A stretch of 64,000 nucleotides of DNA, from positions 62,001 to 126,000 of the forward strand of contig NZ_JALIQS010000001.1 of NCBI RefSeq assembly GCF_024704725.1. The letters run 5' to 3'. Source of the DNA: Shinella sp. CPCC 101442. Lineage in GTDB: Bacteria; Pseudomonadota; Alphaproteobacteria; Rhizobiales; Rhizobiaceae. The position numbers were made by a program, and so were the translations under genes. The notes under the pieces were generated by a model. That model saw only the letters and a list, made by a program, of their open reading frames with translations, was not told where the DNA came from and searched no databases. Below, in pieces: positions 1-64,000 of the stretch (position 1 is its first letter; each line of letters begins with the position of its first letter).

Positions 1-25
1 GCTGCACACGTTCGCCGGAACAGCT

Positions 26-454
26 TCAAGCCGGCACCGCCTCGGGCTCATAGGCCGCGCGCATCATCACGCCGGCGACGAGCTGGTACGTGTCGGTCCA
101 GGCGTTGCGGACCTCGGCGGTGAACCGCTCCCCGAAGGAAAGCGACAGGGTCTCGATCAGCGCCTTGCCCACCGTCTCATAGTGGCCGCGCTCGACGCCA
201 TAAGTGACGTGTTTCACCGCAAGGCCTTCCAGCACGGGCACGAGCGCATCGAGCTTGCGCAGCGAATTGACAGCGAGTGCCAGCGCCGCCATCAGCTTGC
301 GGCCCTGCGCGGACATGTCGGACGCCGTGAAAAGCCGGCGCAACGACGGGTCGTTGACGAAGAGCCGTTCGTAAAACAGCGCGGCGGCGGCATCCTGAGA
401 GGCCCTCACCTCGGCGAATGTGGTTTCAAGCAATGCGATCTTGCGGTCATCCAT
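26..454 (-). CDS. Single-domain bacterial globin (haemoglobin-like)
   Basis: A 142-residue single-domain globin of the Vitreoscilla-haemoglobin/flavohaemoglobin haem-domain class. His82 in the KHVTYGV stretch, followed by HYETVG, fits the proximal F8 histidine and the conserved segment after it. Tyr28 (FYERLF) and Phe42 (RRLF) fit the B10 and CD1 positions, and Gln50 may be E7. There is no reductase domain, so an external reductase would be needed. Expected activities are O2 or NO binding and NO detoxification (family inference). It starts at ATG and is the first gene of the window; its stop lies 25 bases from the edge. The kinase gene lies upstream on the same strand, 82 bases away. Confidence 0.85.
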   Translation of the reverse strand: MDDRKIALLETTFAEVRASQDAAAALFYERLFVNDPSLRRLFTASDMSAQGRKLMAALALAVNSLRKLDALVPVLEGLAVKHVTYGVERGHYETVGKALIETLSLSFGERFTAEVRNAWTDTYQLVAGVMMRAAYEPEAVPA

Positions 455-536
455 GACACGGGCTCCAGCGGTTGTTCGATGGTGCCACGCTAGACGATGG
501 CCGTTTCCCGCCTCGATCCGGCATGTTTCAACTGTT

Positions 537-2105
537 TCAGCACGGTGTCGTCAGATCCTCGAGGAAAGCTTCGATATCGCCGGGCGTAAACGGTTTCTCG
601 ATCATCGGGCAGCCGGACCGGGCAAGGAAGCGACCGGCGAGCGGCCCGAGCGTGTCCCCCGTCACGAAGCCGATCCGTCCGGCCAGCGCCGGATAGCTCT
701 CCTGAAGCCAGTCGTAGAGACCGGGGCCATCGCCGGCGGGCATACGGATATCGCAAAGGATCGCATCGAACTTGCCGCCTCGCGCGTCAATTCTGCCCCG
801 CGCCTCGTTCCCGCCATGCGTGACGGTGACGGCATAGCCGAGGCGCCCGGCGATCTCCGCCAGGAGTTCGGCGATCGCCGCGTCGTCATCGACCACCAGC
901 AGGTGCCGGTCGGGGGTCGGTCGATCCACCTTCGCTGTCGGCCGGGCGCTCTCCGCCTCGCTCGGCTGTACCGCTTCACAGGGGAGCCGGATGATGAAGC
1001 GCGCACCTCCGCCCGGCGCATCGGCGAGCGTCAGGCTGCCGCCATGGGCTTCGACGAGGCCTTTCGACACTGCAAGGCCAATGCCGGTGCCAGCCCCTTG
1101 CGGCTTGGTGGTGAAGAAGGGATCGAAGATGCGGCTGCGGATCGCCTCCGGCACGCCGGGGCCGTTGTCATCGACGGTGAGCGAAACCGCACCCGCCGCC
1201 CGATCGACGGCAATACCGACGGTGATCTTTCGCTCCGCACCGCCCGCCTGCTCCAGCGCCTGCTGGGCATTGACGAGCAGGTTCAGCACGACCTGATGGA
1301 TCTGGCTGGAATCGAGGGCAAGCATCGGCAGGTCCTCCGCCCAGCGGCGCTCGACGGTGATGCCGGCCGCGCCCATCGTATAGCCAAGAAGTTCGACAGC
1401 CTCGTTCACCACCGTCTCCAGCCGCGTCGGCGTGCGCTCCGCCTCGCGCTGCCGCGCCATGTCTAGGAAGCTGCGCACGATGCGCGCGCAGCGATCCGCC
1501 GCCGTCGAGATGCGGTCGCAGCGCCGAACGAGACCGTTCCAGTCGGCAACGGCCCGCTCCTCCATCGCCTCGCGCATCATCAACGCCTGCCCGGTGATGA
1601 TCGACAGCGGATTGTTGAGCTCATGGGCTACGCCTGCGAGAAGCGATCCGAGTGCCGCCAGCTTTTCCTTCTGGTGGAGCGCGTTGCGCTGCTCGCGGAT
1701 TTCCGCTTCGGCACGTCGTGCCGCCCGCAGGTCGCGGATATGGGCCGCAAACAGCCGCCGGCCACCGAGCGTGACGTCCGTGATGGCAAGCTCGATAGGG
1801 ATCAGTTCGCCCGTCGAAAGCATGGCCGGCAATTCCAGCCGCTTGCCGAGCATGCGGCTCGTCCCCGTCGCGAGATAGGTGGCAAGACCATTGTCATGCG
1901 CGGAGCGGTGTTCAGGCGGAATGATCAGGTCGGCGATGGGCGCGCCGATGACCGCATTCCTCTCATAGCCGAAGATTGCTTCCGCCGCCGGGTTGAAATC
2001 GACCACCCGCCCTTCGCCGTCGATGACGACGATGCCATCGAGCGCGCTCCGAACAACCGCCGCATGATAGGCTTCGAGTTCGCGGAACTCGGACGGTGTG
2101 TTCAT
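537..2105 (-). CDS. PAS-domain hybrid sensor histidine kinase with C-terminal receiver
   Basis: A soluble 522-residue hybrid kinase with no membrane segment or signal peptide. An N-terminal PAS domain (about 10-125) is followed by a HisKA domain whose phospho-acceptor His161 sits in VAHELNNPLS. The HATPase domain shows NLLVNAQQAL (N box), VDDNGPGV (G1) and GTGIGLAVS (G2). A receiver domain follows the linker with VVDDDA and phospho-acceptor Asp452 (LCDIRMP). The start at 2105 is chosen because GGAAGGA lies 7 bases upstream; an in-frame extension of 9 codons lacks such a site. No partner regulator is next door, so the output is unknown. The PAS could hold a cofactor, but I cannot tell which. 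Confidence 0.88.
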   Translation of the reverse strand: MNTPSEFRELEAYHAAVVRSALDGIVVIDGEGRVVDFNPAAEAIFGYERNAVIGAPIADLIIPPEHRSAHDNGLATYLATGTSRMLGKRLELPAMLSTGELIPIELAITDVTLGGRRLFAAHIRDLRAARRAEAEIREQRNALHQKEKLAALGSLLAGVAHELNNPLSIITGQALMMREAMEERAVADWNGLVRRCDRISTAADRCARIVRSFLDMARQREAERTPTRLETVVNEAVELLGYTMGAAGITVERRWAEDLPMLALDSSQIHQVVLNLLVNAQQALEQAGGAERKITVGIAVDRAAGAVSLTVDDNGPGVPEAIRSRIFDPFFTTKPQGAGTGIGLAVSKGLVEAHGGSLTLADAPGGGARFIIRLPCEAVQPSEAESARPTAKVDRPTPDRHLLVVDDDAAIAELLAEIAGRLGYAVTVTHGGNEARGRIDARGGKFDAILCDIRMPAGDGPGLYDWLQESYPALAGRIGFVTGDTLGPLAGRFLARSGCPMIEKPFTPGDIEAFLEDLTTPC

Positions 2106-2237
2106 GCGCAGTCCTTCCGGGAAACCGGGCACCCCCGGAAGAACGGAGGGCCGCAGGATGATGGCGGGGCCGCGGAAGACTAGCCGGCAAGTGTTTCGCT
2201 TGTGTTTCAGCCGCCGAACGGAAGGCGCAGGCGGGGC

Positions 2238-2591
2238 TTACTGCAACGGCACCACGCGCAACGGCGTGGTGTAAGGCTCGACCCGAAGATTGCCCTGCGC
2301 CTGCACGCTGATCTTCGCCAGAGGCGCCTGCTCCAGTTCGCCGTCCGTCGCTTTGCGCACGGCATAGCGCCAGACGGTAAGCGTGCCATGATCGTGCAGC
2401 ACCTTCCCGATGGCCCCGACGTCCGCGCCGAGCGCAGCGTCCTCCGATGTCAGCGCCGCGACGATCTCCCCGTCCTCGCTGACGAAGCTGAAAAGCTTCG
2501 TCCCGTCCGCCGCAAAGGCGGGCACGGCAAGGCTGAGGGCAATGCCCGTCACGAGGGCCCTGGCAAAGACACGTCGAATGGCTGCACACAT
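2238..2591 (-). CDS. Small exported protein of unknown function
   Basis: A 117-residue protein with a clear Sec signal peptide: Arg/Lys-rich N-terminus, hydrophobic core LVTGIALSLAVPAFA and cleavage after AFA, leaving about 90 mature residues. It starts at the ATG at 2591, behind AAGGAGAGG. The mature part has an even mix of beta-type residues and no cysteine, so it is probably a small periplasmic domain. I recognise no family. It lies between the hybrid kinase and the chemoreceptor on the same strand, but gaps of over 100 bases on both sides argue against a tight operon. Confidence 0.7.
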   Translation of the reverse strand: MCAAIRRVFARALVTGIALSLAVPAFAADGTKLFSFVSEDGEIVAALTSEDAALGADVGAIGKVLHDHGTLTVWRYAVRKATDGELEQAPLAKISVQAQGNLRVEPYTTPLRVVPLQ

Positions 2592-2734
2592 CGGATGATC
2601 CTCTCCTTGATCTGCCGACACCTTGCCAGACGACGGTTTCACCCGTTCGTGCGCTGTGTTTCAGCCAGGTTTCAAGGATCGAGGGTTATCCCGCGAGCGC
2701 GATGACCGCGCCCGCAGGATAAGGCGGGTTGACC

Positions 2735-4960
2735 TCAGGCGGCAGCGCGTCGGTGCTGCACCGCGCCGCCATCGCCGACGGAGAAGCGCATCACCATGTC
2801 GCGCAGGCTATGCGCCTCGTCGTTGAGGAGGTTCGCGGCGGCGGTGGTTTCTTCCACCATCGCAGCGTTCTGCTGCGTCACCTGATCCATATTGTTGACG
2901 GCGACGTTGATTTCCTGAAGCCCGGACGACTGCTCGCGCGACGAGGCGGAGATGTCCTGGATCAGTTTGTTGACGGACAGGATCTGCTCGGCGATGCGCG
3001 TCAGTGCCCCGCCGGTTTCGCCGACGAGCGAAACACCTTCCTGAACCTGCGCGCTGGAGGCCGAGATCAACGCCTTGATTTCCTTGGCGGCCTGGGCTGA
3101 GCGCTGGGCAAGCTCGCGCACTTCCTGCGCCACCACGGCAAAACCCTTGCCGGCTTCCCCGGCGCGGGCGGCTTCGACTCCGGCGTTCAGCGCCAGAAGG
3201 TTGGTCTGGAAGGCGATCTCGTCGATCACGCCGATGATCTGGCTGACCTTTTTCGAGGAATCCTCGATGCCCTCCATCGCGGTGATCGCCTTGCGAACGA
3301 CGGCGTTGGAGCGGTCGGCATCCGAACAGGCGGCGTTGACCTTCGTCGCGGCCTCGCCGGCATTGCGGGTGCTGGTGTGCATCTGCTCGGCGATCTCGTT
3401 CATGGCGGCCGCCGTTTCCTCCAGGCTTGCGGCCTGCTGCTCCGTACGGCGCGAAAGATTGTCCGAGCTGCGGCTGATCTCGCCGATGCCGGCATTCAGC
3501 GAGTGGACGGTCTGGTTGAGCTGCAAAATGGTGCGTTCGAGGCTGTCCATCGTGTCGTTGAAATTGTCGCGCAGCCCTACATAGGACGGCGGGAACGCCT
3601 CGGTGATGCGGCTGGTGAGATCTCCACGCGAGAGATTGGCGAGGCCGCGACCGAGAGCTTCGACGACCTTGCGCTGTTCTTCGGCGGCGCGGGTGCGCTC
3701 GGCCTCGGCCTGGCGCCGTTCGTTTTCGCCCAGCTGGCGCTGCTCGACATTGGCGGCTTCCAGACGATGGCCGTCGGCGAGGCGATGGCGGAAGGCTTCG
3801 AGAGCGACGGCAACCTTGCCGATTTCGTCGCTGCGCTCCTGGCCGGCGACCGGCTGTTCCAGCTGCCCTTCGGACATGCGCGCGACATCGCCGAGCAGCG
3901 AGGCCATGGGCCGCTGCACGAAGGCACGCACGGCCAGCAGCAGCGAGCCGATGACGGCCGCCAGGATGAACATGCCGCCGATCACGAGAATCTTCGTCTG
4001 TTCGTTGACGACGGAGGACACCGCCGCGACCGGCACATCGACCGCCACGGCCCAGCGGGCATTGAGACCCGGCAGATCGAACGGATAGACGACGCGGTAG
4101 ACCGAGCCGCCGTCACTGCCGGCAACATCGTGCAGCGTCACGGTCTTGCCCTCGCCGAGGGCCGCCTTCACCTGATCGGTGCCTTCGGCGGCATATTCCT
4201 TCATCACCTGCGACGCATCCGGCGCTGCCAGCCATTTGCCGGTGCCCGAGAGCAGGTAGACGCGCCCCTCCCCGAAGGGACGTTCCGCCTTCAGCGATTC
4301 GGCCAGCGAACCGAGGGCGACGTCGAGGCCGGTGACGGCGGCCAGACGCCCGTCGACGATGACGGGCTGGGTGACGGTCATCATCAGGAGGTTGTTGGCC
4401 GACGGCTCTTCATAGGGTTCTGTCGCAGCGCCCTTCTTGCTCGCGGCGGCGAGGCGGTAGTATTCGGCGTTGCGATCGACGGTGGGCCGCAGCAGCTCCA
4501 TGCCGCTGGCGCCACGGACCCAGTAGGGCGTGAAGACACCGTCCGCATTGGTGCCCTGTGCCGCATCGTCCTTCGGCCCGAGCGTGCCGTCGAGCCCCTG
4601 CTCCGTATCGACGATCCACGCGCCGAAGACGAGGTCGAATTTTTCGACCTGCGCCGGCAGCATCGTCGTGATCATGGCCCGGTCGAGCTTGCCTGCCGCA
4701 ATGCCGCGCTCGATGATACCCGCGAGACTGCGCGTGGCGCCGGAGAGTGCGTCTATCTTGCCGCTCATTGCCTGCGCCGTCGCCTCGGCCTCGGCTTCCG
4801 CCTGCTTGAGCGTGATGGCCACGGTGCGTTCGCGCACTTGAAGAATGACGACGAGGAAGGTCAACGCCAGAACGCAGGCAATCGCGACAGCACTCACGGA
4901 GAGCAGCTTGACGGCCAGTGAACGGGATGATTTCGGACGCGCAGCAGAGGTTGAGGCCAT
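2735..4960 (-). CDS. Methyl-accepting chemotaxis protein with periplasmic Cache sensor
   Basis: A 741-residue chemoreceptor. A first transmembrane helix (about 15-40) is followed by a roughly 280-residue periplasmic region of Cache type (PYWVRGASGMELLRPT and AVTGLDVALGSL are typical), then a second membrane helix, a HAMP domain, a second HAMP-like segment and the methyl-accepting domain. The signalling hairpin tip reads EIAFQTNLLALNAGVEAARA. Cache receptors usually bind amino or organic acids directly. The start at 4960 is an ATG behind AGGA; the frame extends 14 codons further to a TTG. It ends in Ala-rich residues with no CheR-tether pentapeptide, unlike the second receptor of this window. 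Confidence 0.92.
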   Translation of the reverse strand: MASTSAARPKSSRSLAVKLLSVSAVAIACVLALTFLVVILQVRERTVAITLKQAEAEAEATAQAMSGKIDALSGATRSLAGIIERGIAAGKLDRAMITTMLPAQVEKFDLVFGAWIVDTEQGLDGTLGPKDDAAQGTNADGVFTPYWVRGASGMELLRPTVDRNAEYYRLAAASKKGAATEPYEEPSANNLLMMTVTQPVIVDGRLAAVTGLDVALGSLAESLKAERPFGEGRVYLLSGTGKWLAAPDASQVMKEYAAEGTDQVKAALGEGKTVTLHDVAGSDGGSVYRVVYPFDLPGLNARWAVAVDVPVAAVSSVVNEQTKILVIGGMFILAAVIGSLLLAVRAFVQRPMASLLGDVARMSEGQLEQPVAGQERSDEIGKVAVALEAFRHRLADGHRLEAANVEQRQLGENERRQAEAERTRAAEEQRKVVEALGRGLANLSRGDLTSRITEAFPPSYVGLRDNFNDTMDSLERTILQLNQTVHSLNAGIGEISRSSDNLSRRTEQQAASLEETAAAMNEIAEQMHTSTRNAGEAATKVNAACSDADRSNAVVRKAITAMEGIEDSSKKVSQIIGVIDEIAFQTNLLALNAGVEAARAGEAGKGFAVVAQEVRELAQRSAQAAKEIKALISASSAQVQEGVSLVGETGGALTRIAEQILSVNKLIQDISASSREQSSGLQEINVAVNNMDQVTQQNAAMVEETTAAANLLNDEAHSLRDMVMRFSVGDGGAVQHRRAAA

Positions 4961-5094
4961 GGGGTCGGTCCTGTTTCGCCGCGATACCGGCGATGGTTGC
5001 AATTGGATGCCCCGACGCTGCGGTATTTAACTTAATAAGTAATAAAGCCTTTATGGAAAATCACGCTATGCGGCCGTTCGCATGGCTTTGCCGG

Positions 5095-5115
5095 TGGAAT
5101 TTTTCGCAAATTCCA
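5095..5115. promoter_or_regulatory. Perfect 8-bp inverted repeat (TGGAATTT-N5-AAATTCCA)
   Basis: Two perfect 8-bp arms are separated by TTCGC. The repeat lies 25 bases beyond the stop of the diguanylate cyclase gene and about 135 bases upstream of the chemoreceptor start. It has no U-tract on either strand, so an operator or a weak hairpin are both possible. The remaining 5003-5140 spacer is AT-rich near 5030-5050 and probably holds the receptor promoter. Confidence 0.4.
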
Positions 5116-5140
5116 AAAGCGCGATGGTTGTATCCGGTCG

Positions 5141-6331
5141 TCAGGCCGCAGCCCAATCATCCCGGATGGGTGCAACCAGGCCCGAGGCAAGTGCGACCGT
5201 ATTTCGGCCGCTGCGCTTGGCCTCGTAAAGAGCGGCATCCGCGTCCTGCAGGAGGCGCTCCAGCGCGACCTCGGCCGGAGAGACCAGCGCGACGCCCAGG
5301 CTGACCGTCACGCAACTATCGTCCAGGCCTTTATGGGGAATGGCGAGGGCCTCGATCGCCTTGCGAATGCGCTCGGCCTGCGCAAGCGCCTGCAGGGATG
5401 ACTGGCCGGCCGAAAGCACCAATATCTCCTCACCGCCGAAGCGAAACACATGGGCGCCCTTGTCCGCAGTGCCGTGAATGCACTGCGAGATGGCACGGAT
5501 GCAGGCGTCGCCTTCGATATGGCCATGCACATCGTTGAAACGCTTGAAGTGATCGATATCGAGCAGGATCGCCGCGACGCTGGTCGGGGCGCCATTCCAA
5601 ACCGCATCGCGGACGCGGGAAAGCGAGCGGCGGTTGAGCAGGCCGCTCAGTTCGTCGAGGTCGGCATTGTGCTCCAGTTGCTGGTAAAGCAGGCTTCCAC
5701 GCAGTTGGTTGAGGAAATTCTGCCGGTCCTTCTGCTCCAGAAAATAGGCGCTCACTGCCAGGAAAATGGACAGCGTCACGTAGAAGGTGACGATGCCGGA
5801 GTAGGTGACGGCATCGAAGGCGCCGGTGAGCGATGTCGTGGTGAAATGCGAGGCGCACATCAGCACGAGACCGACGAGGATGGCGGGAAAGCGCGGCCGC
5901 AGCGCGATGACGAAGAACAGGAAGGCGGCGGAATTGCCGTTCTGGTAGACGAACAGATAGGGGCTTTCGCTGCCGATGGCGACGGCCATCGGCAGCGTGA
6001 CGCCGAGCACGGCTATGGCGACCGAAAGCCCGTCATAAAGGGCCGCATCCGGCCAGCGGCGCACCGCGAGGATGCAGGCGATGACGAAGGGCGTGAAGAT
6101 GAAGAAACGCACCGTGACGAGGCCGGAAAAGACATCCGCCATCATGGTTCGGTCGCCGAAATAGACGAGATCGTAGATCAACGTGCCGATGATGCCCCAG
6201 ATCACGGCGAGCCGCACCCGCTCGGCGGCATAGTCCTTGCGGAAATACGCCTCGATTTCGGGGGAAAAGCGCAGGAAGCGGAAACCCCGCGCCCTCTGGC
6301 GCTCCACCTGGTCCAGCGTCACGACGGTCAT
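5141..6331 (-). CDS. Membrane-anchored diguanylate cyclase (GGDEF)
   Basis: A 396-residue protein that should make cyclic di-GMP from two GTP. The N-terminal half (about 40-195) carries roughly six hydrophobic helices with short loops, resembling integral-membrane sensor modules. The C-terminal GGDEF domain has the metal-binding LLDIDHFKRFNDVHGH segment and the active-site loop FRFGGEEI, where the usual Phe/Leu after GGEE is Ile. The RxxD product-inhibition site normally five residues before the loop is absent (DKGAHVFRFGG). No EAL domain is present. It starts at ATG 6331. The 209-base spacer 6332-6540 separates it from a divergent SDR gene; I see no clear operator there. Confidence 0.9.
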   Translation of the reverse strand: MTVVTLDQVERQRARGFRFLRFSPEIEAYFRKDYAAERVRLAVIWGIIGTLIYDLVYFGDRTMMADVFSGLVTVRFFIFTPFVIACILAVRRWPDAALYDGLSVAIAVLGVTLPMAVAIGSESPYLFVYQNGNSAAFLFFVIALRPRFPAILVGLVLMCASHFTTTSLTGAFDAVTYSGIVTFYVTLSIFLAVSAYFLEQKDRQNFLNQLRGSLLYQQLEHNADLDELSGLLNRRSLSRVRDAVWNGAPTSVAAILLDIDHFKRFNDVHGHIEGDACIRAISQCIHGTADKGAHVFRFGGEEILVLSAGQSSLQALAQAERIRKAIEALAIPHKGLDDSCVTVSLGVALVSPAEVALERLLQDADAALYEAKRSGRNTVALASGLVAPIRDDWAAA

Positions 6332-6540
6332 CGTCGAAGTCCCCGTATGCGGAATAATTGCCTGACGTTAGGCAAGAATACTGAACAAGTGCCTAAAGTT
6401 GCAAGGTATGCTTTGCCGAACCGGATGCTTTCGCGCCTGCCCATTGACTCCAGCGTCGAGAAGACGACGAATTTGCCGATGCAAATCCCGGCGGGTTTCG
6501 AAAGACCCGCCCCATCCGTAACCTGGAGGAACGTGCGGCG

Positions 6541-7308
6541 ATGGCGGACAGACTTGAGAAAAAAACGGCAATCATTTCCGGTGGTGCGACGGGCATGGGC
6601 GGGGCAGCCTCGCGCCTCTTCGCCAGGGAGGGCGCACGCGTCGCAATCGTCGACTACAATCTGGCGGCAGCGGAGGAGACCGCCGCCGACATTCGCGCAA
6701 ACGGCGGCGATGCACAGGCCTTCATGGCCGACGTCTCCGACGAAACTGCTGTCATCGCCGCTATCAAGGCGGCCGAGGACCACTATGGCGCGGCCAATGT
6801 GCTGTTCAATCATGCGGGGTCGATCATCGTAAAACCCTTCCTCGAAACGACGCTTGAGGAATGGGAACGGCTGACGGCGATCAATGTGCGCTCGATGTTC
6901 CTCGTTACACGCGCCGTGCTGCCGGGCATGATCGCGGCCGGCGGCGGCTCCATCGTCTGCACGTCGTCGATTTCGGCCGTGGCCGCGACACCGATGGAGG
7001 TGCTCTACGGCACGACGAAGGGTGCGGTGCATATGTTTGCCCGTGCCATCGCCGTCGAGTTCCGCGACCGCAACATCCGCTGCAACGCCATCTGCCCCGG
7101 TTTCGTGCGCACGCCGCACGGCAACCGTGAAATCGAAGCGTTGAACCGCTATGGCGTGGATGTCTCGGATGCCGCGCTCGCCGCGCAGCAGGGCCGCATC
7201 GGCGAGCCCGAGGATATCGCGCGCGCGGCACTTTATCTTGCCAGCGACGAATCGGAATTCGTCAGCGGCACCCATCTCTTCGTTGATAACGGGTTTACAG
7301 CCATCTGA
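6541..7308 (+). CDS. Short-chain dehydrogenase/reductase (SDR), classical
   Basis: A 255-residue classical SDR with a Rossmann fold. The cofactor loop is GGATGMGGA, and the Asp in IVDYN at the end of the second strand favours NAD(H) over NADP(H). The catalytic set is present: Ser in CTSSIS and Tyr/Lys in YGTTKGA. The start ATG follows GGAGGAACG. It converges on a second SDR gene with a strong hairpin between them. The substrate cannot be read from sequence; a sugar, steroid or hydroxyacid is possible. Confidence 0.85.
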   Translation: MADRLEKKTAIISGGATGMGGAASRLFAREGARVAIVDYNLAAAEETAADIRANGGDAQAFMADVSDETAVIAAIKAAEDHYGAANVLFNHAGSIIVKPFLETTLEEWERLTAINVRSMFLVTRAVLPGMIAAGGGSIVCTSSISAVAATPMEVLYGTTKGAVHMFARAIAVEFRDRNIRCNAICPGFVRTPHGNREIEALNRYGVDVSDAALAAQQGRIGEPEDIARAALYLASDESEFVSGTHLFVDNGFTAI

Positions 7309-7311
7309 TGC

Positions 7312-7341
7312 GAGCAACGGCGCTTGCGGGCGCCGTTGCTC
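7312..7341. terminator. Bidirectional hairpin between convergent SDR genes
   Basis: A perfect 12-bp GC-rich stem (GAGCAACGGCGC with its complement) closes on a 6-base loop. It begins 4 bases after the upstream stop and ends 12 bases before the facing stop. There is no T-run on either side, so efficient intrinsic termination is not certain; it may protect both 3' ends. Confidence 0.6.
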
Positions 7342-7352
7342 CGGCCACCTCG

Positions 7353-8057
7353 TCAGATGGCGCGCGTAATGCCGCCGTCGACGCGGATGTTCTGGCCGGT
7401 GATATAGGCCGCGCCGTCGGAGGCGAGGAAGGAAATCGTCGCGGCGATTTCCTGGCTCGTGCCATAACGCTTCATCGGCACGCCATCGCGCCGCTCTTCC
7501 GTCGCCGGCAGGCTGTCGATCCAGCCGGGCAGCACGTTGTTCATGCGGATATTGTCGGCCGCATAGGTGTCGGCGAAAATCTTGGTGAAAGAGGCAAGGC
7601 CCGCCCGGGCGACCGCAGAGGTCGGGAACATCGCGCTCGGTTCGAAGGCCCAGGCGGTGGAGATGTTGATGATGACGCCCGACTTCTGTTTCTGCATGAT
7701 CGGCGTCACAAGGCGTGTCGGGCGCACGGCGTTGAGGAAATAGACGTCGATGCCGACGTGCCAATCCTCATCCGTGAGATCGAGAATCTGCTTGCGCGGC
7801 CCGTGGCCGGCGCTGTTGACCAGGGCATCCACCCGGCCCCAGCGCTCCATCGCGCCATCGACAAGACGCTGCAGGTCGTCGTTCGACTGGTTCGAGCCGG
7901 TGATGCCGAAACCGCCGAATTCGGCGGCCAGCGCCTCGCCCTTGCCGGAGGAGGACAGCACGCCGATCTTGAAACCATCCGCAGCCAGCCGTCTGGCCGC
8001 CTCAGCCCCCATGCCGCTGCCGCCGGCGGTGATCAATGCGACCTTCTGTTCTGTCAT
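7353..8057 (-). CDS. Divergent SDR-family protein lacking the YxxxK catalytic pair
   Basis: A 234-residue SDR-fold protein. The N-terminal nucleotide motif (TAGGSGMGAEAARRL) and the C-terminal GQNIRVDGG are intact, and NISTAW supplies a Ser-containing strand. Where classical SDRs carry Tyr-x-x-x-Lys, this reads Ser-Ala-Val-Ala-Arg (in FPTSAVARAGLASF), so both key residues are replaced. The frame is clean, and I remember similar PTSAVxRAG sequences in other alphaproteobacteria, so this is probably a conserved subfamily rather than decay. It starts at ATG 8057 behind GAAAGGA. A LysR gene lies just upstream on the same strand. Confidence 0.75.
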   Translation of the reverse strand: MTEQKVALITAGGSGMGAEAARRLAADGFKIGVLSSSGKGEALAAEFGGFGITGSNQSNDDLQRLVDGAMERWGRVDALVNSAGHGPRKQILDLTDEDWHVGIDVYFLNAVRPTRLVTPIMQKQKSGVIINISTAWAFEPSAMFPTSAVARAGLASFTKIFADTYAADNIRMNNVLPGWIDSLPATEERRDGVPMKRYGTSQEIAATISFLASDGAAYITGQNIRVDGGITRAI

Positions 8058-8171
8058 CGGAATGTCCTTTCGCTCTCTGATTGCTTGCCGCCATTCTGGC
8101 ACGGCGGCCCCTTGCGCGACCAAACAAAAATGCGCGCATCATCCTGTAGAAAATCTATCGAATGCTGGTCT

Positions 8172-9074
8172 TCAGCCCTTGAACTTCGCGCTTTCCCGCA
8201 AAAGCCAGCCACGCACCGCTTCGACAGAAGCGGCGTGGCGCGGTTTTCGCGGTGCGACGATGTAAAAATCGCCTCCCACCCGCAACTCCGTTTCGAACAG
8301 CCGCATGAGGCGGCCCGCGGCAATATCCTCTTCGATGAAGAAGCTGCTGGCGAGCGCCAACCCCTGCCCGCCAATCGCCGCCTCCAGGGCAAGCGACGTC
8401 TGGTTGAACCGGATGTTCTTCGCCGCCATGACGGGCGCCGTCTTGCCCATGGCGTGCTCGAGGAACTGCGGCCAGAAATTATGCGCATCGTGCAGCAGCG
8501 CATAGGCTGCAAGATTGTCCGCTATTTCAGGCCTTCCCAGCTTGTCGATGAGAAGCGGACTGCCGAGCGCGACGACGATGTGCTCGAAGAGCAGATCCGC
8601 CTGAAGGCCAGGGCCGAACGATGGCCGACCGTAGCGCACGGCGAGGTCGACGGCATCGGTCTGGAAATTGGCGATCCGGTCGGTCGCGAGGATGCGCAGG
8701 TCGATTTCGGGGTGCACAGCCGTGAAATCCGGCAGGCGCGGGATCAGCCATTTCGAGGCGAATGTCGGCGTGACGCTGATGGTCAGGTGCTGCGGCTCGG
8801 GCCGCAGTGTCTCCGTGGCCTCCGAAATCAACTCGAAGGCGCGGCGGATGCTGCCGACATAGCTGCGCCCCGCTTCGGTGATCGCCAAGGCCCGCGGATG
8901 GCGCTCGAACAGCTTGAGGCCAAGCTCGGCCTCGAGCCCGCGGATCTGTTGCGCCACCGCCCCCTGGGTGACGCCAAGCTCTTCCGCCGCCAGCCGAAAA
9001 TTCAGATGCCGCGCCACGACTTCGAAGACACGCACACCATTGAGGGAAGGCAATTTTCCGATGCGGTCGGCCAT
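8172..9074 (-). CDS. LysR-family transcriptional regulator (GcvA-like)
   Basis: A 300-residue LysR regulator. The winged helix-turn-helix occupies residues 8-65 (VVARHLNFRLAAEELGVTQ, then AVAQQIRGLEAELGLKLFER). The effector-binding domain follows from about 90, with the GcvA-type TFASKWLIPRLPDF stretch. It is transcribed away from the flavoprotein gene at 9203 across a 128-base gap where autoregulation would be expected, and it lies 114 bases upstream of the divergent SDR gene. That SDR gene or the flavoprotein gene is the likeliest target (inference from position). Confidence 0.88.
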   Translation of the reverse strand: MADRIGKLPSLNGVRVFEVVARHLNFRLAAEELGVTQGAVAQQIRGLEAELGLKLFERHPRALAITEAGRSYVGSIRRAFELISEATETLRPEPQHLTISVTPTFASKWLIPRLPDFTAVHPEIDLRILATDRIANFQTDAVDLAVRYGRPSFGPGLQADLLFEHIVVALGSPLLIDKLGRPEIADNLAAYALLHDAHNFWPQFLEHAMGKTAPVMAAKNIRFNQTSLALEAAIGGQGLALASSFFIEEDIAAGRLMRLFETELRVGGDFYIVAPRKPRHAASVEAVRGWLLRESAKFKG

Positions 9075-9202
9075 GGATGCTTTTTCGGATGAAAGGGACT
9101 TCTCCCATAGCAGATTTTCTATCGCAATGAGAACGGCAAACTGTTTCGACAGCCCGATGAACCCGTGTTACAGAAGCGGAACACCCCACGACGGAGCAAG
9201 CT

Positions 9203-9769
9203 TTGACGGCAACCATTCTGGCCACGATCTGGGAACGTCTGGACGCCGCCGCGACGAGCCGGTCGCCCTTCAATTTCCTGCAGCTCGCCACGACTGGCGC
9301 GGACGGCGCGCCGCAGTTGCGCACCATCGTGCTGCGGGGTTGCAATGTCGAACGCGGAACGCTCTCCTTCGTCACCGACATGCGCTCTCCGAAAATTCGG
9401 GAGATCCAAGACGAGCCGCGCGTCGCCCTCGTCGGCTTCGATCCGACCGCATCGGTCCAGCTTCGACTTTCCGGCAAAGCCGCAATCGTCAGCGACGAGG
9501 CAGAGCGGCGCGCCATGTGGGAGGCGCTGCGCGAACGCACGCTGATCCTGTTCGACGCACCGCACGCGCCCGGGACCGTTCTGGGCGACGGCAACCAGCC
9601 CCTGGAGGCGGTCGAGCCCTCTGCGACCGGCAGCGCCTACGACCGCTTCGCCTTGGTCACCGTCACATTGACACGTCTCGAATGGCTCGACCTGTCCCCT
9701 CCTGACCACATCCGCTATGCGTTCGAGCGACAAGGGGCGGACTGGCGAGGCACACGGCTCGCACCGTGA
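9203..9769 (+). CDS. Pyridoxamine 5'-phosphate oxidase-family FMN-binding protein
   Basis: A 188-residue split-barrel flavoprotein of the PNPOx class. FNFLQLATTGADGAPQLRTI is the usual first-strand signature, SFVTDMRSPKIREI matches the FMN-phosphate region, and the C-terminal LEWLDLSPPDHIRYAF segment is typical of the Alr4036-like branch. True PdxH is longer at the N-terminus and has a different C-terminal arginine motif, so I do not assign vitamin B6 synthesis. The start is a TTG at 9203 behind GGAG; no ATG fits better. The substrate is unknown. Confidence 0.75.
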   Translation: MTATILATIWERLDAAATSRSPFNFLQLATTGADGAPQLRTIVLRGCNVERGTLSFVTDMRSPKIREIQDEPRVALVGFDPTASVQLRLSGKAAIVSDEAERRAMWEALRERTLILFDAPHAPGTVLGDGNQPLEAVEPSATGSAYDRFALVTVTLTRLEWLDLSPPDHIRYAFERQGADWRGTRLAP

Positions 9770-9776
9770 GCAGTGC

Positions 9777-10274
9777 TCACTTCCATTCGTAGGCCTTGGC
9801 CGTCCTGTAGGGGCGCTCGGAAACGAAAACCGAGGGATCGTCGATTGCGGCGATATAGTGCAAGGCATCCGCCTCGTCGTTGAACCCGACAAACACCATC
9901 AGCATCGAGCGTGCAGCCGGATGGCCTTTCTTGCGGTAGGAGAAATTGACGGCGCAATGCGGATACTGCGTATCCAGCGTTTGCGTCGCCTCGCCGGTCA
10001 GGGCGATGAACTGGCCGAGGGCGAAGAAACGGTCGATCGCAGAAAAGGCGGTGGCCTGAGAAATCTGGCGGTTGGCATCCCCCGCCGTGGGGCGGCCATA
10101 GTAAAGGCTGTCCGTCTGGCCTTTGCGCCGTTTGGTCTCGTAGACGACGAGGCTGCCGCCGGCCGCCAGTTCCAGATGCACGTCGATGCTCTGGAAGAGG
10201 TCGGGACTGCGGTCCAGTTCCAAAAACAGGACGCGCAGATCCGCGATGTAATCGGCGTAGAGCGAAACGGTCAT
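9777..10274 (-). CDS. Uncharacterised protein, 165 residues
   Basis: No family recognised. It is a soluble 165-residue protein without signal peptide or membrane segment and with a well-mixed alpha/beta composition. Stretches such as LELAAGGSLVVYETKRRKGQTDSLYYG and HCAVNFSYRKKGH look like a folded beta-sheet domain. The start at ATG 10274 is chosen over an in-frame site three codons upstream. It converges on the flavoprotein gene with 7 bases between stops, and lies upstream of the ABC importer operon's last gene on the opposite side, probably as its own unit. Confidence 0.65.
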   Translation of the reverse strand: MTVSLYADYIADLRVLFLELDRSPDLFQSIDVHLELAAGGSLVVYETKRRKGQTDSLYYGRPTAGDANRQISQATAFSAIDRFFALGQFIALTGEATQTLDTQYPHCAVNFSYRKKGHPAARSMLMVFVGFNDEADALHYIAAIDDPSVFVSERPYRTAKAYEWK

Positions 10275-10344
10275 TGATATCATCCGGCTTGGCGATCGAA
10301 AGTGTCGCCTGCCCTATCATGCGCGCATCCGGCGGCAAACGGCT

Positions 10345-11097
10345 TTAAGCGGGATCGCGCCGAAAACCCTCGCTGGCAGTGAGCAGGCCGCGCGTATAGT
10401 CCTGCGTGACCTTGCGGGCGGCAAGATCGGTGGAAGCAAGCTGCTCCACCGCACGGCCGCTCTGCATGACCATCAGCCGGTCGCACATATGGGTAACGAC
10501 GGCCAGGTCGTGGCTGACCATGACGAAGGTGAGGTTGCGGGTTGCGCGCAGCTGTTCGAGCAGGTTCAGCACCTCGGCCTGCACGGAAGCGTCAAGCGCC
10601 GAGGTCGGCTCGTCGAGCAGCAGGATGGACGGCTCGAGGATCAGCGCGCGGGCGATCGCCAAGCGCTGGCGCTGGCCACCGGAGAGCTGGTGCGAGTAGC
10701 GGAAGCGAAAACTCGCGCCCAGCCCCACCTCGTCGAGCGCACGCACGATACGCTCCTCGGCATCGTCGAAGCCGTGGATGGCGAGTGGCTCCAGCAGCAG
10801 CCGGTCGACCGTCTGGCGCGGGTGCAGCGAGCCATAGGGATCCTGAAAGACCATCTGAACCTTGCGGTAGAAAGCCTTGTCGCGCTTGCTGCCGAGCACG
10901 TTGCCATCGACCGTGATGGTGCCGGCGGAGACGGGCGCGAGCCCCGCAACGGCGCGCAGCAGCGTCGATTTTCCGGAGCCGGATTCACCGACCAGACCAA
11001 AGGACTCGCCCGGTGCAACCGTCAGGCTGACATCATCCAGCGCCACGAAGTCGTCGTACTCGACGCCGAGGCCGTCAATGGCGAGAGCCGGCGTCAT
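10345..11097 (-). CDS. Oligopeptide/dipeptide-type ABC transporter ATPase (DppF-like)
   Basis: A 250-residue ATPase, the last gene of the five-gene importer operon. Walker A is GESGSGKST, the signature is LSGGQRQRLAIARAL, and Walker B is SILLLDEPTSALD followed by the switch His in MVSHDLAVV. It pairs with the other ATPase (11094-11927) to drive the importer. The ATG at 11097 overlaps the upstream stop in an ATGA arrangement, which decides the start over a GTG three codons earlier. Substrate class (peptide, opine or nickel) is not determined by the ATPase. Confidence 0.88.
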   Translation of the reverse strand: MTPALAIDGLGVEYDDFVALDDVSLTVAPGESFGLVGESGSGKSTLLRAVAGLAPVSAGTITVDGNVLGSKRDKAFYRKVQMVFQDPYGSLHPRQTVDRLLLEPLAIHGFDDAEERIVRALDEVGLGASFRFRYSHQLSGGQRQRLAIARALILEPSILLLDEPTSALDASVQAEVLNLLEQLRATRNLTFVMVSHDLAVVTHMCDRLMVMQSGRAVEQLASTDLAARKVTQDYTRGLLTASEGFRRDPA

Positions 11098-11927
11098 AGT
11101 CTCCACTCCGGTTTGCGATCGAGCACGGGTAGCGGATGCCTGTCCGCGCCGATCTCAGGCATGCAGTTGAGCAGGCCGCGGGTATAGGGATGCTGCGCCT
11201 CGGAGAGCTTTGCCGCCGGCAGTTCCTCCACGATGCGGCCTGCATACATGACGATGACGCGGTCGCAGAACGAGGACACGAGGCGCAGGTCGTGCGAAAT
11301 GAAGATCAACCCCATGCCACGCTCGACGACGAGCCGGTTGAGGATGGCGAGCACATCAAGCTGCACCGTCACGTCGAGCGCCGAAGTCGGCTCGTCGGCG
11401 ATCAGCAGTTCGGGGCCGGCAATCAGCATCATGGCGATCATCGCGCGCTGCCCCATGCCGCCGGAAACTTCGTGCGGATAGAGGCCGAAGACGCGTTCGG
11501 GATCGCGGATCTGCACCGCAGCGAGCATGTCGAGCGCCCGCCTCTTCGCCTCCGCCTTGCCGACCGGCTCGTGTGTGCGCAGCGTCTCGACGATCTGGCG
11601 GCCGATGGTCATGACCGGATTCAGCGAATATTTCGGATCCTGCAGGATCATGGCGATGCGCTTGCCACGCAGCGCACGCCGCTCGGCTTTCGAAGCCTTG
11701 AGGATATCGGTGCCGTTGAAATCCAGCCTCTTGGCCTCGATGACACCATGCTCGGCCGTCAGGCCCATGATGGCACGGCCGGTCTGCGACTTGCCGGAAC
11801 CGCTTTCGCCGACGATGCCCAACCGCTCGCGGCCAAGCGTGAAGGAGACACCGCGTACGGCTTCGATGACGCCCGTGCGCGTCGGGAAGGAGACCCGGAG
11901 GTCCTCGACGTCAAGCAGAGTGCTCAT
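11094..11927 (-). CDS. Oligopeptide/dipeptide-type ABC transporter ATPase (DppD-like)
   Basis: A 277-residue ATPase with Walker A GESGSGKSQT, signature VSGGMGQRAMIAM (a permutation seen in some DppD proteins) and Walker B LLIADEPTSALD. A C-terminal extension after HPYTRGLLNCMPEIG is the standard oligopeptide-transporter tail. The frame stays open far upstream through the permease gene, but the ATG at 11927 overlaps the permease stop as ATGA and is the natural start. Confidence 0.88.
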   Translation of the reverse strand: MSTLLDVEDLRVSFPTRTGVIEAVRGVSFTLGRERLGIVGESGSGKSQTGRAIMGLTAEHGVIEAKRLDFNGTDILKASKAERRALRGKRIAMILQDPKYSLNPVMTIGRQIVETLRTHEPVGKAEAKRRALDMLAAVQIRDPERVFGLYPHEVSGGMGQRAMIAMMLIAGPELLIADEPTSALDVTVQLDVLAILNRLVVERGMGLIFISHDLRLVSSFCDRVIVMYAGRIVEELPAAKLSEAQHPYTRGLLNCMPEIGADRHPLPVLDRKPEWRL

Positions 11928-12844
11928 TGGCCGCTCCCGCGCGGGTCGAGCGCATCGCGCAGACCGTCGCCGAGCAGGTTGAAGCCGAGGCTGACGATAA
12001 GGATGGCAAAACCCGGGGCGGCGGCAACCCACCATTGATCGAGGATGAAGCGGCGACCGGACGCGATCATCGCGCCCCATTCCGGCAGCGGCGGCTGCGC
12101 GCCGAGGCCCAGGAAGCCGAGGCCGGCGGCCGTGAGGATGATGCCGGCCATGTCGAGCGTCACACGAACGATCAGCGAGGACATGCAGAGCGGCATGATA
12201 TGGCGCAGCACGATGCGCCAGGGCGAGGCGCCCATCAGTTGCACGGCAAGAATATAGTCGGAATTTCGCACCGTCAGCGTCTCGGCCCGCGCGATACGCG
12301 CATAGGGCGGCCAGGAGGTGATGGCGATGGCGATGATGGCGTTGCCGATGCCCGGTCCGAGGGCGGCGACAAAGGCAAGCGCCAGCACGAGTTTCGGAAA
12401 GGCGAGGAAGATGTCGGTAATGCGCATCAGCACGGCATCCACCCAGCCGCCCGCATAGCCGGCGACCGTGCCGACGAGAAGGCCAATGGGGGCGGCGATG
12501 ACCGCGACCAGCAACACGACCTGCAAGGTGAGGCGCGAACCGTAGATGAGACGAGAGAGGATATCGCGGCCCTGATCGTCCGTGCCGAGCCAGTGCCCCT
12601 GGCCCGGCGCCAGAAGGCGCGTCTTGGCGAGGTCGCCGATATAGGGCGAATGGGGCGCGATGAACGGCGCGAAGACGGCGAGAAAGACCAGACCGAGGAT
12701 GATGACGAGGCCGATGACGGCAAGGCGATTGGCGGTAAACCGCCGCCAGGCGACATAGGCACGGCCGAGCCTCGCCTGCAGGCGCGATTGCGGCCGGTCG
12801 GTCAGAAGCCATTCGCGACGGGTCATGGTGGCGGCCTCGCTCAT
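11924..12844 (-). CDS. ABC transporter permease (DppC-like)
   Basis: A 306-residue inner-membrane permease with about six helices. The N-terminal segment RRFTANRLAVIGLVIILGL is characteristic of DppC/OppC. The EAA-type cytoplasmic loop (YARIARAETLTVRNSDYI, then GASPWRIVLRHIMP) would dock onto the ATPases. It overlaps its neighbours by 4 bases on both sides, indicating translational coupling within the operon. Confidence 0.9.
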   Translation of the reverse strand: MSEAATMTRREWLLTDRPQSRLQARLGRAYVAWRRFTANRLAVIGLVIILGLVFLAVFAPFIAPHSPYIGDLAKTRLLAPGQGHWLGTDDQGRDILSRLIYGSRLTLQVVLLVAVIAAPIGLLVGTVAGYAGGWVDAVLMRITDIFLAFPKLVLALAFVAALGPGIGNAIIAIAITSWPPYARIARAETLTVRNSDYILAVQLMGASPWRIVLRHIMPLCMSSLIVRVTLDMAGIILTAAGLGFLGLGAQPPLPEWGAMIASGRRFILDQWWVAAAPGFAILIVSLGFNLLGDGLRDALDPRGSGQ

Positions 12845-13908
12845 CGTGTCCTCGTTCTGGGATCGAGCATGCGGTAGAGCACGTCGGAGAGAAGGTTGAT
12901 GGCGATGAAGACGGAACCGATGACGATAGTGCCGCCGAGCACCGCGTTCATGTCGGCGTTTTGCAGGGAATTGGTGATGTAGAGACCCAGCCCCGGCCAG
13001 GCGAATACGGTTTCCGTCAACACCGAGCCTTCGAGCAGGCCGGCATAGGAGAGCGCGATCACCGTGACGAGCGGCACGGCGGCGTTGCGCAATGCATGGC
13101 CCCAGATGATGCGGGTCTCCGACAGGCCTTTCGCCCGGGCGGCGACGATGTATTCCTGGCCAAGTTCGTTCAGCATGAAGGAGCGCGTCATGCGGCTGAT
13201 ATAGGCCATGGAGAAATAGCCGAGCAGCGAGGCTGGCAGGATGATGTGCGAGACGATATCGCGGAAGGCCGCCCAGTCGCGGTTGATGATCGCGTCCAGC
13301 AGGAAGAAGCCGGTGATGGGCGTGAACGTATATTCGAACACGACATCGATGCGGCCGGGGCCGGAGACCCAGCCGAGGCGCGCATAAAAGACGAGCAGCG
13401 CCAGAAGGCCAAGCCAGAAGATCGGCACCGAATAACCGACGAGGCCGACGATGCGCACCACCTGATCGACAATGCTGCCGCGCCGGACGGCCGCGAGCAC
13501 GCCGAGCGGAATACCGAGGAGCGCGCCGAAGATCGTCCCGACCGTGGCAAGCTCCATCGTCGCGGGGAAAACGCGGCGGATGTCGGTCATGACGGGATTG
13601 GTCGTCAGCACCGAGGTGCCGAAATCCCCCTGGAACACACCTTTCAGGTAGAGCCAGAACTGCTGATAATACGGCAGATCGAACCCCATTTCCTGCCGTA
13701 CGCGCTCGACCACATGGGCAGGCGCACGATCGCCGACGATCGCCAGCACCGGATCGATCGGCACGACGCGGCCGATGAAAAAGGTGACGGCAAGCAGGCC
13801 GAGATAGGTGGTGGCGACGACGACAAGAAAGCCGGCGACCGATTTCAGCCTCTCAAAGGCGCGCCGGTTGGCGCGCCTTGCCGGCTTGTGTCTAGCAGCA
13901 GTGTTCAA
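12841..13908 (-). CDS. ABC transporter permease (DppB-like)
   Basis: A 355-residue permease forming the heterodimer with the DppC-like subunit. After a basic leader of about 30 residues there are six helices and the DppB signatures RVVPIDPVLAIVGD and YISRMTRSFMLNELGQEYI in the EAA loop. The start appears to be a TTG at 13908 behind AAGGAACGG; the next in-frame Met would remove the first helix. It lies 17 bases downstream of the binding-protein stop. Confidence 0.87.
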   Translation of the reverse strand: MNTAARHKPARRANRRAFERLKSVAGFLVVVATTYLGLLAVTFFIGRVVPIDPVLAIVGDRAPAHVVERVRQEMGFDLPYYQQFWLYLKGVFQGDFGTSVLTTNPVMTDIRRVFPATMELATVGTIFGALLGIPLGVLAAVRRGSIVDQVVRIVGLVGYSVPIFWLGLLALLVFYARLGWVSGPGRIDVVFEYTFTPITGFFLLDAIINRDWAAFRDIVSHIILPASLLGYFSMAYISRMTRSFMLNELGQEYIVAARAKGLSETRIIWGHALRNAAVPLVTVIALSYAGLLEGSVLTETVFAWPGLGLYITNSLQNADMNAVLGGTIVIGSVFIAINLLSDVLYRMLDPRTRTR

Positions 13909-13925
13909 GGAACCGTTCCTTCAGG

Positions 13926-15575
13926 TCATTCCTTGGTCACGGTCGAAAGGAAGTTGGTGTCCATCGTCGGTCCGAGCTTGTAGTTCTGCACCACGCCGCG
14001 GATGCCGGCCGCTTCCGTCTGCTGGAAGATCATGACGAAGGGGCTGGTTTCCAGCGCCTTCTGCTGCAGCGCCTCATACATCGCGGCGCGCTTGTCGTTG
14101 TCACGCTCGAGAAGGGCGGCCTTGGATTCGGCTGTCAGTTCCGGAATGTCCCAGGCATTGCGCCAGGCGAGCGTCTTGACCGAGGCGTCGTCGCCATTGT
14201 CTGGGTTGGAAGTGAAGGCTTCGCCATTCGAGTTCGGATCCCAGTAGTCCATGCCCCACTGGCCGATATAAAGGTCGTGGTTGCGGGCGCGGTACTTGGT
14301 CAGCGTCTGCTTACCGTCCCCGGGAATGATCTCGATCTTCACGCCGGCCTGGCCGGCGGTCTGCTGGAAGGATTCGGCAATGCCGGTCACCGGCTGCGTG
14401 TTACGCACGTCGAAGGTCACGGAGAAGCCGTCCTTCAGGCCTGCCTTCTCCAGCAGTTCCTTGGCCTTCGCCACGTCGAACTTGTAGGGGCTCGCCTCCA
14501 GCGCGCCGAGCACGCCCTTGGCCTGATAGGTCTGGCGGATTTCGCCGATGCCCTTGATGAGGGTCGCACCGATCGCGTCATAGTCGACGAGATACTTGAA
14601 AGCCTCGCGCACCTCGGGCTTGGAGAGGTTTTCGTTCTTCTGGTTGAGGCTGATGTAATAGACCGTGCCCTTCGGCGCGCTTGTCGTCTGGAGGTCCGCA
14701 TTCTTGGAAACGGCGTCGAGATCGCCCGGCTCCAGGTTGCGGGCAACATCGACGTCGCCGGCTTCCAGCATCAGGCGCTGCGTCGCGCTTTCCTTGACGT
14801 GGCGGTAGATGACGCGGGTCAGCGCCGGCTTTTCGCCATAGTAGTTGTCGTTGCGCTCCAGAACGAGGATTTCGTTGGCACGCCAGTCGCGGATCTTGAA
14901 CGGGCCGGAGCCGGCATAGTTGGTCTTCAGCCAGCCATAGCCGAAATCGGTGTCGTACTTGTACTCGTCGCTCGGCGTCTTGGCTTCGGCGTGCTCCATC
15001 ACCAGCTTCTTGTCGAGCACGGCGCCGACGGTGGCGGTGAGGCAGTTCAGCACGAAGCTCGGCGCATAGGCCTTGTCGACGGTGAAGACGAAGGTGTTTT
15101 CGTCCAGGGCCTTGGCTTTTTCAGCAACGTTGTCGCCCGTCAGGCCGAACTGGGTGAGGATGAAGGCGGGGCTCTTGTCGAGCTTGACGACACGCTCGAA
15201 GGACCAGGCGACATCCTCGGCGGTGACCGGGTTGCCGGAGGCGAACTTGATGCCGGGCTTCAGCTTGAACGTATAGGTGAGGCCATCGTCGGAAACGGTC
15301 CAGCTGTCGGCGATGCCGCCCTTGACCTTGGTCGTGTCGGCGATATCGAGGCGAACAAGCATGTCATAGGCGTTGCCGATGAACTCGGCCGGTGACAGTT
15401 CGAAGGATTCGGCCGGATCGAGCGTGATCGTATCGTCGATTGCCCAGGCCTGGACCAGCGTATCGGCCGGCGTTTCCGCAAAGGCCGGCGCCATGCCGCC
15501 CGAAACGAGCAGCAGCGAGAAGGCGGTGCCCGCGAGCAGAGGGCGAATGCGGCTGGTGATCTTTTCCCTGTTCAT
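13926..15575 (-). CDS. ABC transporter substrate-binding protein (DppA/SBP_bac_5 family)
   Basis: A 549-residue periplasmic binding protein, first gene of the importer operon. The signal peptide runs to about residue 33 (LLAGTAFSLLLVSGGMAPAFA). The family signature around ADSWTVSDDGLTYTFKLKPG and the later NPVTAEDVAWSFERV are those of the peptide/nickel cluster C proteins. It starts at ATG 15575. The ligand is unknown; peptides are most usual, but opines, glycosides or metal chelates are carried by relatives. Transcription should start in the 15576-15650 spacer. Confidence 0.9.
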   Translation of the reverse strand: MNREKITSRIRPLLAGTAFSLLLVSGGMAPAFAETPADTLVQAWAIDDTITLDPAESFELSPAEFIGNAYDMLVRLDIADTTKVKGGIADSWTVSDDGLTYTFKLKPGIKFASGNPVTAEDVAWSFERVVKLDKSPAFILTQFGLTGDNVAEKAKALDENTFVFTVDKAYAPSFVLNCLTATVGAVLDKKLVMEHAEAKTPSDEYKYDTDFGYGWLKTNYAGSGPFKIRDWRANEILVLERNDNYYGEKPALTRVIYRHVKESATQRLMLEAGDVDVARNLEPGDLDAVSKNADLQTTSAPKGTVYYISLNQKNENLSKPEVREAFKYLVDYDAIGATLIKGIGEIRQTYQAKGVLGALEASPYKFDVAKAKELLEKAGLKDGFSVTFDVRNTQPVTGIAESFQQTAGQAGVKIEIIPGDGKQTLTKYRARNHDLYIGQWGMDYWDPNSNGEAFTSNPDNGDDASVKTLAWRNAWDIPELTAESKAALLERDNDKRAAMYEALQQKALETSPFVMIFQQTEAAGIRGVVQNYKLGPTMDTNFLSTVTKE

Positions 15576-15946
15576 TTCCGTTCCCCGTTTAACACGATTG
15601 TCCTTTTGGCATCCGATCGGGCGGATGTCATTTTCGTAAGTCAATCATACTATTGAGGGGAAAGACAACCCTTCTTTCTGGCTGTCCCCACTCCTTGAGA
15701 AAGAGGCATCTGACCTCCTGCTCAAGCGACGTGCAAACGCAGAGCGCGGAACCGGCGGCGGCGGATCAGACGACGTCGTCGTCCATCGGCGCAAATCTCG
15801 ATCCTGCCTTTTGGGGCGGTGGATTTAACGGCCGAACGCCTTTAATCCTTCCATCAACCGGCGCGCCTCATCCCTCCGGCAACGGCCCTTCCGTTGGGCT
15901 GGATTGGCGACATCCGGTGTCGGGACACGGAACGAGGAGAGCACGC
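15576..15946. other. Divergent intergenic region without gene
   Basis: About 370 bases between the divergent importer operon and lrgA-like gene. The lrgA frame stays open to the left, but the translated stretch lacks a membrane or domain pattern and the good ribosome site is at 15932-15940. Both promoters must lie here; I see no obvious operator or hairpin. Confidence 0.5.
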
Positions 15947-16321
15947 ATGCTTGTCGGAATAACGATCCTTCTGGTCTTCCAATTGATCGGCGAAGTCACA
16001 GCCTATTTTCTCGGCGGCTTCGTACCCGGTCCGGTCATCGGCATGGCGATGATCGCGGTGGTCCTGACGCTGACAGGCGGCGTAAAAATGCTTGAGCCGG
16101 CCCACCGGCAGACCCTGGAAACCTCGCGGTCGATTCTCGCCAATCTCGGCATTCTCTTCGTGCCGGCCGGGGTCGGCATCATTCAGCACCTCGATCTCAT
16201 TCGTGACCGCGGTTTTGCGCTCCTCGCCATCGTTCTGCTGTCGACGGTCATCACGCTCGCGGTGACGGTCTGGGTCTTCATATTGGTGAAGCGTCTTTCG
16301 GGAGGCTATGCCGATGAATAA
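15947..16321 (+). CDS. CidA/LrgA-family membrane protein
   Basis: A 124-residue protein with four hydrophobic helices and the LrgA/CidA motif (LGGFVPGPVIGMAMIAVVL). The family was first described as holin/antiholin-like regulators of murein hydrolases and is now also linked to pyruvate or glycolate transport together with the LrgB partner. The ATG at 15947 follows GAGGAGA by 6 bases. Its stop overlaps the start region of the LrgB gene, so the pair is translationally coupled. Confidence 0.85.
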   Translation: MLVGITILLVFQLIGEVTAYFLGGFVPGPVIGMAMIAVVLTLTGGVKMLEPAHRQTLETSRSILANLGILFVPAGVGIIQHLDLIRDRGFALLAIVLLSTVITLAVTVWVFILVKRLSGGYADE

Positions 16322-17012
16322 CGCTCTCTGGGTCTATCTCGCCACCTCGCCCCTTCTCTGGCTCGCAGGTACGCTGGTCGTCTGGCTCGCTGCGACGGCC
16401 ATGGCGGGCCTGCGTCCCGGCAATCCGCTTCTCAACCCGATCATGCTCACCATTGCCCTGATCGCTGCCGTGCTCTGTTTCGCCGGCATCGAGTACAAGA
16501 CCTATTTCGAGGGTGCGCAATTCATCCACTTTCTGCTGGGGCCGGCGACCGTCGCGCTCGGCATCCCGCTCTACGAAAAGCTCTCGCTGGTAAAGAGCAA
16601 TCTGGTCCCCATGCTGGCCGCCCTCGTCGTCGGCAGTCTGACCGCTGTGGGCGCCACCGTCTTCTTCGCCCATCTCTTCGGCTTCTCGCCTTCCGTCGTC
16701 GCCTCGCTTGCGCCGAAATCCACCACGGCGGCCGTCGCCATGGCCATCTCCTCAGGCCTTCAAGGCGACCCGGCATTGACCGCCGCTGTCGTCGTGCTGA
16801 CCGGCATCTGCGGCGCCATCATCGTCACGCCGATGATGAACGCCATGCGGATCAAGGATTACAGCGCCCGCGGCTTTGCCGTCGGGCTCGCCTCGCACGG
16901 CATCGGCACGGCACGCGCCTATTCCGTGGATCCGGTCGCCGGGCTGTTTTCCGGCATCGCCATGGGCCTCAATGCCGTCCTGACCTCCTTGATCGTCCAC
17001 CTCTTCCTGTAA
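16314..17012 (+). CDS. LrgB/CidB-family membrane protein
   Basis: A 232-residue protein with seven or so membrane helices. The family block SLAPKSTTAAVAMAIS and the later ASHGIGTARAYS are diagnostic of LrgB. It should act with the LrgA-like protein as a two-component export or holin-like system, or as a pyruvate/glycolate carrier. Of two in-frame ATGs, 16314 has the better spacing from GGAGG at 16301, and it overlaps the upstream stop. Confidence 0.88.
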   Translation: MNNALWVYLATSPLLWLAGTLVVWLAATAMAGLRPGNPLLNPIMLTIALIAAVLCFAGIEYKTYFEGAQFIHFLLGPATVALGIPLYEKLSLVKSNLVPMLAALVVGSLTAVGATVFFAHLFGFSPSVVASLAPKSTTAAVAMAISSGLQGDPALTAAVVVLTGICGAIIVTPMMNAMRIKDYSARGFAVGLASHGIGTARAYSVDPVAGLFSGIAMGLNAVLTSLIVHLFL

Positions 17013-17014
17013 CG

Positions 17015-17051
17015 GCATTCAAGCCCTGAAGGATACGCAGGGCTTGAATGC
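17015..17051 (+). terminator. Hairpin directly after the lrgAB pair
   Basis: A perfect 14-bp stem (GCATTCAAGCCCTG with its complement) and 9-base loop begin 2 bases after the stop. No T-run follows; instead a second small GGCCGG/CCGGCC hairpin lies at 17055-17071. It probably marks the operon end. Confidence 0.6.
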
Positions 17052-17110
17052 AGCGGCCGGCCCGACCGGCCTAGCATAGCCGCCCGGGACAGCGGCATAC
17101 GCTTCCCATT

Positions 17111-17134
17111 CGTTATGTTTTATGAAATATAACG
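17111..17134. promoter_or_regulatory. Inverted repeat resembling a molybdate (ModE-type) box
   Basis: Half-sites CGTTATGTT and AATATAACG are arranged as 9-6-9, with the outer CGTTAT/ATAACG perfect. As I remember it, the Mo-box recognised by ModE/MopB-type regulators has CGNTATATA half-sites about 6 bases apart, so geometry and ends agree while the inner bases deviate. The repeat ends 15 bases before the ATG of the DUF2325 gene, which suggests repression, or that transcription starts very near it. This is an inference from pattern. Confidence 0.5.
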
Positions 17135-17149
17135 TTGAAAGGATATGCC

Positions 17150-18385
17150 ATGCCGACCCAACCCCGCCTCCTGCCACCATCCGTTTCCATGCCGATTCCC
17201 CTCCCCTCTAGCGCGAGGGCACCGGATACCGCGGCAGAAAAGGCAAGCTCCCAGCGCCTGAAGACCTGGGATATTCCCACCGCCTTTCATTGCTCGATCA
17301 TCGGCACCTGCCTGACGAATAGCGAATTGCGACAGATCCTGCTCAAGGCAGGCCAGGAGGACGCGAAAGCCGCCACGGACCATGGCCTGCATGGGCGCGG
17401 CGTGCGCCTGGCAGGCCAGCGCGACCAGGCGGCGAAACTGCTCAACAAGGCGCTCGACAAACGCCATGAGGCCAGCATCAAGCGCATCCCCCGGCAGGCG
17501 GACGAGACGATGCTCCGACGCATCTGGCGAGAGAGTTTCGACCGCGGCGACATTGCCGGCCCCTATTGGGCGCTGATCAGCCATCCGGCCACGCCGCCGG
17601 GCCTCGTGCGTGACATTTTCGGCGAGGTCCATATGCTCTCGCATCTCGTCGGCAGCGCCAGCCGCCTCGACATCGCCCGCCTGACCCGGCTCGAAAGGGA
17701 ACTGGAAGACGAGCGGGAAAAGACCGCCCGCCAGGAAACACGCTTGAAGGTCGCCGCCGAGGAGCGCATCGCCTTGCAACAGCGCATCCGCCATTTGGAG
17801 GAGCGAGCCGTGCAGGCAGAAGCCTTGGCCGCCCATGCCCGGCGCGCGCGACAACAGGAGACCATTCCCGCCGGGCGCACCGAAACCGACGCCCCCCGCT
17901 CCGATGCGCTTGCCCGGCGCCTCGCGGCGACCGAGGAGCGCTGCGGCGCCCTGCAGCGTGAGCTGGAGCAATTGCAGGACCTCTCCCATTCGGTCCTGCG
18001 CGAAAACGAAGCCCTCGAGGCGATCGTCGCCGCCGAGGATCGGCATGCGACCAAGAACGTCACCACACAGACGGCCGGTCCTGTGCTCTATGTCGGCGGC
18101 AGGCGCAACCTGTTCGATCACCTCAGGGCCTGCGCGGAAAACCGCAATGTCGATCTCCTCCTGCACGACGGCGGCATGGAGGACAGCACGACGCTGCTGC
18201 CGGCCCTTGTCGGACAGGCGGCAACCGTCCTCTTCCCGGTCGATCACATCAGCCACGCGGCCGTCGGCCTCGTGAAGCGCCTGTGCCGCGAACAGGGAAA
18301 ATCCTACCTTCCCCTGCGCTCCGCCGGCCTCGCAAGCTTCCTCGCGGCGATAACGGGCGCGGGCGGCGCCTATGGACGGCTCTAG
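17150..18385 (+). CDS. DUF2325-domain protein with long coiled coil
   Basis: A 411-residue cytoplasmic protein in three parts: an N-terminal region with WDIPTAFHCSIIGTCL and a mixed alpha segment (to about 175), a long Arg/Glu-rich coiled coil (about 180-300), and a C-terminal DUF2325 domain beginning VLYVGGRRNLFDHLRACAEN. The last contains the HDGG and VDHISH residues characteristic of that family. Function is unknown; Cys and His residues (HCSIIGTCL, VDHISH) suggest possible metal binding. The ATG at 17150 has AAAGGA seven bases upstream; a TTG five codons earlier is poorer. The possible Mo-box and the nap block 1 kb away hint at a link to molybdenum use (inference). Confidence 0.75.
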   Translation: MPTQPRLLPPSVSMPIPLPSSARAPDTAAEKASSQRLKTWDIPTAFHCSIIGTCLTNSELRQILLKAGQEDAKAATDHGLHGRGVRLAGQRDQAAKLLNKALDKRHEASIKRIPRQADETMLRRIWRESFDRGDIAGPYWALISHPATPPGLVRDIFGEVHMLSHLVGSASRLDIARLTRLERELEDEREKTARQETRLKVAAEERIALQQRIRHLEERAVQAEALAAHARRARQQETIPAGRTETDAPRSDALARRLAATEERCGALQRELEQLQDLSHSVLRENEALEAIVAAEDRHATKNVTTQTAGPVLYVGGRRNLFDHLRACAENRNVDLLLHDGGMEDSTTLLPALVGQAATVLFPVDHISHAAVGLVKRLCREQGKSYLPLRSAGLASFLAAITGAGGAYGRL

Positions 18386-18480
18386 CGCAAAAGCCGGCTT
18401 GATCTTCGGCCGCTTTGCTGACAGGAGCCGAGGAGAACGGTGCGGACGATCGGGTCGGCAACCGTGCGGGAGGCCCGACG

Positions 18481-18969
18481 ATGCGTTCCAGCCCACAAGA
18501 CCAGACCCATTCCCATCCGCTCGGCTTTCTCGTCGCCTTCGGCACCGGCGGCCTGCTCGCTTTGATGGTGCAGCTCAACGGCGCTCTGGCGCATTACGGC
18601 AATTCGCTGTTTTCCTCCTGGACCGCGCATGCGACGGGAACGGTCGCGGCGCTGCTGTTCCTTCTCGTGCTGCCCCGCCGCAGCACGGCCCTCGAACCAC
18701 GACCACCCGCACCGCTCTGGGCCTATCTCGGCGGGCTCTCGGGTGCGGCGACCGTCGTTCTCTCCTCCATGGCCGTGAACTCACCCGCCGGTCTTCCCGG
18801 CACGCTTGCGCTCGGGCTTGCCGGCCAGTTGGCCTTCGGGTTGGCAGCCGATGGCTGGGGCCTGTTCGGCCTGCCGAAGCGGCGCATTTCCCTGCGCGAT
18901 TTCGCAGCCCTTGCGCTGGTTCTGGCCGGTAGCCTGCTCATCCTTCTCGCAGGAAATGTCACCGCATGA
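18481..18969 (+). CDS. DMT-superfamily small transporter subunit, YdcZ/DUF606 type (first of pair)
   Basis: A 162-residue protein with five hydrophobic helices, half the length of a ten-helix EamA carrier. The pattern LAFGTGGLLALMVQLNGAL and GLPGTLALGLAGQLAFGLAAD fits the DUF606/YdcZ family, which occurs as tandem half-size genes. It overlaps the next gene by 4 bases (ATGA), so the two products probably form a heterodimer. The start at 18481 is the only ATG before the first helix that excludes a charged, unlikely leader. Substrate unknown. Confidence 0.75.
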   Translation: MRSSPQDQTHSHPLGFLVAFGTGGLLALMVQLNGALAHYGNSLFSSWTAHATGTVAALLFLLVLPRRSTALEPRPPAPLWAYLGGLSGAATVVLSSMAVNSPAGLPGTLALGLAGQLAFGLAADGWGLFGLPKRRISLRDFAALALVLAGSLLILLAGNVTA

Positions 18970-19394
18970 GCCCGTTCATCCTGATCGCCTGCTCCGCCGG
19001 CCTTCTCGTCGGCCTCAGCCGCCAACTCAACGGCCGGCTCAGCCTTTCGACCTCCCCGCTGATCGCCTCCTTCTGGAACCATCTTGTCGGTTTCGTCGCC
19101 CTGACGGCGCTCGGGCTGATCGTCGGCGGCCTGTGGCCTGCCAGTGCAGCCGACGCACCGTGGTACGCCTATCTCGGCGGTCCGATCGGCGTCGTCTTCG
19201 TAGCGCTGAGCAGCTGGCTCGTCGCGCGCATCGGCGCGGTCAACACTGCCCTCCTGATCATCGGCGGGCAGATGGTCTGCGGTCTTGCGATCGACCTCCT
19301 GCAATCCGGAAAACTGTCGCTCTGGCTTTCCAGTCTCGGCGTCGTGCTCATCATGGCCGGCATGCTGGTCGCCCAGCGCCGGCCACGCGGCTGA
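18966..19394 (+). CDS. DMT-superfamily small transporter subunit, YdcZ/DUF606 type (second of pair)
   Basis: A 142-residue, five-helix partner of the preceding protein. It shares the family motif (ACSAGLLVGLSRQLNGRLS, then FWNHLVGFVAL) and ends in MAGMLVAQRR. The pair reads like a split inverted-topology carrier. It converges on napC with only 3 bases between stops and no visible terminator, so read-through antisense into nap is possible. Confidence 0.75.
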   Translation: MSPFILIACSAGLLVGLSRQLNGRLSLSTSPLIASFWNHLVGFVALTALGLIVGGLWPASAADAPWYAYLGGPIGVVFVALSSWLVARIGAVNTALLIIGGQMVCGLAIDLLQSGKLSLWLSSLGVVLIMAGMLVAQRRPRG

Positions 19395-19397
19395 CGT

Positions 19398-20105
19398 CTA
19401 GAACGTCGTCACGCCATGCGCGCTGGCAACCGCCCGGCGCAGGTCGCCGATGGCATCGTTTGAGGCCGCTGGAAGCTCGTTCCCTTCCAGTTCCTTCGGC
19501 ATCTTCCAGCCGGGCTCGACACCTTTCATGTTCGGCAGTTCGTGCGCGATACCCTTGTGGCAATCGATACAGGTCGCCTTGCCCGGCAGGAGATACTTCG
19601 CGTGAATGTCGGCGGCACGCTGGGTCTGCTTGGTGAAATCCATCGCCACGGCGGAATGGCAGTTGCGGCATTCCAGGCTGTCGTTCGCCTTCAGGCGCGC
19701 CCATTCGTGTTTGGCGAGTTCCAGCCGCTTGTCGAGGAATTTTTCACGCGTGCTGATCGTGCCGAAGATCTTGCCCCAGACTTCCTTCGAGGCCTGCATC
19801 TTGCGGGCGATCTTGTCGGTCCACTGGTGTGGCACATGGCAATCCGGACAGGAGGCGCGCACGCCCGAGCGGTTGGTGAAATGCACGGTGTTCGTCAGTT
19901 CCTGATAGACGTTGTCCTTCATCTCATGACAGGAGGTGCAGAATTTCTCGGTGTTGGTCAGCTCCAGCGCCGTGTTGAAGGCGCCCCAGAACATCACGCC
20001 GCCGACGAAGCCGCCGAGCGTCAGAAAGGCGAGGCTGAGGGTCGCCGCCGGCGTCGTCAGGATGGTCCAGACCCAGACGATGAGTTCCTTGATGCGCGCC
20101 ATCAT
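19398..20105 (-). CDS. napC: NapC, tetrahaem cytochrome c quinol dehydrogenase
   Basis: A 235-residue membrane-anchored cytochrome of the NapC/NirT family. One N-terminal membrane helix (about 15-40) is followed by four CxxCH haem sites: CTSCH, CPDCH, CRNCH and CIDCH. It oxidises membrane quinol and reduces periplasmic NapB. It is the last gene of the operon; the ATG at 20105 touches the napB stop (TGATG), which decides among three adjacent start codons. Confidence 0.95.
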
Positions 20106-20596
20106 CACTCGCTTCCCGCATTGGTGACGCCAAGCTCGCTCATGTCCTTGAAGGTATTGCCGACGAGCGGTTTCTTATCCGCCTGCGGCACGTGGCAGGC
20201 AGTGCAGAAGTAGCGGCGCGGCGAGACGTCGGCGAGCATCTGGCCCTCACGCGTCATGTAATGGGTGACGCTGATCATCGGCGCGCCGGCATCCTGCGAG
20301 AACTCGCGCTTGTGGCAGGAGAGACAGCGGTTGGCATTGACCGAAAGCTGGTAGCCGTCGATCGAATGCGGAATGATCGGCGGCTGCTCGGGATAGGCGC
20401 GCATGCGCCTGATATCGTCGACGATCCACTTCGGCAGCGGATCGGCCGGCACCTCCTGCATCTTGTCTCCATCGGGACCGGAGAGCTGCGGCACCATCTG
20501 CGCCATGGCGCTGGTGGCGATGACGGCGGCGCTGAGCACAGCCAGCATCCATCCCTTGCGGAAGGTTATGCGACGGGTTCGATCTTGACTGCGCAT
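20105..20596 (-). CDS. napB: NapB, dihaem cytochrome c subunit of periplasmic nitrate reductase
   Basis: A 163-residue periplasmic electron-transfer subunit. A signal peptide ([16 protein letters not shown], cleavage near AMAQ) precedes two haem sites, CLSCH and CTACH. The conserved NapB stretch [20 protein letters not shown] is present. It receives electrons from NapC and passes them to NapA. The start at 20596 overlaps napA by 31 bases; an alternative ATG at 20548 would still keep the signal peptide but lacks well-spaced ribosome-binding sequence. Confidence 0.95.
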
Positions 20597-23070
20597 TTCT
20601 TGAAATCCGTCTGTTTCGAGATGGGATCGGTGGCGTCGAGCGTGACCTTGTTGATGAGCTGGCTGGCATCGAACCACGGCACGAAGATCACGCCTGGCGG
20701 CATGCGGTTGCGCCCGCGGGTCTCGACGCGCGAGCGGATTTCGCCGCGCCGCGAGATGATGCGGATTTCCGAGCCTTGGTTGAGGCCGCGCTTGCGAGCG
20801 TCGTCGGCGTTCATGAAGCAGCGCGCGCCCGGGAAGGCCTTGAAGAGTTCGGGCACGCGCATGGTCATCGAGCCGGAATGCCAATGCTCCAGCACGCGGC
20901 CGGTGACGAGCCAGGTGTCGAACTCATCGTCAGGCGATTCAGCCGGCGGCTCGTACGGCACCGCGATGATCGCCGCCCTGCCGTCCTTGTTGCCGTAGAA
21001 TTTGACGCCCTCGCCGGGCTTCACATAGGGGTCGTAACCTTCGCGGTAGCGCCAGAGCGTCTCCTTGCCATCGACGACCGGCCAACGCAGGCCGCGCCCC
21101 TCGTGATAGGTGTCGTAGGGAGCCAGGTCGTGGCCATGGCCGCGGCCGAAGGCGGCATATTCCTCGAACAGCCCCTTCTGGAGGTAAAAGCCGAAGTGCT
21201 GGGCCTCGTTGTTGTCGTGCTCCGGCTTGACCTCGCTGATCGGGAACTTTGCGACATCGCTTTCGGCGAAAAGCACCTGATAGAGCGTCTTGCCCTTGTA
21301 AGCGGGGTTCGCGGCCAGAAGGTCCGCAGGCCAGACCTCGTCGGTGGTGAAGCGCTTGGAGAACTCCACCATCTGCCAGAGGTCGGAGCGCGCTTCGCCC
21401 GGCGCCTGTACCAGCTGGTGCCAGACATGGGTTCGCCGCTCGGCATTGCCGTAGGCGCCTTCCTTCTCCACCCACATGGCGGCGGGCAGGATGAGGTCGG
21501 CGCTCATCGCCGTGATCGTCGGATAGGCATCCGAGACGACGATGAAATTGTCCGGATTGCGATAGCCCAGATAGGTCTCGTTGGAGGTGTTGGGACCGGC
21601 CTGGACGTTGTTGTTGACCTGCACCCAGTAGAAATTCAGCTTGCCGTCGCGCAGCATGCGATCCTGCTGCACGGCGTGATAACCGGGCTTTTCCGGGATG
21701 ATGCCATGCGGAACACGCCAGATCTCCTCCGCGTGCTTGCGGTGCTCGGGGTTGGTCACCGTCATATCGGCCGGCAGGCGATGGGCGAAGGTGCCGACCT
21801 CGCGCGCCGTGCCGCAGGCAGACGGCTGGCCGGTCAGCGAGAACGGGCTGTTGCCGGGCTCGGAAATCTTCCCCGTCAACAGATGCAGGTTATAGACCAT
21901 CTGGTTGGCCCATACACCGCGCACATGCTGGTTGAAGCCCATGGTCCAGAGCGACATGACCTTGCGGTTCGGGTCGGCATAGAGTTCGGCAAGCTGCTTG
22001 AGGAAGCCGGCTTCGACGCCGGTCATCTCGACGGCCTTTTCCAGCGTGTATTCCGCAACGAAAGCCTTGAAGGCCTCGAAGTCGATCGCCTCGGTCTTGG
22101 TCGGATCGGCCGCGTTCGCCGCCTTCACCTCCAGCGGATTGTCGGGGCGCAAGCCATAGCCGATATCCGTGACGCCCCGCACGAACTTCGTGTGGTTTCG
22201 AACGAAATCCTCGTTCACCCGGCCGGTCTGGATGATGTGATTGGCGATGTAGTTGAGGATGACGAGGTCCGTGCCCGGCTTGAAGACCATCGGGATGTCG
22301 GCCAGGTCCATGCTGCGATGGGTGAAGGTTGAGAGAACCGCCACGCGCACATGCTCATGGCCGAGCCGCCGGTCGGCGATGCGTGTCCAAAGGATCGGAT
22401 GCATCTCCGCCATGTTCGAGCCCCACAGCACGAAGGCATCGGCATGCTCGAAATCGTCGTAGCAGCCCATCGGCTCGTCCATGCCGAAGGTACGCATGAA
22501 GGCGTAAGCCGCCGAGGCCATGCAATGGCGGGCATTCGGGTCGAGATTGTTCGAGCGGAAGCCGGCGCGCATCAGCTTGGTCGCGGCATAACCTTCGAAG
22601 ATCGTCCACTGGCCGGAACCGAACATGCCGAGCGCCGTCGGCCCCTTCTCCTTCAACACCTTCTTGGCCTGTTCCGCCATCACATCGAAGGCCTCTTCCC
22701 AGGTCACCGGCTCGAACTCGCCGTCCTTGGCGTAGGCGCCGTCGCGCTTGCGCAGCAACGGTGCCGTCAGGCGGTCGGCACCGTACATGATCTTGGACAG
22801 GAAGTAGCCCTTGATGCAGTTGAGGCCGCGGTTGACCTCGGCCTGCATGTCGCCATGCGTGGCGACGACCTTACCTTCCTTGACGCCCACCATGACGCCG
22901 CAACCCGTGCCGCAGAAGCGGCAGGGTGCCTTGTCCCACTTGATTTCCAGCGCGCTCACCCCGCCCGGTACCGGCTGGGCGGCGACCGGCAGCGCAATGC
23001 CGGCCGCCGCCGCAGCGACGCCCGCCGCCTGGGCCTTCAGGATGTCACGCCGCGTCAGTTCGCTGCCCAT
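20566..23070 (-). CDS. napA: NapA, catalytic molybdoprotein of periplasmic nitrate reductase
   Basis: An 834-residue molybdenum bis-MGD enzyme reducing nitrate to nitrite in the periplasm. The Tat signal is [12 protein letters not shown], followed by a hydrophobic stretch and cleavage near PVAAQ. The [4Fe-4S] motif is Cys-x2-Cys-x3-Cys (CRFCGTGC) with the fourth Cys in [10 protein letters not shown]. The molybdenum ligand is the Cys of [10 protein letters not shown]. Length matches the family. The ATG at 23070 lies within the napD 3' end (26-base overlap). Maturation needs NapD and the Tat system. Confidence 0.97.
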
Positions 23071-23329
23071 CAGCCTCGTTCCCTTCCATTTCGACATGTT
23101 CGAAAACCATGTTTGCGGCGATCACACCGTCGAGGAGCGAGATGCGCATCAGCGTATCTCCGAGCACGCCGGTCGATGGCCCCTCGATGACGATGACGAT
23201 CTTGCCTTTGTCCGCACCGTACACCTCGACATTGTCGAACTCGGCAAGTGCGGTCAGCACGCCGTCGATCGCCACGGGTCTTGTGGCGATCACGGCGCTG
23301 GAAATGTGATGTTGCCGCCGATCAGGCAT
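23045..23329 (-). CDS. napD: NapD, NapA-specific maturation chaperone
   Basis: A 94-residue cytoplasmic chaperone that binds the NapA Tat signal and holds it until cofactor insertion is complete. [21 protein letters not shown] and the later [13 protein letters not shown] are typical. The ferredoxin-like fold and length agree with the family. It overlaps napF by 8 bases and napA by 26 bases, so translation of the three is tightly linked. Confidence 0.9.
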
Positions 23330-23825
23330 AGGCGGCCTCCGCTTCTCGCGGCGCCGGCGCTATCGCACCGACGGGACAGACGGAGATGCAGGCACCGCAG
23401 CCCGTGCAGGCTTCGGCCAGCAACTCCGGTACAAACGGCCCGCCACGCACGGGGCGAAAACGGATCGCGCCGGTGGGACAGCCATCCCGGCAGGCCTGAC
23501 AATCGACGCGCTGGAATGGCAGGCACGAGGTTTCGATGGCGACGATGTGGGCAAAGCTGGTGGCCGGGGCGCCGGTGAACACCGGCTCCGGACAGTGTTG
23601 CGCGCAGGCGCCGCAGAAAGTGCATTCGCCGACCGAAAAATCGAGCACCGGCAACCGGTCGACAAGACTGACGATCTGGCTCGGACAGCGTTCGACACAG
23701 GCGCCGCAGCCCGTGCACGCGGCAAGCGACGCCTCTTCGATCCCAGGCGGACGAATATGGACGGATGCGTTTCGACGACCGCCTCTCAGGAAATCCCGTC
23801 TCGATACCGTTTCGCGCCGCTCCAT
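23322..23825 (-). CDS. napF: NapF, four-cluster ferredoxin-type accessory protein
   Basis: A 167-residue cytoplasmic iron-sulphur protein. Four cluster motifs are visible: CTGCGACVERC, CTFCGACAQHC, CQACRDGC and CTGCGACISVC, each with a downstream Cys-Pro. NapF assists assembly of the NapA iron-sulphur centre before export. SRRDFLRGG near the N-terminus resembles a Tat motif but no hydrophobic core follows, as usual for NapF. It starts at ATG 23825, 10 bases after napE. Confidence 0.92.
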   Translation of the reverse strand: MERRETVSRRDFLRGGRRNASVHIRPPGIEEASLAACTGCGACVERCPSQIVSLVDRLPVLDFSVGECTFCGACAQHCPEPVFTGAPATSFAHIVAIETSCLPFQRVDCQACRDGCPTGAIRFRPVRGGPFVPELLAEACTGCGACISVCPVGAIAPAPREAEAAYA

Positions 23826-23835
23826 CGTCGCGCCC

Positions 23836-24027
23836 TCAATGGGCCGGCGGGCCGGGAGGCCCATAGATGATCTGGAGCCCCCATACCAGAAAGCCGTAGC
23901 CGCCCACGATGCCGACGGCGACGATAGGCCAGATTCCGAAAGCCAGAATGAGGAAGGTGATCAATTCGCGGCGGCGCGTGGATTTCGACACCTGCGGCGA
24001 CGTATGTTCTGTCGAGACTTCGGACAA
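23836..24027 (-). CDS. napE: NapE, small membrane protein of the nap operon
   Basis: A 63-residue single-helix membrane protein and first gene of the operon. The helix (LITFLILAFGIWPIVAVGIV) followed by GYGFLVWGLQIIYGPPGPP is the NapE signature. Its exact role is unknown; it may support the NapC-NapAB complex. The apparent start is a TTG at 24027 with GGAGG nine bases upstream; no ATG lies before the helix in frame. Confidence 0.88.
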   Translation of the reverse strand: MSEVSTEHTSPQVSKSTRRRELITFLILAFGIWPIVAVGIVGGYGFLVWGLQIIYGPPGPPAH

Positions 24028-24319
24028 GGTTCACTTCCTCCGACGCAAGATCATTGACGCGATAGTAGCACTGGAGAACTGAAAATAAAGCAGAAAAAAC
24101 TAAACTATTCCACTCATGATAATACTTGTCAAATATCAACAAGCGATATATATTAATAAATATAACGAAGATCGAGAAACCCTTCAGTTCATCTCGCCAA
24201 AATAGAGAGCGCAGACTAAAAAGCGAAATAAAATTAGAATAATTGAATGTAAAAATTCCCATATGTTTTAAAAGTGTTTTACCTATCTACAAGTGGAGCA
24301 GCCATCCGAACCACGCGCC
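24028..24319. promoter_or_regulatory. AT-rich nap promoter region
   Basis: Nearly 300 bases between ubiV and napE are strikingly AT-rich, particularly 24080-24290, with many A/T runs, in a window otherwise rich in GC. A frame of 158 codons crosses it but is just a consequence of few stops and does not read like a protein. The region is long enough for an independent, oxygen- or nitrogen-oxide-controlled nap promoter, and for binding of an AT-preferring silencer such as MucR/Ros (inference). Confidence 0.6.
24126..24139 (-). promoter_or_regulatory. FNR/NnrR-type box upstream of napE
   Basis: Read on the nap strand the site is TTGATATTTGACAA, matching TTG-N8-CAA, with a perfect left FNR half (TTGAT) and a one-mismatch right half. 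Its centre is about 105 bases before the napE start; a class II promoter (box at -41.5) would give a leader of about 64 bases. FnrN, FixK and NnrR all bind this pattern, so the identity of the regulator is open. Confidence 0.65.
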
Positions 24320-25252
24320 TCAGCCATGCCCCAGGCCCGCGGACCGGCCTCGTGAAACCCAGGCGGCCCCTTCCTGCTGATGCAGGAAGCCGTTCGAAAA
24401 GCGCACACCCGGATAGGCCTTCGCCAATTCCACAAGTGCCTCTTCGCCGTCCATACGCCCGTCGAGCACCGTGCGGTAGAGCGCCGCGACGCGGACCATG
24501 TCGCAGTCCTGCGGCGAGAGCCGGATACGGGAAAGACCCGCATCGACCAATGGCGCGAGATCGTCGAGCAGGACGGCGCAACTGCTGGACATGGTCTGCA
24601 CGCCGTTGAGCACCAGGAAGGACTGGCGGTCGAGCGTGCGCAACGGCAGACCGTCCGGGTCGCCGCCGCAGATGAACTGGCAATTGTCCTTGGTCAGCCC
24701 CTTCGAGCGCGCATGGGCACAGCGCGCGGAGATGGCCAGCGGCATACGGCCGAAAGCGAAGAGTTCGAAGGAAAAACCGGGCATGGCTTCAAGCATCCGA
24801 TGGACGGAGGTAGCAGGAAGCTCCGGCGGCAGGCAGATAGTGTTCGCTCCGCGCGCAGCAAGCGTGCGCGCCGTGGCGGCATTGTAGACATTGACCAGCG
24901 GACCGATCGAATGCGGCTGCCCCTTGAGCAGGCCAAGCGCGGAGAGGTCGTTCGCTTCCACCGCATGAACGCTATCGCGGATGAGATCGCGCACCTGCCG
25001 GCTTTCGCGCTCCAGGGTCACCATCGCGAGCGTCGAGAGCGTCACCTCTTTGCCGGCCGCCTCCAGCCGCTCGATGACCTCGGCGACATGCGGCTCGCTG
25101 AAATGCTGGCGCTTGGAACAGACCGTCTCGCCCAGCGTGACATACTCGACCGCAGCTTCGTCGGCGATGCGGAAATAGAAATCCCGCCACTTCGGCCCGT
25201 CCCACAAATAGTAGACCGGCCCGAGGCTCAGGGCTGCCCGCTTCATTTTCAT
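24320..25252 (-). CDS. ubiV: UbiV, oxygen-independent ubiquinone hydroxylation subunit
   Basis: A 310-residue U32-family iron-sulphur protein that works with UbiU to hydroxylate the ubiquinone ring without O2, using prephenate as the oxygen donor in characterised systems. The four cluster cysteines are seen at 45, 178, 191 and 195; the 13- and 4-residue spacings equal those of Escherichia coli UbiV as I remember them. It is not a protease despite the family name. The ATG at 25252 has AGGAG eight bases upstream. It follows ubiU after 11 bases and precedes the nap leader. Confidence 0.9.
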   Translation of the reverse strand: MKMKRAALSLGPVYYLWDGPKWRDFYFRIADEAAVEYVTLGETVCSKRQHFSEPHVAEVIERLEAAGKEVTLSTLAMVTLERESRQVRDLIRDSVHAVEANDLSALGLLKGQPHSIGPLVNVYNAATARTLAARGANTICLPPELPATSVHRMLEAMPGFSFELFAFGRMPLAISARCAHARSKGLTKDNCQFICGGDPDGLPLRTLDRQSFLVLNGVQTMSSSCAVLLDDLAPLVDAGLSRIRLSPQDCDMVRVAALYRTVLDGRMDGEEALVELAKAYPGVRFSNGFLHQQEGAAWVSRGRSAGLGHG

Positions 25253-25263
25253 CCTGTCATCTC

Positions 25264-26241
25264 CTAACGCCAGCGCTTGTCGTAGGCGCCGGAGGTGGTG
25301 CGCTGGCCTTCGCTCATCGTCCGCAATCGGGAAACGAGGGCAGAGCGTTCCGCCGGGGTCGCGCCGAGCGCTTTCTTCAGCGAGGAAACCACCTCGGCGA
25401 CATAGGCCTTGCCGCGTTGCCGCCCCTCTATCTTCAGCGCCGAGACGCCAGCCGCCTTCAACGCGTCGATCTCGTCGATCACATCGAGCGAGACCGGGTC
25501 CTCGAAGGCGTAGCCTTCCGTGCCACCGACATCGAAGCGGCCTTTGCAGAGCGTCGGATAGCCGGAGGCCTCGCCGGGCCCGAAGCGATTGATCGTGTAG
25601 GCGCCGAGTTCGGAGACGAGCGCGCCCTCCTCCTCCCGGTAGCGCACATGGCTTGCCGGCGAACACACGCCGTTCATGTTCGGCGACTTGCCTGTCGCGT
25701 AGGAGGACAGCGAGCAGCGCCCCTCCGCCATCACGCAAAGACCGCCAAAGGCAAAGACCTCCACCTCGCAATCGATCTGCCGGGTGAGGCGGGCAATGTC
25801 CTGAACTGTCAGCACGCGCGGCAGCACCACGCGCTTGGCAGCGAAGGCTTCTACGAGGAAGCGGATCGCATCCGGGTTCGAGGCCGAGGCCTGGACGGAG
25901 ACATGCAGCCGTTGCTCCGGATATCGCTCAGCCACATAGGCCATCAGCCCGAAATCGGCGACGATGAGAGCGTCTGCCCCCAGCGCCACCGCGTCGTCGG
26001 CGGCGGCATACCAGAGGGCCTCGTCGCCGGCCCGCATGAAGGTGTTGAGGGCAACGAAGGTCTGTACGCCCTTGCGGCGGGCGAGCATGATCGACTGGCG
26101 CAGCTCCTCTCGGCTGAAATTGAGGCCCGGGAAATTGCGCGCATTGGTCTCGTCGCGAAAACCGCAATAGACGGCATCCGCTCCGGCTTCCAGCGCCTCG
26201 CGGAAAGCGGCGGGCGTGCCGGCGGGGCAGATCAGTTCCAT
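25264..26241 (-). CDS. ubiU: UbiU, oxygen-independent ubiquinone hydroxylation subunit
   Basis: A 325-residue U32-family protein forming the UbiU-UbiV heterodimer with a [4Fe-4S] cluster in each subunit. Cysteines at 169, 176, 193 and 232 (GGLCVMAEGRC, NGVC, YPTLCKGRF) fall at the same positions as the cluster ligands known for the E. coli protein. MELICPAGTPAAFREALEAG is the standard N-terminus. Its start overlaps ubiT by 10 bases. Confidence 0.92.
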   Translation of the reverse strand: MELICPAGTPAAFREALEAGADAVYCGFRDETNARNFPGLNFSREELRQSIMLARRKGVQTFVALNTFMRAGDEALWYAAADDAVALGADALIVADFGLMAYVAERYPEQRLHVSVQASASNPDAIRFLVEAFAAKRVVLPRVLTVQDIARLTRQIDCEVEVFAFGGLCVMAEGRCSLSSYATGKSPNMNGVCSPASHVRYREEEGALVSELGAYTINRFGPGEASGYPTLCKGRFDVGGTEGYAFEDPVSLDVIDEIDALKAAGVSALKIEGRQRGKAYVAEVVSSLKKALGATPAERSALVSRLRTMSEGQRTTSGAYDKRWR

Positions 26242-26738
26242 GCCGCGTCCCTCCCTTCGAGCGCCCGCGCCCGGATGTGGCGGGCCGCAGCCGCCACCAG
26301 CGGCGAAAACGGGCCTGCCAGCGCGCCAAATTCCCTCGGCAGGTCGATGGCGCTGTCATCAAGCGTGTTGCGCAGTGCCAGCATCGCTTCCATGTCGCCG
26401 GTGACGGAGAGATCGCGCGAGAAAAACAGCGCGTCGGCATCGCAGCGCCCTTCCAGCAGGCCGAGCAGCAGCGCGAGCGGCCCCTCGATGCGCGCATCGG
26501 CCAAGGGCGGCTCACCACGCGAAACGGCAAGCGACTGGGCCGCCGGCACGACGCGGAAATGCAGCGGCAGGTCGCAGGGCGAGAAACAGTAACGCGTCTG
26601 CTTGTACTGCCCGAGCCGGTCGAAGAGATCGGGGTGCGCCTTCAGCACGCTGGAAAAGATCGCACGCGCCACGCGCTCCACGAACCAGAGCGGCGCGATT
26701 TCGACAGGTTTGGCAAGGAGGGGAGGAAGGGTGGGCAT
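26232..26738 (-). CDS. ubiT: UbiT, SCP2-domain accessory factor of anaerobic ubiquinone synthesis
   Basis: A 168-residue protein with a sterol-carrier-protein-2-like lipid-binding domain (YCFSPCDLPLHFRVVPAAQS, then LFFSRDLSVTGDMEAMLALRNTLDD). UbiT replaces UbiJ when ubiquinone is made without oxygen, presumably presenting prenylated intermediates to UbiUV. The frame continues upstream through the opposite gene, but the ATG at 26738 behind GGAGG-rich sequence is the natural start. It heads the ubiTUV operon and is divergent from ubiD. Confidence 0.85.
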   Translation of the reverse strand: MPTLPPLLAKPVEIAPLWFVERVARAIFSSVLKAHPDLFDRLGQYKQTRYCFSPCDLPLHFRVVPAAQSLAVSRGEPPLADARIEGPLALLLGLLEGRCDADALFFSRDLSVTGDMEAMLALRNTLDDSAIDLPREFGALAGPFSPLVAAAARHIRARALEGRDAAWN

Positions 26739-26798
26739 GCGGGTTCGCCTTGGCGGGAATGAATGCGCAAAGCCTAGGGAGCGTTGACCCGGGGGAGT

Positions 26799-26812
26799 TT
26801 GCTCCAGCACAA
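26799..26812. promoter_or_regulatory. Candidate TTG-N8-CAA box between ubiT and ubiD
   Basis: TTGCTCCAGCACAA fits the outer trinucleotides of the FNR/NnrR consensus but not the inner AT/AT bases. It lies in the 108-base divergent spacer, about 60 bases from ubiT and 35 from ubiD, so one regulator could serve both. It is a weak match taken together with the nap box. Confidence 0.3.
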
Positions 26813-26846
26813 AGACCGTGACGTTTTTCCCCGGCAAGGGTTCGGC

Positions 26847-28358
26847 ATGAAAGCCGATATCCCCATTCCGCGCCGCTATGACAGCCTTCAGGATTTCGTC
26901 GCCCTGCTCGAACGGCGGGCGCGGCTGAAGCGCATCCACGAGCCCGTTTCGCTGGTACACGAGGTCACCGAAATCCACCGTCGCGTGCTTGCGCAGGAGG
27001 GCCCCGCGCTGCTGTTCGAGAGGTCTGTCGATGGTGGCGGCAACATCCAGCCCGTGCCGCTCCTTGCCAATCTTTTTGGAACGCGCGAACGGATCGAATG
27101 GGGTTTCGGGCTCGAAACCGGCGACCTGCCGCATCTTGCCTCCTTCCTCGCGGACCTGCGCGATCCGAAACCGCCGCGATCCATGCGCGATGCCTGGCGG
27201 AAGCTGCCGCATCTCAAAGCCGCCCTGTCGATGAACCCGCGCGCGGTCTCCCGCCCGCCCTGCCAACACACGATCTGGCAGGGCGAGGCCATCGACCTCG
27301 GCCGCCTGCCGATCCAGACCTGCTGGCCGGGCGAACCTGCACCCCTCGTCAGCTGGCCGCTCGTCATCACCCGGGCACCCGACGACCCATCCGACATCAA
27401 TGTCGGCATCTACCGCATGCAGAAGCTCGGAAAGAACAGACTGATCCTGCGCTGGCTGGCGCATCGCGGAGGGGCGCGCCACCACCGGCTCTGGCAGGCA
27501 CGCGGAGAAGAAATGCCCGTTGCCGTCGTCATCGGCGCCGATCCCGCCACCATCCTCTCCGCCGTCATGCCGCTGCCGGACGGCATGAGCGAACTCGCCT
27601 TTGCCGGCGTGCTGTGCGGCCGACGGCAGCAGACGGCATCGGGCGTCACCGTGCCGCTCCCCATCCCCGCCAGTGCGGAGATCGTGCTGGAAGGCACCGT
27701 GTCCGCCAGCGAAACGGCAGAGGAAGGTCCCTATGGCGACCACACGGGCTACTACAACTCCGTCGAGGCCTTCCCGGTCCTGACGCTCTCGGCGATCACG
27801 ATGCGGAAAAACCCGCTCTACCTCTCCACCTATACCGGCCGGCCGCCGGATGAGCCCTCGCGGCTCGGCGAGGCGATGAACGACCTGTTCGTACCGCTGG
27901 TGAAGCGGCAGTTTCCCGAAATCCACGATCTCTGGCTGCCGCCCGAAGCCTGTTCCTACCGCGCCATGGTCGTCTCCATCGACAAGCGCTATCCGGGCCA
28001 GGCGCGGCGGGTGATGATGGGCCTCTGGTCCATGCTGCCGCAATTCAGCTACACCAAGCTGATCATCGCCGTGGACGGCGATATCGATGTCAAAAGCTGG
28101 CCGGATGTCATCTGGGCGCTTTCGACCCGCTTCGACGCCAGCCGCGACCTCATGATCGTCGATAACACGCCGATCGACTATCTCGACTTCGCCTCGCCGA
28201 AATCCGGCCTCGGCGGCAAGCTCGGCCTCGATGCCACCACGAAGATCGGCACGGAAACCGACCGCGAATGGGGGCGCCCCCTCGCGATGACGCCCGATGT
28301 CGTGGCAAGGGTCGATGGCCTCTGGCATTCGCTTGGCCTCGGGGAGACGATCGCATGA
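26847..28358 (+). CDS. ubiD: UbiD-family prenyl-FMN decarboxylase
   Basis: A 503-residue decarboxylase of the UbiD family. It should remove the carboxyl group of 3-polyprenyl-4-hydroxybenzoate using prenylated FMN. The flavin/metal region ITRAPDDPSDINVGIYRMQ, the catalytic-loop stretch EGPYGDHTGYYN and the C-terminal DATTKIGTETDREWGRP are all family hallmarks. The start at ATG 26847 avoids a 21-codon non-conserved extension. It overlaps ubiX by 4 bases. Some UbiD homologues act on other aromatic acids, but pairing with ubiX and ubiTUV supports ubiquinone synthesis. Confidence 0.9.
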   Translation: MKADIPIPRRYDSLQDFVALLERRARLKRIHEPVSLVHEVTEIHRRVLAQEGPALLFERSVDGGGNIQPVPLLANLFGTRERIEWGFGLETGDLPHLASFLADLRDPKPPRSMRDAWRKLPHLKAALSMNPRAVSRPPCQHTIWQGEAIDLGRLPIQTCWPGEPAPLVSWPLVITRAPDDPSDINVGIYRMQKLGKNRLILRWLAHRGGARHHRLWQARGEEMPVAVVIGADPATILSAVMPLPDGMSELAFAGVLCGRRQQTASGVTVPLPIPASAEIVLEGTVSASETAEEGPYGDHTGYYNSVEAFPVLTLSAITMRKNPLYLSTYTGRPPDEPSRLGEAMNDLFVPLVKRQFPEIHDLWLPPEACSYRAMVVSIDKRYPGQARRVMMGLWSMLPQFSYTKLIIAVDGDIDVKSWPDVIWALSTRFDASRDLMIVDNTPIDYLDFASPKSGLGGKLGLDATTKIGTETDREWGRPLAMTPDVVARVDGLWHSLGLGETIA

Positions 28359-28939
28359 CCGTGGAGCGCGTCATCGTCGGCATTTCCGGCGCATCCGGTG
28401 CAGCGCTCGGCGTGCGCATTGTCGAGCGGCTCTCGGCACTCCCCGACATCGAAACCCATCTCGTCGTTTCCGACGCGGCGCGGCGCACGCTTGCGCTCGA
28501 ATGCGGTCTCGATACACCTGAAAACCTCACCTCCCTCGTCGATCGTCATCACCCGATCGACGATGTCGGCGCTTCCATCGCCAGCGGCTCCTTCCCGGTC
28601 CATGGCATGATCGTCGCGCCCTGCTCCATGCAGACGTTGTCGGCCATCGCCACCGGCCGCGCCGATACGCTGCTCACGCGTGCAGCCGACGTGCAATTGA
28701 AGGAGCGCCGCCGGCTTGTCCTGCTTGCGCGGGAAACGCCGCTGCATCTCGGCCATCTGCGCGCCATGGTCTCGGCGACCGAGATGGGCGCCATCATCAT
28801 GCCGCCGGTCCCCGCCTTCTATCATCGGCCGAACTCCGTCGCCGAGATTGTCGACCACCTCGCCGCCCGGGCCATCGACCTTCTCGCGCTTGCCCGCCCG
28901 TCGCTGACGCGAAGCTGGGAAGGAACGGGCGGCGCGTAG
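28355..28939 (+). CDS. ubiX: UbiX, flavin prenyltransferase
   Basis: A 194-residue flavin prenyltransferase making the prenyl-FMN cofactor that UbiD requires. The Rossmann-like FMN site is VGISGASGAALGVRIVERL, and PCSMQTLSAIATGRADTLLTRAADV with LARETPLHLGHLRAM gives the family pattern. It overlaps ubiD (ATGA). One base separates its stop from the facing EamA gene stop. Confidence 0.93.
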   Translation: MTVERVIVGISGASGAALGVRIVERLSALPDIETHLVVSDAARRTLALECGLDTPENLTSLVDRHHPIDDVGASIASGSFPVHGMIVAPCSMQTLSAIATGRADTLLTRAADVQLKERRRLVLLARETPLHLGHLRAMVSATEMGAIIMPPVPAFYHRPNSVAEIVDHLAARAIDLLALARPSLTRSWEGTGGA

Positions 28940-28940
28940 A

Positions 28941-29840
28941 TCAAGCGAGCTGTGCTCTTGCCGGCCATGTCATCGCAACGACGCCGGCCAGCACGCAGAC
29001 AAGGCCCAACCCCGCCGTCGGCGTCACCGTTTCCCCCAGGAACACCACGCCGAGACCGACGCCGATCGGCACCCGTATATAGGCTTGCGCCGTCGTGCCG
29101 ACCGAGCCCAGCGTCTGGATCAGCCGGAAGTAGATCACGAAGGCGAGTGCGGTCGAGAAGACGGAAAGACCGAAAAGAGCTGCGATGGATTGACCGCTCG
29201 GCGCCAATGTCCATGGCCGATCGACGACGAGGCTGACGGGAAGAAGGATTAGCGCTCCCGAGATCATCGACCCGGCGGCGGGCAGCATAGGATCCATGCC
29301 CTTGAAACTCTTGCCGAAGATCGCCGCGCCGGCATAGGATATCGTCGCCGCGACAATGGCGAGTTGCGCCAGGGCTTCACGCCCGAGGCCATCCAGTGCC
29401 TCGAAGCCGACGATGAGGCAGACCCCGACCAGGCCAGCGGAGACACCGAAGAGTTTTCGCCGTGTTACCGCTTCGTGGCGGGTGACGAGGACCGTCAGAA
29501 GGAAGGTGAAGATCGGCGACGTGGAATTGAGGATAGTCGCAAGCCCCGCATCCGTCGTCTGCTCCGCCCAGGCGATCAGCGTGAACGGAATGACGCTGTT
29601 GAGACAGGCCTGGAAGAGAAAACGGGCCCAGTTTTCGCGATCCGTCGGCAGCGACAGCCCACGCATCTTGACCAGAACCATCAGCAGACCTCCCGCGATC
29701 AGCGTCCGCGCAGCGATCAGCGTCACGGGCGGGATCGTTTCAACGCCGATCTTGATGAAGGTATAGGACGCCCCCCAGAGGGTGGAGAGCAGGAGAAGCA
29801 GCGTGAGATCCGCCGACACATTCGTCTTTTCCGATGCCAT
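28941..29840 (-). CDS. EamA/DMT-superfamily transporter
   Basis: A 299-residue protein with ten hydrophobic helices in two EamA repeats (LLLLSTLWGASYTFIKIGVE at the start; LAIVAATISYAGAAIFGKSF at the second repeat). Such carriers export amino acids, nucleobases or other metabolites; this one cannot be assigned a substrate. It lies convergent to ubiX and upstream of nothing obvious, 144 bases beyond the end of the hydroxyproline operon, so it is probably independent. Confidence 0.85.
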   Translation of the reverse strand: MASEKTNVSADLTLLLLLSTLWGASYTFIKIGVETIPPVTLIAARTLIAGGLLMVLVKMRGLSLPTDRENWARFLFQACLNSVIPFTLIAWAEQTTDAGLATILNSTSPIFTFLLTVLVTRHEAVTRRKLFGVSAGLVGVCLIVGFEALDGLGREALAQLAIVAATISYAGAAIFGKSFKGMDPMLPAAGSMISGALILLPVSLVVDRPWTLAPSGQSIAALFGLSVFSTALAFVIYFRLIQTLGSVGTTAQAYIRVPIGVGLGVVFLGETVTPTAGLGLVCVLAGVVAMTWPARAQLA

Positions 29841-29940
29841 CCCGCCCTCTCGCCATCACACTGTTCGCGGACCTTACATCATTCACGCAGGAAACAGTTC
29901 GATGCAGGACGAAGCGTGATGTCAATCCTGCGTGGAGCGC

Positions 29941-29969
29941 GGCTTGCGGTCATCGGCCGACCGCAAGCC
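29941..29969 (-). terminator. Hairpin after the hydroxyproline-type operon
   Basis: A perfect 11-bp stem (GGCTTGCGGTC with its complement) closes on 7 bases, 15 bases beyond the stop of the last operon gene. There is no T-run, so termination may be factor-assisted. Confidence 0.55.
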
Positions 29970-29984
29970 CCGCCAGCCGGTGCG

Positions 29985-30740
29985 TCAGGCCACGGCCTGC
30001 GCACCCGTGATCTCCACCAGCGATCCGCACATGAACGCGGCCTCCTCCGAAGCGAGGAAGGCGACGAGGGCGGCGACCTCCTCGGGCTTGCCGATGCGAC
30101 CGTAGGGAACGAGCTTGTCGAGATCGGCGATGGTGCGGCCGGAGCGCTTGACGCCCGCTTCCAGCATCGGCGTGTGGATTTCGCCGGGGCAGACCGCATT
30201 GACGCGCACCTTGTCCGGCGCATAGTCGCGGGCGAGGTTCTGCGTGAAGGCGGCGACGGCGGCCTTGGTCGTATTGTAGGCGATGTGGTTCGGCGCCGGA
30301 TAGAGCCCCCATTGCGAGGCGGTGTTGACGATGGCCCCGCCACCTGCCGCGATCATATGCGGCAGTACCGCGCGGCAGAGATGGAACATCGAATCCAGAT
30401 TGACGGTGAAGCTGATCTCCCAGTCCTCATCCGAAAGCGAGAGGAGATTGCCGCGCCTGTTGATGCCGGCATTGTTGACCAGCACGTCGATACGGCCCTC
30501 CAGCGCAAAGGCCTGCTCGATAAGGGAGAGACAGGCATCCTTCTTCGCGATGTCGGCGGCAATCGCCGTCGCCCGCCCGCCCTCGGCTTCGATGCCCTGC
30601 ACCACGGCCGCCGCAGCCTCGACATTGACGTCCGTCACCACCACCAAAGCACCCTCGGCGGCGAGCCGCCGCGCGATGGCCGAGCCGATCCCTCCACCCG
30701 CGCCCGTGACGATGGCGACCCTGTTTTCAAACCGCTTCAT
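29985..30740 (-). CDS. Classical SDR dehydrogenase, last gene of the operon
   Basis: A 251-residue classical SDR: cofactor loop TGAGGGIGSAIA, Asp in VVTDVN (NAD preference), NNAGINRRG, catalytic Ser in NTASQWG and Tyr/Lys in YNTTKAA. It follows another SDR by 15 bases at the end of the ten-gene operon. Neither is needed for the standard 4-hydroxyproline route, so they may handle a related hydroxylated substrate or a side product (inference). Confidence 0.85.
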   Translation of the reverse strand: MKRFENRVAIVTGAGGGIGSAIARRLAAEGALVVVTDVNVEAAAAVVQGIEAEGGRATAIAADIAKKDACLSLIEQAFALEGRIDVLVNNAGINRRGNLLSLSDEDWEISFTVNLDSMFHLCRAVLPHMIAAGGGAIVNTASQWGLYPAPNHIAYNTTKAAVAAFTQNLARDYAPDKVRVNAVCPGEIHTPMLEAGVKRSGRTIADLDKLVPYGRIGKPEEVAALVAFLASEEAAFMCGSLVEITGAQAVA

Positions 30741-30755
30741 GAAACCCTCCCTGAT

Positions 30756-31508
30756 TTACCGGATATAGCTGCCACCGTTGACATCGAGCGTTGCGCCATT
30801 CAGCGAGGCCTGCGACGGACGCAACACGAAGGCAACGAGTTCGGCCACGTCGGCGGGTGACGCCATCTCACCGATCGGAATATCGGCGACAGCCGCCTGC
30901 TTGCCATGCGTGGCGATAAAGTCTTCGGCCATGTCGGTGCGCACCCAACCGGGCGCGATAGCGATGGCCGTGACGCCATCGGCGCCGAAACTGCGGGCAA
31001 TCGACTTGGTAAGATTGACCAGCGCCGCCTTGCTTGCGCCATAGGGCATGGCATCGGCCGCATAGCCGCGCTGGCCGGCACGGCTCGCCATGTTGACGAT
31101 GCGCCCGCCGCCTGTCGCCTTGAAGTGGCGGATGGCCTCCTTGCAGAGATCGGCGGCAGCGAAGACATTGATCTGGAACTCCTTCTGCCACGCGGCCTTC
31201 CAGTCCTCGGGCGATGCCGCGATGGAAATCTCCGTGCGGATGCCGGCATTGTTGACGAGGCCGTGGATGCGGCCTGCCGCATCGAGCGCCTTCTGCCACA
31301 ACGCAAACGGACCATCCGGCGTGGAAAGATCGGCCTGCACCAGCAGCCCGTTGCCGCCGGCACGGGCAAGGAGCGCCTCCGCGCCGGTTGCGTCGCGCCC
31401 ATAGTGAATGATCGGGCGGGCACCCTCACCCGCCAGACGCTCGACAATGGCGGCACCGATACCGCCCGAGGCGCCGGTGACGAGAATGGTCTGTCCCTGC
31501 AATGACAT
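30756..31508 (-). CDS. Classical SDR dehydrogenase, penultimate gene of the operon
   Basis: A 250-residue SDR with loop TGASGGIGAAIV, NNAGIRTE, Ser in NMASRAGQ and Tyr/Lys in YGASKAA. Residues after the second strand (IIHYGRD) lack the usual Asp, and the Arg of GRD suggests NADP(H). The start at 31508 is preferred over an ATG two codons earlier because AGGA is then 8 bases away. It is about 10 bases downstream of the epimerase-like gene. Confidence 0.85.
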   Translation of the reverse strand: MSLQGQTILVTGASGGIGAAIVERLAGEGARPIIHYGRDATGAEALLARAGGNGLLVQADLSTPDGPFALWQKALDAAGRIHGLVNNAGIRTEISIAASPEDWKAAWQKEFQINVFAAADLCKEAIRHFKATGGGRIVNMASRAGQRGYAADAMPYGASKAALVNLTKSIARSFGADGVTAIAIAPGWVRTDMAEDFIATHGKQAAVADIPIGEMASPADVAELVAFVLRPSQASLNGATLDVNGGSYIR

Positions 31509-31518
31509 GTGCATGTTC

Positions 31519-32550
31519 CTACCTCAGACGATCGACCTGCGGGCCCCATGTATCCGACAGCGCAAAACCGCTGGCGAATGGATCATTCGGGTCCAGGCGC
31601 AGTTGCGTGCGGCCATAGACATAACCGTACCCCGTGATGCGCGGCAGCACGGCGCGGCGTCCGCCGATCTCCACCTCGCCGATAGCTTCGGCGAGAAACT
31701 CACCGCCGATGATGGAGCGCGAAGTGCGGACGTCGCCCACCGAAACCGCTCCCCGCGCAAAGAGCGTGGCGAGGTTGGCGGAGCTGCCCGTGCCGCAGGG
31801 CGAGCGATCGACCCGGCCGGGCGGGAGCGTGGTGCAGGTGCGCACCGCGCCATCCGGCTCGCTGTCACGGAACATGACATAGGCGATCTCATCGACGCCG
31901 GGCAGCGTCGGATGCCGCACCTTCACCTGGTCGGCAAGCAGCCGCTTCAATTCGATACCCGCCTCGGCGAGCGCGCGGGCATTTTCCGGCCTGATGGTGA
32001 GACCGAGCTGGCCGACATCAACCAATGCATAGTAGACGCCGCCAAAGGCGATATCGACGTTGATGCGGCCCCAGGGCGTATCGAGGCCATGATCCAGCAG
32101 CTCAGCAAAGCTCGGCACATTGTCGAGACTAACGGAAAGGCAGCGTCCGCCCTCGCAGCGCGCCCGCGCCACCACAAGGCCGGCGGGCGTATCGAGGCGG
32201 ACCAGCGTCTCCGGCTCCCGCATCGCCACCCGGCCGCTTTCAAGAAGAGCCGTGACGACACAGATACAATTGCTGCCGGACATCGGATGGGCGCGATCGG
32301 CCTGAAGCACGATGAAACCGGCATCCGCATCCGGCCGCGTCGGCGCGACGACGAGGTTCACCGACTGGGCGACATGGGCGCGCGGCTCGAAGGTGAGGAA
32401 GCGGCGCAGGCTGTCGTCCACGGTGTTGATGTGGTTCATCTTGTCGAGCATGGTCGCGCCGGGAATGTCCGGTGCGCCGTCGATCAGCACATGGCCGAGC
32501 TCGCCCTGGCAGTGGACGAGCAGGAGATCGAGGACTTTTTCGAAGTGCAT
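31519..32550 (-). CDS. Proline racemase-family enzyme with Ser-Cys pair (4-hydroxyproline 2-epimerase or 3-hydroxyproline dehydratase)
   Basis: A 343-residue member of the proline racemase family. The two catalytic positions are Ser91 (HPMSGSN, where racemases have Cys) and Cys252 (DRSPCGTGSSA). In characterised relatives Cys-Cys enzymes are racemases or epimerases, Thr-Cys enzymes are trans-3-hydroxyproline dehydratases, and Ser-Cys enzymes include 4-hydroxyproline epimerases, some with dehydratase side activity. Neighbouring genes supply the rest of the 4-hydroxyproline route, so epimerisation of trans-4-hydroxy-L-proline to cis-4-hydroxy-D-proline is the favoured role. It starts at ATG 32550, 11 bases after the aldehyde dehydrogenase gene. 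Confidence 0.82.
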   Translation of the reverse strand: MHFEKVLDLLLVHCQGELGHVLIDGAPDIPGATMLDKMNHINTVDDSLRRFLTFEPRAHVAQSVNLVVAPTRPDADAGFIVLQADRAHPMSGSNCICVVTALLESGRVAMREPETLVRLDTPAGLVVARARCEGGRCLSVSLDNVPSFAELLDHGLDTPWGRINVDIAFGGVYYALVDVGQLGLTIRPENARALAEAGIELKRLLADQVKVRHPTLPGVDEIAYVMFRDSEPDGAVRTCTTLPPGRVDRSPCGTGSSANLATLFARGAVSVGDVRTSRSIIGGEFLAEAIGEVEIGGRRAVLPRITGYGYVYGRTQLRLDPNDPFASGFALSDTWGPQVDRLR

Positions 32551-32561
32551 GGCGCGGGCTC

Positions 32562-34037
32562 CTACTTGATGTACCAGCCCCAGGGATCTTCGCTCACATA
32601 CTTCGTGATCTGCTTGGTCTCGAGATAGTTGTCGAGACCCCAGCGGCCGAGTTCGCGGCCAATGCCGGACTGCTTGTAGCCGCCCCAGGGTGCCTCGGTG
32701 AACGTGGGCTGCGAGCAGTTGATCCAGACGATGCCGGCGCGGAAGGCCTTTGCCACCCGCTCGGCCCGCGCATCGTCGGCCGACATGACGGCGGCGGCGA
32801 GGCCTAAACGGGAATCGTTGGCGAGTTCAACGGCTTCGGCTTCCGTCTTGAAGGAACGCATGCAGACGACAGGACCGAAGATTTCCTCAACCCAGGCGGC
32901 ACTGTCGAGCGGCACGTCAGTGAGAACGGTTGGGCGCAGGTAGTAGCCCTTCTCGAAACCCTCCGGCCTCCTGCCGCCGCAGGCGAGCGTCGCGCCTGCC
33001 GACCTCGCAGCCTCGATGGCCGCGATGACTTGGTCGTATTGCTTCTTCGAGACAAGCGGCCCTAGCAGCACGCCGTCTGCAAGACCGTCGCCGATGCGGA
33101 TGCGGTTCGTCTCTTCGATCAACCGCTTCAGCAACGGCTCATAGAGCCCCTCCTGCACCAGCACGCGCGACGTTGCCGAGCAGACCTGGCCCTGATTCCA
33201 GAAGATGCCGAAGAGTATCCATTCGACGGCCTTCTCGATGTCGCTGTCGTCAAAGACCACGAAGGGCGATTTGCCGCCGAGTTCGAGGCTGATGCGCTTG
33301 ATGTCGCGGGCGGCGGCGGCCATGATCTTCGAGCCGACCGGGCCGGAGCCGGTGAAGGCCAGCTTGTCCACGCCTTTGTGATCGATGATCGCCTGGCCGG
33401 CGACAGAACCGGCGCCCGTGACGATGTTGAGCACACCTGGCGGCAGGCCGACTTCGTCGGCGATGGCGGCAAGTTCCAGCGCGGTCAGCGAGGTGACTTC
33501 CGCAGGCTTCAACACGACGGTGCAGCCGGCTGCGAGCGCCGGGGCGACCTTCCACGACGCCATCAGCAGCGGATAGTTCCACGGGATGATGGCGCCGGCG
33601 ACGCCGATCGGTTCCCTGACGGCCTTGGAGGTGAAACGCGCATCGGCCAGCGCAATGGGTTCTTCCGGGTTGCTGTCGAGCTGTTCGGCAAGGCCGGCAT
33701 AAAAATCGAAGCACCCGGCGGCATCGGCGATGTCCCAGTCGGCCTCCGGAAAAGGCTTTCCGTTGTCGATGGTTTCGAGCCGGGCGATCTCGGCCTGGCG
33801 GGCGCGGATGCCCGCTGCGATGGCGCGGAGATATCGCGCGCGTTCGGCACCCGATGTCCTCGGCCAGCCATCCGTGTCGAAGGCGCGGCGGGCCGCCTTC
33901 ACGGCCAAATCGACATCCTCCGCCGTAGCGGCGGCGATGTGGTGGATGACCTCTTCCGTCGCCGGATTGACGACCTCAAGGGTCCTGCCGTCGGACGCGG
34001 CTTTCCACGATCCATCGATGTAGAGTTCGCTTCGCAT
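32562..34037 (-). CDS. NAD(P)-dependent aldehyde dehydrogenase (probable 2-oxoglutarate semialdehyde dehydrogenase)
   Basis: A 491-residue aldehyde dehydrogenase. Asn154 (IPWNYP), Glu252 (LELGGKSP) and nucleophile Cys286 (GQVCSATS) form the catalytic set. Overall it resembles betaine-aldehyde dehydrogenases (WVEEIFGPVVCM). In this operon the expected substrate is 2-oxoglutarate semialdehyde, giving 2-oxoglutarate as the end product of hydroxyproline breakdown (inference from context). The frame continues upstream into the next gene, but ATG 34037 fits the conserved N-terminus MRSELYIDG. Confidence 0.87.
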   Translation of the reverse strand: MRSELYIDGSWKAASDGRTLEVVNPATEEVIHHIAAATAEDVDLAVKAARRAFDTDGWPRTSGAERARYLRAIAAGIRARQAEIARLETIDNGKPFPEADWDIADAAGCFDFYAGLAEQLDSNPEEPIALADARFTSKAVREPIGVAGAIIPWNYPLLMASWKVAPALAAGCTVVLKPAEVTSLTALELAAIADEVGLPPGVLNIVTGAGSVAGQAIIDHKGVDKLAFTGSGPVGSKIMAAAARDIKRISLELGGKSPFVVFDDSDIEKAVEWILFGIFWNQGQVCSATSRVLVQEGLYEPLLKRLIEETNRIRIGDGLADGVLLGPLVSKKQYDQVIAAIEAARSAGATLACGGRRPEGFEKGYYLRPTVLTDVPLDSAAWVEEIFGPVVCMRSFKTEAEAVELANDSRLGLAAAVMSADDARAERVAKAFRAGIVWINCSQPTFTEAPWGGYKQSGIGRELGRWGLDNYLETKQITKYVSEDPWGWYIK

Positions 34038-34048
34038 GGTCAGGCCTT

Positions 34049-35287
34049 TCAGAAACGGTCGATGCGGTAGGGTTTGAGATCGACGGGCGGGTTTGCGCCC
34101 GTCATGAGATCGGCAATCAGCCGGCCTGTTGTCGCGGCATAGGTAAGGCCGAGATGGCCGTGGCCGGTGGCGTAGAAGACATTTTTCCGCTTGGCCGACG
34201 GGCCGATGACCGGCACCGTATCGGGAAGCGCCGGGCGATGCCCCATCCATTCGCTGGTGTCTTCCGCCTTGAGATCGGGCAGCGCTTCCTTCGCACGCTT
34301 CACCAGCACCTTGGCGCGGCGATAATCCGGAGGCGCATCGAGGCCGGCCATCTCCACCGTACCGCCGACCCGGATGCCGCCTGCCGTCGGCGTCACCATG
34401 AAGGCGCGGGCGGGCCATATGATCGAGTGGCGCATCGAAATGCCTGGTGCCATGATCTGCGTGTGGTAGCCGCGTTCGGTTTCAAGCGGGATCGGCTCGC
34501 CGAGCAGTCTGGAGAGACGCCCCGTAAAGGCGCCTGCCGCCAGCACGACGCGATCGGCGGCAAGGCGCCGGCCATCGGCGAACTGCAGCGCCGAAACACC
34601 GCCCTCCCCCTGTTCAAATCCGACGACATCGCCGGTCTGGATGGCGCCGCCCAGCGCCTGGAACCGGTCCGCAAGCGCCGTCACCAACCGGTAAGGATCG
34701 GCGATGGAGCGATTGTCCGGAAAACGCACGGCCTTGGCGATCTTCGTCGTCAAGGCCGGCTCGAGATCGCGGATGGCATGGCCGCCGATGACGTCGTGGC
34801 GAAAGCCGAAGCGTTCGAGGATGTCGATATGCTCGCGGTCGGCGCGGAATTCCGCCTCGTCGGCATAGAGGCTGAGGCAGCCCTCGACGCCCAGCATGTG
34901 GGTCAGGCCGGTTTCCCGGAGCAGCGCATCGAGATCCTCATGGACGCGCCCGCAAAGGGCCGCACCTGCCGCTTCCAGTTCGCGCAATTTCGACGGGCGG
35001 CTCGCCGCGAGGAAGCGCAGGAACCACGGCACCAGCTTCGGCATGTAGGCCGGGCGGATGCGCACCGGCCCTTCCGGATCGAGCAGCCATTTCGGCATCT
35101 GCGCCCAGACGCCCGGTCGCGAGGCCGGCATGAACTCGGTCACCGCGATGCTCGCCATATTGCCATAGGAGGCACCCTTGCCGGGTGCATCGCGATCGAC
35201 CAGCGTCACGGCAAATCCGCGGCGCTGAAGCGCATAGGCGATAGTGGTGCCGATGATGCCGGCGCCGACGACGGCGGTGGATGACAC
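34049..35287 (-). CDS. FAD-dependent D-amino acid dehydrogenase (DadA-like)
   Basis: A 412-residue DAO-superfamily flavoprotein. The FAD-binding motif VGAGIIGTTIAYALQRRG lies at the N-terminus, GASYGNMASI is the DadA-type second motif, and GHGHLGLTYA near the C-terminus closes the FAD site. In the hydroxyproline route this class oxidises cis-4-hydroxy-D-proline to pyrroline-4-hydroxy-2-carboxylate, passing electrons to the respiratory chain. It starts at a GTG (35287) behind GAGGAG. Confidence 0.87.
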   Translation of the reverse strand: MSSTAVVGAGIIGTTIAYALQRRGFAVTLVDRDAPGKGASYGNMASIAVTEFMPASRPGVWAQMPKWLLDPEGPVRIRPAYMPKLVPWFLRFLAASRPSKLRELEAAGAALCGRVHEDLDALLRETGLTHMLGVEGCLSLYADEAEFRADREHIDILERFGFRHDVIGGHAIRDLEPALTTKIAKAVRFPDNRSIADPYRLVTALADRFQALGGAIQTGDVVGFEQGEGGVSALQFADGRRLAADRVVLAAGAFTGRLSRLLGEPIPLETERGYHTQIMAPGISMRHSIIWPARAFMVTPTAGGIRVGGTVEMAGLDAPPDYRRAKVLVKRAKEALPDLKAEDTSEWMGHRPALPDTVPVIGPSAKRKNVFYATGHGHLGLTYAATTGRLIADLMTGANPPVDLKPYRIDRF

Positions 35288-35309
35288 GGGAAGCGCTCCT
35301 CGAAGAGGT

Positions 35310-35331
35310 GCCGGAGGCCTACGCCTCCGGC
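35310..35331 (-). other. Intercistronic hairpin between DapA-family and DadA-like genes
   Basis: A perfect 9-bp stem (GCCGGAGGC with its complement) and a CTAC tetraloop lie in the 54-base gap inside the operon. It has no T-run and probably adjusts transcript stability or partial termination rather than ending the operon. Confidence 0.5.
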
Positions 35332-35341
35332 TTAAGTTGCG

Positions 35342-36217
35342 TCAGTTGAGAACCGGCGCGATGGCGGCGCGGAAATCGGCCTTTTCCTGCTCGGTGAGTT
35401 CACCCAGCGGCGCGCGGCAGGTACCGACGGGCGTGCCCTGCAGCTCGCAGCCATATTTGATCTTCTGCACGAACTTGCCGCTTTCGAGGATGTTCATCGC
35501 ACGGTAGAGCACGGTCATCTTCTCCTTCGCCCTGGCGAGATCGCCGGAACGGAACGCGCGGTCGAGATCGACGCAGGCAGCGGCCATGCAGTTGGCGGGG
35601 CCGCAGATCCAGCAGTCGGCGCCCCAGAACATGAAGTCGAGCGCGATGTCGTCCGAGCCGGAGACGAGGTCGATGCGCCCCTTGTAGCGCGCATGGATAT
35701 CGACGGCGCGCTGCAGCACGCCCGAGCTTTCCTTGATGCCGATGACGCGCGGGTCGTCGGCAAGCGCATCCATCAGGTCGAAGCCGATCTCGATGCCGTC
35801 CTTCGGCGGATAGTTGTACAGGATGAGGTTGATGTCGGTCGCATCGAGGACGGCGCGGTAATGCGCCAGCAACTCATCCTGCGTCGGGCGCGTGTAGAAG
35901 GGCGTGGCGAGCAGCACCGTGTCGTAGCCGATCTCCCTGGCGCGCAGCGTGTTTTCGATGACTTCGCGGGTGGCCGGCGCATTGGTGCCGGCGATCAGCG
36001 CTTCGCCTTCGATGGCGAAATCCTTGACGAATTTCAGCACGTCCTCGCGCTCTTCGTTCGAGAGCGAAAAATACTCCCCTGTCGAGCCCATCGGCACCCA
36101 GCCGGTGACGCCGGCAGCGCGCAGGCCTGTGAGATGTTTCTCGAAGGCCTTGAAATCGACCCGGTTGTTGGCGTCGAAGGGGGTGACGAGGGCGGGCATG
36201 ACGCCTGACAGTTTCAT
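35342..36217 (-). CDS. DapA-family lyase (probable pyrroline-4-hydroxy-2-carboxylate deaminase)
   Basis: A 291-residue DHDPS/NAL-superfamily TIM barrel. Schiff-base Lys162 (VIGIKESSG), Tyr134 (LILYNYPP) and the substrate loop GSTGEYF are present. True lysine-pathway DapA is usually monocistronic; here the gene sits between an amino acid importer and a D-amino acid dehydrogenase, the arrangement of hydroxyproline clusters, where the enzyme converts pyrroline-4-hydroxy-2-carboxylate to 2-oxoglutarate semialdehyde and ammonia. Assignment of this substrate is by context. Confidence 0.83.
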   Translation of the reverse strand: MKLSGVMPALVTPFDANNRVDFKAFEKHLTGLRAAGVTGWVPMGSTGEYFSLSNEEREDVLKFVKDFAIEGEALIAGTNAPATREVIENTLRAREIGYDTVLLATPFYTRPTQDELLAHYRAVLDATDINLILYNYPPKDGIEIGFDLMDALADDPRVIGIKESSGVLQRAVDIHARYKGRIDLVSGSDDIALDFMFWGADCWICGPANCMAAACVDLDRAFRSGDLARAKEKMTVLYRAMNILESGKFVQKIKYGCELQGTPVGTCRAPLGELTEQEKADFRAAIAPVLN

Positions 36218-36227
36218 GGTCTTTCTC

Positions 36228-36893
36228 CTAAATGGCGAGTTTCTTGAGGATGCGGCCTTCGACGAGCGTGACGGCGCGCGTCAGCGGAAAGGCGATGGCG
36301 AAGTAGATGAGCGCGACGATGGTCAGCACCTCGACCGGGCGGGCCGTGTTGTTGGAAATGTTCTGGCCGACGAACATCAGGTCCGCCATGCCGACCGCCG
36401 AAACCAGCGCGCTTTCCTTGAACAGGCTGACACAGTTGGAGAGCAGCGTCGGAACGGCGCGCAGCACCGCCTGCGGCAGGATCACGTTCGTCACCTGCAC
36501 CCGGCGCGGCAGGCCGAGCGCGATACAGGCATCCATCTGCTCGCGGCCGACGGATTTCAGCGACGCGCGAAACGTCTCGCTGGTGATGGCGCCCACATAG
36601 AGCGTCAGCGCGATGACACCGGAGGCAAGGTTCGAGAGCTCGACGCCGAGGATCAGCGGCAGGCAGAAGAAGATCCAGAACAGCTGGATCAGGACAGGCG
36701 TGCCACGGAAGAATTCGACGTAGACGCTGGCGATACCGCGCACGATGACGCTGGGTGCGGTGCGGGCAAGGCCGACGAGGAAACCGAGCGAGCAGCCGAG
36801 CACGATGCAGATCAGCGTCAGCTTGATCGTCGTCCAGAGGCCCAGTGCAAGCGCCTCCTGGAAGCGCAAAAGAACGGAGAAGTCGAGCGACAT
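36228..36893 (-). CDS. Polar amino acid ABC transporter permease (second)
   Basis: A 221-residue HisM/GlnP-type permease with about five helices. LGLWTTIKLTLICIVLGCS near the N-terminus and YVEFFRGTPVLIQLFWIFF are classic. The EAA loop (SVGREQMDACIALGLPRRVQ, then ILPQAV) is complete. It pairs with the neighbouring permease; spacing to both neighbours is 10 bases. Confidence 0.9.
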   Translation of the reverse strand: MSLDFSVLLRFQEALALGLWTTIKLTLICIVLGCSLGFLVGLARTAPSVIVRGIASVYVEFFRGTPVLIQLFWIFFCLPLILGVELSNLASGVIALTLYVGAITSETFRASLKSVGREQMDACIALGLPRRVQVTNVILPQAVLRAVPTLLSNCVSLFKESALVSAVGMADLMFVGQNISNNTARPVEVLTIVALIYFAIAFPLTRAVTLVEGRILKKLAI

Positions 36894-36903
36894 GGCTTTT
36901 CTC

Positions 36904-37572
36904 CTAGCTCGTCAGGATCTGGCGGCGGCGTTCGAGCCAGCCGACGACCTGCGAGACGGGGAACGAGACGGCAAAGTAGATCAGCGCGGCGATGGTGAAG
37001 GTCTCGATCGGCCGGTAGGTCTCCGTCGCAAGCGTCTTGGCCTGGTACATGAGGTCTTGAACGGCAACGATGGCTACCAGCGCGCTCTGCTGGAAAATGA
37101 CGATGCCGTTGGTCAAAAGCACAGGGATCGAAGCCCGAAGCGCATTCGGCAGCACGATATGGAACACACGCTGGAACGGGTTTAGGCCGAGCGCGATGCC
37201 GGCATCGAGCTGTTCGCGCGGCACGGCCTGGATGGCGGCGCGGTAGGCTTCCGCGTTGAAGGCCATGAGGTTGAGGCCAAGCGCCAGAATGCCCATCGTC
37301 ATCGAGCCGAGGAAGACGTTGAACAGCATCGGCACACAGTAGAAGAACCAGACGATCTGCACGATGGCCGGCGTGCAGCGGAAGAATTCGACAAACAGCG
37401 TCGCCGGCCAGCGGATGACGGCAAAGCGGCTCATGATCAAAAGCGCGAGTGGAAAGCCGAGAATGACGCCGATGAGATTGGCCGCGACGGTCAGCTCCAG
37501 CGTGACGATCAGCCCCTCGATCAGCGGGCCGAGCGAGACGGCATTGAAATCGAACGTATAGTTCACCGCCAT
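36904..37572 (-). CDS. Polar amino acid ABC transporter permease (first)
   Basis: A 222-residue permease with FVEFFRCTPAIVQIVWFFY and the EAA loop AVPREQLDAGIALGLNPFQR followed by IVLPNA. It is clearly homologous to the next gene, so the membrane part is a heterodimer. The start is 3 bases after the ATPase stop. Confidence 0.9.
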   Translation of the reverse strand: MAVNYTFDFNAVSLGPLIEGLIVTLELTVAANLIGVILGFPLALLIMSRFAVIRWPATLFVEFFRCTPAIVQIVWFFYCVPMLFNVFLGSMTMGILALGLNLMAFNAEAYRAAIQAVPREQLDAGIALGLNPFQRVFHIVLPNALRASIPVLLTNGIVIFQQSALVAIVAVQDLMYQAKTLATETYRPIETFTIAALIYFAVSFPVSQVVGWLERRRQILTS

Positions 37573-37575
37573 CTC

Positions 37576-38352
37576 CTATTGCTTGATGTGGAAGACGCGG
37601 TCGATGAATTCGCGGGTGCGGTCCTCCCGCGGGGCGCCCAGCACCTGTTCGGGCGGGCCATCCTCGACCACCACGCCCCCGGAGCAAAAAATGACGCGCG
37701 AGGCGATGTTCTTGGCAAACCACATGTCGTGGGTCACGATCATCATCGGCATGTTCTGGTTTGCGAGTTGGAGAATGACCTGCTCGACTTCCGCCACCAG
37801 TTCGGGGTCGAGCGCCGACGTCACTTCATCGAACAGCATCAGTTTCGGATCGAGCATCAGCGCGCGGGCAATGGCGACGCGCTGCTTCTGGCCGCCCGAG
37901 AGCTGAGCCGGAAAAGCGTTCGCCTTGGCGCCGAGGCCGAAACGCTCCAGCAGCGCCTGTGCCCGCTGCATCGCGCTCGCCTTCTTCTCGCCGCGGACCT
38001 TGCAAGGCGCGAGCACCAGATTCTGGATGACGCTGAGATGCGGAAACAGCGTGTAGTGCTGGAACACCATACCGATGGAGCGGCGCACCTCGGTATCGAT
38101 GAGCGTCTTCGCCTCGGGGCCGGCGGAGGAGATGTAGGGTTTGCCGCCGAAGGTGACGGCGCCGCTGTCGATCTTCTCGAGGCCCATCATCACGCGCAGG
38201 AGCGTCGATTTGCCCCCGCCCGAGGGGCCGATGACGACGACGCGTTCGCCGGGCTTCATCTCGATATCGAGCCCCTTCAGCACCTGGATATGCGGGCCGT
38301 AGCTCTTGTGCAGCGCGCGGATGGCGACAAGGGGAGCGGATGCGGAGGTCAT
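37576..38352 (-). CDS. Polar amino acid ABC transporter ATPase
   Basis: A 258-residue HisP/GlnQ-type ATPase: Walker A GPSGGGKST, signature LSGGQKQRVAIARALM, Walker B KLMLFDEVTSALD with Val replacing the usual Pro (as is common in this subfamily), and switch His in IVTHDMWFA. It powers the importer whose binding protein is encoded 58 bases upstream. Confidence 0.92.
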   Translation of the reverse strand: MTSASAPLVAIRALHKSYGPHIQVLKGLDIEMKPGERVVVIGPSGGGKSTLLRVMMGLEKIDSGAVTFGGKPYISSAGPEAKTLIDTEVRRSIGMVFQHYTLFPHLSVIQNLVLAPCKVRGEKKASAMQRAQALLERFGLGAKANAFPAQLSGGQKQRVAIARALMLDPKLMLFDEVTSALDPELVAEVEQVILQLANQNMPMMIVTHDMWFAKNIASRVIFCSGGVVVEDGPPEQVLGAPREDRTREFIDRVFHIKQ

Positions 38353-38377
38353 GCGGGTTCTCCAGCCTGGGCGTTGG

Positions 38378-38405
38378 CGGGAAGCCGGGAGAACCCGGCT
38401 TCCCG
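38378..38405 (-). other. Hairpin between binding-protein and ATPase genes
   Basis: A perfect 12-bp stem (CGGGAAGCCGGG with its complement) on an AGAA loop begins 6 bases after the binding-protein stop. Such hairpins commonly stabilise the upstream message or cause partial termination, giving an excess of binding protein over membrane components. Confidence 0.6.
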
Positions 38406-38410
38406 ATCGA

Positions 38411-39244
38411 TCACTTGGAAGCCTTGAGAACGTCGTCGACGGCCTTCTTGATCAGCTCTTCGACATGGCCGGTGGCAACGCGCTCCTCGAGGAAGATGTT
38501 GACCACTTCGACGTCGGAAGCCGACAGCTGGTACGGCAGGCCGAAGGCGACGCCCTGCTTGGCAAGTGCGGGCGTGGGGTTCAGCGCAACGGCCCATTCC
38601 GGGTTCGACTGCGTGAAAAGCTGGTTGGTGTCGGAGGCGTCGACAAGGATATCCGCACGGCGCGAGACGACGGCGAGACGCGTCTCGTCATTGCCGGGCA
38701 GACGCAGGATCGTCGCATTCTTGACGGCTGCCGAGATCGCCTTGTCCTGTGCCGTGCCGGACATGACGGCAAGCGTCACGTCGGCCTTGTCGATATCGGC
38801 GACCGAGGCGGCGCCGGCAGGGACCTTCGGGTTCTCCTTGTTGTAGGCAAGCGAGATCTGGTACTCCATCGCGGGGATGGAGAACTGCACCGCCATGGCG
38901 CGGGCAGGCGTCCGGTTCAGCGCCAGCGAGACATCCCATTTTCCGGCCTGAAGGCCCGCGACGATGTTATCCCAGGTCGTATCGACGAACTCGGGCTTTA
39001 CCTTCAGGACGTCGGCGAATTCGCGGCACAGATCGGCAAAGAAACCGGAATATTCGCCGCTTGCCGGATCGCGCATGATGTAGGGCGGGGCAACGGCCGC
39101 GCCGCAGCGCAGCGTACCGTTCTTCTGGACACCTTGCCAGTATCCTGCCGTCTCCTGGGCCAATGCGGCCGTAGCCGAAAGACCTGCCATCAGGGCGAGC
39201 GCGGCCGTGGTCCGCAGAGCGGACGTCATCACTTTCGAAAGCAT
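38411..39244 (-). CDS. Amino acid ABC transporter substrate-binding protein
   Basis: A 277-residue cluster F binding protein, first gene of the operon. The signal peptide ends near ATAALAQ. GTLRCGAAVAPPYIMRDPASG and the later LNRTPARAMAVQFSIP are the SBP_bac_3 signature. The likely ligand is hydroxyproline or a related imino acid, judged only from the downstream enzymes. The ATG at 39244 is preferred since GGGAAG is then 6 bases away; an ATG two codons earlier is too close to it. Confidence 0.88.
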   Translation of the reverse strand: MLSKVMTSALRTTAALALMAGLSATAALAQETAGYWQGVQKNGTLRCGAAVAPPYIMRDPASGEYSGFFADLCREFADVLKVKPEFVDTTWDNIVAGLQAGKWDVSLALNRTPARAMAVQFSIPAMEYQISLAYNKENPKVPAGAASVADIDKADVTLAVMSGTAQDKAISAAVKNATILRLPGNDETRLAVVSRRADILVDASDTNQLFTQSNPEWAVALNPTPALAKQGVAFGLPYQLSASDVEVVNIFLEERVATGHVEELIKKAVDDVLKASK

Positions 39245-39315
39245 GTGCATCTTCCCATTTTGAGCGCGTAGGACGCGCGGTTCCACCCGTCGGCTTTGGC
39301 CGTTCTTGCGGTCTT

Positions 39316-39366
39316 TTTATGTCGGCTCCGTGTCGACTGGTGAATTTATGTCGCCACCGTGTCGAC
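39316..39366. promoter_or_regulatory. Tandem 22-bp repeats in divergent promoter (candidate GntR operator)
   Basis: Two copies at 39316-39337 and 39345-39366 differ at two positions and start 29 bases apart. Each contains a partly palindromic core TGTCG-N9-CGAC(A/T), perfect in the second copy. They lie 72-122 bases from the binding-protein start and 80-130 from the regulator start, right for control of both by the FadR-type regulator encoded alongside (inference). Confidence 0.65.
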
Positions 39367-39445
39367 AAAGTCAAGCGCAAATTTTAAGATTGCTGCGGCG
39401 TGGATTTTCTGGCCCAATGGCCGTGAAATGCGGAAAGGGACGTAA

Positions 39446-40165
39446 GTGTCTGAGGAAATTGAATCGAAACGCGTGCGCGGCATGGGCTCGAAAAGTGTGT
39501 ACGACACGCTGCGCAACGAAATTCTGGCGCTCACCCTGCCGCCCGGTCAGCTGCTCGACGAGACGACGCTCGCCGAGCGTTTCGATATGTCGCGCTCGCC
39601 GATCCGCGAGGCGCTGATCCGGCTTGCCGGTGAAGAACTGGTGATCACGCTCTCCAACCGAAGCACCATCGTCGCGCCCATCGAAGTGGCGAGTTTTCCG
39701 AAATATGTCGAAGCCCTCGACGTCGCCCAGCGCATGAACACGCGCCTTGCCGCGGCACTGCGCACCGAGGCCGACCTGAAGATCATCGCCAAGCGCCAGA
39801 AGGAATTCGAGACGGCGGTGAAGACCGGCCAGCATCTCAAGATGTCGGAAGCCAACAAGCAGTTCCACATGGCCGTCGCCTATGCCGGCAAGAACGCTTA
39901 TCTCGCCTCGTTCTACGAGCGCCTGCTCAACCAGGGCCAGCGCATGCTGCACCTGCATTTCGAATATCTGGAGCGCACCGGCGACGGCTATCTCCTGACC
40001 GACGAGCACGAACTGATGCTGGAAGCGATCCGTGCCAAGAATGTCGAGCGTGCCGACGAATTGGCGCACGCGCATACGCGACAGTTCCAGGACAATTTTA
40101 TCGCGTTCCTGCGCGAAAACTACACGACCGATGTCTCCTTCGGCCCTCTTGCTGCTGCGGAATGA
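39446..40165 (+). CDS. GntR/FadR-family (FCD domain) transcriptional regulator
   Basis: A 239-residue regulator with a winged helix-turn-helix (about 18-80; LLDETTLAERFDMSRSPIREAL) and a C-terminal all-helical FCD ligand domain carrying His in QFHMAVAYAGKN and RQFQDNF. FCD proteins often bind small carboxylates through a metal. It is divergent from the hydroxyproline-type operon and presumably represses it. The start is a GTG at 39446 behind GGAAAGGGA. Confidence 0.88.
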   Translation: MSEEIESKRVRGMGSKSVYDTLRNEILALTLPPGQLLDETTLAERFDMSRSPIREALIRLAGEELVITLSNRSTIVAPIEVASFPKYVEALDVAQRMNTRLAAALRTEADLKIIAKRQKEFETAVKTGQHLKMSEANKQFHMAVAYAGKNAYLASFYERLLNQGQRMLHLHFEYLERTGDGYLLTDEHELMLEAIRAKNVERADELAHAHTRQFQDNFIAFLRENYTTDVSFGPLAAAE

Positions 40166-40167
40166 TC

Positions 40168-40950
40168 ATGTCCCTCCCCCAGAAAATCGGTTTTATCGGA
40201 ACCGGAACCATCACCGACGCCATGGTGCGCGGCCTGCTCACCAAGCCCGCTGCCGTGCCGCATGTCATGGTCTCGCAGCGCAGCACGGATATCTCGGCCG
40301 CGCTCGCCGCCGATTATCCGCAGGTTCTCGTCTCCGGCGACAACCAGGCGATCGTCGATGGCTGCGACACCGTCATGCTGGCCATCCGTCCGCAGATTGC
40401 CGAGGAAGTCATCCGTCCCCTGCAGTTCCGCGACGGGCAGAGGGTGATCAGCGTCGTCGCTGCGATGAGCCGCGAGGCGCTTCTCGACTGGATCGGCGCG
40501 GATGTGCGCCTTTCGCAGGCGGTTCCCCTGCCCTTCGTCGCGCGCCGCAAGGGCGTCACCGCCGTCTATCCGGCCGACGCGGATACGGCCGCCATCTTCA
40601 ATGTGCTCGGCAATGCCGTCGAGTGTGAGACACGGGCGGAGTACGACCTGCTTGCCGCTGCAAGCGCCCTGATGGCCACCTATTTCGGTATCATGCACCG
40701 CACGACGCAATGGCTTTCGGAAAACGGCCTGCCGGAAGAAAAAGCCCGCGCCTATCTCGCGCCCCTCTTCGCCAGCCTCTCCGACACGGCCCTGCGGGGC
40801 AGCAAGGAAACCGCATTCATGGAAATGAGCCACGAATTTGCGACCAAAGGCGGCCTCAACGAGCAGGTCTTCCGGGACTTCGACAACGAGGGTGGCTCGG
40901 ATGCGTTGAGGCTGGCGCTGGACCGGGTACTGAAGCGCATCACCGGATGA
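40168..40950 (+). CDS. ProC-like pyrroline-5-carboxylate reductase-family protein
   Basis: A 260-residue protein with the ProC Rossmann motif IGFIGTGTITDAMVRGL and VMLAIRPQIAEEVI, then the helical dimerisation domain. The conserved SPGGTT segment near the C-terminus of true ProC is replaced by FATKGGLNEQVFRDF, so substrate specificity may differ; a pyrroline or hydroxypyrroline intermediate of the neighbouring pathway is attractive. It overlaps or abuts the regulator gene (alternative ATG 40162), so the two are co-transcribed. Confidence 0.78.
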   Translation: MSLPQKIGFIGTGTITDAMVRGLLTKPAAVPHVMVSQRSTDISAALAADYPQVLVSGDNQAIVDGCDTVMLAIRPQIAEEVIRPLQFRDGQRVISVVAAMSREALLDWIGADVRLSQAVPLPFVARRKGVTAVYPADADTAAIFNVLGNAVECETRAEYDLLAAASALMATYFGIMHRTTQWLSENGLPEEKARAYLAPLFASLSDTALRGSKETAFMEMSHEFATKGGLNEQVFRDFDNEGGSDALRLALDRVLKRITG

Positions 40951-41330
40951 TATCCGCTCCATAACGCGGACGCACGCATAGGTCGGCCATCACGGTGCGT
41001 ATCATCACGCTTCCGTCCAGGCGATGCCACGGCGGCGGATTTCAGTTTCGCGGCCTGCTTCCATTTTTCTGCCTTCATTCCTTCTCGACAGGTCAAGGCG
41101 CAATCGCCCTGCCGGGTTCCGGCATTGCTCGTGACGTCTCGAAAAGAGGCATGGTTGCATCGCGCGACGTCGGCGGCAGGCCGATATCTCGCATTCGATT
41201 CAAATTTTCAGGCGGCTGATGAGACTTTATCGACTGCAATGCACCTCGCAATCATGAGTACCTTGGATCGAGCGGCGAGCCCGCTACGGTCTGCACGGCT
41301 CCATGACGGGGCCGATTCGAGGAAATGAAC
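40951..41330. other. Intergenic stretch without recognisable gene
   Basis: About 380 bases after the proC-like gene. Short frames exist but none has a ribosome site plus protein-like composition. No clear hairpin with a T-run was found. Confidence 0.4.
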
Positions 41331-41819
41331 ATGCCCCTGCGACGCTTCCGCCCGCCCTTGCCAGAACTGCCGCCCATCGAACGCCTGGCGCGCGCGATCC
41401 GCAACATAGACAGGCGTCTCGAACAGGCCCGCCGCGCGAACCAGCCTGCTCCGCTCAGCGCATACCGCGCCCGCCGCATCCTGCAGGAAGCGCTGCAGCG
41501 CTGCCGGGAGACGGGGAACGTCGCGCAGACGGCTGCGCATCGATGGTGCAGGGCTTCTTCGGAGCCGTGCGAAACAAGCATTCCTGTTGCGGACGGTGAG
41601 CCTCAAGATTTCAGGGGTTGCCATGACGCCACGTTGGAGACAGATTTGCCTGCTCGCGAATGCAATCGCGACAAGCGTGCCTATGAGGGGAAGAGTATGG
41701 CGTATGATTGGACCGGCGAGTCGACCCGAAAGCGCAACCGCCTGAAGCTGGCTTCCGCCGTGTTTTTCAGCCTGATCATCGTCGTGGCCCTGCCGATCGC
41801 CGTTACGCCCTTTCTTTGA
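41331..41819 (+). CDS. Possible Arg-rich hypothetical protein (frame includes small membrane protein)
   Basis: An open frame of 162 codons starting at ATG 41331, seven bases after GAGGA. The first 65 residues are Arg-rich and helical (RLARAIRNIDRRLEQARRA), the middle looks unlike folded protein (Cys/His-scattered), and the last 40 residues are the membrane segment described separately. It may be one gene, or two unrelated units sharing a frame by chance. Low confidence in the whole. Confidence 0.3.
   Translation: MPLRRFRPPLPELPPIERLARAIRNIDRRLEQARRANQPAPLSAYRARRILQEALQRCRETGNVAQTAAHRWCRASSEPCETSIPVADGEPQDFRGCHDATLETDLPARECNRDKRAYEGKSMAYDWTGESTRKRNRLKLASAVFFSLIIVVALPIAVTPFL
41697..41819 (+). 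CDS. Small single-helix membrane protein, 40 residues
   Basis: Starts at ATG 41697 with GAGGGGAAG just upstream. The product has a charged N-terminus (MAYDWTGESTRKRNRLKL) and one C-terminal hydrophobic helix ending at VTPFL. This fits the many tiny membrane proteins of rhizobia. Its frame continues from a longer upstream one, but the ribosome site and the change of composition support an independent start. Function unknown. Confidence 0.5.
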   Translation: MAYDWTGESTRKRNRLKLASAVFFSLIIVVALPIAVTPFL

Positions 41820-41835
41820 GACCTCGGAACGGTAG

Positions 41836-42165
41836 CCACACCCATGGGCGTCGTCGAAAGGCGATTCTTCACACTTTTCCTGCGAAGCTCCGCGAGCAGG
41901 GAAGACAGCCCAGCGTTCCGATCTCCCAAAAGAAGCGCTTACTCGAATCCAATCCACCTATGATGGCATCATCCCGCGTGAAAAACCGCGTCGCTGGCAG
42001 GCGGTGGCGATCGAGCGGCTTGCCGCGCAAGGGCACGATATCGACGTGCTCGCCCGGGCGGTGACACTGCTCACGTCGCTCGTGCGGGCCTTTGCCGAGG
42101 GGCGCCTCACGCCGCTTGGCACGCCAGCGCCAGCAGGCGGCAAGACGGATTTTACCCGCGAAGAA
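41836..42165 (+). pseudogene. Possible gene remnant without start codon
   Basis: After a stop at 41833 the frame is open for over 100 codons but has no ATG until 42004. From about 41932 the translation reads like protein: EALTRIQSTYDGIIPREK, then AVAIERLAAQGHDIDVLARA. It may be the 3' part of a decayed gene, or a short gene beginning at 42004. The frame runs on into the antisense of the pentapeptide gene. I recognise no family. Confidence 0.3.
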
Positions 42166-42786
42166 TCACTTCAATCGCACGTCAAAACCAAAAGCCTCGG
42201 CGATGACGATCGTCTGGTCGATCGTGATGATCGCATCCTTCAGGTGGACATTGACCGGGTCGATGGCGCTGAGGTCGCTGCCCCGGAGATCGCAGGCGGT
42301 GAAGTCCGCGCCGTGTAGCCACGCACCGGAGAGATCGACGTCGCACATCGAGCCGCCTTTGCAGAAGGCGCCCGTGAGATCGGCTTCGCGCAGGCGCGCG
42401 CCCTTGAAGACGGCGCGACCGAGTACGGCGCCCGGCAAGCCGGTAAAGGACCAGTCGCCGCCCGAAACCTGCATCTGGTCGAAATCACAGGCATCGAACA
42501 TGCTGCCGACCAGCTTGCATTCGGTGAAACGGCTGTCGAAGAACCGACAGGAAATGAAGGTGCAATTGACGAAGGCGCTCGCCTGATGCGACGAGGCATT
42601 GAAGCGGGCACGGCGGAAGATACATTCGTGGAAGACCACGCCGAGCGTCTGCGCCTCGCTCATGTCGAGATCGGCGAACAGCGTCTTCTCATGGCGCTCG
42701 CGCTCGATCTGTCGGCCATACCAGTCCGCGCCGGCAATGGTGACATCGGTCTTCGGCGGTGCCTCGCCATATCGTCTTTCTGCCAT
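42166..42786 (-). CDS. Pentapeptide-repeat protein
   Basis: A 206-residue protein made largely of A(D/N)LxX-type repeats with a Phe or Leu every fifth residue, for example CIFRRARFNASSHQASAFVN, CTFISCRFFDSRFTECKLVG and VDLSGAWLHGADFTACDLRG. This should fold as a right-handed quadrilateral beta-helix. Family members include gyrase-protecting DNA mimics, but charge here is not strikingly acidic and no such role is claimed. It starts at ATG 42786; no operon partner is evident. Confidence 0.85.
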   Translation of the reverse strand: MAERRYGEAPPKTDVTIAGADWYGRQIERERHEKTLFADLDMSEAQTLGVVFHECIFRRARFNASSHQASAFVNCTFISCRFFDSRFTECKLVGSMFDACDFDQMQVSGGDWSFTGLPGAVLGRAVFKGARLREADLTGAFCKGGSMCDVDLSGAWLHGADFTACDLRGSDLSAIDPVNVHLKDAIITIDQTIVIAEAFGFDVRLK

Positions 42787-42864
42787 CGTCGTCCGCCTGG
42801 TGATTCTTCGCGATCACGATAGGCGCAACGCACAGGCCGATGAAGGAAAAACCGATCCGGATAC

Positions 42865-43779
42865 TCAGTCCTCGGGAAGAGCCTTTATGAAATCGATAAA
42901 CGCGCGCAAGGGCGCCGGCACAAGCCTGCGGCCGGGATAATAGAGAAACGGGCCGGAAAAGCTTTGCCACCAGGGTTCGAGCACCGGTTCCAGCGCACCG
43001 CTTTCGAAATACGGTCGCAGCCAGTCCTCGAAGAGGGACACGACCCCCGTGCCTGCAATCGCGGCGGCGACGCCGAGATCCGAACCGCCGCCAGCCTGCA
43101 CGACGAGTGCGACCGGCGGATCGACGCGCACCAGCTCGCCGTCACGCTCGAATTCCCAGGGCGTGATGGCCCGGCCGGCAAAACGGCCGCGGATACAGGT
43201 GTGCGCCAACAGGTCTCGCGGATGCTCCGGCTTGCCATGGGCAGCCAGATAGGCGGGCGAAGCTCCACTTGCAAAACGCTGCAGGCGCGGGCCGATCGGT
43301 ACGGCGATCATGTCCTGCTCCAGTCGTTCGTCGTAGCGGATGCCGGCATCGCAGCCGGCGGTGACGATATCGACGAAATTTTCGTCGGTCATGATTTCCA
43401 GCCGGATATCCGGGTAAGCCGCCAGAAAGGGCGGTACGATGCGCGGCAGAACCAGCCTGGCGGCACTGACGGGAACATTGAGTTTCAACCTACCGGCCGG
43501 GCGACCCAGCGTATCCTTCACGGAGGCGAGTGCGGCATCGATTTCACCGAAGGCCGGGGCGAGCCGTTCCAGGAGACCGCGTCCCGCCTCCGTCGGCACG
43601 ACGCTGCGCGTGGTGCGGTTGAGAAGGCGCACGCCCAACCGGGTTTCCAACCGCCGCACCGCGTCGCTGAGGACGGAGGCGCTGGCCCCGCCAATCCGCG
43701 CCGCCTCGCGAAAACCGCCGGCGCGGGCAACGGCGAGGAAGGCGCCAAGATCTTCCATGTCGGGTTTGCTGCTCATCAT
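42865..43779 (-). CDS. LysR-family transcriptional regulator
   Basis: A 304-residue LysR regulator: helix-turn-helix in FLAVARAGGFREAARIGGAS, followed by RRLETRLGVRLLNRTTRSV, and an effector domain of the type found in DNA-binding repressors near aldo-keto reductases. The start is uncertain: ATGs at 43779, 43776 and 43758 are possible, and the frame extends further to 43815. It is divergent from the aldo/keto reductase gene 108 bases away, which is its likely target. Confidence 0.87.
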   Translation of the reverse strand: MMSSKPDMEDLGAFLAVARAGGFREAARIGGASASVLSDAVRRLETRLGVRLLNRTTRSVVPTEAGRGLLERLAPAFGEIDAALASVKDTLGRPAGRLKLNVPVSAARLVLPRIVPPFLAAYPDIRLEIMTDENFVDIVTAGCDAGIRYDERLEQDMIAVPIGPRLQRFASGASPAYLAAHGKPEHPRDLLAHTCIRGRFAGRAITPWEFERDGELVRVDPPVALVVQAGGGSDLGVAAAIAGTGVVSLFEDWLRPYFESGALEPVLEPWWQSFSGPFLYYPGRRLVPAPLRAFIDFIKALPED

Positions 43780-43886
43780 CGCCTCGATCACTGTCCGAAA
43801 ATCCGAACGGCCCATACGGATTATAGCCAATTATCATGACGCTGAAACAGCCCTATCTCCAGCCTCGCAATCAAAGGAGATGGATC

Positions 43887-44753
43887 ATGCCCAATCTTGA
43901 AAAATCCGGTGTCTTCACGCTTGGCGACCGTCAGGTGAAGCGCTTGGGCTACGGCGCCATGCAGCTCGCCGGCAAAGGCGTCTTCGGCCCGCCGAGAGAC
44001 CGCGCGGAAGCCGTCGCGGTGCTGCGCGCGGCCGTCGAAAATGGTGTCGATCATATCGACACGAGCGATTTCTACGGCCCCCATGTCACCAACCAGATCA
44101 TCCGCGAGGCGCTGCATCCCTATGCGGACAACCTTACGATCGTCACCAAGGTCGGTGCGACGCGCGGGGCCGATGCTTCGTGGAACCCGGCCTTCTCGAA
44201 GGAAGCCTTGACCGAAGCGGTGCACGACAACCTGCGCAATCTCGGCCTCGACGTCATCGATGTCGTCAACCTGCGCGCCATGTTCGACGTGCATGGCCCA
44301 GCTGAGGGATCGCTGGAAGAGCCGCTCTCGGTGCTGGCCGATCTGCAGCGCCAGGGCCTCATCCGGCATATCGGCCTGTCGAACGTGACGGCCAGGCAGA
44401 TCGCCGACGGGCGCAAGATCGCTGATATCGTCTGCGTGCAGAACCAGTACAACCTCGCCCATCGCAACGACGATGCGCTGATCGGTCAACTGGCGGCAGA
44501 GGGGACGGCCTATGTGCCCTTCTTCCCGCTCGGCGGCTTCTCGCCGCTGCAATCCTCGACGCTATCTGCCGTCGCCGGCCGGCTCGAACACACGCCGATG
44601 CAGGTGGCGCTTGCCTGGCTTCTGCAACGCGCGCCCAACATCCTGCTGATTCCCGGCACCTCGTCGCGGATCCACCTTCAGGAAAATCTCACCGTGGCCG
44701 ACATCGTCCTGCCGGCCGATGCCGTGGCGGAACTCGACGCAATCGCCGGCTAG
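43887..44753 (+). CDS. Aldo/keto reductase family oxidoreductase
   Basis: A 288-residue TIM-barrel NADPH-dependent reductase. VDHIDTSDFYGPHVTNQIIREAL gives catalytic Asp and Tyr, TIVTKVG supplies Lys, and the NADP site is near the C-terminus (LLIPGTSSRIHLQENL). The usual catalytic His strand reads VVNLRAM, with Asn-Leu-Arg where many relatives have His, a feature seen in part of the family. It starts at ATG 43887 behind AAAGGAGAT. Physiological substrate unknown. Confidence 0.87.
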   Translation: MPNLEKSGVFTLGDRQVKRLGYGAMQLAGKGVFGPPRDRAEAVAVLRAAVENGVDHIDTSDFYGPHVTNQIIREALHPYADNLTIVTKVGATRGADASWNPAFSKEALTEAVHDNLRNLGLDVIDVVNLRAMFDVHGPAEGSLEEPLSVLADLQRQGLIRHIGLSNVTARQIADGRKIADIVCVQNQYNLAHRNDDALIGQLAAEGTAYVPFFPLGGFSPLQSSTLSAVAGRLEHTPMQVALAWLLQRAPNILLIPGTSSRIHLQENLTVADIVLPADAVAELDAIAG

Positions 44754-44759
44754 AAGAAT

Positions 44760-44790
44760 GCCACTCCGGCAAGGGAGGCACCGGAGTGGC
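44760..44790. terminator. Bidirectional hairpin between convergent genes
   Basis: A perfect 10-bp stem (GCCACTCCGG with its complement) with an 11-base loop lies between the aldo/keto reductase and SGNH hydrolase stops. No T-run on either strand. Confidence 0.6.
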
Positions 44791-44795
44791 TTCGC

Positions 44796-45452
44796 TCAGA
44801 ACAGTGCCACGACCTTGTCCGCGATGGCGTGTCCGAGCTTGATGTTGGTTTCGGCGGAAAAATGGATGCCGTCGACGCCGTCGGTGGCGACGTGGTCGCC
44901 GGCGGCGAGAAACTCGACCTTGGTGAAATCGGCGAGTGCCTTGTAGAGGCCGGAAAGCTCTTTCGACTTCTCATAGCCACCGCCGAACATGCCTTCGAAC
45001 CACGGATCAGGCATCGGCGCGAGCGGCGGCGGGGCAACGACCAGCACTTTGGGCGCCGGATAGGGCGTGCCGACACCGCCCGCCGACGTCAGAACCTGTC
45101 CGACCAGCTTGCCCATGCCATTGGCGATCTCATAGGGCGTGCGGTGGAAATAGGACTTCGTGTCGTTCGTGCCGAGCATGAGGATGACGAGATCGAGCGG
45201 CAGGTGGCTGGCGAGCGCCGAAGGAAGATAGGCGCTGCCGTTCAACCGAGCGTCGTTCGGGTCGTCGAGGCTGGTGGTACGGGCGCTGAGACCCTCCTCG
45301 ATGATATGGTATCCCTCGCCAAGCCGTGCGGCCATGGCTCCGGTCCAGCGCTGCTCATAGGGGTAGCGCAGCGTGGGCGCGGATTCCTTCACGGGAATCC
45401 AGCCCCAGGTCAAAGAATCTCCAAAGCACAGGATTGAGCGCTTTTCGGCCAT
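44796..45452 (-). CDS. SGNH/GDSL hydrolase (esterase), last gene of sugar-transport operon
   Basis: A 218-residue SGNH hydrolase: block I CFGDSLTWG with nucleophile Ser, block III MLGTNDTK, and block V DGIHFS with catalytic Asp and His. There is no signal peptide, so it acts in the cytoplasm. It is closely similar to the hydrolase at 50312-50962 (shared GDSxTxG, IIEEGLSxRTT, MLGTNDxK). Position at the end of a sugar ABC operon suggests it removes acyl groups from the imported compound (inference). Confidence 0.85.
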   Translation of the reverse strand: MAEKRSILCFGDSLTWGWIPVKESAPTLRYPYEQRWTGAMAARLGEGYHIIEEGLSARTTSLDDPNDARLNGSAYLPSALASHLPLDLVILMLGTNDTKSYFHRTPYEIANGMGKLVGQVLTSAGGVGTPYPAPKVLVVAPPPLAPMPDPWFEGMFGGGYEKSKELSGLYKALADFTKVEFLAAGDHVATDGVDGIHFSAETNIKLGHAIADKVVALF

Positions 45453-45479
45453 TTAGTCCTCCTTGAATGGCTGTTGATG

Positions 45480-46430
45480 TCACTTGCCGGCGCGAAGGCC
45501 GTAAAAGATGGCGGCGAACAGGATGATCAGCCCCTGGGCGACGAGTTTCCCCGCATCGCCCACGCCGAACATCGTCATCACGACGAAGAGGAAGGCGAAG
45601 CAGAGCACGCCGAAGAACGGCCCCCAGACGCCACCCTCGCCGCGCCCGAACACCACGCCGCCGAGAATGGTCGCGGCGACCGACAGGATCGGCAGATCGA
45701 GCCCGACGCGCACGCTCCCGACGGCGATGGAGGCCGTCTGCACGAGTGCGGCAATCGCGGCCATCAGGCCGGCAATCGTGTGGGCAAGGATGACTGTGCG
45801 CTCGACCGGCACGCCGGAAAAATGCGCGGCCGGCATGCTTTCGCCGACTGCGGCGACAAAGCGGCCGAAGACGGTCTGCGACAGGAGCAGTGCCATCAGT
45901 GCCGTGAGCGCGATCCAGAACAGGACAGGGCTCGGCAGCCCGGCAAAACGGGTATTGAATAGGTCCGCGAAGATTTTCGGCACATCGCCCGGCGGCTTGC
46001 CGCTCGACAGGTATTGCACGAAACCCACCAGGACGATGGAAAGCGCCAGCGTGACGATGACCGCAGAAACCCGACGCTTGGCCACCATCACGCCGTTGAA
46101 GAGGCCGATGGCAAGGCCCGTCGCCAGCGCCAGCACGATGTAGAAGCCGAGCGAGGCGCCGGGGAACATGCCGGACGAAATGCAGTAATTGATGAGAAGG
46201 ATGACGCCGCCGCCCGAGAGGTCGATCGACTTTACCCGCATCACCAGCAGCTGCCCGAGCACGAGAATGCCGAGCGGCACGACCTGCCGCACGAAGACGC
46301 CGAGCACATTGGCGTTCAGCATCTGCGGGCGCGTCACGAAGAGGATCACCAGCAGCGCGACGAGCAGGTAGTAGGATGGCGGAACCCTGGAAATGCGCCG
46401 GAACAGGGACGAGTTGACGAGAGCCGACAT
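45480..46430 (-). CDS. Sugar ABC transporter permease (RbsC-like, second)
   Basis: A 316-residue BPD_transp_2 permease with eight to ten helices; GVMVAKRRVSAVIVTLALSI and VAATILGGVVFGRGEG carry the family pattern. It forms the channel with the next permease; the genes are 2 bases apart. The hydrolase gene follows 27 bases downstream. Confidence 0.9.
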   Translation of the reverse strand: MSALVNSSLFRRISRVPPSYYLLVALLVILFVTRPQMLNANVLGVFVRQVVPLGILVLGQLLVMRVKSIDLSGGGVILLINYCISSGMFPGASLGFYIVLALATGLAIGLFNGVMVAKRRVSAVIVTLALSIVLVGFVQYLSSGKPPGDVPKIFADLFNTRFAGLPSPVLFWIALTALMALLLSQTVFGRFVAAVGESMPAAHFSGVPVERTVILAHTIAGLMAAIAALVQTASIAVGSVRVGLDLPILSVAATILGGVVFGRGEGGVWGPFFGVLCFAFLFVVMTMFGVGDAGKLVAQGLIILFAAIFYGLRAGK

Positions 46431-46432
46431 GA

Positions 46433-47401
46433 TCAGAGTCCGATCTTTTTGCGCGACTGGAGCGCGACGACGGCCATGAGCAGGATGCCCTTGATCGCCG
46501 TCTGGACGAAAGGCGTGACGTTGAGCAGGTTCATGCCGTTGGAGAGCAGAGCCAGCACCGCGACACCAATGACCGTGCCATGCAGGCTGCCGACGCCGCC
46601 CGATAGCTGCGTGCCGCCGATCGCGACCGCTGTGATCGCATCGAGTTCCATCAGCAGGCCGACATTCGGATCGCCCGAGACGATGCGCCCCGCCAGGAAC
46701 ACGCCGGCAAGCGCGGCGAACAGCGAGCAGACGACGTAGGCCAGCAGGATGTTGCGGCTGGCCGGGATGCCGAAATTGCGCGCGGCATCGTCAGAGCCGG
46801 AAGCTACACCGCCGCCGATCGCGAAGAGATGCAGGCCGTAGCGCGAGCCGTAGAGCAGCTTCCAGGCGACGAGGATCGTGACGATGCCCCAGAAGACCGG
46901 CAGCGGCAGGCCGAAGATCGAGCCCTCGACCAGCCAGCGCACGCCATCCGGCACCGCGCCCCCCGAAACCGGGCGCAGCACGCGCGTGATGCCGAGCACG
47001 ACATATTGCATGGAGAGCGTGGCGACGATCGGATGCACGTTGAGCCGCGTGACACAGTAGCCGTTGGTCGCGCCGATCAGCCCGGCGAGCAGAAAGACGC
47101 TGGGGATGGTAACGTAGCCCGGCAAATCGAGCGCGAGGATCGCCGTCGTAAAGCTGACGACGGAGCCGATGGACAGATCCAGCCCGCCGACGAGCACGAC
47201 GAACATCTGCCCGACTGCCGTAATCAGCAGTGGCATTCCCTGCGCGACGAGATTGGCAAGATTGCTCCATTGAGCGAACTGGCTGGTGGCGACCGCGAGC
47301 CACAACACCATGGCAAGCGCGATGATGAGCGGCAGTAGCCAGAGGCCTTGCCGGCTGCCGCGGCCGGTGAGCAGTTTTCCGAAGGTGGAAGAAGGGTTCA
47401 T
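46433..47401 (-). CDS. Sugar ABC transporter permease (RbsC-like, first)
   Basis: A 322-residue permease of the ribose-importer class. FVVLVGGLDLSIGSVVSFTT is the most recognisable motif, followed by GYCVTRLNVHPIVATLSMQY. The ATG at 47401 gives the usual N-terminal length; a 20-codon extension upstream is unlikely. It lies 16 bases after the ATPase gene. Confidence 0.9.
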   Translation of the reverse strand: MNPSSTFGKLLTGRGSRQGLWLLPLIIALAMVLWLAVATSQFAQWSNLANLVAQGMPLLITAVGQMFVVLVGGLDLSIGSVVSFTTAILALDLPGYVTIPSVFLLAGLIGATNGYCVTRLNVHPIVATLSMQYVVLGITRVLRPVSGGAVPDGVRWLVEGSIFGLPLPVFWGIVTILVAWKLLYGSRYGLHLFAIGGGVASGSDDAARNFGIPASRNILLAYVVCSLFAALAGVFLAGRIVSGDPNVGLLMELDAITAVAIGGTQLSGGVGSLHGTVIGVAVLALLSNGMNLLNVTPFVQTAIKGILLMAVVALQSRKKIGL

Positions 47402-47417
47402 CAGGCTTTCCAATCCG

Positions 47418-48911
47418 TCATGCGCTGAGCGCCGCGTCGAGAATGCCGTGCTCGGTCGCATCCGAAGCCCGCATTTCCGATACGATCGTGTTGCCGTGGA
47501 TCACATAGAGGCGATCGCAGAGGCCAATGAGCTCCACCGTTTCCCGCGACAGCAGCAGCACGGCGCCACCCGCCTTCGCGAAATCGCGCAGGATGCGATA
47601 GATTTCCGCCTTGGCGCCAACATCGACGCCGCGCGTCGGTTCCTCGATCAGAAGAAGGTCGGCATCGGTCGCCAGATAGCGGCCGAGCAGCACCTTCTGC
47701 TGATTGCCGCCGGAGAGCGCGCCGACCGCGGCTGACGGTCCGGACGCCTTGACGTTCAGCCGGCGCATGGTCTCGGCGACGACGGCACCGTAGCGTTTCG
47801 CCGCCTTCAGCGCCGGTCGAGCGGCATGCAGCGCCGTGACGATGTTCTGGCCAACGGAATGGCCGAGGAACAGGCCCTCGTCCTTGCGATCCTCCGGCAC
47901 GAAGGCTCCGCCGAGCGCCTGCCAGCGCCGCACGCCGCTTTCCTTCGACACGGGAAGCCTGATGGTCTCTCCGCGCCGGGAGACCGTTCCTTCGGCCGGC
48001 GCGAACTGACCGACCAGCGCTCGCAGCGCCTTCTGCTGGCCCTGCCCTTCGAGCCCGGCAAAACCGACGATCTCTCCCTTCTTCACCGTGAAGGAGAAGG
48101 GTTTGGAATCCATCCGAAGCCGAAGCCCCGACACGGAGAGCGCCGCGGCACCCTCGCCTTCACCGCGCTCGGGAAAAAGATCTTCCAGCTCTCGCCCGAC
48201 CATCATCGCGATCAGCGAGGCCGGCGTCATCTCCGAGAGCGGTCGGGTGCCGACCCGCTGGCCATCCTTCAGCACCGTCACCACGTCGCAGATGGCAAAG
48301 ATCTCGTCCATGCGGTGGGAGATGTAGACGATGGCCTTGCCGGTGTCGCGCAATGTCCGGATATGCCGGTTGAGAACCTCGACATCGGCGGCATTCAGCG
48401 CGGCCGTCGGTTCGTCGAGGATGAAGACATCGGCGTCCGCATCGATACCGTGGGCGATCTCGACAAACTGGCGTTCGGCGATGGAAAGTTCCGACACCAG
48501 CGTGTCGGGATCGAGCGTCAGGCCGAGGCGGGCGAGCGCGCCCTTTGTCTCGTCGCGCATGCGCCGCCGGTCGATGCCACCAAGGCGACCGATCGGTTCG
48601 CGGCCCAGGAACATGTTTTCCGCAATCGTCATATTGGGCAGCAGCGACAGTTCCTGGAACACCGTGGATATGCCGGCTTCAAGTGCTGCGCGCGGGTTGG
48701 CGAAGCTGACGGCCCGGCCAGCGCGAAGAATCTCGCCGCTGTCAGGCTGGTGCACGCCGGCAAGGATCTTCATCAGCGTCGATTTGCCGGCACCGTTTTC
48801 GCCCATCAGCGCGTGTACGGTGCCCGGAGCCAGCGCCAGCGACACGCCACGCAGCGCGACGCTGCCGCCGAACGCTTTTGAGATTCCGGTCATTTCAATG
48901 AGATGCGACAT
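47418..48911 (-). CDS. Sugar ABC transporter ATPase, duplicated domains (RbsA-like)
   Basis: A 497-residue protein with two ATP-binding domains. The first has an intact Walker A (GENGAGKST), signature LSIAERQFVEIA and Walker B (VFILDEPTAAL). In the second, Walker A is degenerate (AGLEGQGQQKALRAL) while LSGGNQQKVLLGRYL and LLLIEEPTRGVDVG remain, the normal asymmetry of this family. It powers the importer with the two permeases downstream. Confidence 0.93.
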   Translation of the reverse strand: MSHLIEMTGISKAFGGSVALRGVSLALAPGTVHALMGENGAGKSTLMKILAGVHQPDSGEILRAGRAVSFANPRAALEAGISTVFQELSLLPNMTIAENMFLGREPIGRLGGIDRRRMRDETKGALARLGLTLDPDTLVSELSIAERQFVEIAHGIDADADVFILDEPTAALNAADVEVLNRHIRTLRDTGKAIVYISHRMDEIFAICDVVTVLKDGQRVGTRPLSEMTPASLIAMMVGRELEDLFPERGEGEGAAALSVSGLRLRMDSKPFSFTVKKGEIVGFAGLEGQGQQKALRALVGQFAPAEGTVSRRGETIRLPVSKESGVRRWQALGGAFVPEDRKDEGLFLGHSVGQNIVTALHAARPALKAAKRYGAVVAETMRRLNVKASGPSAAVGALSGGNQQKVLLGRYLATDADLLLIEEPTRGVDVGAKAEIYRILRDFAKAGGAVLLLSRETVELIGLCDRLYVIHGNTIVSEMRASDATEHGILDAALSA

Positions 48912-48930
48912 GGATTTCCCCTACCGGACA

Positions 48931-48960
48931 ACGGGAGGCAGGCAGATGTCCGCCTCCCGT
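48931..48960 (-). other. Hairpin between binding-protein and ATPase genes of the sugar importer
   Basis: A perfect 9-bp stem (ACGGGAGGC with its complement) with a 12-base loop lies 10 bases after the binding-protein stop. It parallels the hairpin at the same position in the amino acid importer operon. Confidence 0.55.
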
Positions 48961-48970
48961 AACGATCCGC

Positions 48971-50047
48971 CTACTGCTTGGCGTAGAACTCTTTGAGCTG
49001 TTCTTCAGAGAGTTCCGACGGCCACCAGACATTGGCCGACAGGTCGTCGCGGTAGTATTTCTTGACCTTCTCGATATCCCAGCCCGGCGGGTTGTAGTCG
49101 TAGTGCTTGTGGAGCGCCTTGCCTTCCAGAAGAGCGACCGCAGCGCGGATGCCGGCAGCGCCCTGCGCGGGGCTGTATTCCGACGAGACCGACTTGAAGC
49201 CGTCGGCGATCCACTGGCCGAAGAAGCCGTTGTTGCCCTCGCCGGATATCGGCGGGATGGCGGCGCCGAACTGCTTGAAGACGTCGACGCAGGCGCGCGT
49301 CATGTCCGCGCCCGACGACCAGATGCCGGCGACATTCGGGTCGTTGAGGTAAAGCGTCTCGCAGACCTTCTTGGCCTTGTCATACTGCCAGTCGCCGTGC
49401 TCCTCGGCGGTGATCTTGATCTCGCTGCCTTCAAGCGACTGCTTGAGACCATTGTAGCGGTTGGTATCTTCCGGATGGCCGGCAAGACCACGCAGCACCC
49501 AGATGTTGCCCTTGCCGCCGAGTTCCTTGACGAGGAAATCGCCCATGACCTTGCCGAAATGCTCGGCGCCGCCCTGGATTTCCGTCGTATAGGCCTCGGA
49601 TTCGATGCGGCCGGTGTGCAGCACGACCGGGATACCCGCCGCGATGGCCTTCTCGATGCTGGCATTGGCGGAGGTCGACGTCACCGGCTGGACGATGATC
49701 GCATCCACCTTCTGCGCGATCAGGTCCTCGATGTCGGCGACCTGCTTTTTCTGGTCGAAACCGGCATCGAGCAGAACGAACTTGGTGATGCGCTTGTCGC
49801 GGTCGGCAGCGGCCTGCGCCTCATGCGCCACCTGCACGGTCCAGGTGTTGGCGTTGACGCCAAAACTGCTCATGCCGATGACCCAGGGCGCGTCCTTCTT
49901 GTACTTGCCCTCTTCCACCGTCGGGTTGTTCTCCGCACGGATCGTGACGCCCTCGAGCAGCGGCGCCTCCTGCGCAAAACCGTTCGTAGCGAAGACCACA
50001 CCGGCCAACAGAACCGACAGGCCTATTTTCTTGATGATGCTGCTCAT
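48971..50047 (-). CDS. Sugar ABC transporter substrate-binding protein (RbsB/Peripla_BP_4 type)
   Basis: A 358-residue periplasmic binding protein. Signal peptide LSVLLAGVVFATNGFA, then a type I fold with VIGMSSFGVNANTWTVQVAH and DLIAQKVDAIIVQPVTSTSA, typical of cluster B sugar binders. The chain is longer than RbsB. The sugar is unknown. The ATG at 50047 follows GGAGGAGAAGT; it heads the five-gene operon ending with the SGNH hydrolase. Confidence 0.9.
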   Translation of the reverse strand: MSSIIKKIGLSVLLAGVVFATNGFAQEAPLLEGVTIRAENNPTVEEGKYKKDAPWVIGMSSFGVNANTWTVQVAHEAQAAADRDKRITKFVLLDAGFDQKKQVADIEDLIAQKVDAIIVQPVTSTSANASIEKAIAAGIPVVLHTGRIESEAYTTEIQGGAEHFGKVMGDFLVKELGGKGNIWVLRGLAGHPEDTNRYNGLKQSLEGSEIKITAEEHGDWQYDKAKKVCETLYLNDPNVAGIWSSGADMTRACVDVFKQFGAAIPPISGEGNNGFFGQWIADGFKSVSSEYSPAQGAAGIRAAVALLEGKALHKHYDYNPPGWDIEKVKKYYRDDLSANVWWPSELSEEQLKEFYAKQ

Positions 50048-50211
50048 ACTTCTCCTCCAAAAGCTGGCGTCCACAAGGGGGAAGGTCGGCCGGAAGACAT
50101 GCGGCATCGACAGCCCGTGACGCATGTCCGGTGCTCGTGCACAGCCTTTGAAACGACCTGAAACTCTCCTCCGACCGACACAAAACCACTGGCGCTTTCG
50201 GCTGTCAATAG

Positions 50212-50232
50212 TTATTCAGACTGAATGAATAA
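50212..50232. promoter_or_regulatory. Perfect palindrome TTATTCA-N7-TGAATAA (candidate ROK operator)
   Basis: Two perfect 7-bp arms with a 7-base spacer, containing a nested ATTCAG-A-CTGAAT palindrome. It sits in the divergent spacer between the sugar importer operon and the hydrolase-ROK pair, so a repressor bound there could control both. The geometry fits A/T-rich operators of ROK (NagC/XylR-type) proteins. An in-frame ATG at 50225 lies inside it, which argues against that start for the hydrolase. Confidence 0.65.
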
Positions 50233-50311
50233 TCGACCATCCTTGCAAATCGCCCCTCCGGATGCGAAGTCTCAACCCGAAAAGCGGGCATGCGGCCCGG
50301 TGGAGGAGACA

Positions 50312-50962
50312 GTGGCGCGAACCGTTCTATGCTTCGGGGATTCCAACACGCACGGCCAGATTCCCGGTCGGGGGCCGCTTGAACGCTATCGCCGCGAACA
50401 GCGGTGGGGTGGTGTCCTGGAAGGCCTGCTCGGCCCGGGCTGGCAGATCATCGAAGAGGGGTTGAGCGGTCGCACGACGGTTCATGACGACCCGATCGAG
50501 GGCGCGCTGAAGAACGGCCGCACCTATCTGCGCCCCTGCCTGCAAAGCCACACGCCGCTCGACCTCATCATCATCATGCTCGGCACCAACGACCTGAAGC
50601 GGCGCTTCAACATGCCGCCATCGGAGGTCGCCATGGGCATAGGCTGCCTCGTGCACGATATCCGCGAGCTTTCGCCCGGCCCCGCCGGGCACGATCCGGA
50701 AATCATGATCGTCGCCCCGCCGCCGATGCTGGACGATCTTCGCGAGTGGGAATCGATCTTCTCCGGCGCGCAGGAAAAATCCCGCAAGCTTGCGCTGGAG
50801 TTCGAGATCATGGCGGATTCGCTGGAAGCGCATTTCTTCGATGCCGGCACGGTCTGCCAATGCTCGCCAGCCGATGGTTTCCATATCGACGAGGCGGCGC
50901 ATCGCCAGCTCGGCGAAGCGCTTGCGCAGGAGGTTCTGGCGATCGGGTGGGCCGATGCGTAA
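50312..50962 (+). CDS. SGNH/GDSL hydrolase (esterase), divergent from sugar importer
   Basis: A 216-residue cytoplasmic SGNH hydrolase with CFGDSNTHG (nucleophile Ser), GTNDLK and DGFHID. It is a paralogue of the hydrolase closing the importer operon. The GTG at 50312 is chosen since GGAGG lies five bases upstream; the ATG at 50225 has no ribosome site and falls within the palindrome. A ROK regulator gene follows 53 bases later. Confidence 0.83.
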   Translation: MARTVLCFGDSNTHGQIPGRGPLERYRREQRWGGVLEGLLGPGWQIIEEGLSGRTTVHDDPIEGALKNGRTYLRPCLQSHTPLDLIIIMLGTNDLKRRFNMPPSEVAMGIGCLVHDIRELSPGPAGHDPEIMIVAPPPMLDDLREWESIFSGAQEKSRKLALEFEIMADSLEAHFFDAGTVCQCSPADGFHIDEAAHRQLGEALAQEVLAIGWADA

Positions 50963-51015
50963 TCTCTGCCGCCGGATCATCACCCTTTCAGGGAAGGATC
51001 GCCGCCTTGCCTGAT

Positions 51016-52089
51016 ATGCGTTTCGCGCCGCCCAACCCGCTTCGCATCGCCGACCGCGCCAGCGGCCTCAATTCGTTGAGCGTGCGCAGCCACAACGAAC
51101 GTCTCGTCCTCTCGCTGCTCCTGCAAAACGAGGCGACGACCCGTCTCGAAATCGGCGAGAAGACCGGCCTTTCGGCCCAGACCATCTCCGTCATCGTGCG
51201 CTCGCTCGAACAGGAAGGCCTGGTCGTGCGCGGCGAGGCGCAGAAGGGCCGTGTCGGCCCGCCGACCACGCCGCTGATGCTCAATTCCGAAGGCGCCTAT
51301 TCCGTCGGGGTCAGCGTCGGCTATCGCAATACCCATATCGTCGTCGTCGATTTCATCGGCAATGTGCAGCATCAGCGCGTGATGCCGCACAAGACCGCCG
51401 ATACGTTCGATGCACCGGAAGCGCTGGCGCTCGAAATCCACCAGGCGATCGCGGGACTTTCGCAAAGCCGGCAGACGCGCATCGCCGGCGTCGGCCTGGC
51501 TCTGCCCACCCCGCCGATCCGCTCCGGGCCGGACCATGACGTTCTGCACCGCTATCTGGAGGCCGAGCTTGGCCTTCCCGTCTTCGTGCAGAACGACATC
51601 ACGGCCGCGGCCGGCGGCGAAAGCCTGTTCGGCACGGCGCGGCAACTGCAGGACTTCCTGTTCTTCTATCTCGGCGCCCGGCTGCACGGGCGGCTCGTGC
51701 TCAACCACCAGATCTACAACGGCAACTCTCCCCTGAGCTACGATGTCGGCGTGCTCGCGCTGGAACGCGCCTTGCCGCCGGGTGATGCGGCTGCGGAAAA
51801 ACTTTGGGGCCAGGATCACGCCTGGCCGTCCATGGGGCCACAGCTTGCCACCTGGCAGCAGGCCTGCGCGGAAAGCCTCGTTCAGCTCACCCAATCGCTG
51901 CTGCAATTCATCGAACTGAAGACCGTCGTTCTCTCGTCCTTCGTTCCCGCCGATATCTGTGCCGCACTCTGCATGCTCATTCGGCAGGAAATCCCCTCGG
52001 TGAACGCCGTCGTGGGCAGGACCTCCGCGGCCCCGAAAGCCGTCGGCGCTGCGAGCCTTCCCTTCAGCTCCCGCTTCATGGTGAACTGA
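51016..52089 (+). CDS. ROK-family transcriptional regulator
   Basis: A 357-residue ROK repressor/kinase-fold protein. Residues 15-80 form a winged helix-turn-helix (LLLQNEATTRLEIGEKTGLS, then TISVIVRSLEQEGLV). The C-terminal actin-like domain holds VGVSVGYRNTHIVVVD and FVQNDITAAAGGES, but the zinc-binding Cys cluster of glucokinase-type ROK proteins is not evident, favouring a pure regulator. It should sense the sugar carried by the neighbouring importer. ATG 51016; a TTG three codons earlier is possible. Confidence 0.87.
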   Translation: MRFAPPNPLRIADRASGLNSLSVRSHNERLVLSLLLQNEATTRLEIGEKTGLSAQTISVIVRSLEQEGLVVRGEAQKGRVGPPTTPLMLNSEGAYSVGVSVGYRNTHIVVVDFIGNVQHQRVMPHKTADTFDAPEALALEIHQAIAGLSQSRQTRIAGVGLALPTPPIRSGPDHDVLHRYLEAELGLPVFVQNDITAAAGGESLFGTARQLQDFLFFYLGARLHGRLVLNHQIYNGNSPLSYDVGVLALERALPPGDAAAEKLWGQDHAWPSMGPQLATWQQACAESLVQLTQSLLQFIELKTVVLSSFVPADICAALCMLIRQEIPSVNAVVGRTSAAPKAVGAASLPFSSRFMVN

Positions 52090-52212
52090 CGATCTCGCCA
52101 CGCAACAGAAGCCTGTTGATCCAGCGTTGCGGCTCTGGACGAAAGCCGCTCGATCGCGCTTTAACGGAGCGGACGGAACGCCGCTTCCGGGCTGCCTACC
52201 GATCGGACTGCA

Positions 52213-53106
52213 ATGCCAATTCATGAACTTGCCGCGCTCGGCGCCGCGACCTGCTGGGCCCTGACGGGGCTGATCTCGGCAGGCCCTGCCGGTCATCTCG
52301 GCGCGCCGACCTTCAACCGCGTTCGCCAGATTTTCGTCACGGGGCTGCTGACGATCTACGTGATCGTCACGGGAACATGGCGCGAGCTGGATATGGCGAC
52401 GGTCGGTCCTCTGCTGCTTTCGGGCTTCATCGGCATTTTCATCGGCGACACCCTGCTTTTTTCCGCGCTCAACCGGCTGGGACCGCGCCGTTCCGGCATT
52501 CTCTTCGCGCTGAACGCGCCGATCGCGGCGCTGCTCGGCTGGCTGGTGCTGGACGAGGCGCTGCCGCCCCTCGCCCTCGCGGGCATCGCACTGACGGCAT
52601 CGGGCGTCTTCCTCGCCATCATCTTCGGCAAGCGCCGGGCACAGATGCACGAATGGGAGACGATCAAGGGGCCGCTCTCGGTCGGCGTGCTGCTGGGCCT
52701 TGGTGCGGCAACAGGCCAGGCCATCGGTTCGATCATCGCGCGTCCGGTCATGGAAACCGGCCTCGACCCTTTCGTCGCCTCGCTGCTGCGCGTCGGCGTC
52801 GCGGCCGCCTGCCTCAGCGTGATGGCGCAGCTACCCATAGCCTCCGTCAAGCCGAAAGGGCCGTTGACACCAAAGGTCCTTGCTATGACCGCGCTTACCG
52901 GCGTTACGGCTCTTGCCATCGGCATGACGCTGCTGCTGTTCGCGCTTTCGGGCGGCAAGGTCGGCATCGTCTCGACGCTCTCGGCCACCTCGCCCGCCAT
53001 TATCCTGCCGATGCTGTGGCTGCGGACCGGTGAACGCCCCGCTGCCGGCGCGTGGGCGGGTGCCGCTCTCGTCATCCTCGGCATGGGCCTGATCTTTATT
53101 CGCTGA
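52213..53106 (+). CDS. EamA/DMT-superfamily transporter
   Basis: A 297-residue ten-helix carrier with two EamA repeats; LAALGAATCWALTGLISAGP opens the first and GVLLGLGAATGQAIGSIIAR the second. ALNAPIAALLGWLVLDEALPP is the conserved end of repeat one. Substrate unknown. Stands alone, 123 bases after the ROK gene. Confidence 0.87.
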   Translation: MPIHELAALGAATCWALTGLISAGPAGHLGAPTFNRVRQIFVTGLLTIYVIVTGTWRELDMATVGPLLLSGFIGIFIGDTLLFSALNRLGPRRSGILFALNAPIAALLGWLVLDEALPPLALAGIALTASGVFLAIIFGKRRAQMHEWETIKGPLSVGVLLGLGAATGQAIGSIIARPVMETGLDPFVASLLRVGVAAACLSVMAQLPIASVKPKGPLTPKVLAMTALTGVTALAIGMTLLLFALSGGKVGIVSTLSATSPAIILPMLWLRTGERPAAGAWAGAALVILGMGLIFIR

Positions 53107-53222
53107 TGCTTATTGATGCCAAAGTGTGAAAACTGCCTTGCCGATTGAGGGGTAAAAATTTAAGCGAAATCTAACGGTCACCGCCTACCAAAGGAGCAGT
53201 TTCTCCAGCTTAGGCCGCCGCC

Positions 53223-55178
53223 ATGCGCAATATTCCTGTTATCGGCAAGTTCCTCGTCATCCTCTGCGCCTTTGGTTTGTTTGTTGCTGGCGTGACAGCC
53301 TACAGCACCTGGCGCATCGCCTTCATCGATACGTCCTATTCCTCGCTGCTGGACGAAGATTCCGCCGCGACACTGATGTTGGCCCGGGCAAGCCGCAGTC
53401 TCGTTTCCATCCGCTCCGCCATCGCAGACCTGCTGATGGCGCGCACGCCGGAGGAGACAACAGCGGCCGCCGCGGACATAAAATTGAGCGAAGGCTTCTT
53501 CACCAAGCAGATGGACACGGCGATTGCCGCAGCACCCGGCAACGAGCGGATCAACGCGATCAAGGTTGCAGCGCTCGACGCGCTGAACGGCCATTGCGCC
53601 GCCGTCGTAACGGCCGCCACCGCCGCGCTCGACGAGGGCTCGATCAAGCGTACACACGATGACTTCGCCACATCCTGCAAACCGGCCTTCACCGCCGTCA
53701 TCGCCGCCATAACCGATGAGATCGGCAAGATCACCACAGCCACCGAAACCCGTCAGACGACCCTGGTGGAAGCCACGCGAACAACCATCCTCACGACGGT
53801 CCTGGCCGTCATCATCGGCCTTGCCGTGATGCTCGTCGCAGGGTTCTTCGCCGTGCGCGCCTGGATCGCCCGACCGCTCAACGCGCTTGCCGGCACCATG
53901 ACCACGCTCGCCAATGGCGATCTCGACGTTGCGATTGCCGAAACCGAACGCCGTGACGAAGTGGGCAGCATGGCCCGCGCCGTACAGGTCTTCAAGGACA
54001 ACGGCCTGCGCACCCGCGCACTCGAAGCCTCGTCCGAAGCCCAGCGCGGCGCGGCGGAAGCCGAGCGCGCACGCAGCGCCGAGATCGATCGCGGGCGCGC
54101 CGCAGCCATGGCTGAGGCGACCGACGGCCTTGCGAGAGGGCTGAAGCGCATGGCCGACGGCGATCTCGGCTGCGAGCTGACGCAATCCTTTGCCCCGGAG
54201 TTCGAGGCGCTTCGCCAGGATTTCAACGCCGCCGTCGGCCAGTTGCGCACCGCGTTGCAATCTGTTTCCGAAGCCACCGGCTCCATCGACAGCGGCTCTC
54301 GGGAACTCAGCCAGGCCGCCAACGATCTGTCACGTCGCACAGAACAGCAGGCCGCAGCCCTCGAAGAGACCGCCGCGGCCCTCGACGAGATCACCGCCAA
54401 TGTTTCCAATTCCTCCAAGCGCGCCGAAGAGGCGCGGGCGAAGGCCCTGGAAGCCACGGGCTCGGCCGACCTGTCCACCAAGGTCGTCTCGGACGCCGTA
54501 TCGGCCATGCAGCGCATCGAGGAATCCTCGCGCCAGATTTCCAACATCATCGGCGTCATCGACGAAATCGCCTTCCAGACCAACCTGCTGGCGTTGAATG
54601 CCGGCGTGGAAGCGGCGCGTGCCGGCGAAGCCGGCAAGGGGTTTGCGGTCGTCGCCCAGGAGGTGCGCGAGCTTGCCCAACGTTCCGCCCAGGCGGCGAA
54701 AGAAATCAAGGAGTTGATCCGTCATTCGGCCACGGAAGTCCAAGGCGGCGTGCGCCTTGTGACGGAAACCGGCGATGCGCTGAAGATCATCGGCCAGCAT
54801 GTCAACGATATCAACGGCCAGCTGAACGCCATCGCCACCTCGGCGCGCGAACAATCGATCGGCCTTGCCGAGGTCAACGCCGCCGTCAACCAGATGGACC
54901 AGACGACGCAGCAGAATGCCGCCATGGTCGAACAGTCGACGGCCGCCAGCGCCTCGCTCGCCACGGAAGCCGAACGGCTGCGCCAGCTCGTCGGCCAGTT
55001 CCAGGTCGCTGCGGTATCCAGCCAAGCTTCGGCACCTGCAAGGGCCCCGATCGCGGCAGCGAATACAGCTTCGCGCCACGTCCCTTCACCGGCACGGCGC
55101 ATGGTCGGCAGGATCGCGAGCGCCTTCGGTGGTGCAGCAGCCGCTCCGGCTGTCGAAGCGGGGTGGGACGAGTTCTAG
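53223..55178 (+). CDS. Methyl-accepting chemotaxis protein with GWDEF tether
   Basis: A 651-residue chemoreceptor. First helix (about 7-27), a helical four-helix-bundle-type periplasmic sensor (about 30-185), second helix (190-213), HAMP, and the methyl-accepting domain with EIAFQTNLLALNAGVEAARA. After a proline/alanine-rich linker the protein ends in GWDEF, the type of C-terminal pentapeptide that recruits CheR/CheB. Periplasmic Cys-containing stretches (GHCAAVV, ATSCKPAF) might form a disulphide. The promoter lies in the 116-base gap upstream. Confidence 0.92.
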   Translation: MRNIPVIGKFLVILCAFGLFVAGVTAYSTWRIAFIDTSYSSLLDEDSAATLMLARASRSLVSIRSAIADLLMARTPEETTAAAADIKLSEGFFTKQMDTAIAAAPGNERINAIKVAALDALNGHCAAVVTAATAALDEGSIKRTHDDFATSCKPAFTAVIAAITDEIGKITTATETRQTTLVEATRTTILTTVLAVIIGLAVMLVAGFFAVRAWIARPLNALAGTMTTLANGDLDVAIAETERRDEVGSMARAVQVFKDNGLRTRALEASSEAQRGAAEAERARSAEIDRGRAAAMAEATDGLARGLKRMADGDLGCELTQSFAPEFEALRQDFNAAVGQLRTALQSVSEATGSIDSGSRELSQAANDLSRRTEQQAAALEETAAALDEITANVSNSSKRAEEARAKALEATGSADLSTKVVSDAVSAMQRIEESSRQISNIIGVIDEIAFQTNLLALNAGVEAARAGEAGKGFAVVAQEVRELAQRSAQAAKEIKELIRHSATEVQGGVRLVTETGDALKIIGQHVNDINGQLNAIATSAREQSIGLAEVNAAVNQMDQTTQQNAAMVEQSTAASASLATEAERLRQLVGQFQVAAVSSQASAPARAPIAAANTASRHVPSPARRMVGRIASAFGGAAAAPAVEAGWDEF

Positions 55179-55190
55179 GGAAAACCACCG

Positions 55191-55219
55191 TCTCGCCGGA
55201 GCACTCCGCTTCGGCGAGA
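55191..55219. terminator. Bidirectional hairpin between chemoreceptor and CorA genes
   Basis: An 8-bp stem (TCTCGCCG with its complement) closes on 13 bases in the 51-base gap between convergent stops. No T-run. Confidence 0.5.
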
Positions 55220-55229
55220 ATGATCACCC

Positions 55230-56237
55230 TCACAACCAGCCGTTCTTGCGAAACCTCCAATAGAGGAAGGTGCAGGTCGCTATGATGGCGGTGAGCACCA
55301 TCGGATAGCCGTACGCCATCCGCAGCTCCGGCATATCGTTGAAATTCATTCCGTAGATGCCGGCAAGCGCTGTCGGCACGGCGAGGATCGCCGCCCAGGA
55401 GGCGAGCTTCTTGGAAATCGCCGTTTCCTGGCTCTGGCCGACCAGAAGGCTCGCCTCGAAGGCGAAGGCCAGCACCTCGCGCAGGCTGTCGATCTTTTCC
55501 TGCACCGTGCGGATATGATCGGTCACATCGCGAAACAGCGGATGCAAGGCTGCCTGAATTTGCGGCAGGTCGGAACTCGTCAGACGGCGGCACACTTCCA
55601 CCAGCGGCAGTGCGGCGTTGCGCAGGCGCAGAAGGTCGCGCCGCATCATGTAAAGCCGTTCGATCTCCGGCCCCGTCATCGGCTTGAGGAGCACCTTGTC
55701 CTCGATTTCCTCGACCTCGTATTCGAGCTGCTCCAGCACCGGCATGTAATTGTCGACGATAAAATCGAGGATGGCATAGAGCACGAAGTCCTCGCCCTTC
55801 GCCAGCGAATGCGGGCAGCTCTCCCAATGCTGGCGGACGGTGGCATAGGAGGTCGAGGGACCGTGCCGCACGCTGACGATATAGCCCTTGCCGACAAAGA
55901 GATGCGTTTCGCCGAAGATGACGCGGCGTTCGATCAACTGCGCTGTGCGCGCCACGATGAACAGCGCATCGCCATATTGCTCCAGCTTGGGGCGCTGGTG
56001 CGGGTGTTCTGCGTCTTCGATGGCCAGATCATGCAGACTGAACTGCGCCTGCACGCGCAGCAGAAGCTCGCGGCTCGGCTCCAGCAGGCCGATCCAGACG
56101 ACATGCCCTTCCTTCGCCGCCCAGGCGCCGGCCTCCTCGATGGGAATATCGGCAATGCGCCGGCCGGCCGCGTAGACGCTTGAGGCGACGATCCCCTCTT
56201 GCGCCGGGGCGGGCGCGAAGTTGCGGACATGATCCAT
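55230..56237 (-). CDS. corA: CorA-family magnesium/divalent metal channel
   Basis: A 335-residue CorA. A large cytoplasmic domain with long helices (LEQLEYEVEEIEDKVLLKPM, then MMRRDLLRLRNAALPL) precedes two C-terminal membrane helices. The selectivity motif YGMNFNDMPEL closes the first helix, and the basic tail FRKNGWL is typical. It functions as a homopentamer in the inner membrane. Of three successive start codons the ATG at 56237 has GGAGG at proper spacing. Confidence 0.92.
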   Translation of the reverse strand: MDHVRNFAPAPAQEGIVASSVYAAGRRIADIPIEEAGAWAAKEGHVVWIGLLEPSRELLLRVQAQFSLHDLAIEDAEHPHQRPKLEQYGDALFIVARTAQLIERRVIFGETHLFVGKGYIVSVRHGPSTSYATVRQHWESCPHSLAKGEDFVLYAILDFIVDNYMPVLEQLEYEVEEIEDKVLLKPMTGPEIERLYMMRRDLLRLRNAALPLVEVCRRLTSSDLPQIQAALHPLFRDVTDHIRTVQEKIDSLREVLAFAFEASLLVGQSQETAISKKLASWAAILAVPTALAGIYGMNFNDMPELRMAYGYPMVLTAIIATCTFLYWRFRKNGWL

Positions 56238-56574
56238 CATCACCTCCCGTCTGCAAGCGCGTCACCGGTACGGCGGGCGGGCAGGTCGCTAATTTAGCGC
56301 AGATTCGCAAACGGTTCGAGGGAAAGCTTGATCTTTGCCAGGTGCCTGTGCCGCTCTGCCTGTTCTCTCACAACGTGTCGCCTATTTTTTGAGCAGTCCG
56401 CCTCTTCCTTGCGCGAAACAACTCCCGCAAGACATCGACTGGCACGGCAAAGGCGAAAATTCGGCCGGTTTTTACGCCAATCTCAAACTGGCACGGCACA
56501 TGCATATGACAGCTCAGTGACTGTCGGAGAGGATGCCCGGCGGTCTTGGAACCAGCGTCACGTGAGAGAACGAA
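56238..56574. promoter_or_regulatory. Divergent corA-glnII region
   Basis: About 340 bases carrying both promoters. The 10-base string TGGCACGGCA occurs twice (56440 and 56489); only the second has a fitting sigma-54 -12 element. NtrC sites would be expected upstream but I cannot define one with confidence. Confidence 0.5.
56489..56504 (+). promoter_or_regulatory. Sigma-54 promoter of glnII
   Basis: TGGCACG-GCAC-ATGCA matches the consensus TGGCACG-N4-TTGCA at all but one position, with GG (-24) and GC (-12) correctly spaced. It predicts a transcript start near 56515 and a leader of about 60 bases. GlnII genes of rhizobia are known NtrC/sigma-54 targets. Confidence 0.8.
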
Positions 56575-57615
56575 ATGACTAAGTTTAAGCTCGAATACAT
56601 CTGGCTCGATGGCTACAAGCCCACCCCGAACCTGCGCGGCAAGACCCTGATCAAGGAATTCGACGCTTTCCCGACGCTCGACCAGCTCCCGCTCTGGGGC
56701 TTCGACGGCTCCTCCACCCTGCAGGCCGAAGGCTCGAGCTCCGATTGCGTGCTGAAACCCGCCGCGGTCTATCCCGACCCGGAGCGCAAGAATGGCGTTC
56801 TCGTGCTCTGCGAAGTCATGATGCCCGACGCCAAGACGCCGCATGCGTCCAACACGCGCGCCTCGATCCTCGACGACGACGGCGCCTGGTTCGGCTTCGA
56901 GCAGGAATACTTCTTCTACCAGAACGGCCGCCCGCTCGGCTTCCCGGATGCCGGCTTCCCCGCTCCGCAGGGCCCGTATTACTGCGGCGTCGGCTTCAGC
57001 AATGTCGGCGGTCTCGCCCGCAAGATCGTCGAGGAACATCTCGACATCTGCCTGGCTGCCGGCATCAACCATGAAGGCATCAACGCCGAAGTCGCCAAGG
57101 GCCAGTGGGAATTCCAGGTGTTCGGCAAGGGTTCGCGCAAGGCCGCCGACGAGATCTGGCTTGCCCGCTACCTGCTGCAGCGCCTGACCGAGAAGTACGG
57201 CATCGACGTCGAATATCACTGCAAGCCGCTCGGCGACACCGACTGGAACGGCTCGGGCATGCATGCCAACTTCTCGACCGAATACATGCGCGAAGTCGGC
57301 GGCAAGGCCTATTTCGAAGACCTGATGGACGCGTTCGCCGAAGCCCGCGCCGACCACATCGCCGTTTACGGCCCGGACAACCACATGCGCCTCACCGGCA
57401 AGCACGAGACCGCCTCGATCCACCAGTTCAGCTATGGTGTGGCCGACCGCGGTGCCTCGATCCGCGTACCGCACAGCTTCGTCAACAACGACTACAAGGG
57501 CTATCTGGAAGACCGCCGTCCGAACTCGCAGGGCGACCCCTACCAGATCGCTTCGCAGATCCTGAAGACGATCGCCACGGTCCCGACCGACGTGGAAAAC
57601 CGTCAGGCCGCTTAA
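56575..57615 (+). CDS. glnII: Glutamine synthetase type II (GlnII)
   Basis: A 346-residue eukaryote-type glutamine synthetase making glutamine from glutamate, ammonia and ATP. MTKFKLEYIWLDGYKPTPNL, WGFDGSSTLQAEGSSSDC and the ATP-region AGINHEGINAEVAKGQWEFQ are diagnostic, as is length (GSI is about 470). GSII occurs in rhizobia and some actinobacteria besides eukaryotes, complementing GlnA under nitrogen limitation; it lacks the adenylylation loop of GSI. A sigma-54 promoter and a strong terminator frame it as a monocistronic unit. Confidence 0.97.
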   Translation: MTKFKLEYIWLDGYKPTPNLRGKTLIKEFDAFPTLDQLPLWGFDGSSTLQAEGSSSDCVLKPAAVYPDPERKNGVLVLCEVMMPDAKTPHASNTRASILDDDGAWFGFEQEYFFYQNGRPLGFPDAGFPAPQGPYYCGVGFSNVGGLARKIVEEHLDICLAAGINHEGINAEVAKGQWEFQVFGKGSRKAADEIWLARYLLQRLTEKYGIDVEYHCKPLGDTDWNGSGMHANFSTEYMREVGGKAYFEDLMDAFAEARADHIAVYGPDNHMRLTGKHETASIHQFSYGVADRGASIRVPHSFVNNDYKGYLEDRRPNSQGDPYQIASQILKTIATVPTDVENRQAA

Positions 57616-57640
57616 GGCTTCCTTCGATCGCTGGAACAGA

Positions 57641-57670
57641 AACGCCCCGCATTTGCGGGGCGTTTTGCTT
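57641..57670 (+). terminator. Intrinsic terminator of glnII
   Basis: A perfect 10-bp stem (AACGCCCCGC with its complement) on an ATTT loop, followed by TTGCTTTT. It is the clearest Rho-independent terminator of the window. Confidence 0.9.
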
Positions 57671-57688
57671 TTGGGGGTTTCGTGACGA

Positions 57689-60600
57689 TCAGGCTCGCCG
57701 TTTCGTAATGACCACGAAGAGCAGCGGTACGAAGAAGATGCCGAGTACGGTCGCGGCGATCATGCCGCCCATCACGCCGATGCCGATGGCGTTCTGCGCC
57801 GCCGAGCTGGCGCCGGTTGCAAAGGCCAACGGCAGGACACCGAGCACGAAGGCGAGCGACGTCATGACGATGGGCCGCAGGCGCATGCGCGCGGCTTCCA
57901 GGACGGCATCGACGATGCTTTTTCCCTGATCGCGCAGATCCTTGGCGAACTCGACGATCAGGATGGCATTCTTGGCCGTCAGGCCGATCGTCGTCAGCAA
58001 GCCGACCTTGAAATAGACGTCGTTCGACTGGCCGAACAGCCAGGCGGCAACCAGCGCGCCGAGCACGCCCACCGGCACAGCGAGGATGACGGAAAGCGGG
58101 ATGGACCAGCTTTCGTAAAGTGCCGCTAGGCAGAGGAAGACGACCAGCATGGAGACGGCATAGAGCATCGCCTCCTGCGAACCTGCGAGCCGCTCCTGAT
58201 AGGAAAGGCCGGACCAGGCCGCGCTGTAGCCCCCGTCGAGATCGGCGACGAGCGCTTCCATACGGTCCATCGCATCGCCGGAACTGGCACCGGGCTGAGC
58301 CGCACCATTCATGGAGATGGCCGGCGTTCCGTTGAAACGGGCAAGCGAGGGCGAACCCTGGATCCACTTCGTTGTGGCGAAGGCGGAGAACGGCACCATC
58401 TCGCCGTTGCCGTTGCGGGCATACCAGCGATTGATATCCTCCGGCTGCATGCGGAACGGCGCATCGGCCTGCACGTAGACGGGCTTGATCTCGCCGTTAT
58501 AGACGAAGTCGTTGACGTTGCTGCCGGCAAAAGCGGTGGAGATCAGTCCGTTGATGCCGCTGAGATCGACGCCGAGGGCGCCTGCCTTTTCCTGGTCGAT
58601 CTCGATCTTCAGCTGGCTCTCCAGCGTGCGGGTGTTGCCCCGCACATTGCCGACCGTGTCGTCCGTCTGCGCCAGATCGGCCAGCTGGTTGCTGGCCGCC
58701 GTCAGCGCCTCCCGGCCGTTGTTGCCGGTGTCTTCCAGATAAAGAGAAAAGCCGTTGCTCTGGCCAAGCCCCTGGATGGCCGGTGGCGAAAGCACGAAAA
58801 CCTCGGCATCGCGGATCTTGCGGAAATGCGCCGTGGCGCGCTGCGAGATAGCGGAGGCGGAGAGTGCCGTATCCGTGCGCTGGTCGAAATCCTTGAGCCG
58901 CACGAAGGCCATCGCGGCATTTTCGCCGCTGCCACCGAAGCCGAAGCCGAGCGTCATGAAGACGCTTTGCACGGCATCCTTCTCCTTGGTGAGGAAGTAG
59001 CTTTCGACCATGTCGATCACGGCCTGGGTACGGGCCGCGTTGGCGCCGGCCGGAAGCGTGATCTGCGTCATCAGCACGCCCTGGTCCTCTTCCGGCAGGA
59101 AGGAGGTCGGCAATTGCGTATAGACCCACCAGGCGCCGCCGAGCAGCGTCGCAAACAGCACGAGCATGCGCAGCGGCCGCAGGAGCATGCCGGCAACCAC
59201 ACTGACATAGCCACGCGTCGTCTTCTCAAAACCCCGGTTGAAACCGCCGAAGACACGCGCCGCCAGCCCGCCATGGGTGGGCTTGAGAAGCATCGCGCAA
59301 AGCGCCGGCGTCAGGATGATGGCGACGAGAACGGAGAGCAGCATGGCGCTGGCGATGGTGACGGAGAACTGCCGGTAGATGACGCCGACCGACCCCGAGA
59401 AGAAGGCCATGGGAATGAAGACCGCCGTGAGGACGAGCGCCACGCCGATCAGCGCGCCGGTGATCTCTCCCATCGACTTTTCCGTCGCCTCGCGGGCGGA
59501 AAGCCCCTCCTCCGACATGACGCGCTCGACATTCTCCACCACCACGATCGCATCGTCGACGAGGAGGCCGATGGCCAGCACCATGGCGAACATGGTGAGC
59601 ATGTTGATGGAATAGCCGAGTGCTGCGAGCACGCCGAACGTGCCGAGCAGCACGACGGGTACGGCAATCATGGGAATGATCGTCGCGCGCAGGTTCTGCA
59701 GGAAGAGCAGGAGCACGAGGAAGACCAGCACGATCGCCTCGATCAGCGTCTCCACGACCTTTTCGATCGATAGTTCGACGAACGGCGTCGTCTCGTAGGA
59801 ATAGGCGATCTCCACGCCCTCGGGTAGCGAGCCGGCAAGGCTGTCGAGTTCCGCATGCACGGCGTTCGCGGTCGTGATCGCATTCGCGCCACTTGCGAGC
59901 TGAACGCCGAAGCCCGCCGCCGGCATGGCGTTGAAGGTCGAACTCTGGCCATAGCTCTCGAGGCCGATTTCCACGCGGGCGACATCACCGAGGCGCACAA
60001 CCGAACCGTCGGTCGCCGTCTTGAGGATGATCTTCTTGAATTCGTCGGCCGACGTCATTTGCGTCTGCGCGACGATACTGGCCTTGAGCTGCTGGCCGCG
60101 CACCACGGGCGTCGAGCCGATGGACCCGGCGGCGACCTGCGCGTTCTGCGCCTTGATGGCCGTGGTGACGTCGGAGGGCACCAGCTGGTATTTCTGCATC
60201 TGGTCGGGATCGAGCCAGATGCGCATGGCATAACCGCTGCCGAAGGACTGCACGGAACCGACACCGTCGAGACGTTCGATGCGCTCCTCGATGCTGCTCG
60301 ACATGATGTCGGAAAGTTCCGAAGAAGTGTAGCGGCCGTCGCGCGAGATGATGTTGCCGATCATCAGGATGCCGGAGGGCGAACGGGAAACGCTGACGCC
60401 GGCATCCTGCACGGCCTCGGGAAGCTGGGATTCGACGCGCGCCAGCTTGTTTTGCACCTCCACCTGCGCCAGTTCCGGATCCGTGCCGCTGGCAAAGGTG
60501 AGCGAGATGGACGCCGAGCCGGTATTCGACGTGGATTCCATGTAGAGCAGGCCTTCAAGGCCGGTGAGCACGCTTTCGATCTTGGTGGTGACGGAATTTT

Positions 60601-60799
60601 CGACCGCTTCCGCCGTGGCGCCGGAATAACTCGCGCTGATCCGGACCGTGACGGGTGCGACATCGGGATATTGCGAGATCGAGAGCGAATAGATGCCCAT
60701 CACCCCGGAAAGCAGGGTCGCGATCGCAAGCACGATGGCAAAGACAGGGCGAGCGATGAAGAAGCTCGCCAGGGCGTTGCGCCGGAGGCCTTCGGTCAT
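57689..60799 (-). CDS. RND multidrug efflux pump inner-membrane transporter (AcrB/MexB family)
   Basis: A 1036-residue proton-driven RND transporter of the hydrophobe/amphiphile class. Twelve helices and two large periplasmic loops follow the standard plan. The proton-relay Asp pair is in AIGLLVDDAIVVVENVERV, and the partner Lys in GLTAKNAILIVEFAKDLRDQ. FFIARPVFAIVLAIATLLSG is the typical start. It overlaps the adaptor gene by 4 bases (ATGA). No outer-membrane channel gene is adjacent, so a TolC-type channel is encoded elsewhere. Confidence 0.95.
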   Translation of the reverse strand: MTEGLRRNALASFFIARPVFAIVLAIATLLSGVMGIYSLSISQYPDVAPVTVRISASYSGATAEAVENSVTTKIESVLTGLEGLLYMESTSNTGSASISLTFASGTDPELAQVEVQNKLARVESQLPEAVQDAGVSVSRSPSGILMIGNIISRDGRYTSSELSDIMSSSIEERIERLDGVGSVQSFGSGYAMRIWLDPDQMQKYQLVPSDVTTAIKAQNAQVAAGSIGSTPVVRGQQLKASIVAQTQMTSADEFKKIILKTATDGSVVRLGDVARVEIGLESYGQSSTFNAMPAAGFGVQLASGANAITTANAVHAELDSLAGSLPEGVEIAYSYETTPFVELSIEKVVETLIEAIVLVFLVLLLFLQNLRATIIPMIAVPVVLLGTFGVLAALGYSINMLTMFAMVLAIGLLVDDAIVVVENVERVMSEEGLSAREATEKSMGEITGALIGVALVLTAVFIPMAFFSGSVGVIYRQFSVTIASAMLLSVLVAIILTPALCAMLLKPTHGGLAARVFGGFNRGFEKTTRGYVSVVAGMLLRPLRMLVLFATLLGGAWWVYTQLPTSFLPEEDQGVLMTQITLPAGANAARTQAVIDMVESYFLTKEKDAVQSVFMTLGFGFGGSGENAAMAFVRLKDFDQRTDTALSASAISQRATAHFRKIRDAEVFVLSPPAIQGLGQSNGFSLYLEDTGNNGREALTAASNQLADLAQTDDTVGNVRGNTRTLESQLKIEIDQEKAGALGVDLSGINGLISTAFAGSNVNDFVYNGEIKPVYVQADAPFRMQPEDINRWYARNGNGEMVPFSAFATTKWIQGSPSLARFNGTPAISMNGAAQPGASSGDAMDRMEALVADLDGGYSAAWSGLSYQERLAGSQEAMLYAVSMLVVFLCLAALYESWSIPLSVILAVPVGVLGALVAAWLFGQSNDVYFKVGLLTTIGLTAKNAILIVEFAKDLRDQGKSIVDAVLEAARMRLRPIVMTSLAFVLGVLPLAFATGASSAAQNAIGIGVMGGMIAATVLGIFFVPLLFVVITKRRA

Positions 60800-62013
60800 T
60801 TCGCGTCTCCCGACGCATCGCCGGCAACGGCCGGGGCTGCCAGGGATTGCTCGACAACACCATCCTCATCGATCGTCGCTTCCACCGGCGTCACGCTGGC
60901 GCCAGCGGAAATCTTCTGGAACCCATCGACGATCAGGCGGTCTCCGTCCTTCACCCCCTCCGTGACGATCCAATCGTTGCCGCTCGTTCCGCCGGTGGAA
61001 AGCGTGCGTTGCTCCACCTTGCTGTCAGCGGAGACGACATAGGCGATGGGATCGCCCGTGCCGCTGCGCTGCACGGCGCGCTGGGGCACCAGAAAGGCGT
61101 TCGGCATGGTACCGAGATCGACGGAAGCGCGCACGAACATGCCCGGCAGCAGGATGTATTCGGGATTGGGGAAGCTCGCACGCAGCGTAAAGGTGCCGGT
61201 GCTTTCGCTGACATTGACCGTCGCCAGCGAGATCGTGCCGGTTTGCTTGTACTCTGCGCCGTTCTCGAGGGTCAGCTTGACGCTCGGCGCCCCCTCGCCC
61301 TCGCGTCCGAGTCGCCCGGCCTCGACATCCTGCCGGATCCGCAGGAGGTTGGCGCTGGTATCGACGAGATCGACATTAACGGGGTTGATCTGGCGGATCG
61401 TCGCCAGCGCATCCGTCTGGTTCTGGGTGACAAGCGAACCGACGCTGACGCTGGCCGTGCCGATGATCCCGTCGATGGGCGCCTTGATTGTCGTGTTGTC
61501 GAGATCGATCCGCGCCGCCTCCAGGCTGGCCTTGGCCGATTCCACATCGGCCTTCGCCTGCAACAGCGCCGCCTTCGCTTCGTCCAGCACCTGCTGGCTC
61601 ACCGCGCTCTGCGATTGCAGCCGCTCGTTCCGGGCGAACGTAGCTTGGGCGGATTGTTCCGTCGCCTCGGCACGCGACAGCACGGCCGCCGCCGCCGCAT
61701 AGGCCGCGCTGAACTTGGCATCGCGCACTTTGAAAAGGAGGTCTCCGGCCTTCATCTGCCGCCCCTCGCGAAAATCGATGCTCTCGATGATGCCGTCGAT
61801 CTGCGGGCGGATTTCCGCCGTGGCATGCGCCACGACGCGGCCGGAGAGCTGGGCATAACGCGGCACGGATTGCGCCTTGAGAACCACGAAGCCCACCTCG
61901 GTCGCAGGCATGGTACCGCCCGCCGGGGCGTTTGCACCATTCTGATCGGAGCAGGCGGCCAGAAGAAGCCCAGCCGCCACAAGGCCGATCCGCAGGATTT
62001 TCTCGTGCATCAT
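60796..62013 (-). CDS. RND efflux periplasmic adaptor lipoprotein (AcrA family)
   Basis: A 405-residue membrane-fusion protein. A lipobox (GLLLAACSD) gives a lipid-anchored Cys at about residue 21. The lipoyl half-motifs (VVAHATAEIRPQIDGIIESI and TIKAPIDGIIGTASV) flank a coiled-coil hairpin rich in Ala/Gln/Glu. It links the RND pump to the outer-membrane channel. Start ATG at 62013 or 62010. Confidence 0.93.
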   Translation of the reverse strand: MMHEKILRIGLVAAGLLLAACSDQNGANAPAGGTMPATEVGFVVLKAQSVPRYAQLSGRVVAHATAEIRPQIDGIIESIDFREGRQMKAGDLLFKVRDAKFSAAYAAAAAVLSRAEATEQSAQATFARNERLQSQSAVSQQVLDEAKAALLQAKADVESAKASLEAARIDLDNTTIKAPIDGIIGTASVSVGSLVTQNQTDALATIRQINPVNVDLVDTSANLLRIRQDVEAGRLGREGEGAPSVKLTLENGAEYKQTGTISLATVNVSESTGTFTLRASFPNPEYILLPGMFVRASVDLGTMPNAFLVPQRAVQRSGTGDPIAYVVSADSKVEQRTLSTGGTSGNDWIVTEGVKDGDRLIVDGFQKISAGASVTPVEATIDEDGVVEQSLAAPAVAGDASGDAK

Positions 62014-62066
62014 GCACCCTTTTCCGGTGACGGCAGATCATCCTGCCCGTTTGCCATATTTACAAA

Positions 62067-62084
62067 ACCAATAAGTACCATTAA
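62067..62084. promoter_or_regulatory. Direct repeat in RND-TetR divergent spacer
   Basis: ACCAATAA and ACCATTAA are separated by GT in the 76-base spacer between the adaptor and TetR genes. It may be part of the TetR operator; I could not find a convincing long palindrome. Confidence 0.3.
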
Positions 62085-62089
62085 TCTCC

Positions 62090-62803
62090 ATGAACCGAGA
62101 TAGTCAATGGCTACCGCCTCCACGGAAATCCCCCATGCCCGAAACCCCGGCCTCGACACCCCCCGCGAAACGCAGAACCCGGGGACGCCCCAAGCTTGCG
62201 ACGCCTGCCGAACAACGCGCGAAGATCATCGCGGCAACGCGCCAGCTGTTTCTGGCCCAGGGCTATGGCGGCACGACGATGAACGAGGTCGCCGCCCATT
62301 GCCGCGCTTCCAAGCGCACGCTTTACGAACTCTTTCCCTCCAAGACCGATCTGCTCGGCGCTATCATCGAGCAGCATCGTACCAGCATGCTGGCTCTTCC
62401 AGGTGACTACGAGGGATTGAGCCTTTCGCATGCCCTCGAACGGATTTTCCAGATCGATATCAGCGAAGAGGAAGATAGGGCACGGGAGGCCTTTCTCAAC
62501 CTCACCATCGTGGAGGCCGCACGCTATCCCGAGGTCGGCGAGATGCTGCACCGGCTCGGCGGGCAGCGGGCGCATGCTCTACTTGCCGAATGGATGGAGA
62601 CGGAAAAACAGGCAGGGCGGTTCTTCATCGACGACACACCGAGCGCCGCAAGGATGCTCATGGACATGATGTTCGGCGCCATCGTGACGAAAACGGGTGC
62701 GCACGCCGAGTGGCCGGGCCTCGACGCGCGCAAGGACTACATGCGGCGTTGCATCCGCATCTTCGTCCACGGCACCGGCGTTCGCCCGGCGCCGGAAAAC
62801 TGA
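62090..62803 (+). CDS. TetR-family repressor of the RND pump
   Basis: A 237-residue TetR/AcrR regulator. The helix-turn-helix is at about 45-90 (FLAQGYGGTTMNEVAAHCRA, then SKRTLYELFPSKTDLLGAII), preceded by a basic Pro/Arg-rich tail with an AT-hook-like RRTRGRPK. The ligand domain is all helical. It is divergent from the pump operon and should repress it. An alternative start is the ATG at 62135, which would shorten the tail by 15 residues. Confidence 0.88.
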   Translation: MNRDSQWLPPPRKSPMPETPASTPPAKRRTRGRPKLATPAEQRAKIIAATRQLFLAQGYGGTTMNEVAAHCRASKRTLYELFPSKTDLLGAIIEQHRTSMLALPGDYEGLSLSHALERIFQIDISEEEDRAREAFLNLTIVEAARYPEVGEMLHRLGGQRAHALLAEWMETEKQAGRFFIDDTPSAARMLMDMMFGAIVTKTGAHAEWPGLDARKDYMRRCIRIFVHGTGVRPAPEN

Positions 62804-63127
62804 TCAGACGTACATTTCCCGTTCGCCGAAGGGATCGCCGTCCTCGAAATTGCGCGTGCCGATGCGCGAGGTGTCTTCGCTTCCGGAAGCCTGCGCCGCC
62901 TGCTGTTGTGGCGAACTCGTTTCCTTCGCAGCTTTCAGTGCGGCGATCTCGGCCTTGAGCGTGGCGATCGCATCCTTGAGTTCGGCCTTCGCGTCCTCGT
63001 CCTGCGCCTCGGAAAGCTCGCTCTCCTTAGCGGAAAGCTGCGCTTCAAGCGCTGAAAGACCACTGCCGCCCGACGAGGATGTGAGCGTAACGGCTGCTGA
63101 TGTCGATGAGGAAACTGCTCCGACCAT
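62804..63127 (-). CDS. Small coiled-coil protein of unknown function
   Basis: A 107-residue protein with three parts: a Ser/Thr-rich N-terminus (SSSTSAAVTLTSSSGGSG), an Ala/Glu/Lys-rich coiled coil (about 25-68, heptads such as LEAQLSAKESELSEAQ) and a polar Gln/Ser tail ending FGEREMYV. No signal peptide. I cannot name a family; FlxA-like proteins have comparable architecture. Its stop lies directly against the TetR stop. The frame is open far upstream on the same strand but only the ATG at 63127 gives this composition. Confidence 0.6.
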   Translation of the reverse strand: MVGAVSSSTSAAVTLTSSSGGSGLSALEAQLSAKESELSEAQDEDAKAELKDAIATLKAEIAALKAAKETSSPQQQAAQASGSEDTSRIGTRNFEDGDPFGEREMYV

Positions 63128-63352
63128 GTCGATCCACCCAATCACTTTCGATAGGCCGGACAATAGGCGTAAACAAATTGAGATACCCTCAGCGCGCGTT
63201 TTGTACCGCTTTAACGGCAATCGGCCGCATGTCTGGAAAACACCCTCTTGAAACCGGGCGCGGGAGGGGTGAGTAAAGCCGAGAGTATTCCTATATGGAG
63301 ATTTGCCGATTCCGGCAGATGGATCTCCTCCCGCCAAACAAGGTTGAATTTC
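63128..63352. other. Divergent intergenic region
   Basis: 225 bases between the small coiled-coil gene and the glutathione transferase gene, containing both promoters. No repeat or operator recognised. Confidence 0.4.
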
Positions 63353-64000
63353 ATGACCGAAAAATCGCCCAGCGACAATTTTCCCGCCGGCTACCAGCCA
63401 CCCAAGGTCTGGGAGTGGGAACAGGGCAATGGTGGCGCTTTCGCCAATATCAATCGGCCGGTCGCCGGTCCGACCCATGACAAGGACCTGCCGGTCGGCA
63501 AACACCCGCTGCAGCTCTATTCGCTCGCCACGCCCAACGGCGTGAAAGTCGGCATCATGCTGGAGGAGCTTCTGGCCGCCGGCCACAAGGATGCGGAATA
63601 CGATGCCTGGCCGATCCGTATCGGCAATGGCGACCAGTTCGGCTCCGGCTTCGTCGACGTCAACCCGAACTCGAAAATCCCGGCACTGATGGACCACGCG
63701 CCAAAGGGCGGCGGTGAACCGGTACGCCTCTTCGAATCCGCCTCGATCCTGCTCTATCTCGCCGAAAAATATGGCGCCTTCCTGCCGAGCGACCTTCGCG
63801 CCCGCGTGGAAACCTTCAACTGGCTGTTCTGGCAGATGGGCTCCGCCCCCTTCCTCGGCGGCGGCTTCGGGCATTTCTATGCCTATGCGCCGATCCACAT
63901 CAAATACGCCATCGACCGCTACGCCATGGAGGTGAAGCGCCAGCTCGACGTGCTCGACCGTCATCTGGCGGACAACCAGTACATGGCAGGCGCGGACTAC
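63353..64000 (+). CDS. yghU: Glutathione S-transferase, YghU type (truncated by window end)
   Basis: The first 216 residues of a YghU/Ure2p-like glutathione transferase; E. coli YghU is about 288 residues, so some 70 codons lie outside. After a long N-terminal extension (YQPPKVWEWEQGNGGAFANI, then NRPVAGPTHDKDLPVG) the thioredoxin-like domain has LYSLATPNGVKVGIMLEEL with a Thr-Pro-Asn active-site region, FVDVNPNSKIPAL and LFESASILLYLAE. YghU reduces disulphides with two bound glutathiones. Good ATG at 63353. Confidence 0.9.
   Translation, partial: MTEKSPSDNFPAGYQPPKVWEWEQGNGGAFANINRPVAGPTHDKDLPVGKHPLQLYSLATPNGVKVGIMLEELLAAGHKDAEYDAWPIRIGNGDQFGSGFVDVNPNSKIPALMDHAPKGGGEPVRLFESASILLYLAEKYGAFLPSDLRARVETFNWLFWQMGSAPFLGGGFGHFYAYAPIHIKYAIDRYAMEVKRQLDVLDRHLADNQYMAGADY

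Follow-up and report, generated by a model that had tools for sequence, protein, structure and literature searches.

The window, meaning the whole 64,000-nucleotide stretch of DNA that was analysed, contains eleven genes between positions 19398 and 28939: napEFDABC, ubiVUT, and ubiDX, each where the original prediction placed it. The genes and spacers are as follows.

19398–20108, − strand: napC, quinol-oxidising tetrahaem cytochrome (Pfam NapC/NirT, 255 bits; eight Cys as four CXXC pairs)
20105 to about 20620 (start approximate), − strand: napB, dihaem subunit (Pfam NapB, 164 bits)
20566–23097, − strand: napA, catalytic Mo subunit (Pfam Molybdopterin, Molydop_binding, and Fe4S4)
23045–23329, − strand: napD, chaperone (Pfam NapD, 82.5 bits)
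23322–23864, − strand: napF, ferredoxin-type protein (TIGR00402, 102.5 bits, a narrow pass of the cut-off of 102.2)
23836–24027, − strand: napE (TIGR02973, 73.9 bits, cut-off 68.8)
24028–24319: A+T-rich spacer of 292 bases on the upstream side of nap (sequence)
24320–25252, − strand: ubiV, 4Fe-4S partner of UbiU (NF047965, 360.7 bits, cut-off 275; four ligand Cys)
25264–26241, − strand: ubiU, C169 type (NF047963, 494 bits, cut-off 440; Cys169/176/193/232)
26232–26738, − strand: ubiT, SCP2-domain accessory factor (NF047962, 74.2 bits, cut-off 46.9)
26739–26846: divergent ubiT/ubiD spacer (best FNR-like site, 8/10 positions)
26847–28358, + strand: ubiD, ubiquinone-type decarboxylase (NF008175, 616.7 bits; nearest solved proteins 5m1c/2idb)
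28355–28939, + strand: ubiX, flavin prenyltransferase (TIGR00421, 209 bits, cut-off 108.9)

The cut-offs for UbiU, UbiV, UbiT, NapE, and NapF are NCBIfam equivalog cut-offs. All six Nap proteins (NapA, NapB, NapC, NapD, NapE, and NapF) are found, in the gene order and with the subunits of rhizobial napEFDABC, and the same genes are found in relatives. UbiT, UbiU, and UbiV are all present and mutually adjacent. As predicted, ubiD and ubiX (+ strand) diverge from ubiT (− strand), and nap lies downstream of ubiTUV on the same strand, although not directly downstream, since the 292-base spacer follows ubiV.

The cluster ligands Cys169/176/193/232 are exact in the window UbiU, and the Cys spacings of 13 and 4 in UbiV are borne out, with one further Cys upstream. 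A sequence search finds no relatives of UbiU among solved structures. For ubiD, the first listed start (26784) looks too early; 26847 aligns better with solved UbiD and is probably the true start. The score of the window UbiD on NF008175 is below the curated cut-off of 788 bits, which is passed by the E. coli control and by none of 297 genomes of the order or 247 genomes of the family. The cut-off therefore excludes the whole group, and the identity of UbiD rests on its nearest characterised relative. Among solved proteins this is 3-octaprenyl-4-hydroxybenzoate carboxy-lyase (5m1c/2idb), matched over residues 10–498 with 589.6 bits; the next sequence scores 146.5 bits. E. coli UbiD is about 53% identical to the window protein.

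Ubiquinone-type UbiD in genomes with and without UbiU

In the order draw, ubiquinone-type UbiD is present in 55 of 297 genomes, all 55 UbiU-positive, and in 0 of 220 UbiU-less genomes. In the family draw (247 genomes, three of its UbiU-positive genomes shared with the order draw), the corresponding counts are 42 of 42 and 0 of 193. UbiD scores are bimodal in both draws, being either at least 391 bits or at most 189 bits. Physical linkage contributes to this co-occurrence, 35 of the 55 pairs lying no more than 2.4 kb apart; nor can related genomes be counted as independent. Of the 55 UbiD-positive order genomes, 54 have a UbiX that scores above the cut-off; in the exception, G062, the ubiD match extends to base 2 of the contig. 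ubiD and ubiU are divergent in all 35 linked order cases, with ubiT between them in 29 of 29 loci fetched. This divergence, together with the family scores, rules out a chance arrangement.

Two UbiU-less genomes (G429 and G445) retain decayed pieces of ubiD or ubiX, and intact blocks occur elsewhere in their genera. In Sinorhizobium meliloti 1021 the block is located on pSymA, and a Sinorhizobium strain without pSymA and pSymB is reported to grow well in minimal medium (PMC4207669). Both observations fit a UbiD tied to the anaerobic route, the second provided that the S. meliloti chromosome carries no other UbiD. The observed gene content, linkage, and co-occurrence support the proposal that ubiDX provides a dedicated anaerobic decarboxylation step.

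We consider it highly probable that ubiTUV and ubiDX together form an O2-independent ubiquinone cassette, that UbiD is not needed in the presence of O2, and that nap is simply a local neighbour. We infer the enzyme activities, electron flow, and regulation as follows. UbiX would make prenylated FMN, UbiD would take the C1 carboxyl off 3-polyprenyl-4-hydroxybenzoate, and UbiU–UbiV, with help from UbiT, would add hydroxyls without O2. UbiA, UbiE, and UbiG serve aerobic and O2-free routes alike in E. coli and, by analogy, would be common to both routes here. With O2, a UbiN-type flavin monooxygenase would release CO2 as it hydroxylates C1, leaving the remaining hydroxylations to two UbiL/UbiH-like enzymes. 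UbiD would not be needed under these conditions, and ubiDX would therefore travel with ubiTUV and be lost with it. When nitrate is the acceptor, ubiquinol would feed NapC–NapAB, with nap remaining outside the conserved unit.

In aerobic cells this step probably falls to a flavin enzyme of the UbiN type, which resembles salicylate hydroxylase and is known from Rhodobacter capsulatus. The candidate in the genome that contains the window lies at C7:226 kb (L013). Its nearest solved relatives are decarboxylative vanillate 1-hydroxylase, salicylate monooxygenase, and 6-hydroxynicotinate 3-monooxygenase, with 4-hydroxybenzoate decarboxylase slightly more distant; its putative identity as UbiN is judged by similarity to these labelled enzymes and by the near-universal presence of such matches. 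UbiN-like matches at E 1e-20 or better occur in 291 of 297 order genomes and 253 of 254 high-quality genomes, a loose threshold that would also admit other salicylate-hydroxylase-like enzymes; some of the matches, in family f4, are weak (about 1e-21 to 1e-31). The coq7-type hydroxylase for which a check had been suggested is absent from the same genome. Coq4 was rejected as the aerobic decarboxylase, with two weak matches in 297 order genomes, one of them over the cut-off, and none found in the genome of the window.

Other roles can be envisaged for ubiDX. A second UbiD/UbiX pair does exist in the genome, at C1:345–347 kb, and the original prediction allowed for an aerobic copy of this kind beside an anaerobic one in the window. 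Such a division for ubiquinone is very unlikely: the second UbiD scores 170–181 bits on the ubiquinone UbiD equivalog versus 616 for the window copy, and its neighbours are two amidohydrolases and a molybdenum hydroxylase. The pair is of catabolic type, and the idea of a second aerobic ubiDX was rejected. In addition, at E 0.001 the UbiD model finds nothing in 196 of the 220 order genomes that lack UbiU. It is less improbable, yet still unlikely, that the window ubiDX serves both aerobic and anaerobic synthesis and adjoins ubiTUV by coincidence. There is a precedent in E. coli, where UbiD is used with and without O2 (PMC6747719), and R. capsulatus UbiD is described as expressed and functional with O2 (PMC10626278). 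However, no UbiU-less genome in either draw has a ubiquinone-type UbiD, a UbiN-like match is nearly universal, and loss of both pSymA and pSymB leaves S. meliloti growing well (PMC4207669). Finally, UbiD-family enzymes are diverse and the window protein falls short of 788 bits, so that an unrelated aromatic acid might be the substrate; with the ubiquinone UbiD as nearest solved protein over 489 residues, and linkage of ubiDX to ubiTUV kept across many families, we regard this as barely credible. A dedicated anaerobic role for UbiD indicates that in this order the enzyme belongs to anaerobic life, that its annotation as a general ubiquinone decarboxylase is misleading, and that UbiU-less relatives must rely on another enzyme for decarboxylation.

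Position of nap relative to the ubi genes

The nap and ubi genes had been described as encoded in one block. They share a strand and are separated by only 292 bases in the window; nap also adjoins ubi genes in L179 and in Sinorhizobium sp. 8-89 (L314), adjoins ubiD in L152 and L185, and lies near ubiD on a Neorhizobium petrolearium plasmid. A single functional and regulatory block is nevertheless doubtful. Of 73 ubiU loci, only two have nap within about 9 kb and ten have nor, and the two gene sets are apart, or on separate replicons, in the named Shinella records. A conserved nap–ubi unit is not supported.

The spacer between ubiV and napE resembles a separate promoter region. Its length and A+T-richness (24028–24319) suggest that nap probably has a promoter of its own. 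It contains one FNR-like sequence at 24126–24139 (9/10 positions; 6% of 200 shuffles score equally), which is at most suggestive of an FNR-like site. No clear FNR site is found upstream of ubiT in the window, where the best sequence in the ubiT/ubiD spacer matches 8/10 positions, a score reached by 6% of 50 shuffles. Among divergent ubiT/ubiD spacers, 16 of 39 reach 9/10, versus 0.46 expected; the window spacer is not one of these.

A UbiU ligand in relatives without UbiD

The unexpected part of the comparison is that UbiD-less relatives mostly lack one iron–sulfur ligand of UbiU. Gly replaces the cluster ligand Cys169 in 30 of 34 UbiU-positive, UbiD-less genomes and in 0 of 92 UbiD-positive genomes read. 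UbiU with Gly169 and Tyr236 in the absence of UbiD spans several alphaproteobacterial orders, with Rhodovulum among the hosts. A scan of named genomes gives 70 G169 loci, a number that is no measure of Gly frequency, as the peptide pattern used contains the Gly. FNR-like sequences of 9/10 lie upstream of 38 of 95 C169 loci (2.4 expected) and 17 of 30 G169 loci (0.4 expected).

Both kinds of UbiU are found within 8 families and 4 genera. The best UbiU tree has two Gly169 origins, but it does not reject a single one (p-AU 0.148) and offers too few independent pairs to be tested. Support rests instead on the species level (8 families, 4 genera). The predicted structure of a G169 UbiU has a mean pLDDT of 71, falling under 50 over residues 169–199, and is uninformative at the cluster site. 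In a fold search its first match is the U32 protein 5d88; the others among the 50 matches listed are other enzymes, most of them barrel folds.

The G169 variant may work without UbiD. One tentative interpretation, to which we attach a small probability, is that there are two kinds of cassette: one with a four-Cys UbiU that needs UbiDX, and one with a Gly169/Tyr236 UbiU that lacks UbiD. In the latter, three of the four known Cys would hold the cluster, and the open iron would allow UbiUV to hydroxylate C1 with loss of CO2. E. coli UbiUV is reported to be unable to bypass loss of ubiD in air (PMC10470549), as expected for the four-Cys kind. An about evenly balanced proposition is that C169G is a plain ligand change, in which a different residue, possibly Cys158, fills the vacant place at the cluster, the hydroxylation chemistry is unchanged, and another anaerobic decarboxylase replaces UbiD. 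In accordance, Cys158 is present in 26 of 26 main-clade G169 proteins versus 68 of 97 C169 proteins, and an extra Cys at 130 in 23 of 26 versus 0 of 97. However, the four other G169 proteins, from genus g34, have Met at 158, and no known aromatic decarboxylase is present among the neighbours scanned and identified (a minority) in regions of 11–19 kb at 22 UbiD-less order loci.

A few neighbour clusters recur across families at these loci. One recurrent gene, immediately upstream of ubiT in G268 and G093, encodes a DAO-type FAD oxidoreductase; it is also a neighbour at the UbiD-positive G022, and in G093 it adjoins a class-III aminotransferase gene. Other scanned immediate neighbours encode an efflux pump pair, a rhodanese protein, NnrS, and a DUF4893 protein, and two have no family match.

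Some facultative anaerobes without UbiD (Rhodovulum, Rhodomicrobium) have been suggested to have another anaerobic decarboxylation system (PMC10626278). With the ligand change that tracks the absence of UbiD, this question gains a candidate protein, one specific residue, and hosts that can be cultured. If the two-cassette interpretation is true, Gly169 UbiUV would be an O2-independent decarboxylative hydroxylase, and thus that missing system.

Comparison with known systems

The block itself is an already known arrangement. In Hyphomicrobium denitrificans, the same five genes are clustered (Hden_0564–0568), with a single ubiXDTUV set that is co-regulated with denitrification and tied to nitrate respiration, and an aerobic substitute for UbiD was already suspected (PMC12423496). 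The H. denitrificans genes are clustered with nitric oxide reductase, whereas the window block lies beside nap, a position in which most relatives examined differ. PMC12423496 gives one genome, whereas the UbiD–UbiU rule here is counted over two genome draws.

The division of labour predicted here, UbiDX and UbiUV without O2, and UbiN and two UbiL with O2, with no Coq7, is that of Rhodobacter capsulatus. There it is shown by mutants, growth without ubiDX being normal with O2 and absent without it, and growth without ubiN occurring without O2 and not with it (PMC10626278); here it is deduced from gene content. E. coli UbiT, UbiU, and UbiV share the cluster ligands of the window proteins, but E. 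coli UbiD serves both conditions (PMC6747719). The C169G UbiU of UbiD-less relatives departs from the four UbiU cysteines that the same report terms strictly conserved (PMC6747719).

Gene identities and neighbours of the window block

All eleven nap and ubi genes are found where the original prediction placed them, as judged from sequence and family profile matches.

19398-26738, minus strand: napEFDABC and ubiVUT
26847-28939, plus strand: ubiDX, divergent from ubiT

UbiU, UbiV, UbiT, NapE, and NapF of the window pass the curated NCBIfam cut-offs, and UbiX passes TIGR00421. Against the E. coli-type equivalog, UbiD reaches 616.7 bits, short of the 788-bit cut-off, which is attained by none of 297 order and 247 family genomes. 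The closest solved protein to full-length UbiD is ubiquinone UbiD (5m1c/2idb, 589.6 bits; next sequence, 146.5). The predicted iron-sulphur ligands of UbiU (Cys169, Cys176, Cys193, and Cys232) and the cysteine spacing of UbiV are exact, and these cysteines are reported to bind one 4Fe-4S cluster per protein (PMC6747719). Contrary to the original proposal, nap does not directly follow ubiV; 292 bases of A+T-rich DNA separate ubiV from napE. On its other side, nap is accompanied by an LrgA/LrgB-like pair and two DMT-type transporters, assigned by eye (15653-17012 and 18415-19394).

The neighbours of ubiU were surveyed at 73 loci, up to about 9 kb per side (a little more in the window and shorter where contigs end). 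A napA match of 800 bits or more is present at two loci (the window and L179) and norB at ten; the family Rhizobiaceae holds nine of these 12. Therefore, the ubi block recurs near denitrification genes, and its adjacency to nap is only local. At two further loci (L152 and L185), nap adjoins ubiD, with ubiU on a different contig, and the ubi locus of Sinorhizobium sp. 8-89 (L314) carries both nap and nor. The nearest named plasmid DNA comes from Shinella and near relatives, in which nap and ubi are apart or on separate replicons. The norB of the window's own genome lies on another contig (G000:C3:664058-665377) and shares 99% identity with the norB of a congener whose nor genes are close to its ubi block.

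Of 39 ubiT/ubiD spacers, 16 contain an FNR-like site matching at least 9 of 10 positions, against an expectation of 0.46; the best site in the window spacer matches 8. Candidate FNR sites are reported at 87% of ubiTUV triplets across the phylum (PMC11707229).

Co-occurrence of UbiD with UbiU

The order was sampled evenly (297 genomes). UbiU is present in 77 genomes (375 bits or more, three below the curated cut-off) and ubiquinone-type UbiD in 55 (435 bits or more), all of them among the 77; none of the 220 UbiU-less genomes has a ubiquinone-type UbiD. The family sample of 247 genomes, which shares three UbiU-positive genomes with the order sample, gives the same picture: UbiU in 54, UbiD (391 bits or more) in 42, all UbiU-positive, and no UbiD in the 193 UbiU-less genomes. 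UbiD scores are bimodal in both samples, with no match between 189.1 and 391 bits. Fisher values for the co-occurrence are far too small at face value because the genomes are related, and we place the weight on the one-way pattern.

In 35 order genomes, ubiD and ubiU share a locus, divergent every time with a gap of 624-2345 bases, and ubiT lies inside the gap in all 29 loci fetched. The two genes are distant on one contig in nine genomes and on separate contigs in 11. UbiX exceeds its cut-off in 54 of the 55 UbiD-positive genomes, in 3 of the 22 with UbiU and no UbiD, and in 23 of the 220 without UbiU, all 23 having another UbiD-family match. Four genomes (G028, G107, G138, and G102) have ubiX only elsewhere, about 7 kb or less from another UbiD-family gene, and a Shinella zoogloeoides plasmid carries ubiD and ubiTUV with no adjoining ubiX (L320:5872-9910). 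One ubiD match (L197, in G507) is split into two pieces in different frames, by a real break or a sequencing error. G461 has two full-length ubiU copies on separate contigs (L232 and L233).

UbiU residue 169 in genomes lacking UbiD

Of the 128 UbiU-positive genomes, 126 were covered in a reading of UbiU sequences, which comprised 127 proteins because one genome has two; the UbiD-positive G282 and G296 were left out. Position 169 is cysteine in all 92 UbiD-positive genomes read (93 proteins). Among the 34 UbiD-negative genomes, it is glycine in 30 and cysteine in four; Gly169 together with UbiD is found in none of the 126.

L118-L132, L113-L116, and L199-L209: open reading frames of Gly169, Tyr236 UbiU, from 30 of the 34 UbiD-less, UbiU-positive genomes

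The other three UbiU ligands are kept beside Gly169 (one protein is truncated by a contig edge ahead of position 232), and UbiV has all four of its ligands in 124 of 124 proteins. The UbiU positions that best track UbiD status (167, 168, 169, 231, and 236) lie near ligands 169 and 232, and Phe236 is replaced by tyrosine in all 30 Gly169 proteins. Two UbiU trees, of 72 and 57 rows and together covering all 30, place 26 in one clade (100/100), and the remaining four, from genus g34, sit apart from it on a long branch; a single origin is compatible with the tree test (p-AU 0.148). Both kinds occur in 8 of 25 families and in four of the genera compared, and in every mixed group UbiD is missing from the Gly169 genomes and present in a Cys169 genome. 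At 17 of the 30 Gly169 loci, 16 of them with a perfect match, an FNR-like site lies within 250 bases before ubiT, against 0.4 expected; these operons therefore appear to be under anaerobic control.

The g34 proteins (L113-L116) also lack the otherwise common Cys5 and Cys158, and a pair of AcrB/HlyD-type efflux pump genes lies upstream of their genes. The four Cys169 genomes without ubiquinone-type UbiD (G116, G010, G276, and G389; loci L111, L112, L117, and L190) may reflect a loss in the recent past, gaps in the sequence, or a different route.

In a scan of named genomes based on the Gly169 clade, ubiD lies, among the best 80 loci, within 8 kb (less at contig ends) of 0 of 70 Gly169 and 7 of 10 Cys169 loci; the search pattern favours Gly169, making its frequency here meaningless. 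The Gly169 loci include four Rhodovulum species (L294, L297, L298, and L300), a genus reported to lack ubiD (PMC10626278). In Thioclava nitratireducens, ubiTUV with a Gly169, Tyr236 UbiU adjoins narGHJI and hemN, and no ubiD is among the features listed in the surrounding 40 kb.

Of the order sample, 19 genomes carry Gly169; 16 of these lack both a UbiD-family match and a UbiX above the cut-off, and all 19 have a UbiN-like match. It is conceivable, though improbable and a guess, that the decarboxylation is carried out by Gly169 UbiUV itself. E. coli UbiUV, of the four-cysteine kind, cannot bypass ubiD loss in air, and C176A UbiU fails (PMC10470549). At least as likely, Gly169 is a ligand swap and a separate decarboxylase acts. 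Equally likely or likelier than decarboxylation by UbiUV is a hidden low-O2 use of UbiN.

Candidate aerobic counterpart and relation to known systems

A second, aerobic ubiD/ubiX pair had been suggested as a possibility elsewhere in the genome. One further UbiD and one further UbiX do exist, but the pair is taken as catabolic, because this UbiD scores 170-181 bits on the ubiquinone equivalog and neighbours two amidohydrolases, a CobW protein, XdhC, and a molybdenum hydroxylase. Coq7 is absent from the genome. Its strong flavin-monooxygenase matches include L009 and L011 (UbiL/UbiH-like, named by eye) and the salicylate-hydroxylase-like L013, which we take, from sequence, as a candidate UbiN. 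With a limit of E 1e-20, a match to L013 is present in 291 of 297 order genomes (253 of 254 of high quality); this limit is loose and may admit similar enzymes. The solved proteins closest to L013 carry the labels decarboxylative vanillate 1-hydroxylase and salicylate, 6-hydroxynicotinate, and tropone monooxygenase; 4-hydroxybenzoate decarboxylase is slightly more distant. Coq4 gives two weak matches in the 297 genomes.

The block has probably been lost in some genomes. The UbiU-less G429 keeps a UbiD piece and G445 pieces of UbiD and UbiX, and congeners (G491; G365 and G505) have the full block. The decayed ubiD or ubiX pieces in genomes without ubiU lie at L187:9826-10122 and L189:9403-10026. 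In G340, the genome search gave a weak UbiU scrap, which was not borne out when the locus was searched separately. S. meliloti 1021 carries ubiXD/ubiTUV on pSymA, adjoining nor, and a Sinorhizobium strain lacking both pSymA and pSymB shows good growth in minimal medium (PMC4207669).

The four UbiU cysteines are termed strictly conserved (PMC6747719), and the published passages on UbiU that were consulted do not mention a Cys169 variant or its tie to UbiD. The order-wide UbiD/UbiU rule and Gly169 UbiU are the additions of the present analysis. The window block itself adds one more example to the ubiXD-ubiTUV clusters known from H. denitrificans and to the UbiDX/UbiUV system, which mutants have established in R. 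capsulatus. R. capsulatus without ubiDX grows normally in air and not at all anaerobically, and without ubiN the pattern is reversed (PMC10626278), directly displaying the same logic as the loss and apparent dispensability of ubiDX described above.
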